A stretch of 34,543 nucleotides of DNA, taken from assembly GCA_024639825.1 (NCBI GenBank), contig JAHEGH010000023.1:7368-41910 (forward strand). Reading direction: 5' to 3'. The notes under the pieces were generated by a model. It was not told the origin of the DNA. It saw only the letters and a list, made by a program, of their open reading frames with translations, and searched no databases. The DNA comes from Gammaproteobacteria bacterium (GTDB lineage: Bacteria > Pseudomonadota > Gammaproteobacteria > Steroidobacterales > Woeseiaceae). Both the position numbers and the translations under genes were made by a program. This document shows, one piece after another, positions 1 through 34,543 of this stretch (the stretch's first letter is position 1; every line of letters starts with the position of its first letter).

Positions 1-48
1 GGCGACCTTGTAGTCGTTCTGTTGCAGGGCAACGGCTTCGCTGCTCAT
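1..48 (-). CDS. ahcY: adenosylhomocysteinase, N-terminal fragment (partial)
   Basis: Only the first 16 codons are inside the window; they read MSSEAVALQQNDYKVA on the minus strand, and the gene continues off the left edge. The DYKVA segment matches the start of S-adenosylhomocysteine hydrolase, which splits S-adenosylhomocysteine into adenosine and homocysteine in the methyl cycle. The ATG (46-48) is preceded by a strong ribosome-binding site, AGGAG, at about 54-59. It follows metK on the same strand, so an operon in which SAM is made and its by-product is removed is likely. The identification rests on a short N-terminus plus context and is therefore good but not certain. Confidence 0.8.
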   Translation of the reverse strand, partial: MSSEAVALQQNDYKVA

Positions 49-74
49 AGTTTTCTCCTGGTAAATTCGTTAAT

Positions 75-116
75 TAGGTACCGGACACCCTATTAAAATA
101 GGGTGTCCGGTACCTA
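75..116. repeat. 42-bp near-perfect palindrome, copy 1 of a GGTACCGGACACC element
   Basis: Positions 75-94 are the exact reverse complement of 97-116, with only the two bases AA between them. The outer part of each arm contains the 13-mer GGTACCGGACACC or its complement; the inner part is CTATT/AATAG. The palindrome starts 4 bp beyond the metK stop codon and lies inside the metK-ahcY gap. The same 13-mer occurs three times in a larger palindrome at 31918-31988, so this is a dispersed repeat rather than a chance hairpin. It resembles REP-type or other small non-autonomous palindromic elements. In RNA it would form a 20-bp stem between the two cistrons; there is no clear T-run to make it a standard terminator. 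Confidence 0.9.
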
Positions 117-119
117 TTT

Positions 120-1277
120 TTAGGCCGCGGCGTCTTTCAGCGCGTCAGCTTTGTCAGTGCGTTCCCAGCTCAGGTCGATATCTTCCCGGCCAAAGTGTCC
201 GTAGGCAGCCGTCTGCTTATAGATCGGCTGGATCAGATCCAGCATTGTCAGGATGCCATACGGCGTCAGATCGAAATGATAACGGATTAGCTCCGTCAAC
301 TTTGTATCAGAAAGTTTCCCGGTGCCGAATGTGCGCACTGAGATAGATGTGGGCTCCGCTACGCCAATGGCATAGGACACCTGGAGCTCGCAACGATCGG
401 CGAGACCGGCCGCGACGATGTTCTTGGCAACATAGCGGGCAGCGTACGCGGCCGAACGGTCTACCTTTGACGGGTCCTTGCCCGAGAACGCGCCGCCGCC
501 GTGGCGGGCCGAGCCGCCGTAGGTGTCGACGATGATCTTGCGGCCGGTCAGGCCGCAGTCACCCATCGGGCCGCCGATCTCAAAACGACCGGTGGGGTTG
601 ATGTGATACTTCGTATCGGCGCTGACGAGGTCAGCCGGAATTATCGGCTTGATGATCTCTTCCATGACGCCGTCGCGCAGATCGTCCATCGAGACGTCAG
701 GATCGTGCTGCGACGACACCACAATGGCGTCGATCGCCACTGGCTTGTTGCCCTCATAAACGAACGTCACCTGGCTCTTCGCGTCCGGGCGCAGGTACGG
801 CAGCGTGCCGTTCTTGCGAACCTCGGACTGGCGCTTAACGAGGCGATGCGAGTACGTGATCGGTGCGGGCATCAGCACGTCCGTTTCGTTGGTCGCGTAG
901 CCGAACATCAGGCCCTGGTCACCAGCCCCCTGTTTCTCGGCAGATTCCCGGTCCACGCCCATGGCGATATCCGGAGACTGTTTGCCGATCGCGTTCAGGA
1001 CCGCGCACGACGCGCCGTCGAAACCCATAGCTGAGGAGTTGTAACCGATTTCCAGCACGGTATTGCGAACGATGTCTTCGATGTCGACCCAGGCCGACGT
1101 GGTGACTTCACCGGCGACAATGGCCATGCCAGTCTTGACCATGGTCTCGACGGCAACGCGGGCTGCCTTGTCCTCGGCGAGAATCGCATCGAGGATGGCA
1201 TCGGAGATCTGGTCGGACACTTTGTCTGGATGTCCCTCGGATACAGATTCCGAGGTGAATAGGAAACTTTCACTCAT
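120..1277 (-). CDS. metK: S-adenosylmethionine synthetase
   Basis: This 385-residue protein makes S-adenosylmethionine from methionine and ATP in the cytosol. The length is within one residue of E. coli MetK. Visible motifs are GHPDK at residues 15-19, the ATP-binding GAGDQG at 117-122, and the phosphate-binding loop GGGAFSGKD at 260-268, followed by [15 protein letters not shown], all hallmark segments of the family. The ATG at 1275-1277 gives the standard [19 protein letters not shown] start. It reads away from tkt, an arrangement also found in Pseudomonas, and is followed on the same strand by ahcY after a palindromic repeat. A possible -10 box lies about 33 bp upstream (TACAAT on the minus strand, 1310-1315). 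Confidence 0.98.
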
Positions 1278-1309
1278 GATTTGGGTTATTCCATACTAAG
1301 GGGTGGCGC

Positions 1310-1338
1310 ATTGTACCCTTGATGCGGCCCTCTATAAC
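1310..1338. promoter_or_regulatory. candidate overlapping divergent promoters for metK and tkt
   Basis: On the plus strand TTGTAC (1311-1316) and TATAAC (1333-1338) are separated by 16 bp and could serve as the -35 and -10 of tkt. On the minus strand the complement of 1310-1315 reads TACAAT, a good -10 for metK about 33 bp before its start. The metK -10 and the tkt -35 therefore share bases, so the two promoters could not be occupied at once. The tkt leader also has an inverted repeat (GGGAAAAT at 1340-1347 and ATTTTCCC at 1368-1375). These are matches to sigma-70 consensus by eye and are not proven. Confidence 0.4.
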
Positions 1339-1408
1339 AGGGAAAATACCCGGCTCGCGACAGCGAAATTTTCCCCTCCAAAAGGCTTCCGAGCCAAAGA
1401 CAGGTCAC

Positions 1409-3436
1409 ATGTCACATCAACCAAAGCGTGCCGGCCAGGCTGACCGGCGAGTTCTCGCGAATGCGATCAGAGCCCTGAGCATGGACGCCGTCCAGGCCGC
1501 CAGGTCAGGTCATCCGGGCGCCCCAATGGGTATGGCGGATATCGCCGAAGTCCTGTGGCGAGATTACCTTAAACATAACCCGGCCAATCCGCAGTGGGCT
1601 GATCGTGATCGCTTCGTGCTGTCGAACGGCCATGCCTCGATGCTGCTTTACAGCCTGCTGCACCTGACCGGGTACGAAGCGTTCTCCATCGATCAGCTGA
1701 AGAACTTCCGGCAGATGGGGTACAGGACCGCAGGCCATCCGGAATACGAGCCCGGTGGCCCGGTCGAGACAACCACCGGCCCCTTGGGGCAGGGCATCAC
1801 GAATGCCGTCGGCATGGCCATGGGCGAAAAGATGCTGGCCGCCGAGTTCAATCGTCCGGGACACAATATTGTCGACCACAAGACCTGGGTATTCCTCGGT
1901 GACGGCTGCCTCATGGAAGGCATCTCGCACGAGGCCTGTTCGCTGGCCGGCACGCTCAAACTGGGCAAGCTGATCTGTCTCTACGATGACAACAACATCT
2001 CTATCGACGGTGACGTCATCGACTGGTTCACTGATGACACGGCGAAACGCTTTGAAGCGTACGGCTGGCAGGTGATCGACAACGTTGATGGCCACGACCC
2101 TGCCGCGATCGCGGCAGCAATCGAGAAGGCAACGGCCGAGACTGAGAAGCCGTCGATGATCTGCTGCAAGACGATTATTGGTTTTGGGTCCCCGAACAAG
2201 CAGGGAACAGCCGCGACTCACGGCGCACCACTCGGTGACGACGAGGTCGCCGCGACACGCAAGAAGCTGGGATGGGAATCGCCGCCATTCGCGATCCCCG
2301 CAGAGGTGGCCGCAGCCTGGGACGGTCGCGAGCGAGGCGCTGCTGAGGAGTCAGGCTGGAATGCAGCGTTCGCCGCTTACAATGCCGAGCACCCGGAGCT
2401 TGCCGCCGAGTTCGCCCGCCGCATGGCCGGCAAGCGCCCGCATGGCTGGTGCAAGCATGCGGACAAGTCTATTGCCGAGATCGACGCTGAAGGCGCCAAG
2501 ATGGCGACGCGGCAGGCTTCGCTGCGCGCGCTGAACGCGTTTGCCCCGTGCCTGCCGGAGATGGCCGGCGGTTCCGCCGATCTGACGGGTTCGAACCTGA
2601 CCAAGCACGACGCGTCCACACCGATCTCCGGTGACGACGCCAGTGGCAACTACGTCTGGTTCGGTGTGCGCGAGTTTGGCATGACAGCGATTTGCAACGG
2701 GCTGCGCCTGCATGGCGGTTTCATCCCGTATTCGGGCACGTTCCTGACCTTCTCGGATTACTCGCGCAATGCCCTGCGGATGGCTGCCTTAATGAAGCTG
2801 CAGAACATCCTTGTTTATACTCACGACTCGATTGGTCTGGGTGAGGATGGTCCTACACACCAGCCGGTCGAGCACACGGCATCGCTGCGACTTATGCCCA
2901 ACATGAGTGTCTGGCGGCCCTGTGATACTGTCGAGACCGCTGTGGCGTGGCGTTATGCCATCGAGAACGAGACCGGTCCGACCAGTCTCGTACTGACGCG
3001 CCAGGGAGTACCGCACCAGGCGCGCACGGCAGATCAGATCGCAAATGTCGCCCGTGGCGGATACGTATTGAAGGACTGTGACGGTACACCTGATATTCTG
3101 CTGCTGGCTACGGGCTCGGAAGTCGAGCTCGCGGTCAATGCTGCGGACGTGCTGGCGGCCGACGGCGTCAAGGCATGCGTCGTATCGATGCCGAGTACCG
3201 ACACCTTCGATGCGCAGGACGCTGACTACCGTGAATCGGTTTTGCCGGCGGCTGTAACGGCACGCGTTGCCATCGAGGCAGGAGTTACCGCGGGCTGGTG
3301 GCGCTACGTCGGTACACACGGACAGGTTGTCGGGCTAGATCGCTTTGGCGAATCGGCCCCGGCTAACGAACTTTTTGAACACTTCGGCTTCACGACCGAC
3401 AATGTTGTCGCCGTCGCGAAAGACGTACTGAATTAA
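1409..3436 (+). CDS. tkt: transketolase
   Basis: Transketolase moves two-carbon units between sugar phosphates in the pentose phosphate pathway, using thiamine diphosphate. The 675-residue protein aligns closely with E. coli TktA from [21 protein letters not shown] onward. The ThDP motif begins at GDG (residues 164-166) and continues to the NN pair in YDDNNISID. The pyrimidine-domain segment [18 protein letters not shown] and the C-terminal domain are complete. The reading frame is open back to 1319, but the ATG at 1409 is preferred because the family starts just before this homology; the ribosome-binding site there (AGG at 1402-1404) is modest. It heads a carbon-metabolism run with gap 16 bp and pgk further downstream. 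Confidence 0.97.
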
Positions 3437-3452
3437 AACTGGAGAAACAACA

Positions 3453-4469
3453 ATGGCAATAAAGATCGGCATCAACGGCTACGGCCGCATCGGACGCAAC
3501 ATCGTTCGCGCTATCCATGAATACGGCCGCGCAGGCGAGTTCGATGTCGTTGCGCTGAACGACCTCGGCGACGCGGAGACAAATGCGCACCTGACCCGTT
3601 ATGACACGACGCACGGCAAATTTGCCGGCACGGTTGAAGTCGATGGTGGCGATATTATCGTCAACGGCGACCGCATCAAGGTATTCGCCGAACGCGATCC
3701 GGCCAAGCTGCCCTGGGGCGAACTCGGCGTGGATGTTGTCTTCGAGTGCACGGGCCTGTTCCGTACGGCTGAGACGGCCGGCAAGCATATTGCCGGTGGC
3801 GCCAAGAAGGTCGTTATTTCGGCACCAGGTGGCGCGGATATCGACGGAACCTTCGTCTATGGCGTCAACCACGACCAGCTGACCGCAGGTCACAACATTA
3901 TTTCGAACGCGTCCTGCACCACGAACTGTCTGGCTCCGCTGGTCAAGCCGTTACATGATGCGATCGGCGTCGAACACGGCATCATGACGACGATTCATGC
4001 CTACACGAACGACCAGGTTCTGACCGACGTGTACCACAAGGATCTGCGTCGCGCGCGCTCTGGCACGATGTCCCAGATTCCGACGAGCACCGGTGCTGCC
4101 AAGGCTGTCGGCCTGGTTCTGCCTGAACTCAATGGCAAGTTGGACGGTTTCTCAATGCGCGTCCCGACGATTAACGTCTCGGCAGTTGACCTGACGTTTG
4201 TTGCTTCACGTGCGACCTCGATTGACGAGATCAACGACGTTCTCCGTGCTGCTGCGGAAGGTCCGCTGAAGGGCATCCTGGCTTACAATGACGCGCCGCT
4301 CGTATCTGTCGACTTTAACCACGATCCTGCTTCGTCTACCTACGATTCGACACTGACCAAGGTCATCGACGGCACGCTCGTGAAAGTCCTCTCCTGGTAT
4401 GACAATGAGTGGGGCTTCTCGAACCGCATGCTCGACACCACTGTGGCGCTGATGAAAGCGGCCGGGTAA
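3453..4469 (+). CDS. gap: glyceraldehyde-3-phosphate dehydrogenase, type I
   Basis: The 338-residue enzyme oxidises glyceraldehyde 3-phosphate to 1,3-bisphosphoglycerate. The N-terminal NAD-binding fold shows [10 protein letters not shown]. The active site is SNASCTTNC with catalytic Cys155, and the base is His182 in [10 protein letters not shown]. The segments [21 protein letters not shown] and [17 protein letters not shown] are typical. Some sections ([30 protein letters not shown]) resemble the branch that includes erythrose-4-phosphate dehydrogenase (Epd), the gene found at this place in Pseudomonas. The TGAAKAV segment favours true GAPDH. It lies between tkt and pgk with short gaps and has an SD-like GGAG upstream, so co-transcription is likely. 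Confidence 0.93.
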
Positions 4470-4492
4470 CACAAGCAAGACAAGGAACCAGC

Positions 4493-5665
4493 ATGGCTGT
4501 CATCAAGATGTCCGACGTTGATCTGTCGGGCAAACGTGTTCTCATTCGCGAAGACCTGAACGTCCCCGTTGCCGACGGGGTGGTGACGAGCGACGCTCGC
4601 ATCCAGGCTGCGTTGCCAACGGTAAAAGCAGCACTGGAAGCGAACGCCGCGGTCATGCTGGTATCCCACCTCGGTCGCCCGACCGAGGGTCAGCCCGACG
4701 ACAAATTCTCGCTGCAACCGGTCGCCGATCATCTCGGGCAACTGCTCGGTCGCGAAGTGCCGCTCGTCAGGGACTGGATCGACGGTGTCGATGTGGCTCC
4801 GGGCAACGTGGTGCTGCTCGAAAATGTGCGTTTTCTGGAAGGCGAGAAGCAGTGCGATGAAGCGCTGTCCAGGAAGATGGCCGCCTTGTGCGATGTGTTC
4901 GTCATGGATGCTTTCGGTACGGCACACCGCGCTCAGGCAAGTACCTATGGTGTGGCAGAGTATGCGCCGATCGCCTGCGCCGGTCCGTTGCTGGCCGCTG
5001 AGCTCGACGCACTCGCGAAGGCGATGGACAATCCTGCGCGCCCGTTTGTCGCCATTGTCGGTGGCTCGAAAGTCTCAACCAAGCTGACTGTACTCGATAC
5101 GCTGGCCGATGTGGTCGACTGCCTGATCGTGGGTGGCGGAATCGCGAATACGTTTATCGCTGCGGAAGGTCACGCTGTTGGCAAGTCACTTTACGAAGCG
5201 GACATGCTGGATACGGCCCGCGCACTTGCGGGAAATAGCGATGATCGCGCCGAAATACCGATACCGAGCGACGTGGTCTGTGCGGACGAGTTTTCGGCTG
5301 ATGCAACGGCGACCAACAAGGCGGTCGATGCTGTTGCGGCAGACGACATGATTCTCGATATAGGCCCGGAAACGGCGGCGCGCTTTGCTGCGATCCTCAA
5401 GGATGCCGGGACGATTATCTGGAACGGCCCGGTCGGCGTTTTCGAGTTTGACGCGTTTGGCGAAGGCACCAAGGTGATCGCTGATGCCATAGCGTCAAGC
5501 AGCGCGTTCTCGGTTGCAGGTGGTGGCGATACGCTCGCGGCGATCGACAAGTACGGTGTGCGCGACGGGATTTCCTACATCTCGACGGGCGGGGGCGCGT
5601 TCCTCGAATTTGTTGAGGGCAAGACGCTGCCAGCGGTAGCCATGCTGGAGAAACGCGGCGCCTAG
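4493..5665 (+). CDS. pgk: phosphoglycerate kinase
   Basis: This 390-residue kinase transfers phosphate from 1,3-bisphosphoglycerate to ADP, the next step after Gap. Landmarks are REDLNVPV near residue 19, the substrate-binding VSHLGRP, the hinge/nucleotide-domain [17 protein letters not shown], and the C-terminal [13 protein letters not shown] and [13 protein letters not shown]. The ATG at 4493 is chosen over in-frame codons further upstream because it follows AAGGA (4481-4485) and gives the usual N-terminus; E. coli Pgk has 387 residues. The gap from gap is 23 bp. It ends 9 bp before the convergent PhoX-family gene with no room for a separate terminator. Confidence 0.98.
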
Positions 5666-5674
5666 AAGGTCGTC

Positions 5675-7033
5675 TCAGGCCTGAAGCGATGCCCAGTTAC
5701 CGGTAATGGCAATCGTCATGCCGGGGTACTGAATATTCACAAACAGTATCTTGCCATCGGGTGAGAAGCAGACGCCTGCCATCTCCGATCTGGAGTGCGC
5801 GTTGTCCCCGATCGCGTACTGGCTGCCGTCGGGACGCACACCAACGAGGCCGCAGTGCCCTGCGGTATCTTCGCAGACGATAAGGTCACCCCAGGGTGCC
5901 ATCGTCAGATTGTCCGCATTGTGCAATAACGAGTCACGCTGCGATTCGGCGATGAGCTCCAGTTCCCCGGCATCCGCCGAGGTCGGCTTGTAGGTGAATA
6001 TCTGTCCGAGCCTGGCCGGGCCGCCGTTGGTGCAGGTAAAGGCAAAACGATCCCCGGCGACACACAGCCCTTCGCCGCGTGCGAAGGTCGCTGCACCACG
6101 TTGTTCGCCATGGTCTCTTAGCGTGTCTTCAAGCGGGTCGGGGTCGTCGAAGTCAATCCAGTGCGCGGCCAGCGGTTCTCTGAGCCGTACTGATGGTGAT
6201 GAGGTCCAGTTATGCGTCGTGAGTGACGGATGCTGGTCCACCACAAGCGCCTGTAGTCGGCCACCGGCGAGCAGGTGGCCCGGCTTGTCGGGGACGTAGC
6301 GATAGAAGAGGCTGTGGTAGCGGTCCTCGGTCATGTAGACAATGCCGGTTGCCGCATCGACGGCACACGCCTCGTGTTCGAAACGGCCCATTCCCTTAAT
6401 TGGAATGGCCTCCACGAGTCCGTCGGACGCGGCAGAGACTTCGAATACGTAGCCGTGCCTTTGGTCACGCCTCGCAGCGGGCCTGCCGAAATACTCGATA
6501 TCGCCGGCCCATTCAAAGCACTCCTCGCAGGAGAGCCAGCTGCCCCACGGTGTTGGTCCGCCGGCGCAATTCAGTTCCGTACCGCCGAGGCTCAGGAACT
6601 GCCGTTCGGTTGCACCTGTCGCCGGGTTGAAGATGGTCGTGGTCGTGCCACCAAGTCCCGGCGTCCGGTCCCCGCCGCGGTCATAGAATTTCGCTTTCGT
6701 CGCCTCGGGTAGCGACGAATAACGATCCCTGAGGTTGTTGTAGACCGCGTCTTCGGGCTGGATTTCGTGATTGCAGACGAGCCGAACGCGGCCATCCCTG
6801 TCCTCGAATGCAGCCATACCGTCGTGCTTGCCGGGAACCTGCAGGCCATCGCTCATTTCAGCCTTGAACTGCGAGACCACCGTGTAGCGGAAACCTTCAG
6901 GGAGGTCGAAGATCTTCCTGGGATCAGAAATCAGGCCCGTCTGGGCGGTGCGGGCCGCGGCGCAGGCTGTTGATACGGCAGGTGCGACAGCGGCGGCGGC
7001 AATGCTCTGCAGGAAATGGCGGCGGTTCAACAC
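5675..7033 (-). CDS. PhoX/DUF839-family secreted protein, probable phosphatase
   Basis: The 452-residue protein begins with a twin-arginine signal (NRRHFLQS at residues 3-10 followed by an alanine-rich stretch), so export of a folded, probably metal-containing protein is expected. A cysteine at residue 24 could also be lipidated, but the site is not canonical. The body matches the DUF839/PhoX beta-propeller family: CNHEIQPEDA near 88, TPWGSWLSCEE at 161-171, GRFEHEA at 216-222, MTEDR at 234-238, and NLTMAPWGDLIVCEDT near 376. Members related to PhoX are Ca/Fe alkaline phosphatases, but many DUF839 proteins have no assigned substrate. The start is GTG (7031-7033) with no strong ribosome-binding site. 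It points against the glycolytic genes on both sides and is not part of their transcription unit. Confidence 0.85.
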   Translation of the reverse strand: MLNRRHFLQSIAAAAVAPAVSTACAAARTAQTGLISDPRKIFDLPEGFRYTVVSQFKAEMSDGLQVPGKHDGMAAFEDRDGRVRLVCNHEIQPEDAVYNNLRDRYSSLPEATKAKFYDRGGDRTPGLGGTTTTIFNPATGATERQFLSLGGTELNCAGGPTPWGSWLSCEECFEWAGDIEYFGRPAARRDQRHGYVFEVSAASDGLVEAIPIKGMGRFEHEACAVDAATGIVYMTEDRYHSLFYRYVPDKPGHLLAGGRLQALVVDQHPSLTTHNWTSSPSVRLREPLAAHWIDFDDPDPLEDTLRDHGEQRGAATFARGEGLCVAGDRFAFTCTNGGPARLGQIFTYKPTSADAGELELIAESQRDSLLHNADNLTMAPWGDLIVCEDTAGHCGLVGVRPDGSQYAIGDNAHSRSEMAGVCFSPDGKILFVNIQYPGMTIAITGNWASLQA

Positions 7034-7150
7034 TGGCTGTGGGAAGTGACGAGAATGTCAATGCAGCATAGGCCTGATTGGTTACAACTGAAAGACATTG
7101 CCGCCTATTTGCGGCACTTTTCGGGATAAAGCTGTGCAATAATCGCGCGC

Positions 7151-8587
7151 ATGCTGAGACGAACCAAGATTGTCGCTACGCTGGGACCAGCGTCGGAGCG
7201 ACCTAAAACCCTGCGCAAGATGATCGATTCTGGCCTCGACGTTGCGCGTCTGAATTTTTCACATGGCAGTGCTGATGAGCATCGGGAGCGTGCCAGGCGC
7301 CTGCGTGCGGCTGCACTGGATTGCGGCAGGGACGTTGGTCTGCTCGGAGACCTGCAGGGGCCCAAGATCCGGGTGATGCGGTTCAAGAAAGGCAGTGCGA
7401 CCCTCAAGTCGGGTGCCTCATTTTTCCTGGACAGTACTCTCGGCCTGAATGACGGGACAAAGAAAGGTGTGGGCGTCGCACTTGAGACCTTGCACGAGGA
7501 CGTCAAGGCTGGTGACACACTGCTACTGAATGACGGCCTGATATCTCTGCAGGTCGATAGTATTGACGGCACGCGTATTCATACAACCGTTGTGGATGGC
7601 GGAATTCTTTCCGACCACAAGGGAATCAACCTCAAGGGCGGTGGCTTATCGGCCCCCGCACTGACCGACGTCGATCGAGAAAACATCAAGCTTGCGGCTG
7701 AACTCGAAATTGATTTCCTGGCGGTTTCCTTTGTCCGCAACGGTGAAGACATCATGGAGGCGCGCAGGCTGTTTGAAGCAGCCGGTGGTAACGGGCAAAT
7801 CGTCGCGAAGATCGAGCGTACCGAGGCCGTTGAGAATATCGACTCAATCATCGCTGCCGCCGATGTGATCATGGTCGCGCGCGGCGACCTTGGCGTGGAA
7901 ATGGGCTATGCGGGCCTTACCGGTATCCAGAAGAAACTCATTCGCAAAACTCGCAAGGCACATAAGATTGTTATCACGGCGACACAAATGATGGAGTCGA
8001 TGATCGCTAACCCCATTCCGACACGTGCCGAAGTGTCGGATGTGGCTAACGCCGTTATCGATGGCACCGATGCCGTGATGTTGTCCGGTGAAACCGCAGT
8101 CGGCAATTACCCAAACAAGGCGATCATCGCGATGGCCGAGGTGTGTGTGGGTGCCGAGAAATTCAACGTTCCCTATTCGGTTACGGCTCGACGTAGCGAG
8201 GAGGAATTTGCACGCGTCGACGAAGCCATTGCGATGGCGGCAATGTATACCGCCAATCACCTGTCGGTGAAGGCGATTATCGCGTTGACGGAATCGGGCT
8301 CGACGCCACGCTGGATGTCTCGTGTGCGCTCCGATATTCCCATTTATGCGCTGACACCGCACGAGGCCACAAGTCGGCGCGTAACGATGTACCGCGGTGT
8401 ATACCCGATTAAGTTTGAGATTGACGCCAGTAATCCACGAAGCCTGTACCAGGACATATTTACCAAGCTGCTTGAAAACGATCATGTGACAGTTGGCGAC
8501 CTGGTGATATTCACGAAGGGTGATCTCGACGGTGTAACCGGCAGTACCAATGCATTGAAGATCCTCCCGGTCACCACAGCACCATGA
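7151..8587 (+). CDS. pyk: pyruvate kinase (PykA-like)
   Basis: This 478-residue enzyme converts phosphoenolpyruvate and ADP to pyruvate and ATP. It starts LRRTKIVATLGPAS, like E. coli PykA rather than PykF. Conserved parts include RLNFSHG (33-39), GDLQGPKIR, VARGDLGVE, and ITATQMMESMI followed by PTRAEVSDVANAV, which carry the substrate, potassium and magnesium contacts. The C-terminal domain is full length. A possible -10 (CAATAAT, about 7135-7141) lies so close to the ATG that the leader would be very short. The stop codon overlaps the start of the acylase gene by 4 bp (ATGA), so translation of the two is probably coupled. Confidence 0.97.
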   Translation: MLRRTKIVATLGPASERPKTLRKMIDSGLDVARLNFSHGSADEHRERARRLRAAALDCGRDVGLLGDLQGPKIRVMRFKKGSATLKSGASFFLDSTLGLNDGTKKGVGVALETLHEDVKAGDTLLLNDGLISLQVDSIDGTRIHTTVVDGGILSDHKGINLKGGGLSAPALTDVDRENIKLAAELEIDFLAVSFVRNGEDIMEARRLFEAAGGNGQIVAKIERTEAVENIDSIIAAADVIMVARGDLGVEMGYAGLTGIQKKLIRKTRKAHKIVITATQMMESMIANPIPTRAEVSDVANAVIDGTDAVMLSGETAVGNYPNKAIIAMAEVCVGAEKFNVPYSVTARRSEEEFARVDEAIAMAAMYTANHLSVKAIIALTESGSTPRWMSRVRSDIPIYALTPHEATSRRVTMYRGVYPIKFEIDASNPRSLYQDIFTKLLENDHVTVGDLVIFTKGDLDGVTGSTNALKILPVTTAP

Positions 8588-10956
8588 CGCGAATTCTGGC
8601 TCGGGTCTTTGGCGCCGTGGCGCTATTGATCGTTGCGCTGCTGGCAACTGGCTGGCTGCTGCTGCGCGCCAGTCTCCCCGACCTCCAGGGCGAAGTCGTT
8701 GTCGCGGGCATCGACGACGCTGTGACCATCGAACGCGATGCGGACGGTATTCCGTTTATTACGGCGTCGACACGCAGTGACCTCGCGTTCGGCACAGGCT
8801 TCGCACATGGCCAGGACCGGTTCTTCCAAATGGACCTGATCCGTCGCCAGGCTGCCGGTGAGCTCTCCGAACTCGTTGGCGCGGCGGCGATCAACGTGGA
8901 CAAGCGTTATCGCTTCCACCGATTCCGTGCCCGGGCCAAGGCCGTCTACGAAGCGGCCACCGCGGCCGAACAGCAATTGATGGAAGCCTATGCGGCTGGG
9001 GTTAACGCGGGTTTGGCATCGCTCGACTCGCGGCCATTTGAGTACTTTGTACTGAGTAGCGAGCCGCGCCCATGGCAGGCTCAGGATTCCCTGCTGGCCG
9101 TCTATGCGATGTATATGGAGCTCAATGATCCGCGTGCCACCAAGGAAACGCGAAGGGGACTTGCACACCGCGTGTTGCCCGCAGAGGTGTATGCCTGGAT
9201 GTATCCGCAGGGAACCTCCTGGGATGCGCCGATCATGGGCGAAGCCCGCGCCACTGCGCCAATCCCGTCCGCGGATGTGTATTCGATCCGGCATGTTGCG
9301 GATACCGCGCCACCGGCCAATGAGCAGGGGCGTTATCCGCTGCGCGGCAGCAATAACTGGGCCGTATCAGGTGCCCTGACAAGCAACGGCAGGGCACTCG
9401 TATCGAATGACATGCACCTCGGTCATGCCGTCCCGAACATCTGGTACCAGGCACGACTGCGCATCGCGGGACCGAGTGGTCGCGATGTCACCGGCGTGAC
9501 GCTGCCTGGCGCTCCGTTCGTAATCAGTGGCAGCAACACGCAGGTCGCGTGGGGCTATACGAACAGCTACGGCGACTGGACGGACGCCGTCGTGCTGAAG
9601 CCCGGCGAAAAAGACGGAACCTACAAGACGCCGGAAGGTGATCGAGAATTCGAGACGTTTGTCGAAGTGATCAACGTCAAGGATGAGGACGCCATCGACT
9701 ACACCATTCGCGAAACAATCTGGGGTCCTGTCGTTGACGACTTCGAGTATCCCGATGGTGAAATTGCGGTGAGCTGGATCGCCCACAAGCCCGAGGGGCT
9801 GAACCTGCGGCTTCTCGACCTTGAAACCGTTACGTCGGTTGCCGAGGCACTGGACGTTGCGAACACAATGTCGATGCCGCCGCAAAATTTCGTGACGGGC
9901 GATGCGGCTGGCAACATCGGCTGGACGATCGCCGGCCGAATCCCTCGCAAGACAGACTTCGACCCGATGTTGCCGTCTGACTGGAGCGCTGAACATGGCT
10001 GGCAGGGGTGGCTGGACCCATCCGAGTATCCGCGCGTCGTGAACCCTGAGAACGGTCGCATCTGGACAGCGAATGCTCGTGTTACGGATGCCGAATCATT
10101 GCGCATTGTCGGCGATGGTGGCTACGATCTGGGTGCGCGAGCGAGCCAGATTCGAGATGGCCTGTTTGCCAAAGACACGTTTACGCCGGAGGATATGCTG
10201 GCGATCCAGTACGACGATCGCGCGTTGTTCCTGTCGCGCTGGCGCGACCTCTTGCTGGACGTCCTCGATGCCGACGCAGTCGCCGCTAATCCCGCGTTGG
10301 GTGAGTACCGCGACCTTGTGGAAAACTGGATACCGCGCGCGGCACCCGAATCTGTAGGCTACCGACTCGTGCGGGCTTTCCGCCTTGAGGTCGAGCGCCG
10401 GGTTTTTCATGCGCTGATGGCACCGGCCTGGTCCACCTATGGTGACGATGTGCGGTTGCGCCTCAGCAACCAGTTCGAGGGACCGCTGTGGTCCGTCGTG
10501 ACTGAGCAGCCAACGCACTTGTTGCCCAGCGACTACCAGTCCTGGCAGGAACTCATGCTCGCAGCGGTTGCACAGAACATTGCCTGGTTCACCGACAACT
10601 TCGAGGGGCCATTGTCCGAGCGGACCTGGGGCGAGGCGAATACCGCGTCGATCCGGCATCCGTTGAGCCGCAACATTCCCTTGCTGGGAAGCTATCTCGA
10701 TATGCCCGCAGATCGGCTGAACGGCGATCTCGATATGCCGAAGGCGCAAGGCCCGACATTCGGAGCGTCGGAGCGCTTTGCGGTGTATCCGGGCGATGAG
10801 GCCAACAGTATCCTGCACATGCCTACGAGCCAGAGTGCGCATCCGCTGTCCGAATTCTTCGGCCGTGGTCATAAGGACTGGGTCGACGGACGCTCCAACC
10901 CGTATTTGCCTGGCGAAGCGGCTTATACCCTGACGCTCATACCCGTCAGACGGTAA
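8584..10956 (+). CDS. penicillin acylase-family Ntn hydrolase
   Basis: This 790-residue protein belongs to the penicillin amidase (S45) family of N-terminal nucleophile hydrolases, which cleave amide bonds of small acyl compounds. Residues 5-28 form a hydrophobic signal or anchor. The alpha-subunit region shows TIERDADGIPFI and TGFAHGQDRFFQMDLIRRQAAGELSEL. Self-cleavage is expected at RG|SNNW, making Ser256 the nucleophile of the beta chain; NDMHLGHAVPNIWYQ follows as usual. Family members act on penicillins, acyl-homoserine lactones or other N-acyl compounds, and the sequence alone does not decide which. The gene overlaps pyk by 4 bp and is 32 bp upstream of the MoxR gene. Confidence 0.93.
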   Translation: MTRILARVFGAVALLIVALLATGWLLLRASLPDLQGEVVVAGIDDAVTIERDADGIPFITASTRSDLAFGTGFAHGQDRFFQMDLIRRQAAGELSELVGAAAINVDKRYRFHRFRARAKAVYEAATAAEQQLMEAYAAGVNAGLASLDSRPFEYFVLSSEPRPWQAQDSLLAVYAMYMELNDPRATKETRRGLAHRVLPAEVYAWMYPQGTSWDAPIMGEARATAPIPSADVYSIRHVADTAPPANEQGRYPLRGSNNWAVSGALTSNGRALVSNDMHLGHAVPNIWYQARLRIAGPSGRDVTGVTLPGAPFVISGSNTQVAWGYTNSYGDWTDAVVLKPGEKDGTYKTPEGDREFETFVEVINVKDEDAIDYTIRETIWGPVVDDFEYPDGEIAVSWIAHKPEGLNLRLLDLETVTSVAEALDVANTMSMPPQNFVTGDAAGNIGWTIAGRIPRKTDFDPMLPSDWSAEHGWQGWLDPSEYPRVVNPENGRIWTANARVTDAESLRIVGDGGYDLGARASQIRDGLFAKDTFTPEDMLAIQYDDRALFLSRWRDLLLDVLDADAVAANPALGEYRDLVENWIPRAAPESVGYRLVRAFRLEVERRVFHALMAPAWSTYGDDVRLRLSNQFEGPLWSVVTEQPTHLLPSDYQSWQELMLAAVAQNIAWFTDNFEGPLSERTWGEANTASIRHPLSRNIPLLGSYLDMPADRLNGDLDMPKAQGPTFGASERFAVYPGDEANSILHMPTSQSAHPLSEFFGRGHKDWVDGRSNPYLPGEAAYTLTLIPVRR

Positions 10957-10988
10957 GATAGTTGGTCCGATACGCTACGGACAGGTAC

Positions 10989-11846
10989 ATGGCTGACAAG
11001 AAATTCACGGGCACCAGCTCCTATATCGCAACAGACGACCTGACAATGGCCGTCAATGCCGCCGTTACACTCCAGCGCCCGATTCTTATCAAGGGCGAGC
11101 CGGGAACCGGCAAGACCCAACTCGCAATCGAGGTGGCTCGGTCACTTGGCAAGCCGCTGCACGAGTGGCATATCAAGTCGACGACCAAGGCTCAGCAGGG
11201 TCTGTACGAATATGATGCGGTGGCGCGGCTCAGGGATTCGCAGCTTGGCGACGATCGCGTTCACGACATTGGGAACTACATTCTGCGGGGCAAGATCTGG
11301 GAGGCCTTCGACTCGGACGAACAGCCTGTGCTGTTGATCGACGAGATCGATAAGGCCGACATCGAATTCCCGAACGACCTCCTGCGTGAACTCGATCGTA
11401 TGGAGTTCTACGTTTACGAAACGAAGAAACTGGTCGAGGCGAAACACCGGCCGATCATCGTCATCACAAGCAACAATGAGAAAGAACTGCCCGACGCATT
11501 CCTGCGGCGTTGTTTCTTCCACTACATCAAATTCCCGGACCAGGACACGATGGCCGATATCGTCGATGTCCACTTCCCGAACCTCAAGAAGGACCTGCTC
11601 GCCGAAGCGCTCAATGCCTTCTACAAGGTACGCGACGTGCGTGGTCTGAAGAAGAAGCCGTCAACGTCCGAACTGCTCGACTGGATCAAGCTGCTGCTGG
11701 CCGAGGACATTCCGCCCGAGGTGCTGCGCGGAGACGGTAATCGCAATGCGATTCCACCGCTCTACGGCGCGCTGCTCAAGAACGAACAGGATGTGCACCT
11801 GTTCGAGCAGCTCGTGTTCCTGGATCGCCGCACTAACCCGCAGTAA
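10989..11846 (+). CDS. MoxR-family AAA+ ATPase
   Basis: The 285-residue protein is an AAA+ ATPase of the MoxR group. It has Walker A GEPGTGKT (36-43), Walker B LLIDEID (Asp118, Glu119), the sensor segment VITSNNEKELPDAFLRRC with arginine fingers, and the C-terminal lid. MoxR proteins work with VWA proteins as chaperone-like complexes that insert metals or mature enzymes. The ATG at 10989 is preferred over one at 10962 because it gives the family N-terminus and follows GGACAGG. That site overlaps an inverted repeat (GTCCG 10965-10969, CGGAC 10978-10982), which might shelter it in RNA. The gap to the VWA gene is 4 bp. Confidence 0.93.
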   Translation: MADKKFTGTSSYIATDDLTMAVNAAVTLQRPILIKGEPGTGKTQLAIEVARSLGKPLHEWHIKSTTKAQQGLYEYDAVARLRDSQLGDDRVHDIGNYILRGKIWEAFDSDEQPVLLIDEIDKADIEFPNDLLRELDRMEFYVYETKKLVEAKHRPIIVITSNNEKELPDAFLRRCFFHYIKFPDQDTMADIVDVHFPNLKKDLLAEALNAFYKVRDVRGLKKKPSTSELLDWIKLLLAEDIPPEVLRGDGNRNAIPPLYGALLKNEQDVHLFEQLVFLDRRTNPQ

Positions 11847-11850
11847 CGTC

Positions 11851-13026
11851 ATGCTATTGCCGTTTTTCTACATGCTTCGCGAAGGCGGTATGAAGACGTC
11901 GATCACCGAGCTGTTGACGCTGCTCGAGGCGATGAAGAGAGGCCTGGCCGGGCAAAGCGTCGATGATTTCTATTTCCTGGCCCGCACGACCCTCGTTAAG
12001 GATGAGTCGGAACTCGATCGCTTCGATCGAATTTTCGGTGCCTACTTCAAAGGGGTCGAGGATTCGCTGGCGGACCTTTTCCAGGAAATTCCCGAGGAAT
12101 GGTTGCGCCGCCAGGCCGAACTGAACCTGACCGAGGAAGAACGCGCCCAGATCGAAGCCTTGGGCGGTTTTGAAGAATTGATGCGTGCCCTGCAGGAGAG
12201 ACTGGACGAGCAGAACGAGCGACACGAGGGAGGCAGCAAATGGATCGGCACGGCAGGCACTTCGCCTTTCGGCGCGTACGGCTTTAACCCTGAGGGCGTG
12301 CGTATCGGCCAGGAGGGCTCGCGTAACCGCAGTGCGGTCAAGGTCTGGGACAAACGCGAGTACCGTAATCTTGACGATTCGCTGGAGCTGGGCACTCGCA
12401 ATATCAAGGTAGCTCTTCGGCGGTTGCGCAAGTTCGCACGCGAAGGCGCGGCCGACCAGCTCGATCTCGATGACACGATCGACAAGACGGCGCGCAACGC
12501 TGGACTGCTCGATATCAGGATGGTTCCCGAGCGCCACAATGCGATCAAGGTTTTGCTGTGCCTCGATATTGGTGGATCAATGGATGATCATGTGCGCATC
12601 TGCGAAGAAATGTTCTCGGCGGCACGCACGGAGTTCAAGCACCTCGAGTATTTCTATTTCCACAATTTCATTTACGAAAGCCTGTGGAAAGACAATCGAC
12701 GCCGGCACTCGGAGAAGACACCAACACTGGATATTGCCCACAAGTATGGATCGGACTACAAACTGATCTTCGTTGGTGACGCGACAATGAGCCCGTACGA
12801 GATTGTCTACGCAGGTGGCAGTGTTGAACACTGGAACGAAGAGCCTGGTGCCGTATGGATCAAGCGCCTGCTGAATACCTATCCGAAAGCGGTCTGGCTC
12901 AACCCCGAGCCGCGGGACCGTTGGGACTACACCCCGTCAACAAAACTCATACGTGAACTGATGGACGAGCGCATGTATCCGCTGACGATCGCTGGCCTTG
13001 ATGATGCGATACGCGAACTTCATTGA
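11851..13026 (+). CDS. VWA-domain (CoxE-like) partner of MoxR
   Basis: This 391-residue protein pairs with the preceding MoxR ATPase (4 bp apart). The N-terminal two-thirds are helical and charged (for example EERAQIEALGGFEELMRALQERLDEQNERHEGG) and the C-terminal part, from about residue 232, is a von Willebrand A fold. The metal site reads D239-I-G-G-S243, so the usual middle serine of DxSxS is glycine; I believe this form is common in this COG3825-type branch. Similar MoxR/CoxE pairs are known to mature enzymes such as CO dehydrogenase, but no such enzyme is encoded nearby, so the client is unknown. ATG 11851 follows the MoxR stop; an in-frame codon at 11746 would lie inside that gene. Confidence 0.9.
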   Translation: MLLPFFYMLREGGMKTSITELLTLLEAMKRGLAGQSVDDFYFLARTTLVKDESELDRFDRIFGAYFKGVEDSLADLFQEIPEEWLRRQAELNLTEEERAQIEALGGFEELMRALQERLDEQNERHEGGSKWIGTAGTSPFGAYGFNPEGVRIGQEGSRNRSAVKVWDKREYRNLDDSLELGTRNIKVALRRLRKFAREGAADQLDLDDTIDKTARNAGLLDIRMVPERHNAIKVLLCLDIGGSMDDHVRICEEMFSAARTEFKHLEYFYFHNFIYESLWKDNRRRHSEKTPTLDIAHKYGSDYKLIFVGDATMSPYEIVYAGGSVEHWNEEPGAVWIKRLLNTYPKAVWLNPEPRDRWDYTPSTKLIRELMDERMYPLTIAGLDDAIRELH

Positions 13027-13031
13027 CGACG

Positions 13032-13514
13032 CTAGCGGATCCCGACCTTGCGCAGCAGTCCTGCGAGATCACTCCGTTCCCGGCGGCTGAGGGACCGTAA
13101 AGATTCGTCGGCAGCATTGAGGCGCATTTGCATCGCTCTATCGATCAGTTTTTTCCCCGCGGGTGTCAGTGAGACGACAACACTCCGCCGGTCCGCATTG
13201 TCGCTCCGCCGACAAACCAGTCCCTTCGCCTCGAGTTTGTTGATGCGATGGGTCATGGCCCCGGTGCTGAGCCCGGTCTCATGAGCGAGGCCGGTTGCGG
13301 GCAGTGCAAACGGTTTTCCCTGCCTGCGCAGGGCGGACAAGACGTCGTATTCGAAAAGCTCGATAGCCAGAGGTTCGAGCGCCGAAGTCGCTTCGCGCAC
13401 CAGTGACTTGTTCAGCGCCATAACTCTGACGACCACACCGAGGCTCGCGGTATCAAGTTCAGGCCGTTCTTCCGACCACTGTTCCAGGATTTCGTCCACG
13501 GCATCTTTATTCAT
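13032..13514 (-). CDS. MarR-family transcriptional regulator
   Basis: The 160-residue protein has the MarR winged-helix layout: a dimerising N-terminus, the helix-turn-helix LAHETGLSTGAMTHRINKLEAKG (about residues 77-99), and the wing with DNADRRSVVVSLTPAGKKL. MarR proteins are dimeric repressors released by small ligands or oxidants. ATG 13514 is chosen; a TTG at 13526 is the only in-frame alternative seen nearby. The gap to the divergent gene contains two palindromic TTGA-TCAA boxes, the usual type of MarR operator, so self-regulation and control of the divergent gene are likely. It converges on the VWA gene with a 5-bp gap. Confidence 0.93.
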   Translation of the reverse strand: MNKDAVDEILEQWSEERPELDTASLGVVVRVMALNKSLVREATSALEPLAIELFEYDVLSALRRQGKPFALPATGLAHETGLSTGAMTHRINKLEAKGLVCRRSDNADRRSVVVSLTPAGKKLIDRAMQMRLNAADESLRSLSRRERSDLAGLLRKVGIR

Positions 13515-13534
13515 ACAAACGCTCAATAAAGTAA

Positions 13535-13561
13535 TTTGATATCAAAATACTTGACATCAAG
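13535..13561. promoter_or_regulatory. tandem MarR-type operators overlapping a -35 box
   Basis: TTTGATATCAAA (13535-13546) is a perfect palindrome; CTTGACATCAAG (13550-13561) is the same site with one central mismatch. Their centres are 15 bp apart. Both share the TTGA-NN-TCAA core bound by many MarR-family dimers. The second box contains TTGACA (13551-13556), a perfect -35, with GATACT (13573-13578) as a possible -10 after 16 bp, pointing toward the gene at 13615. Binding there would block that promoter. The boxes lie 21-47 bp upstream of the marR ATG at 13514. Confidence 0.75.
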
Positions 13562-13614
13562 GAAAAATAAAAGATACTCCCGAAAAGTGTCTCGTGTCTT
13601 GCCGGATTCCGGAA

Positions 13615-14109
13615 ATGCCCGAAAGTCGAAAAATCGAAACCCGCTTTGATCTACCCATACGGATACGATCGCGAAAACACCCCGGAACTGAACTTCAGGC
13701 GAGGCTGGACCTTATCGACCGCGTCGCCGACCTGCAAGGCATCGACGTGGCCGAACAACCGGACGACGCAGCCCCATGCCGTGTCGACATATACCTGACT
13801 AACCCTCACCCGATCGCATCGCGCACACAAAGACCTTCGACCCTGCTGTGCAGCCTGAGCCGCGATGGCATCTCGATTTATGGTCTTGACCGCTGGGCAC
13901 GTTACCAGGTCCTGGCTCGTGGATGGGGTGTTCTGAACGAGGCCTGTGCACAAGTGCACCTGCCGCGCGACACAAACGAAATTGAGGCCGTCTGGCAAAT
14001 AGTCAGGCGGGCGTATGACAGCCGGCAACTCGAGCCTGAAAGACAGCTTGAACGGCTGGTGGTATCCACTTGGGATTGGCCCAAATATTCACGCACAAGC
14101 CTTCAATAG
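13615..14109 (+). CDS. uncharacterised protein, possibly distantly luciferase-domain (DUF5519)-like
   Basis: I do not firmly recognise this 164-residue soluble protein. No signal peptide or membrane segment is visible. The C-terminal half has the pattern GISIYGLDRWARYQVLARGW followed by VHLPRDTNEIEAVWQIVRRAYDSR. This loosely recalls the end of the so-called luciferase domain (DUF5519), in which a GW motif precedes a PRD-x-ELE stretch, but the match is by eye only. ATG 13615 is one possible start; GTG 13594 is in frame and neither has a clear ribosome-binding site. It is divergent from the MarR gene, its promoter overlaps a MarR-type operator, and the next gene starts 13 bp downstream. Confidence 0.7.
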   Translation: MPESRKIETRFDLPIRIRSRKHPGTELQARLDLIDRVADLQGIDVAEQPDDAAPCRVDIYLTNPHPIASRTQRPSTLLCSLSRDGISIYGLDRWARYQVLARGWGVLNEACAQVHLPRDTNEIEAVWQIVRRAYDSRQLEPERQLERLVVSTWDWPKYSRTSLQ

Positions 14110-14122
14110 AGGAGAAACGACA

Positions 14123-14350
14123 ATGCGTGCCAGCAGTGACTACTTCGAAGACTTCGATGGAGTGGGATTTCGTGGATCGCGCAGGTTGCAGCGTATGATC
14201 GATGAACAGCGCCATCGGGTTAAGAGGATGAAAGCAAGCAGTAAATTCGGCCCTGGGGACGAATGGGACGACGACTACGATGACGACGACTACGATGACT
14301 ACTCCGACTACAACGAGGAAGAGTTTGACAGTTACAGCATTTCCCGCTGA
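14123..14350 (+). CDS. small protein with very acidic Asp/Tyr-rich tail
   Basis: This 75-residue protein has a strong ribosome-binding site (GAGGAGA at about 14110-14116) before ATG 14123, which decides the start over an upstream in-frame codon. Residues 1-48 hold a basic, probably helical stretch (RRLQRMIDEQRHRVKRMKAS). Residues 49-68 are almost all Asp, Glu and Tyr in DDDYDD repeats. The basic-helix plus acidic-tail layout resembles small gammaproteobacterial proteins of the PA3496 type, but this is a weak likeness. A charged tail of this kind could be a nucleic-acid mimic, a metal binder or a disordered interaction segment. It follows the 13615 gene closely and ends just before a terminator hairpin. 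Confidence 0.8.
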   Translation: MRASSDYFEDFDGVGFRGSRRLQRMIDEQRHRVKRMKASSKFGPGDEWDDDYDDDDYDDYSDYNEEEFDSYSISR

Positions 14351-14374
14351 CTCTTGAACAGCTTGATAAACGAG

Positions 14375-14400
14375 AAGGGGCGCCCATAACGGCGCCCCTT
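14375..14400. terminator. GC-rich hairpin between convergent genes, probable bidirectional terminator
   Basis: AAGGGGCGCC (14375-14384) and GGCGCCCCTT (14391-14400) form a perfect 10-bp stem with a 6-base loop. It lies 25 bp past the acidic-protein stop and 27 bp past the bcp stop on the other strand. Short T/A-rich sequence flanks both sides but there is no long T-run, so termination strength is uncertain. Confidence 0.75.
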
Positions 14401-14426
14401 ATTCGTTTCAGCTTGTCTGACTCCGG

Positions 14427-14972
14427 TCAGCCCTCGGTAAGGGCCTTAAGGTCTGCGATTACCTGCGCGGAATGTTCGGCAGGCTTTACCGCTTCATAGT
14501 GCTTTGCGATGGTGCCATCCGGCCCGATGATGAATGTCTGACGCTTGGCCACCGCTATCCCGAACATGCGTGTCTTTACGCCGTAGGCGGTCGCCACAAT
14601 GCCTTCCACATCGGCGAGCAATGGGAACGGCAAGCCGTGGTTTTCGGCAAACGCCTTGTGTGACTCCGCATCATCGAGACTTACGCCCAGGATCTGTGCA
14701 TTGAGGTCCCGGTACGCGAAAATATTATCGCGAAATTCACAGGCTTGCGTGGTGCAACCGGGCGTCTCGTCCTTCGGGTAGAAATAGAGCACAACCCACT
14801 GGTCTCGGTAGTCCTCCAGCGAATGCAGCTGGCCATTCTGGTCCGAAAGCTCGAATTCGGGCGCTGGATCGCCGGTCGTGACCTGGTCGTTGGCCATGCC
14901 AATCGACGTGAAACCGGCGATGAGGGCCGTTAACGCGACGGCAACTGTGGTGACGGTAATGTTTCGCTTCAT
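14427..14972 (-). CDS. bcp: exported peroxiredoxin, PrxQ/Bcp type
   Basis: The 181-residue protein reduces hydrogen peroxide and organic peroxides. The thioredoxin-fold body shows GDPAPEFELSDQNG, YFYPKDETPGCTTQACEFRD, and GVSLDDAESHKAFAENHGLPFPLLAD. Cys73 is the peroxidatic residue and Cys78, five residues on, fits the resolving cysteine of the atypical 2-Cys PrxQ form. Most Bcp proteins are cytosolic and about 155 residues; this one has an extra N-terminal signal peptide (residues 1-27, ending in SIGMA-ND), so a periplasmic place is inferred. It shares a symmetric -10 region with the divergent patatin gene. Confidence 0.93.
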   Translation of the reverse strand: MKRNITVTTVAVALTALIAGFTSIGMANDQVTTGDPAPEFELSDQNGQLHSLEDYRDQWVVLYFYPKDETPGCTTQACEFRDNIFAYRDLNAQILGVSLDDAESHKAFAENHGLPFPLLADVEGIVATAYGVKTRMFGIAVAKRQTFIIGPDGTIAKHYEAVKPAEHSAQVIADLKALTEG

Positions 14973-14998
14973 GATACGGGTCCGTTTTTAGAGCGCGC

Positions 14999-15006
14999 AT
15001 TATAAT
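14999..15006. promoter_or_regulatory. palindromic -10 element shared by divergent genes
   Basis: The octamer ATTATAAT is its own reverse complement, so TATAAT is present on the plus strand at 15001-15006 and on the minus strand at 14999-15004. The minus copy lies 26 bp before the bcp ATG and the plus copy 41 bp before the patatin ATG. No close match to TTGACA is seen at the right distance on either side, so use by sigma-70 would need an activator or extended contacts. Confidence 0.55.
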
Positions 15007-15047
15007 ACGATCTCACCTATGACGATGGATCTCTTTGCTATGAAGGT

Positions 15048-16256
15048 ATGAACGGGACTCCCAATAAACTCAAAACTGCCCTGGTGATGCCGGGCGGTGG
15101 CGCCCGCGGGGCGTTCCAGGTTGGGGTACTCAAGGCGCTGGCCGAGTTGCCGCGTCGCGGTCGCCCCAATCCGTTCTCCGTTATCAGCGGGACGTCTGCC
15201 GGCGCGGTCAACTCAGTGGTCCTCGCATCACGTGCCCGGAATTTTCGTGCCGCCGTCGCCGAGCTCGAACGCGTCTGGAGTCATTTCCGTTGCCACCATG
15301 TATACAAGACTGACCATTTGACGATGCTCAAGAGCAGCCTGCACTGGATGGCCTCACTTGTCCTCGGCGGCTGGCTGGTCGGCACGCCAAAGTCTCTGCT
15401 CGACAATGCACCGCTGCGTGCCTTGCTGAGTGACAATGTGCACTTCCCTCGAATCCGCGACGGTATAGAGGCAGGGCACCTCGACGCTGTCGCGGTGACC
15501 GCGGCTGGCTACGCGTCGGCGCGATCGACGACCTTCTTCGAAGCCTGTCCGGAGCTCGAGGGGTGGGATCGCACGCGGCGACTGGGCAAGCAAATCGACT
15601 TGCATCTCGATCATCTCATGGCGTCGATTGCGGTACCCGTGGTGTTTCCCCCCGTTCTTATCGGTAATGAGTATTTTGGCGACGGTGCGATGCGGCAGGC
15701 CACACCGCTCAGCCCGGCAGTCCACCTTGGCGCAGACCGTATTCTCATCATTGGTATTCGCGATGAAACCGGCGAGGAGATCCCGGATTCACCGGGTGAA
15801 CCACCGAGCTTTGCCCAGATTGCCGGCTACATGCTCGATACGCTGTTTATGGATGGTTTGTACTCCGATCTTGAGCGCATCACCCGCATCAACGAGATGC
15901 TCGATGCAGCGCCAGCCGAAGGGGACAGGCGGAGTAGCAGAGGGCCACTGCGTCCGATCGACACGATGCTGATCGTGCCAAGTGAAGACTTGCGTTTAAT
16001 TGCTCACAAGTACCGGCAGGAACTTCCATTCGCCATTCGTGCGTTGCTGCGTGGCGTCGGCGGCAATAACCCGGGCGAAAATCGTCTGCTGAGCTTCCTG
16101 TTGTTCGAGCAGGCCTATACGCGCGAACTTATTGCGCTCGGTTACAGGGACGCGATGAAGGTGAAGGATGAGCTGCTGGATTTCGTCAATGGCGACGCTG
16201 TGCCGCGACTGTTTGCGCCGAGCTGGATCAAGAAAGACCTCAGTGCGTTTACATGA
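15048..16256 (+). CDS. patatin-like phospholipase
   Basis: This 402-residue protein is a patatin-family lipid acyl hydrolase with a Ser-Asp dyad. The oxyanion loop is PGGGARGAFQVGVLKAL (residues 15-31), the nucleophile elbow is GTSAG with Ser50, and the acid is Asp212 in the DGA motif. The N-terminus has no clear signal peptide, so a cytosolic or inner-membrane-facing role is likely. A C-terminal extension beyond residue 300 has no motif I know. Substrate cannot be deduced; family members cleave phospholipids or lysolipids. ATG 15048 follows AAGGT. The 3' end overlaps the convergent mgtE gene by 8 bp. Confidence 0.92.
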   Translation: MNGTPNKLKTALVMPGGGARGAFQVGVLKALAELPRRGRPNPFSVISGTSAGAVNSVVLASRARNFRAAVAELERVWSHFRCHHVYKTDHLTMLKSSLHWMASLVLGGWLVGTPKSLLDNAPLRALLSDNVHFPRIRDGIEAGHLDAVAVTAAGYASARSTTFFEACPELEGWDRTRRLGKQIDLHLDHLMASIAVPVVFPPVLIGNEYFGDGAMRQATPLSPAVHLGADRILIIGIRDETGEEIPDSPGEPPSFAQIAGYMLDTLFMDGLYSDLERITRINEMLDAAPAEGDRRSSRGPLRPIDTMLIVPSEDLRLIAHKYRQELPFAIRALLRGVGGNNPGENRLLSFLLFEQAYTRELIALGYRDAMKVKDELLDFVNGDAVPRLFAPSWIKKDLSAFT

Positions 16257-17598
16257 GGAAAATCGCAGCGAGTCCCAGGAAGGCCATGTACCCGACGACG
16301 TCCGTAACGGTGGTAAGAACCACGCCACCCGCCAGTGCCGGATCTACCTTCAGGCGTTTTAACGTGACCGGAATGAAGTAGCCTGAACCAGCCGCAACAA
16401 ACATGTTGATGATCATCGCGCAGCCGAGTATGCCGCCGATGCGCCAGTCGCCTATCCACAAGTAAGTAAACAGCGAGACAATGGTCGCCCAGCCAAGTCC
16501 ATTCAGCACACCGACAAGTAGTTCTTTCCTTAGAATGCCCCTCGCGTTAGCTGAATTGATCTGACCGAGTGCTATGGCACGCGTGATGATCACGAGTGAC
16601 TGAGTACCGGCGACGCCGCCCATGCTCGGCACGATTGGCATGAGCACGGCTAGCAGCACGATGGCATCGAGTGTGGTCTTGAACTGATCGACCACCGCCG
16701 CGGCCAGGAATGCTGTGCCGAGATTTACGCCCAGCCATAACGCCCTGCGCGTGGCGCTCTTGACCACCGGCGCGAACATATCGTCCTCTTCGTCGAGGCC
16801 CACAGCGCCCATAAGGGCGTGTTCCGCCTCGTCACGAATCACGTCGACGACATCATCTACGGTGATTCGCCCCAGGACCCGGTAATCGTCGTCAATGACT
16901 GGTGCAGACAACAGGTCGCGATTCTCAAATTCCCAGACAACCTGGTTCGATGGCGTGTGCGCGGGAATGGGCATCAGGTCCGTCGACATGACGCTTGCAA
17001 CCATTTCCTCCGGGTCGTGCGTCAGGAGGCGCGACAGAAAAAGTGAACCAATATAGGTGTTGTCGCGGCTGACCACGAAAACCGAATCAGTGCCGTCGGC
17101 AATCTCACCGACGACACGCAGGTAGCGCGCAACAACTTCGAGCGTCACGTCGGGACGAACGGTCACGACGTCGATATTCATCATGCCGCCCGCGCTTTCC
17201 TCGTCGTAGGCAAGCACCTGCTGCAGACGCTCATGGTCCTGCTTGTCGAGCGACTGCAGAACTTCCTGCGTTACGGCTTCCGGGAGGTCCGCAAGCAGGT
17301 CGGCAAGATCGTCGATCTCCATGCCTTCGGTGGCCGCAATAAGCTCCTGAGTGCCCATGCCCTCGAGCAGGCCGTCCCGAACTTCCTCTGCGACCTCAAC
17401 CAGGACGTCGCCCTCAAGGTCGTGATCGACCATCTCCCACAGGACGGCACGGTCCTTGAGCGGCAGCGATTCGAGCAGGCGTGCGACCTCGGACGGGTGC
17501 AGGCTGTTCACCATGATGCGTGCAGACCGCATGCGGCCACTGTCGAGTTTCTCCCTGAGGAGTTCGACGTTGGCTTTGGTGTGTTCTCTCGCTTCCAT
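16249..17598 (-). CDS. mgtE: MgtE magnesium transporter
   Basis: The 449-residue protein is a gated Mg2+ channel of the inner membrane. Residues 1 to about 135 form the helical MgtE N domain (HPSEVARLLESLPLKDRAVLWEMV), residues about 136-255 form two CBS domains that sense Mg2+, and five membrane segments follow from about 285, including SMGGVAGTQSLVIITRAIALGQI and GGVVLTTVTDVVGYMAFLG. No M-box riboswitch-sized space exists upstream: only 19 bp separate it from rapZ. It sits where ptsO/npr is found after rapZ in E. coli and Pseudomonas. Its end overlaps the patatin gene. Confidence 0.97.
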   Translation of the reverse strand: MEAREHTKANVELLREKLDSGRMRSARIMVNSLHPSEVARLLESLPLKDRAVLWEMVDHDLEGDVLVEVAEEVRDGLLEGMGTQELIAATEGMEIDDLADLLADLPEAVTQEVLQSLDKQDHERLQQVLAYDEESAGGMMNIDVVTVRPDVTLEVVARYLRVVGEIADGTDSVFVVSRDNTYIGSLFLSRLLTHDPEEMVASVMSTDLMPIPAHTPSNQVVWEFENRDLLSAPVIDDDYRVLGRITVDDVVDVIRDEAEHALMGAVGLDEEDDMFAPVVKSATRRALWLGVNLGTAFLAAAVVDQFKTTLDAIVLLAVLMPIVPSMGGVAGTQSLVIITRAIALGQINSANARGILRKELLVGVLNGLGWATIVSLFTYLWIGDWRIGGILGCAMIINMFVAAGSGYFIPVTLKRLKVDPALAGGVVLTTVTDVVGYMAFLGLAAIFLM

Positions 17599-17617
17599 GG
17601 ACGCGGAGTTTAGCAGC

Positions 17618-18508
17618 TTAGTCCGGGCGGAGACGATGCTCGGGGAGACTGTTGTGGCGCGTCAGAATCGGTTCATGATGCTCTCGCAATGCGGCTGCGA
17701 GTTTTTCGGTCATGTAGACAGATCGGTGCTGGCCACCGGTGCAGCCGATAGCAACGGTAAGGTAGCCGCGTTTGGCACGCTTGTAATGCGGCGCCCAACG
17801 GCGCAGAAACTGAAGAACATCCTCGAACATCTCTCCGAACGTCTCCTGCTCGTCGAGAAACTGCTGCACTTCTTCATCGAGGCCCGTGAGGCCGCGTAGC
17901 TTCATCGTCCAGTACGGGTTTGGCAGGCTGCGCACGTCAAACACGAAGTCCGCGTCGGCAGGAATGCCGTACTTGAAGCCGAAGCTTTCGATGAGTATCG
18001 ACAAGGACTCCGATTCGCGCCGATCGACACGCGACCGAATAATATCGGCGAGCTCGTAAATGCTGGACTGCGAAGTATCGATAATCAGGTCGGCCGACAC
18101 CTGCATATCGGACAGCACCGCACGTTCAGAGGCGATGGCCGCACGCAATTGCATGCCCTGGTTGGCGAGTGGGTGACGACGCCGGGATTCGCCATAGCGC
18201 TTCAGCAGAATCTCCTCGCTGGCGTGCAGGAATATGATGTCCGTCTTGACGTTCTGCTTGCGCAGCTCGCGCAACAGGTCCGGCAGTGCATTGAGGTTTT
18301 CCGCGCGGTTTCTCGCATCGAACCCTAATGCGAGGTGCTGCGGTGAATCGCCGCCGTAACGTCGTACCTCGTCCACGGCCGCAAGCAGGAGTCCCGCTGG
18401 CAAATTGTCTATGCAGTAGTAACCGAGGTCTTCGAGGACATGGAGCGCCACGGACTTGCCCGAACCGGACAGCCCGCTGACGATAATCAGGCGCAGTTCG
18501 CCTGGCAT
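17618..18508 (-). CDS. rapZ: RNase adapter protein RapZ
   Basis: This 296-residue protein is the YvcJ/RapZ P-loop nucleotide-binding family member. In E. coli RapZ binds the small RNA GlmZ and guides RNase E, tuning glucosamine-6-phosphate synthesis for the envelope. Walker A is GLSGSGKS (12-19), followed by DLGYYCIDNLPAGLL; the C-terminal RNA-binding domain has GCTGGQHRSVYMTEKLA. Both halves are intact. The ATG at 18506-18508 lies inside the end of ptsN, a 22-bp overlap that suggests coupled translation. Confidence 0.97.
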   Translation of the reverse strand: MPGELRLIIVSGLSGSGKSVALHVLEDLGYYCIDNLPAGLLLAAVDEVRRYGGDSPQHLALGFDARNRAENLNALPDLLRELRKQNVKTDIIFLHASEEILLKRYGESRRRHPLANQGMQLRAAIASERAVLSDMQVSADLIIDTSQSSIYELADIIRSRVDRRESESLSILIESFGFKYGIPADADFVFDVRSLPNPYWTMKLRGLTGLDEEVQQFLDEQETFGEMFEDVLQFLRRWAPHYKRAKRGYLTVAIGCTGGQHRSVYMTEKLAAALREHHEPILTRHNSLPEHRLRPD

Positions 18509-18966
18509 GTCTTCTCTGCGCTGTTAATCAGCGTGTTGTAAAGGTCCTTGCTGCTGTTCATCTCGCGCAAGCTTGCGCGCAGTCCCTCATCGGCCAGTAA
18601 CTCCGTGATCAGATTCACATCTTGACGATGCTGGTCGTCAACCTCTTCCGGAACAATCATGCCGACGACGAGGTCGACAGGCTCCCCGTCAGATGACTCG
18701 AAGTCGACAGGTTCGGACAGCTTGATGAGAACGGCGACGCTCTCTTCAATGCCCTTGATGCGGCAGTGTGGGAAGGCGGCACCCTTGTCGAGGCCCGTAC
18801 AGCCGAGCCGCTCGCGACCGATCAGGCATTCGAAAATATCGTCGCTGGCGATATCCGGAATATTGCGGACCAGCAGCTCGCTCAATATTTCGAGGCAATG
18901 CTTCTTGCTGCGTGCGGTGGCGTTGCACAGCACGCCGTCGGGCTTGATGATTTCTTGAAGGGACAT
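18487..18966 (-). CDS. ptsN: nitrogen PTS enzyme IIA (EIIA-Ntr)
   Basis: The 159-residue protein is the terminal phosphoacceptor of the nitrogen-related phosphotransferase system and regulates potassium uptake and sigma-54-linked functions in relatives. The phosphorylated histidine is His67 in GAAFPHCRIKG. The start MSLQEIIKPDGVLCNATARSKK matches the family. It lies between hpf and rapZ as in E. coli. A GC-rich inverted repeat occupies the gap upstream and no good ribosome-binding site is seen before the ATG at 18964-18966. NPr, its usual phosphodonor, is not encoded at the expected place in this window. Confidence 0.96.
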   Translation of the reverse strand: MSLQEIIKPDGVLCNATARSKKHCLEILSELLVRNIPDIASDDIFECLIGRERLGCTGLDKGAAFPHCRIKGIEESVAVLIKLSEPVDFESSDGEPVDLVVGMIVPEEVDDQHRQDVNLITELLADEGLRASLREMNSSKDLYNTLINSAEKTCQANCA

Positions 18967-18992
18967 AGGAGTTGGGATTTACCTGGGATCGA

Positions 18993-19020
18993 CCGGCGCG
19001 GCCCGACTGGACCGCGCCGG
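18993..19020. repeat. GC-rich inverted repeat between hpf and ptsN
   Basis: CCGGCGCGG (18993-19001) and CCGCGCCGG (19012-19020) form a perfect 9-bp stem with a 10-base loop. It fills most of the 64-bp gap between the hpf stop and the ptsN start and would be transcribed in that operon. There is no T-run after it on the minus strand, so an RNA-processing or stability hairpin fits better than a strong terminator. Confidence 0.75.
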
Positions 19021-19030
19021 GATTGCTCGA

Positions 19031-19351
19031 TCAGGCGTATCGTTCTTTGTGTTTATCTCTTGCGTGGTGATCGACAAGTTTTTCCTTGTACTTGCGAACT
19101 CGCCGTTCGAGTTTGTCAACCAGCCCGTCGATCGCGGCATACATATCTTCTTCGATGTGATCGCAGTAGATAGTGCCGCCGTTGACGCTGGCGGTGGCTT
19201 CGGCTTTATGCCTGAGCTTCTCGACGGTCAGGATACATTGGACGTCAGACACGATGTCAAAATGTCGGCCAATCTTGTCTACCTTTGCACCGACATATTC
19301 TCTCATTGATTCAGTTACCTCGACATGATGGCCTGAAACATTCAATTGCAT
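19031..19351 (-). CDS. hpf: ribosome hibernation promoting factor (short HPF)
   Basis: This 106-residue protein is the short form of HPF/YfiA, which binds the 30S subunit decoding site and helps form inactive 100S ribosomes in stationary phase. It begins MQLNVSGHHVEVTESMREYV and has the conserved DHIEEDMYAAIDGLVDKLERRVRKYKEK helix. There is no C-terminal dimerisation extension of the long type. The ribosome-binding site GGGAG lies 6 bases before the ATG. It follows rpoN, as in most gammaproteobacteria. Confidence 0.96.
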   Translation of the reverse strand: MQLNVSGHHVEVTESMREYVGAKVDKIGRHFDIVSDVQCILTVEKLRHKAEATASVNGGTIYCDHIEEDMYAAIDGLVDKLERRVRKYKEKLVDHHARDKHKERYA

Positions 19352-19438
19352 AATGGTCTCCCATATTTTTGATTTACCTGCGGGTTCAGGATAACAGTCC
19401 GGGGGTCCTCCTTCATGTAGTGTTTCTTACCTACGGTT

Positions 19439-20833
19439 TCACCGTGCCTCGCGAATCCTGCGTTCGCTTGACGACGGAATGTTCATAGCTTCACGGTACT
19501 TCGCGACCGTCCTTCTCGCAACCGAAATACCGTCATTTTTCAGTAAGTTGGTGATCTTGCTGTCACTGAGTGGCTTGGCCGGGTTCTCGCCACTGATCAG
19601 TTTGCGAATTTTCGCGCGAACCGAGGTCGAGGACTGGTCTTCGCCACTGGCGGATGCCAGATGCGAGGAAAAGAAATACTTGAATTCAAAGACGCCACGG
19701 GGCGTGTGCATGTACTTGCTGGTCGTTACACGTGAAATGGTTGACTCATGCATGCCGATCTCGTCCGCGATGTCGCGCAGCACCATGGGCTTCATGGCTT
19801 CGTCGCCATGTTCGAGAAAATCGGTCTGGCGCGTGACGATGCTGGTCGCGACCTTGAGCAGCGTCTCGTTGCGAATTTCGAGGCTGCGGATCAGCCAGCG
19901 GGCCTCCTGCAGCTGTGATTTCAGCACCGCGTGCTCGCCGCTGCCGCGCAGCAGCTTTGCGTACTGCTGATTGACCGACAGGCGCGGTACGCCGGTTGGA
20001 CTGATTTCGACCTGCCAGTGGTTATCGATCTTGCGTACGAAGACATCCGGAATAACGTATTCAGCCGCTGCCGGGCTAACCGCTGTTCCGGGTCTCGGAT
20101 TGCAGCCACGGATAAGTGCGAGCGCGTCGTGCAGGTTATCTTCGCTGGTGCGGAGGCTGCGTCGCAGTTCGCCGTAATCGCGCGTTGCCACGAGGTCGAG
20201 ATGATCACCCGCGATCTCGATTGCGAGCTGCAGACCCGGTGTTTCCCAGTCAAGCTGGCTGAGTTGCAGGACGATACTTTCGGACAGGTCGCGTGCGCCC
20301 ACACCGATTGGGTCGAGGCGCTGGATCTTGACGAGGGTTTTTTCCACTTCGCGCTCGGTGGCGGGTGGCTCCTCGTCGAGGCTGGCGAGGATCTCCTCGA
20401 TATCGGCCTCCAGGTAGCCGTCGTCGTTGATCGAATCCACGATGGCTTCACCGATCACAACCTCCCGCGGCGTGAAATGCTCCATCTCGAGCTGCCACAA
20501 GAGGTGGTCGCGCAGCGACTGGCCGGATTCGTCGGCGAACTCGGTGATGGGCCGACCCTCGCCGTTCCAGCCACCGTCCTGGATGCGCTCGTTTGAGCGC
20601 GCTTCCCAAAGCTCGTCAGCCTTGATGGTTTCGACTTCTGCCGTCGTGTCCGCGCTCGTACTCGGGACGTCTGGAAGATCCTCCATCTCAAGCATGATGT
20701 TTTCTTCCAGGGCTTCCTGGATCTGGGCATTGAGGTCAAGCACTGGGAGCTGCAGCAAGCGAATGGCCTGCTGTAATTGCGGCGTCATGGTCAGCGTCTG
20801 ACCGAGTTTTAGCTGCAGCGAAGGTTTAAGCAT
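19439..20833 (-). CDS. rpoN: RNA polymerase sigma-54 factor
   Basis: Sigma-54 directs transcription of nitrogen, motility and envelope genes with AAA+ activators. The 464-residue product has the glutamine-rich region I (LKLGQTLTMTPQLQQAIRLLQL), an acidic region II, the core-binding region, the HTH (DIADEIGMHESTISRVT), and the RpoN box ARRTVAKYRE near the C-terminus. ATG 20833 is chosen because it gives the standard MLKPSLQLKLGQTL start; the frame is open to a GTG at 20869, but that N-terminus is not family-like. It lies 61 bp after lptB in the same direction, as in E. coli. Confidence 0.97.
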   Translation of the reverse strand: MLKPSLQLKLGQTLTMTPQLQQAIRLLQLPVLDLNAQIQEALEENIMLEMEDLPDVPSTSADTTAEVETIKADELWEARSNERIQDGGWNGEGRPITEFADESGQSLRDHLLWQLEMEHFTPREVVIGEAIVDSINDDGYLEADIEEILASLDEEPPATEREVEKTLVKIQRLDPIGVGARDLSESIVLQLSQLDWETPGLQLAIEIAGDHLDLVATRDYGELRRSLRTSEDNLHDALALIRGCNPRPGTAVSPAAAEYVIPDVFVRKIDNHWQVEISPTGVPRLSVNQQYAKLLRGSGEHAVLKSQLQEARWLIRSLEIRNETLLKVATSIVTRQTDFLEHGDEAMKPMVLRDIADEIGMHESTISRVTTSKYMHTPRGVFEFKYFFSSHLASASGEDQSSTSVRAKIRKLISGENPAKPLSDSKITNLLKNDGISVARRTVAKYREAMNIPSSSERRIREAR

Positions 20834-20894
20834 TCTCAGGTGTACTCTATGGGCGAAAAGCAGGCGCACAAGGCTTGTTTGTATTTAGTCTGCC

Positions 20895-21620
20895 TCAGAG
20901 CTTGAACTCCTGTCCGAGATACACTTCTCGAACGTGATGATTTTCCAGAATGGACTCGGGCGGTCCCGCCGCAATCAGGCTGCCGTCGCTGAGAATATAG
21001 GCGTGCCCGCAGATTCCCAAGGTTTCCCGAACGTTGTGATCGGTGATTAGCACCCCGATACCGCGCTCACACAGGTGCCGGATGATGCGCTGGATATCAA
21101 GAACTGAAATCGGATCAACACCCGCAAACGGCTCGTCGAGGAGGACGAACAGCGGATCGGCCGCCAGCGCCCGCGCGATTTCCACACGCCGACGTTCGCC
21201 ACCCGAGAGGCTGATGCCGAGACTCGTGCGCACATGACCGACGTGCAACTCATCCAGCAGGTTTTCGAGTTCTTTCTCGCGGCCAGCACGATCCAGATCG
21301 TCCCTGTTCTCAAGAATCGCAAGGATATTTTGTTCGACGGTCAGTTTGCGAAAAATCGAAGCTTCCTGGGGCAGGTAGCCCACGCCGAGTTTGGCGCGGC
21401 GATGCATTGGCAGTGCGGTGAGATCCTTGCCGTCCAGGAAAATCTTGCCGCTGTCTGCCGCGATAAGACCGACGATCATGTAGAACGCCGTGGTCTTGCC
21501 GGCCCCGTTGGGGCCGAGCAGGCCGACCACCTGGCCGCTCTTGATCTCCAGGGAGAGTTCCTTGACGACCTTACGAAGCTTGTAGCTCTTGGAGATGTCC
21601 TGAACGCTGAGAATGCTCAT
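20895..21620 (-). CDS. lptB: LPS export ABC transporter ATPase LptB
   Basis: The 241-residue ATPase powers the LptBFGC complex that pulls LPS from the inner membrane. Walker A is GPNGAGKT (36-43), the signature is [16 protein letters not shown], and Walker B with the switch is [13 protein letters not shown]. Length equals that of E. coli LptB. The ATG overlaps the lptA stop by 4 bases (21617-21620), indicating coupled translation. LptF and LptG are not in the window. Confidence 0.98.
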
Positions 21621-22279
21621 TGATTCTCGTCTTCAGGTTCCGTCGTGTCGCTATCAGCACCTTGCGATTCGATACCATTGGCCGGCGTGTAGGTAATCCG
21701 TACGCGATCGTCGTTCGCGCCTGTCGAATCAGCATTAATAGTTTGTTCGATGATGTTGTACACGAGCATGTGGGACGATATCTGGTTGCCGCCCTCAGTG
21801 ATGGTCGCCTGTTCGGAGAATTCGATCACACCCGCGTCGACGTCGTAATCAAGCCGGCCGGCTTCGGCATGGGTGATGTCTTCGGTACCCGGCCGCTGCA
21901 AGTCATACATCGCCGGTGTTCCGGTCACGATGGCCTGCCTGAGGCGAAAATCATCAAACAGGAGTTCAGCGGTGTCACATTCGATATGACCGGCCCCGAT
22001 CTTGATGATGACGTTGCCGGTGAAGTTCCATGACGCATCTTCGAGCTCCATGCGGGTCGCACGACCCTCGTCTGCCTGGATACTCACGTTTCCCTGGGTC
22101 AGAGTCAGGCCACTGAAGATAATCATCGAGTTCTTGCCGTCAATCGAGGTGTTGTCGGCATTGATATCCATCGGCAGTCGCATATCGAGATCGTTGACCT
22201 GCGCATTCGCCAACAACGGCGTTGCAAGCAGCACAACAGCGCACAACCAGAAGGGAGTTTTGATTCTTTGGGTATTCAT
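21617..22279 (-). CDS. lptA: LPS transport periplasmic protein LptA
   Basis: This 220-residue protein starts with a signal peptide ([19 protein letters not shown], residues 9-27) and continues as an OstA-type beta-jellyroll ([21 protein letters not shown]), which forms the periplasmic bridge carrying LPS. The C-terminal 25 residues are acidic and polar, likely disordered. It follows lptC with a 1-bp gap and overlaps lptB. Sequence identity to E. coli LptA looks low, as is normal for this family; the context makes the call firm. Confidence 0.93.
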
Positions 22280-22280
22280 C

Positions 22281-22838
22281 CTAGGGAGCGATTTTGCCTC
22301 GGACGTTGGATTTCAGTTCAACTTTGTTCTCGTTTAGCGATGCTAGCATGCCCGTCGCTGTAAGGCTGCGTGCACCTATGCGAATTTGTACGCGTTCCTC
22401 GGTCTCTGCGACGAAGCGCTCGGGGTCAAATTCCAGGTACTGGGTGCGAATCTCGGTCTCGTTCTCGTCGTCGCCGCTGTTGCCGAGCGCGCGTACATGT
22501 CCGCGAAGCGCGATGCGCGGGCTGCCTTCGCGCAACGTCGCCTCATCCGCATGCACAACCCATGGCACATCGGATTGCGGAGAATAACGAATGCGCACTT
22601 CGGTGAATTCTATCCTGTCCTTCGCCTCCTGCTCCGCATATGCCGCTTCAATTTCATACAACAGGCTGCCATCTTCTCCGGTTCCCAGGATGCGGGCCGA
22701 TTTCAGATAGTAACCGCGATGCGTCGTGTCAGAAGGTCGCTCATCGATCTCGGCAGGACGGTTGTTGCGTGCGAGGTACCAACTGGCAAGCGCGGCGGCG
22801 GTAAGGACGACAAGCAAGGTGATCGTGCGCGGGCTCAT
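22281..22838 (-). CDS. lptC: LPS export protein LptC
   Basis: The 185-residue bitopic protein has one N-terminal membrane helix (ITLLVVLTAAALASWYLA, about residues 6-23) followed by a periplasmic jellyroll that takes LPS from LptBFG and hands it to LptA. The segment YYLKSARILGTGEDGSLLYEIEA matches the YrbK/LptC family. Its ATG overlaps the kdsC stop codon (ATGA), continuing a chain of tightly packed genes from kdsD to lptB. Confidence 0.93.
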   Translation of the reverse strand: MSPRTITLLVVLTAAALASWYLARNNRPAEIDERPSDTTHRGYYLKSARILGTGEDGSLLYEIEAAYAEQEAKDRIEFTEVRIRYSPQSDVPWVVHADEATLREGSPRIALRGHVRALGNSGDDENETEIRTQYLEFDPERFVAETEERVQIRIGARSLTATGMLASLNENKVELKSNVRGKIAP

Positions 22839-23338
22839 CAGCTATCGCGGTCCGCTGCCGCGACCAGCAGGTCACAGATCTCGCGGACCGCGCCGAAGCC
22901 TCCGGATTTTGTCGTGACATAGTCGCAATACTCCTGCAACGCCGGCACTGCATTCGCGACGGCGACTGAGAAGCCAACGTGTTCCAGCAAGGGCAGATCG
23001 GGCAGGTCGTCGCCGACGTAGGCGCACTCAGCGATGGAAATATTCAGCGCAGTCGCCAGCTTGTTCATCGCGGCGACCTTGTCCTTGCAGCCAAGAACTA
23101 CGTGCTGGACGCCGAGCTCGGCCATGCGCTTCTCAACGGCCCCTGAGTTACGCCCACTGATGACGCTGACAGCCATGCCGGCATCAAGCAGGCGGCGCAC
23201 GCCGTAGCCATCCTGTGTGTGAAAAGCCTTGGTCTCGACGCCGTCGTCGGACAGGTAGAAGCGGCCATCGGTAAATACGCCGTCGATATCGAAGGCAATG
23301 AGCCGAATCTTGTGCAGATTGTTGAGACCGCCGCTCAC
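22838..23338 (-). CDS. kdsC: 3-deoxy-manno-octulosonate-8-phosphate phosphatase
   Basis: This 166-residue HAD-family enzyme removes phosphate from Kdo 8-phosphate to give Kdo for the LPS core. The catalytic motif is FDIDGVFTDG with Asp17 and Asp19; later motifs include SVISGRNS, the lysine in GCKDKVAAM, and YVGDDLPDLPLLEHVGFSVAV. The start is GTG (23336-23338), which overlaps the kdsD stop by 4 bases; no in-frame ATG is available nearby. Confidence 0.97.
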   Translation of the reverse strand: MSGGLNNLHKIRLIAFDIDGVFTDGRFYLSDDGVETKAFHTQDGYGVRRLLDAGMAVSVISGRNSGAVEKRMAELGVQHVVLGCKDKVAAMNKLATALNISIAECAYVGDDLPDLPLLEHVGFSVAVANAVPALQEYCDYVTTKSGGFGAVREICDLLVAAADRDS

Positions 23339-24318
23339 ATCAGACCCTCGCGGAACAGGTCGTGAATATTCAGCGCGCCAACAAGCTTGCCATTGTCGTC
23401 AGCCACGAGCAGTGATGTGATCTTGTTTTCTTCCAGCAGGTGCAACGCTTCGGCGGCCAGGACATCGGCCGATGTGGTCTTGCAGTTCGCATGCATGACC
23501 TCGCGGATCGTGGTGGTGCGAATATCCGAACCAGTGTCGAGTGTCCGGCGCAGGTCGCCGTCCGTGTAAATGCCCAGAATCGTGTTCTTTTCGTCAATGA
23601 TGGCGGTCATGCCGAGCCCCTTGTCGGTCATTTCGAGCAGGGCGTCGCGCAGAGTCACGCTGGCGTTTACGGCCGGAATGCGATCACCGGTCCGCATGAC
23701 ATCAGAGACCCGGAGAAGCAGGCGCTTGCCCAGGCTGCCGCTTGGGTGGGAGCGCGCGAAGTCCTCGGCCGTAAACCCGCGCTTTTCGAGCAATGCAACA
23801 GCCAGCGCATCGCCCATAGCCAGTGTCGCTGTGGTGCTGGCGGTCGGCGCGAGCTTGAGCGGGCACGCCTCTTCCTCGACGCTGATGTCGAGATGCACAT
23901 CAGCGGCCTGACCCATGGTGGATTTCGGGTTGCCGGTCATCGATATCAGTTTTGCGCCCATGCGCTTTACCACGGGCAGGATCGTCACCACTTCGGCCGT
24001 TTCGCCCGAATAGGAAATGGCAAGCAGCAGGTCCTGACTCGTGATCATGCCAAGGTCGCCATGACTTGCTTCGGCCGGGTGCATGAAAAACGCGGGTGTG
24101 CCAGTCGATGCGAGCGTTGCTGCGATCTTGTTGCTCACATGCCCGGACTTGCCCATGCCAGTGACGACAACGCGCCCCGGGGTGGCCATACAGAGTTCGC
24201 AGGCAGCAACGAAGCTGTCGTCGAGGCGGGTTTTAAGGGCGTCCACGGCGCGCGCTTCAATGTCGAGAACGTTGGCAGCCAGCGCGAGCAACTCGTCCTT
24301 TGTCAGCGTGTCAGGCAA
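23335..24318 (-). CDS. kdsD: arabinose-5-phosphate isomerase KdsD
   Basis: The 327-residue enzyme converts ribulose 5-phosphate to arabinose 5-phosphate, the first step toward Kdo. An N-terminal SIS domain (VVTGMGKSGHVSNKIAATLA, then AISYSGETAEVV) is followed by two CBS domains, as in E. coli KdsD (328 residues). The only available start is TTG at 24316-24318: an in-frame stop lies a few codons upstream, and GAGGG sits 6 bases before the TTG as a good ribosome-binding site. Confidence 0.96.
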   Translation of the reverse strand: MPDTLTKDELLALAANVLDIEARAVDALKTRLDDSFVAACELCMATPGRVVVTGMGKSGHVSNKIAATLASTGTPAFFMHPAEASHGDLGMITSQDLLLAISYSGETAEVVTILPVVKRMGAKLISMTGNPKSTMGQAADVHLDISVEEEACPLKLAPTASTTATLAMGDALAVALLEKRGFTAEDFARSHPSGSLGKRLLLRVSDVMRTGDRIPAVNASVTLRDALLEMTDKGLGMTAIIDEKNTILGIYTDGDLRRTLDTGSDIRTTTIREVMHANCKTTSADVLAAEALHLLEENKITSLLVADDNGKLVGALNIHDLFREGLM

Positions 24319-24368
24319 CTCATACCCTCAACCGATTTGGAATCGTCTTATTCTAACCGAGGCCGGTT

Positions 24369-25334
24369 CTAAATGTTCTGAGAGATCACGTAGCCGTCGT
24401 AGGCCAGGTAGGCGATCAATAGGGCCGCGCCTTCAAGTCGCGAAAGTTCGGATTTGCCATCGTAGTCGTAGGTCATGGCGAACAACACCAGCGTGAACGC
24501 AACCATCACGAAAATGTGCAGGCTCAGAACCGAAGGTGCCAGGGCGGACGGCGCAATAGTGGCCGCAACGCCGATGACGGCGAGCAGGTTGAAGATATTT
24601 GAGCCAACGATGTTACCGATGGCGAGGCCGTATTCGCCCTTGAGCGCACTGGCCAGCGACACAGCCAGTTCGGGCAGGCTGGTGCCAAAGGCCACGATAG
24701 TGACGCCAATTACCACCTCGGAAACACCCAGCATTTCCGCGATTCCAACGGCGCCGTAAACGAGGATCTTGGCGCCGACCAGGAGAATGGCGAGCCCAAT
24801 ACTGAGCCAGACCATGGCCATTGGCATGGTGACATCACTCGGGATTTCCGCCTCATAGTCGATCTTGATCGGGTCGTTGACTGCCGACCGCATGCCCAGT
24901 CGCGTCAGCCAGACCATGACAATAACCAGGCCGGTTAGCATGACGATGCCGTCGATCTGGCTGAGATAGGTATCGAGGAACAGCGATACGGTCAGCAGGG
25001 ACACGGCCAGCAAGGCAGGCATCTCGCGTCGCAGGGTGGCCGACTCGAGTTTGATCGGCCGGATCATCGAGGTCAGGCCCAGCACGAGGCCGATATTGAC
25101 GATATTCGAGCCGATGGCATTGCCGTACGCGAGCCCGGGCTGGTCGTCGATCGCTGCGACCACCGAAACCAGGATCTCCGGGGCGGAGGTCGCCAGGGCA
25201 ACCACGGTAAGGCCAATGAGCAGGGGGGCTACCCCAAGATTACGCGCGGTTGCCGCAGCTCCATGCACGAAGCGATCCGCCCCCCAGATAAGGAGTATCA
25301 GGCCTGCGACTACAAGAGTGAGGTTGGCGAGCAT
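24369..25334 (-). CDS. yrbG: calcium/sodium antiporter family protein YrbG
   Basis: This 321-residue inner-membrane protein belongs to the Ca2+/cation antiporter superfamily. It shows the two repeated alpha motifs: ALATSAPEILVSVVAAI with GNAIGSNIVNIGLVLG, and AFGTSLPELAVSLASAL with GNIVGSNIFNLLAVIG. About ten membrane segments are evident. It heads the kds-lpt run as in E. coli, where its role there is not settled. ATG 25334 is chosen over an upstream in-frame codon at 25370 because it starts right at the first membrane helix. The end is 50 bp before kdsD. Confidence 0.92.
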   Translation of the reverse strand: MLANLTLVVAGLILLIWGADRFVHGAAATARNLGVAPLLIGLTVVALATSAPEILVSVVAAIDDQPGLAYGNAIGSNIVNIGLVLGLTSMIRPIKLESATLRREMPALLAVSLLTVSLFLDTYLSQIDGIVMLTGLVIVMVWLTRLGMRSAVNDPIKIDYEAEIPSDVTMPMAMVWLSIGLAILLVGAKILVYGAVGIAEMLGVSEVVIGVTIVAFGTSLPELAVSLASALKGEYGLAIGNIVGSNIFNLLAVIGVAATIAPSALAPSVLSLHIFVMVAFTLVLFAMTYDYDGKSELSRLEGAALLIAYLAYDGYVISQNI

Positions 25335-25345
25335 AAACGTTAGTT

Positions 25346-25416
25346 GGCCGATCGGCCGGATATGATACACAAATCGGCGTTCATCGTTGGGACGTCGATC
25401 AATTTCCGGTTACACT
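25346..25416 (+). promoter_or_regulatory. yrbG/ibaG divergent region with palindrome and candidate promoter
   Basis: The gap between yrbG and ibaG contains a perfect 12-bp palindrome, GGCCGATCGGCC (25346-25357), 12 bp upstream of the yrbG ATG. For ibaG, TTGGGA (25387-25392) and TACACT (25411-25416) are 18 bp apart and could be -35 and -10; TATGAT (25361-25366) is another possible -10. These are by-eye matches only. Confidence 0.3.
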
Positions 25417-25449
25417 GCGCGCCGTTGGAACTACCTGGACCTGCCTGGC

Positions 25450-25698
25450 ATGGACCCTTCTGAAATTGAACAGATGATAAAGACCGGATTCGAGGACGCC
25501 CTCGTCAAGGTTATGAGCGGCGATAATACGCATTTCGAAGCACTCGTCGTGGCCGAGGAGTTCGCAGGCAAGCGCCCGCTGGCACGGCATCAGCTGGTGT
25601 ACAAGTGCCTGGGTTCGCTCGTGGGTAATGAGATTCATGCACTATCGATTAAGGCTCTCACACCGGACGAATGGCGGGCCGCAGGCGGGGGCGCCTGA
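25450..25698 (+). CDS. ibaG: BolA-family protein IbaG
   Basis: The 82-residue protein is the BolA-like IbaG/YrbA, which binds iron-sulfur clusters together with monothiol glutaredoxins and is linked to acid stress in E. coli. It begins MDPSEIEQMIKTGFEDALVKV, contains DNTHFEALVVAEEFAGKRPLARHQLVY, and ends with the conserved NEIHALSIKALTPDEW helix with the family histidine. ATG 25450 fits the family length; no strong ribosome-binding site is seen. It lies 3 bp before murA, the conserved neighbour. Confidence 0.93.
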   Translation: MDPSEIEQMIKTGFEDALVKVMSGDNTHFEALVVAEEFAGKRPLARHQLVYKCLGSLVGNEIHALSIKALTPDEWRAAGGGA

Positions 25699-28026
<2,328 letters not shown>

Positions 28027-28069
28027 GCGAAGTCCTGGAAACTCTCAAATGTCCTTTCTTAGCACCTAG

Positions 28070-28178
28070 CCAATTTCGATTAGCCAAGTGTATAATGCGC
28101 CGTGGTTCCGCACCTAGGTCCGGGGCATCCGTCATCCTGACGGCAAACCGGGTTTGCTGCAAATCTACCAATTTCGAT
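28070..28178 (+). promoter_or_regulatory. petABC promoter and structured leader
   Basis: A perfect -10, TATAAT (28091-28096), lies about 143 bp before the petA start; no good -35 is seen 16-18 bp upstream. Downstream, CCGTCA (28129-28134) pairs with TGACGG (28138-28143) around a 3-base loop, and GCAAACC (28143-28149) pairs with GGTTTGC (28151-28157), giving two adjacent hairpins. The 11-mer CCAATTTCGAT occurs at 28070-28080 and again at 28168-28178, bracketing promoter and hairpins. The long structured leader suggests a regulator-bound or processed RNA, but no known riboswitch class is recognised. Confidence 0.55.
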
Positions 28179-28238
28179 ACAAAGCAAAAAAGCGCTGAAT
28201 TAGGGGCCGCCGCACAGAGCGGCTTATGGGAGTGCCTG

Positions 28239-28826
28239 ATGACCGAAGACGACCTTGATCGCAATAGGCGTCATTTTCTGACCGTTGCAACCTTAGCAAC
28301 CGGAGCCGTAGGCGCTGGTATGGTCGCAATTCCGTTTATCTCGTCACTGAAGCCCAGTGCCCGCGCCCAGGCGCTCGGTGCTCCGGTTGAGGTGCCGCTG
28401 GGTTCGATGCAGCCGGGCGAAATGGTTCGCGTTCTTTGGCGCGGCCGGCTCGTGTTTGTTTTGCGTCGTACCGACGCAATGCTGGCCAGCCTGCCGACTG
28501 TTGCAGGCGAGCTTCGTGACCCGAATTCCGAAGTCGTCGAGCAGCAGCCCGACTACGCAGTGAATGCGACGCGCTCGTTGAAGCCTGAGTTCCTTATCGT
28601 TGAAGGCTCGTGCACCCACCTTGGGTGTGCGCCGCTCGAGGATTTCGAGGTGCGTCCTGCTGAGGGCTGGGGAGGCGGTTTCTTCTGTCCCTGCCACGGT
28701 TCGAAGTTCGATCTGGCAGGACGTGTATTCAAGGGTGTTCCGGCACCGACCAACCTGCGGGTTCCGCCGCACCGATATGTCAGGGACGACCTGATTTTGA
28801 TCGGCCAGGACTCAGGAGCAGCGTAA
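28239..28826 (+). CDS. petA: ubiquinol-cytochrome c reductase, Rieske iron-sulfur subunit
   Basis: This 195-residue protein carries the 2Fe-2S cluster of respiratory complex III. A Tat-type signal anchor (NRRHFLTVATLATGAVGAG, residues 9-27) places the cluster domain in the periplasm. Cluster ligands are seen in CTHLGC (Cys125, His127, with Cys130) and CPCHGS (Cys150, His153, with Cys152), the two disulfide cysteines being 130 and 152. ATG 28239 follows GGGAG and gives the normal short N-terminus; the frame is open further upstream but lies in the leader. Its stop overlaps petB by one base (TAATG). Confidence 0.97.
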   Translation: MTEDDLDRNRRHFLTVATLATGAVGAGMVAIPFISSLKPSARAQALGAPVEVPLGSMQPGEMVRVLWRGRLVFVLRRTDAMLASLPTVAGELRDPNSEVVEQQPDYAVNATRSLKPEFLIVEGSCTHLGCAPLEDFEVRPAEGWGGGFFCPCHGSKFDLAGRVFKGVPAPTNLRVPPHRYVRDDLILIGQDSGAA

Positions 28827-30076
28827 TGGCCAGAATCGAAGCAGAAGTTGGCAAGCCGCAGGGCGGCTTGATGAAGTGGATCGATGATCGCTTCCCGATG
28901 ACGTCTACTCTGAAGTATCACGTCACCGAGTACTACGCGGCAAAGAGCTTTAACTGGTGGTTTGTATTTGGCGTGCTGGCGATGGTCGTTCTCGTCATCC
29001 AGCTGCTCACCGGTATTTTTCTGACGATGAATTACAAGCCGGCGGCGGCAGAAGCCTTTGCCTCGGTCGAGTACATCATGCGCGACGTCGAGTGGGGCTG
29101 GCTCATTCGTTACATGCATTCGACCGGCGCGTCATTCTTCTTCATCGTCGTGTACCTGCACATGTTCCGCGCCATGCTCTACGGCTCCTACAAGAAGCCG
29201 CGCGAGCTGATCTGGCTGATCGGCATGATGATCTTCTTCGTACTCATGGCTGAAGGCTTCGCGGGCTACCTGTTGCCGTGGGGACAGATGTCCTACTGGG
29301 GCGCGCAGGTGATCATCTCGCTGTTTGGTGCGATACCGGTGGTTGGTGACGGGCTTGTCGAGATTATCCGCGGTGACTACTCGATTTCCGATATCACGCT
29401 GAATCGCTTTTTCGCACTGCATGTCATTGTGTTGCCGCTGGCGCTGATTGGCCTCATTTTCGTCCATATCGTGGCGTTGCATGAGGTTGGCTCGAACAAC
29501 CCCGACGGTATTGATATCAAGAAACACAAGGATGAGAACGGCAAGCCGCTGGATGGCGTCGCTTTCCATCCGTACCACACGTCCAAAGATTTGGTAGGCA
29601 TAATTGTCTTCCTGATGATCTTCTCGGCTGTCGTGTTCTTCGCGCCGGATATGGGCGGCATGTTCCTTGAGCATGCAAACTTCGAACCGGCGAATATGAC
29701 CGCGACGCCGGAACACATTGCGCCGGTCTGGTACTACACACCGTACTACGCAATTCTGCGGGCGGTTCCGGACAAGCTCTGGGGCTTCATACTGTTCGCG
29801 ATGGCGGTCGTGTTGCCGGTATTCCTGCCGTGGCTCGATCGTTGCCGTGTGCGGTCAATCCGCTACCGCGGCTGGATGTACAAGACAGCATTGACGGTCT
29901 TCGTTATCACGTTCGTCACGCTGGGATGGCTGGGCTTGCAGGCAGCTACTCCGACGTACGTCCTGCTGGCGCGTATTTTCTCGGTGCTCTACTTCGCGTT
30001 CTTCCTGCTCATGCCATTCTATACGGCCATGGACAAGACGAAGCCGGAACCGGACAGGGTGGTCTACCATGATTAA
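28826..30076 (+). CDS. petB: cytochrome b subunit of the bc1 complex
   Basis: The 416-residue inner-membrane protein has eight or so helices and binds two haems b. The histidine pairs lie in RYMHSTGASFFFIVVYLHMFR and in the FFALHVIVLPLALIGLIFVHIVALHEVGSNNPDG helix. The quinol-oxidation site motif reads PVWY (HIAPVWYYTPYYAILR) rather than mitochondrial PEWY, a variant known in beta- and gammaproteobacteria. It overlaps petA by 1 base and petC by 8 bases, so the three subunits are translated as a unit. Confidence 0.98.
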   Translation: MARIEAEVGKPQGGLMKWIDDRFPMTSTLKYHVTEYYAAKSFNWWFVFGVLAMVVLVIQLLTGIFLTMNYKPAAAEAFASVEYIMRDVEWGWLIRYMHSTGASFFFIVVYLHMFRAMLYGSYKKPRELIWLIGMMIFFVLMAEGFAGYLLPWGQMSYWGAQVIISLFGAIPVVGDGLVEIIRGDYSISDITLNRFFALHVIVLPLALIGLIFVHIVALHEVGSNNPDGIDIKKHKDENGKPLDGVAFHPYHTSKDLVGIIVFLMIFSAVVFFAPDMGGMFLEHANFEPANMTATPEHIAPVWYYTPYYAILRAVPDKLWGFILFAMAVVLPVFLPWLDRCRVRSIRYRGWMYKTALTVFVITFVTLGWLGLQAATPTYVLLARIFSVLYFAFFLLMPFYTAMDKTKPEPDRVVYHD

Positions 30077-30824
30077 ATCTACGGGAATTGCCAGTGTGCT
30101 CGCGCTCGCTGCGTTCTTTGTTGCGCCGCAGGCTTTGGCAGCGGGTGGTCAAGTTCATCTCGAGCCGGCCAACCTGGAGCAGGACAACGCGGCATCATTG
30201 CGGCGCGGGGCGCGTAATTTCATGAATTACTGCTCGGGCTGTCACTCAGCCAAATATGTCCGTTTCAATACGATCGGCAAGGCCCTTGATCTGTCCGAAG
30301 AGCAGCTCATCGATAATTTGATGTTCAACGCGGAGAAGACGTTCGAGACGATTCAGGCGGCGATGCCGGCTGAGGACGCGGCTGTCTGGTATGGTAAGGC
30401 ACCGCCCGACCTGTCACTCATGGCCCGCGCCAAAGGCGCAGACTACGTCTATAACTTCCTGAAAGGGTTTTACCTTGCGGAAGGCAGCCCGACCGGCGTC
30501 GACAACGTTGTGTTGCCCGGTACGAGTATGCCGCACGTATTGTGGGAGTTGCAGGGCTACCAGTCGGCCATATTCGAGACGCATGAAAGCGAAGACGGTT
30601 CCGTAACAAAGACCTTTGCAGGCTTCGAGGAGCTTAGCGCTGGAAGCATGGATGCAGAGGACTATGACGATTTTGTTCGTGACACGGTGAATTTCCTGGC
30701 CTACATCGCCGAGCCGATTCGTTCCGATCGCCGCAAGCTGGGAGTCTGGGTACTGATGTTCCTGATCTTCTTCTACATTCTTGCGGCACAACTTAAGAAA
30801 GCCATATGGAAGGATGTTAAATAA
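30069..30824 (+). CDS. petC: cytochrome c1
   Basis: This 251-residue protein has a signal peptide (residues 1-24, ending in QALA), a haem c motif CSGCH (Cys55, Cys58, His59), the likely axial methionine Met154 in LPGTSMPHVLWELQGYQ, and a C-terminal membrane helix (about 226-243). It passes electrons from the Rieske protein to soluble cytochrome c. The stop overlaps the sspA start (TAATG), so sspA is probably expressed from the same mRNA. Confidence 0.97.
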   Translation: MIKSTGIASVLALAAFFVAPQALAAGGQVHLEPANLEQDNAASLRRGARNFMNYCSGCHSAKYVRFNTIGKALDLSEEQLIDNLMFNAEKTFETIQAAMPAEDAAVWYGKAPPDLSLMARAKGADYVYNFLKGFYLAEGSPTGVDNVVLPGTSMPHVLWELQGYQSAIFETHESEDGSVTKTFAGFEELSAGSMDAEDYDDFVRDTVNFLAYIAEPIRSDRRKLGVWVLMFLIFFYILAAQLKKAIWKDVK

Positions 30825-31453
30825 TGGCGGTAGTAGCGAACAGACGTTCCGTAATGACGCTTTTCTCCCGGCCGACTGATATTCACAGTCACCGGTCACG
30901 CCTTGTACTGGCGGAAAAGAACATCAACATTGAAATCGCCAATATTCCCGGGCCCGAGCTGCCCGAGGACCTAATGGATCTCAATCCTTACCACAGCGTG
31001 CCAACGCTGGTTGATCGTGATCTCACGTTGTACGACTCGCGTGTCATTATCGAGTATCTCGACGAGCGTTTCCCGCATCCGCCGTTGATGCCGGTGGACC
31101 CGGTAACGCGTGCGCAGTTTCGGCTGGCGTTGTTCCGTATCGAAACCGACTGGTACTCGATCGCCGAAGAAGCCGAGAACAGTAACGACGGCAAGCTGGG
31201 CACCAAGGCCCGTAAGCTGCTGCGTGAGAGCATCCTGCAAAGCGCCGAGTTGTTTGGCGCGCGGCCCTACTTCCTGAGCGAGGAGTTCTCGCTCGTGGAT
31301 TGCACGATCGCACCGCTGTTGTGGCGCCTGCCGCGATATGGCGTCGACCTTGGCCCGGATTCCGAGGCGATCGATGCGTATATGAACCGCGTGTTTGCCC
31401 GTCGCTCCTTCCAGCAGAGCCTGACTGAACTGGAACAGGAAATGCGGCTGTAG
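30824..31453 (+). CDS. sspA: stringent starvation protein A
   Basis: The 209-residue protein has the glutathione-transferase fold but acts as an RNA-polymerase-associated regulator in stationary phase. It aligns with E. coli SspA from the start (RRSVMTLFSRPTDIHSHRSRLVLAEK) through LNPYHSVPTLVDRDLTLYDSR, YLDERFPHPPLMPVDP and PYFLSEEFSLVDCTIAPLLWRLP. AAGGA lies 11 bases before the ATG, within the end of petC. The petABC-sspAB order is standard in gammaproteobacteria. Confidence 0.97.
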   Translation: MAVVANRRSVMTLFSRPTDIHSHRSRLVLAEKNINIEIANIPGPELPEDLMDLNPYHSVPTLVDRDLTLYDSRVIIEYLDERFPHPPLMPVDPVTRAQFRLALFRIETDWYSIAEEAENSNDGKLGTKARKLLRESILQSAELFGARPYFLSEEFSLVDCTIAPLLWRLPRYGVDLGPDSEAIDAYMNRVFARRSFQQSLTELEQEMRL

Positions 31454-31516
31454 AAATCTGGCGGGGTTATGTTAGGTCCCGCGCAGCCTGCAATAACCGA
31501 TGGTAAGCTACGGCAA

Positions 31517-31915
31517 ATGACCAACCCCAGCCGCTCAAAACGTCCGTACTTGATTCGCGCCATGCACGAGTGGATGGATGACAATGGACACACGCCACAT
31601 ATCGTTGTCGACACCTCGTTCGACGGCGTTGCGGTGCCCAAGGAACACATCAAGGATGGCAAGATCATCCTGAATATAAGCGAGACCGCGGCGCACAATC
31701 TCAAGCTGACCAACGATGCGGTGAGCTTTCGTGCGCGCTTCGGTGGCGTGCCCTTCGACGTCTGGGCGCCGATTCGATCGGTGCTGGGTATTTACGCGCG
31801 CGAAACCGGGCAGGGCATGATCTTCTCGCACGACGCGGACCAATCCGAACCACCCGAGTTGCATCAGGAAATTGAAGAGACGCGCTCGCGTCCGCACCTG
31901 ACGATCGTCAAGTAA
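31517..31915 (+). CDS. sspB: ClpXP protease specificity factor SspB
   Basis: This 132-residue protein delivers ssrA-tagged proteins to ClpXP. The folded domain shows RPYLIRAMHEWMDDNGHTPHIVVDTSFDGVAVP and DAVSFRARFGGVPFDVWAPI; a flexible linker follows, and the last residues RPHLTIVK match the ClpX-binding tail of E. coli SspB. The linker is shorter than in E. coli. ATG 31517 is preferred over an in-frame ATG at 31469 by homology; the ribosome-binding site is weak. It ends 2 bp before a long palindrome. Confidence 0.94.
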   Translation: MTNPSRSKRPYLIRAMHEWMDDNGHTPHIVVDTSFDGVAVPKEHIKDGKIILNISETAAHNLKLTNDAVSFRARFGGVPFDVWAPIRSVLGIYARETGQGMIFSHDADQSEPPELHQEIEETRSRPHLTIVK

Positions 31916-31917
31916 TT

Positions 31918-31988
31918 GGTACCGGACACCTTATTTCGAGTCTAAAGGTGTCCGGTACCTTTAGACTCGAAATAAGGTGTCCGGTACC
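31918..31988. repeat. 71-bp nested palindrome with three copies of GGTACCGGACACC, copy 2
   Basis: The layout is A-X-A'-X'-A': A is GGTACCGGACACC (31918-31930), X is a 16-mer (31931-31946), A' is the complement of A (31947-31959 and 31976-31988), and X' (31960-31975) is the exact complement of X. The outer arms are therefore 29 bp each with no mismatch, and the loop is itself the 13-mer. The first A can pair with either A', giving a 13-bp hairpin or a 29-bp one. It fills the gap between the convergent sspB and diaA genes and shares its 13-mer with the palindrome at 75-116. It may act as a bidirectional terminator. Confidence 0.92.
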
Positions 31989-31995
31989 GTAGATT

Positions 31996-32983
<988 letters not shown>

Positions 32984-33011
<28 letters not shown>

Positions 33012-34543
33012 GGGGAGTCGTCTGCGGCATCGGGATTTACGATCTGGCCATCCTCACTGATGTCCTGAATTGGGCCACCGATGTCGTTCTGCCTGGGCAA
33101 GGCAATCGCTTCACCGCGCTGGAACTGAGCCCACGCGAGCCGCCGGTGGATGCGGCCGTTGGCGTCGAGGAACAACGTGCCAGTTGCTCCCTCGAGCTCA
33201 TTCATGTTGCCGCCGCGAGCGGCATAGAGCGAGGCAATCAGGTTGTATGCGTCATACCCCATTGCATGCAGACGGGTACGGCGCCTTTCTTCTGGCCAGT
33301 GTTCAGCGAACTGGGCAGGCAGCTGCTCGATCCAGGGTTGTGGATCAATGGTCCATGGCGTATCTGCAAACATCACGCCGTTCAGGTCGGCATTCGAGCG
33401 ACCGTCGAACGAATTGACCGACGATGTCGAGTACACGGGGATATCTCCCGAGTAATGAAACTTGAGCTGCGCCTTTAGCAAGCGGCCAGCGGCGGCGTCG
33501 GTTGCGAGGAAAATGAATTCCGTGTCCTGCCGGCGGCGTGGATCGAACTGCAGCGCACCGCCGATGTTTGCGCGCAGGCGCTGGTAGCGATTCACACTGC
33601 CGGTCAATCCCATCAGGTTTTCGATTTCGTTCGAGAAGTCCTGCTTGCCGGGTGTGTAAGTGCGGTAGTCGAGCAGCGTTCCGCCGAGTCCCTCGAATTC
33701 GGTCGCGAAACTCGTGAGCAGGCGACGGCCCCAGTCATTATTCGGTACCAGAGCGACGCCTCGTTCATGGCCATCATTGAGCGCGCGTTGCGCGGCGGAC
33801 ATTGCCTCGTCTTCGGGTGCCAGGCTGAATTGGTAAAGGCCTGGCGGTGCCAGCGTATCGTCTGACAAATTATTCAGTGTCAGGACAGGAACGGGCACCA
33901 GGATATCGTTAGCCAGTTCAGTGACATTGGATTTGAGCAAGGGGCCAACGACAAATTCGGCACCGTCAGCGACGGCCCTGGCGTACGCGGCGCTGGCGCC
34001 CCCTTCGGCAAGCACATCATAAATTCGGACCGACTGTCGGTCGTCGAGACCGGACGCCGTCGCAAAATAGGCGCCCAGGAAGCCATTTTGAATGGTGCGA
34101 CCCAGCGAAGCGTTGGGTCCCGACAGTGGCAAAAGCAGTGCGATTTGCCGCGGATACTCGAGCAACAGGTGTTCAGGCAAATCGAGATCGCCGAGGATCA
34201 TGATGGCTGGATGGTCTGGGTTTTCGTTGCGCCAGCGCACTACGCCGTTATTCCAGCCCACGCCCTGCTGGCCAGTCGATGCTGCGAGCGAGCCAATCGT
34301 CAGCCAGCCGCGCACGACGGGATCCAGGCTCTGTTCGGCGGCGGACCTCAACACCTGCGGACGGCTGACCAGCAGGCCCTGCCATAGCCGCGCGCGATTA
34401 TCTTCAATACCGCGTCGATCAGTCACCCAGGTTTCGCGTTGCGTCATCAGTTGGACAGCGCGCAAAGGATCCTGCTTCTGTATCCAGGCATCGGCGCGTA
34501 ACGCTTCTACACGCAGTCGATCACGTCGTTGCAAAGGCTGCCG
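32984..34543 (-). CDS. lpoA: penicillin-binding protein activator LpoA (partial)
   Basis: The reading frame is open to the right edge of the window, so the N-terminus, including the expected lipoprotein signal and part of the TPR region, is missing. About 519 residues are visible. The helical N-terminal part is followed by a periplasmic-binding-protein-like LppC domain starting at IALLLPLSGPNASLGRTIQNGF and containing GAEFVVGPLLKSNVTEL, SLAPEDEAMSAAQRA and ALVPNNDWGRRLLTSF. In E. coli LpoA is an outer-membrane lipoprotein that activates PBP1a. It heads the lpoA-yraN-diaA cluster. Confidence 0.93.

Follow-up and report, generated by a model that had tools for sequence, protein, structure and literature searches.

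The palindrome at positions 31,918 to 31,988 of the window, the whole 34,543-nucleotide stretch of DNA analysed here, is probably a non-autonomous, REPIN/MITE-like miniature of a TIRtron-type transposase element, a reading to which we assign a probability of roughly 0.83 from sequence comparison. The proposed unit would be a hairpin with an AT-rich stem (roughly GGAAATAG...CTATTTCC) and a head of the form GGT-[7 nt]-ACC, and two or three such units in alternating orientation would make up one element, a single strand of which could fold either unit by unit or as one long hairpin. The gene for a 222-residue Y1/HUH transposase (RAYT) elsewhere in the genome carries the same units at both ends. 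Read in reverse, as A-X-A-X'-A', the window element equals the left end of this RAYT gene joined to its right end without the gene, which is why we take it to be a putative internally deleted copy of the RAYT element, or a copy of such a copy. The RAYT would have mobilised it in trans as folded single-stranded DNA, and it would then have inserted between the convergent sspB and SIS-domain genes. The feature adds a member with a nested variant layout to a kind of mobile palindrome that is already known.

The nested palindrome between sspB and a SIS-domain gene

The relevant features of the window are listed here, where A is the 13-nt core, X is the arm, and primes mark the reverse complements.

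77..114, unstranded: a second family member within the window, A-CTATTAAAATAG-A', adjoining the 3' end of metK (PF02773)
31469..31915, + strand: SspB gene (PF04386), whose stop codon ends 2 bases before the element
31918..31930, + strand: A, first 13-mer core GGTACCGGACACC, GGT/ACC around the 7-mer ACCGGAC (from the sequence and the copy search)
31931..31946, + strand: X arm TTATTTCGAGTCTAAA, a family module common to both transposase gene ends and to elements of other species
31947..31959, - strand: A' core in the centre, + strand sequence GGTGTCCGGTACC, which forms the long hairpin's tip with the 7-nt loop GTCCGGT
31960..31975, - strand: X' arm, the exact reverse complement of X
31976..31988, - strand: outer core A', partner of the first A
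31996..32613, - strand: SIS-domain gene (PF13580), which we take to be DiaA/GmhA-like, convergent with sspB, with its stop codon 7 bases after the element

The element reads GGTACCGGACACC-TTATTTCGAGTCTAAA-GGTGTCCGGTACC-TTTAGACTCGAAATAA-GGTGTCCGGTACC, and the A-X-A'-X'-A' pattern with perfect arms that a preliminary description of this DNA had proposed was confirmed by both the sequence and a repeat search. The perfect complementarity of the arms described there also holds, but their extent does not; instead of 29 bp around a 13-base loop, the arms (31918-31949 and 31957-31988) span 32 nt at 100% complementarity and leave a gap of 7 nt; GGT/ACC pairing closes the central A' on itself and so lengthens the palindrome by 3 bp. 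With up to two mismatches, the 13-mer occurs eight times in the window (five of them exact) against 0.53 expected, and none of 100 shuffles reaches eight. The 96-nt DNA fold has an energy of -39 kcal/mol compared to a shuffled mean of -8.95 (z = -14.9), and none of 200 shuffles folds as well.

The first A can pair with either the near or the far A', as had been pointed out, and one might picture a metastable RNA or DNA switch in which the near pairing would form first during synthesis. However, the two folds are not equal partners. The far fold has -37.7 kcal/mol versus -14.1 for the near fold as DNA and -58.4 versus -25.4 as RNA, so it is favoured by 24 (DNA) or 33 (RNA) kcal/mol. In addition, 20 of the 22 sites with paired exact cores in the genome hold exactly two, with an inexact third core at C130, indicating that a three-core switch is not a property of the family. 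With fold energies this unequal, we rejected a balanced switch, which we consider extremely improbable.

The 13-mer and RAYT searches covered a set of 60 genomes, namely the own genome (G000), 36 of its genus and 23 of its order (G-numbers are the compared genomes, C-numbers contigs of the own genome and L-numbers loci). For the site itself, the sspB query was matched in 35 of the 36 genus relatives, with sspB 72-84% alike, and 26 of the 29 relatives whose sspB loci were inspected could be read past the stop codon (two were not parsed and one was cut short). In none of these 26 does the A word occur, at up to two mismatches, in the ~200 nt after the sspB stop; the SIS gene is next to sspB in 17 of them, and the other nine have another or an unrecognised neighbour. 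A gain of the element in the own lineage, rather than its loss in the relatives, would be the simpler reading, and a recent insertion would fit the perfect arms. Neither a target duplication nor an exact junction can be defined at this distance from the relatives. Palindromic inserts of other kinds were observed after sspB, a GGGGTCAGAGCCC pair in G003 (L096) and a GACCAGGACACTGGTC pair in G027 (L083), while G036 (L081) has a single GGTACCAGGTACC there; the gap after sspB may thus attract palindromic elements.

The position between two stop codons, 2 and 7 bases off, would also suit an element that is kept as a bidirectional terminator or as an RNA-stabilising hairpin between convergent genes. 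By eye, some other family sites lie beside terminator-like stems (e.g. L010/L199 and L037/L225), and the family stands at the metK-ahcY site in three species. However, none of the three terminator-like matches that were found overlaps the element, there is no T-run at 31918-31988, and since all 26 readable relatives lack the word after sspB, it is dispensable there. We therefore regard this explanation as unlikely; an intrinsic terminator, defined by a GC-rich stem plus a T-run, was set aside, and the efficient bidirectional terminator suggested earlier is left unsupported.

A dispersed family and a transposase gene with the same ends

An exact search of the own genome for the 13-mer GGTACCGGACACC gave 51 matches, 25 and 26 by strand, while the reversed control gave 0. 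The preliminary description had held that absence of the 13-mer elsewhere in the genome would speak against its proposal, and this absence is clearly not the case. Forty-nine units were counted at 25 sites, with two of the 51 copies belonging to a scaffold duplicate of the metK-ahcY element. At 22 of the 25 sites, two or three exact cores stand in inverted order, and the sites on C33, C117 and C126 have one exact core each with inexact partners nearby. Allowing up to two mismatches gave 95 and 98 matches in the genome versus 67 and 63 for the control, indicating that most of the two-mismatch matches are due to chance. As the family is found in several separately assembled genomes, an assembly artefact of the family as a whole is unlikely.

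The metK-ahcY copy, whose downstream gene we take by eye to be ahcY, is present on both sides of a run of N, each time between the same flanks (C148:7223-7260 and 7444-7481, or L041 2024-2061 and 2245-2282). The second of these is the copy at 77-114 and the first lies just before the window; this doubling is probably a scaffold overlap artefact.

Spacers between cores in G000 are either short (12-21 nt) or 40-54 nt long, and the flank consensus of the 49 units is ...GAAATTA on one side and CTATTTCC... on the other. The outer six spacer letters pair within an element at 0.848, versus 0.653 when arms are exchanged between elements (0 of 2000 permutations, 23 elements), even though the first spacer pair already fails in 4 of the 23. 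Inner-arm pairing gave 0.846 versus 0.733 in G036 (0 of 2000 permutations, 27 elements) and 0.833 versus 0.761 in G006 (p=0.028, 10 elements), while G018, with one element only, is uninformative. The arms vary from copy to copy, yet they tend to remain complementary inside one copy. We also considered site-specific outer stems as a sign of templated copying, but the permutation results were weak and mixed (p of 0.064 in G000, 0.0035 in G006, 0.0195 in G018 and 0.080 in G036), and this idea was set aside.

The own genome contains two Y1 transposase matches. The first RAYT, of 222 aa, lies at C117:4395-5060 between a ParB gene and an EAL-domain gene. It scores above the Pfam cut-off for Y1_Tnp, the only Pfam domain listed for it at E 0.001, and just above the NCBIfam REP_Tyr_transpos cut-off (81.7 vs 80), and its sole PDB sequence match at E 0.01 is TnpArep 4er8. 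It contains the motifs NHVH and YVEMNP, and the NHxH and YxxxNP positions are invariant in 17 of 17 aligned relatives. The second RAYT is on C120 (L034 4567-5367), with the end GGGACAGTCACC and the end word GGGACAGTCACCTTTC, and its neighbourhood on one side is common to the RAYTs of G006, G017, G002, G028 and G015.

The C117 gene is enclosed by an exact 16-nt inverted pair. Its left end is CGTACCGGACACC-CTATATCCTGTCTAAA-GGTGCCGGACACC, that is, A-X-A, and its right end is CTTAGACTGGAAATAG-GGTGTCCGGTACC, that is, X'-A'. The ends of the window element match those of this gene-carrying copy as those of a MITE do, since the window X agrees with the RAYT ends in 12/16 letters on the left and 13/16 on the right, and the outer A in 12/13 and 13/13, respectively. 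Counting against a cognate link, both A copies at the left end carry one mismatch. The transposase substrate envisaged earlier is thus supported by association, through the Y1 RAYT gene of this genome whose ends consist of the 13-mer and the X arm.

The shared X module also bears on how the nested form arose. The preliminary description had invoked a recent inverted duplication or fold-back copying, by which template switching at one site, independent of the transposase, would have turned A-X-A' into A-X-A'-X'-A'. Perfect palindromes are known to arise by template switching, a 2026 paper reportedly deals with small inverted triplications, and the arms here are indeed perfect. However, the RAYT ends and elements of three species agree with X in 12 to 15 of 15-16 letters, and a scan of loci to L277 found the A-X-A-X'-A' layout again. 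It recurs with the same X module on C130 of the own genome; G018 has it at the site that corresponds to C130 and G036 at a different one, both with cores other than A. A local copying event is superfluous in the face of these recurrences; we consider it very unlikely and set it aside. The element most likely reached the sspB site already nested, as judged from the layouts at the other loci.

RAYT relatives were found at E 0.001 in 38 of the 60 genomes, the own genome included. For a study of the flanks, we took the best 80 out of 145 RAYT loci in genome records, whose titles name many phyla; 73 of them had at least 150 nt on both sides and could be used. In 25 of these 73 loci, the inverted flank pair scores above the 99% null. 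The motif G[GT]GACA[CG] flanks the gene on either side and points towards it in 47 loci; it has the opposite orientation in 8, and the reversed motif gives 0.

Words and sites among related genomes

Both flanks of the C117 RAYT match RAYT flanks in G030, G036 and G029, where the end words are GGTACCAGTTACC, GTGCCAGTCACC (GGTGCCAGTCACC) and GTGTCAGTCAC, respectively, so that syntenic transposase orthologues, as identified by their flanks, bear different words. The exact 13-mer GGTACCGGACACC occurs in the genus relatives G006 (30 copies), G029 (2), G036 (2) and G026 (1) and once each in 4 of the 23 order-level genomes, while G018 has 0 exact copies; conversely, GGTGTCAGTSACC has 0 exact copies in G000 and G006. 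The pattern GGTRVCAGTBACC, whose exact words were seen in full for G036 and G028 and partly for G015, has 51, 53, 52 and 71 matches in G002, G015, G028 and G036, respectively; the remaining 14 of the 18 genomes have 1-10. In other genomes, too, the amplified words are of the type that stands at the RAYT ends. This amplification varies, as only 7 exact copies of GGTACCAGTTACC are present in G030, where the RAYT ends with that word. In G006, there are 30 exact copies of A, yet its one RAYT match, in an assembly that is 92% complete in ~500 contigs, ends with another word, GGGACAGTGACC; copies can thus exist where no cognate gene is detected. We also noticed, in G006, an A element inside a palindrome with the arms GGGACAGTTTA/TAAACTGTCCC (L122 1503-1543, G006:C400), which resemble the end word of the G034 RAYT.

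We next considered a site as shared when flank matches ended at most 150 nt from the element in the right geometry. By this measure, 16 of the 25 own sites are occupied by an element in G006, G018, G029, G030 or G036 on both flanks and two more on one flank. At 16 of the 25, the word differs in at least one other species (14 of these on both flanks), and the remaining two shared sites (L014 and metK-ahcY) have the same word only. At metK-ahcY, G006 and G029 each carry a family member with the word of the own genome; the spacer is an alike 48 nt in these two genomes (L106/L124) and only 12 nt in the own genome.

Two accounts of these sites have to be weighed. In the first, a vertically inherited Y1 transposase and its scattered hairpins would change their 13-nt word together, with the hairpins rewritten in place on both arms, which we propose tentatively and at clearly less than even odds. 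The corresponding view that the word was rewritten at the gene ends and at inherited sites of fixed position (intergenic, and in one case intragenic), so that each species has its own word, is likewise possible rather than probable. In the second, each species' own repeats would repeatedly hit insertion hot spots at the shared sites, with no rewriting of the cores; this we place only just short of an even chance.

The comparison of all spacers is in line with hot spots. Thirty-four shared-site pairs were named for this test, and the 26 that were scoreable are no more alike in their spacers than 1802 other pairs (p=0.155, not significant), nor are the 20 pairs with different cores (p=0.196). 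In an earlier comparison with the spacer ends cut off, the unrelated, non-orthologous pairs L035/L227 (12.0) and L234/L260 (9.0) scored near the best orthologous pair with different cores, L036/L196 (10.0). Hot spots would also explain the other palindromes after sspB in G003, G027 and perhaps G036, as well as the second-kind G036 words that stand at G000 sites. G028, which belongs to the other RAYT lineage and for which 24 sites were examined, shares sites too; on both flanks, it has 1 in common with G000 and 2 each with G006 and G036.

On the other hand, several observations count against hot spots. The overlap with G000 is 1 of 24 sites for G028 but 11 of 49 for G036 (10 if both flanks are required), although the greater distance of G028 means that it is not a clean control. 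All three scoreable G000-G018 pairs have alike spacers, with null fractions of 0.001, 0.008 and 0.013 (the top 1.3%), and their spacers are nearly equal in length while the cores differ on both arms; in two of the pairs, part of the score stems from the family-wide X arm. Two G006-G018 pairs gave fractions of 0.029 and 0.302. At a site between genes that we take to be hslU-like and ubiE-like (Pfam gives an AAA domain), a 49-nt spacer is common to G000, G006 and G018, and the G018 cores are GGTGTCAGTGACG and GGTGACTGACACC.

A further case is inside a gene. Near its C-terminus, the MeaB gene (PF03308) has an in-frame unit at the same codon in G006 (L117 1506-1518), G036 (L228 2426-2438) and, in decayed form, G030 (L270), with three different words in the three genomes. 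The MeaB genes of G029, G008 and G017 have no unit and an unchanged length, and a MeaB search in the own genome gave no match. Since the test over all pairs is not significant, the in-place reading rests on the G000-G018 pairs and on this MeaB case.

We also observed GGTACCGGTTACC, a word intermediate between those of the two species, at locus L263 of G030 (C6:70677-70689), where the surrounding stretch aligns over its full length with the own C139:73219 locus (L038).

Relation to known systems and meaning

The TIRtron or TIRYT has been described as a RAYT-like Y1 gene between long terminal inverted repeats (TIRs); some genomes also contain scattered dimers and clusters in moderate abundance, and some but not all TIRs share the end motif GGGGWSAS, according to the accessible parts of Di Nocera et al. 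2013 (PMC3733652). As in the TIRtron, the Y1 RAYT gene here is flanked by long inverted repeats and accompanied by dispersed copies, and the G[GT]GACA[CG] motif on both sides of 47 of the 73 relatives agrees with the published ends. The own word GGTACCGGACACC does not fit GGGGWSAS, and the end GGGACAGTCACC of the second RAYT is nearer to it. The nested three-core element and the change of word per lineage are features of the present family that do not appear in the available part of the TIRtron description. The names TIRYT and TIRtron are scarce in the literature searched, though the transposase has relatives in the records of many phyla.

By the motif table of PMC6006769 alone, the own RAYT would belong to subclass 2.1, into which most TIRYTs fall and with which, in the portion of that paper at hand, no REP-like sequences were found. 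In contrast, repeats are present here both at the gene ends and in dispersed form. A C-terminal HTH-like domain is also a trait of this class, and in the own RAYT a weak one could lie below the Pfam threshold of E 0.001 at which Y1_Tnp is listed. The element resembles a REPIN or BIME, as far as these are covered by the consulted sections of PMC3116915 and PMC8049555, in its inverted doublet, variable spacer, long hairpin and dispersal (22/25 sites), and RAYTs of that system are given as single-copy and vertically inherited (PMC8049555). It differs from them, within the same sections, in the missing GTAG-type foot, in the three-core nested form and in the subclass 2.1 motifs of the transposase. 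A GT[AG]G or CGTC foot tag is not conserved over the 25 sites and 49 units, with GTAG after the outer core at one of the 25 sites (the window copy, 3' side), and we therefore excluded membership in the GTAG/CGTC REPs.

With IS200/IS605 and the E. coli-type TnpA-REP (4er8), the family has in common a Y1/HUH protein, as judged by sequence. For the C117 RAYT, however, no IS200 model was listed, the second RAYT is below the IS200 cut-off (25.8 vs 55), and the two Y1 genes of the own genome do not amount to a multicopy IS. A literature search for the GGTGTC string found no matching paper, and one for Woeseia transposase palindromes gave none on such an element among the matches listed. Searches that combined REPIN/RAYT with concerted evolution or gene conversion found no paper about in-place switching, and a related search gave none on REPs among the matches listed.

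The change of word has a precedent in the REP 'orthoswitch', in a paper whose first author is, we believe, Nunvar. In the available parts of that work (PMC3686654), syntenic RAYT orthologues of related strains are flanked by different repeat classes, and new variants are proposed to spread while the original copies stay and decay; of the switching itself, the authors write 'we can only speculate'. The present family is the same in having different repeats at syntenic RAYTs. The two differ in that old copies remain in the orthoswitch as described there, whereas here no exact matches to the old words are left and a few copies look as if they had been rewritten in place.

What stands out most is the lineage-specific word that is common to the transposase ends and to fixed sites. 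A partner repeat population with lineage-specific words is plain here for a subclass that was reported, in the accessible text of PMC6006769, without a REP-like partner. The way in which REP words switch, left to speculation in the part of PMC3686654 seen, thereby becomes testable. If the in-place reading is true, it would represent concerted evolution of a short single-strand code in trans, and the transposase would perhaps exchange or repair hairpin heads rather than only insert new copies.
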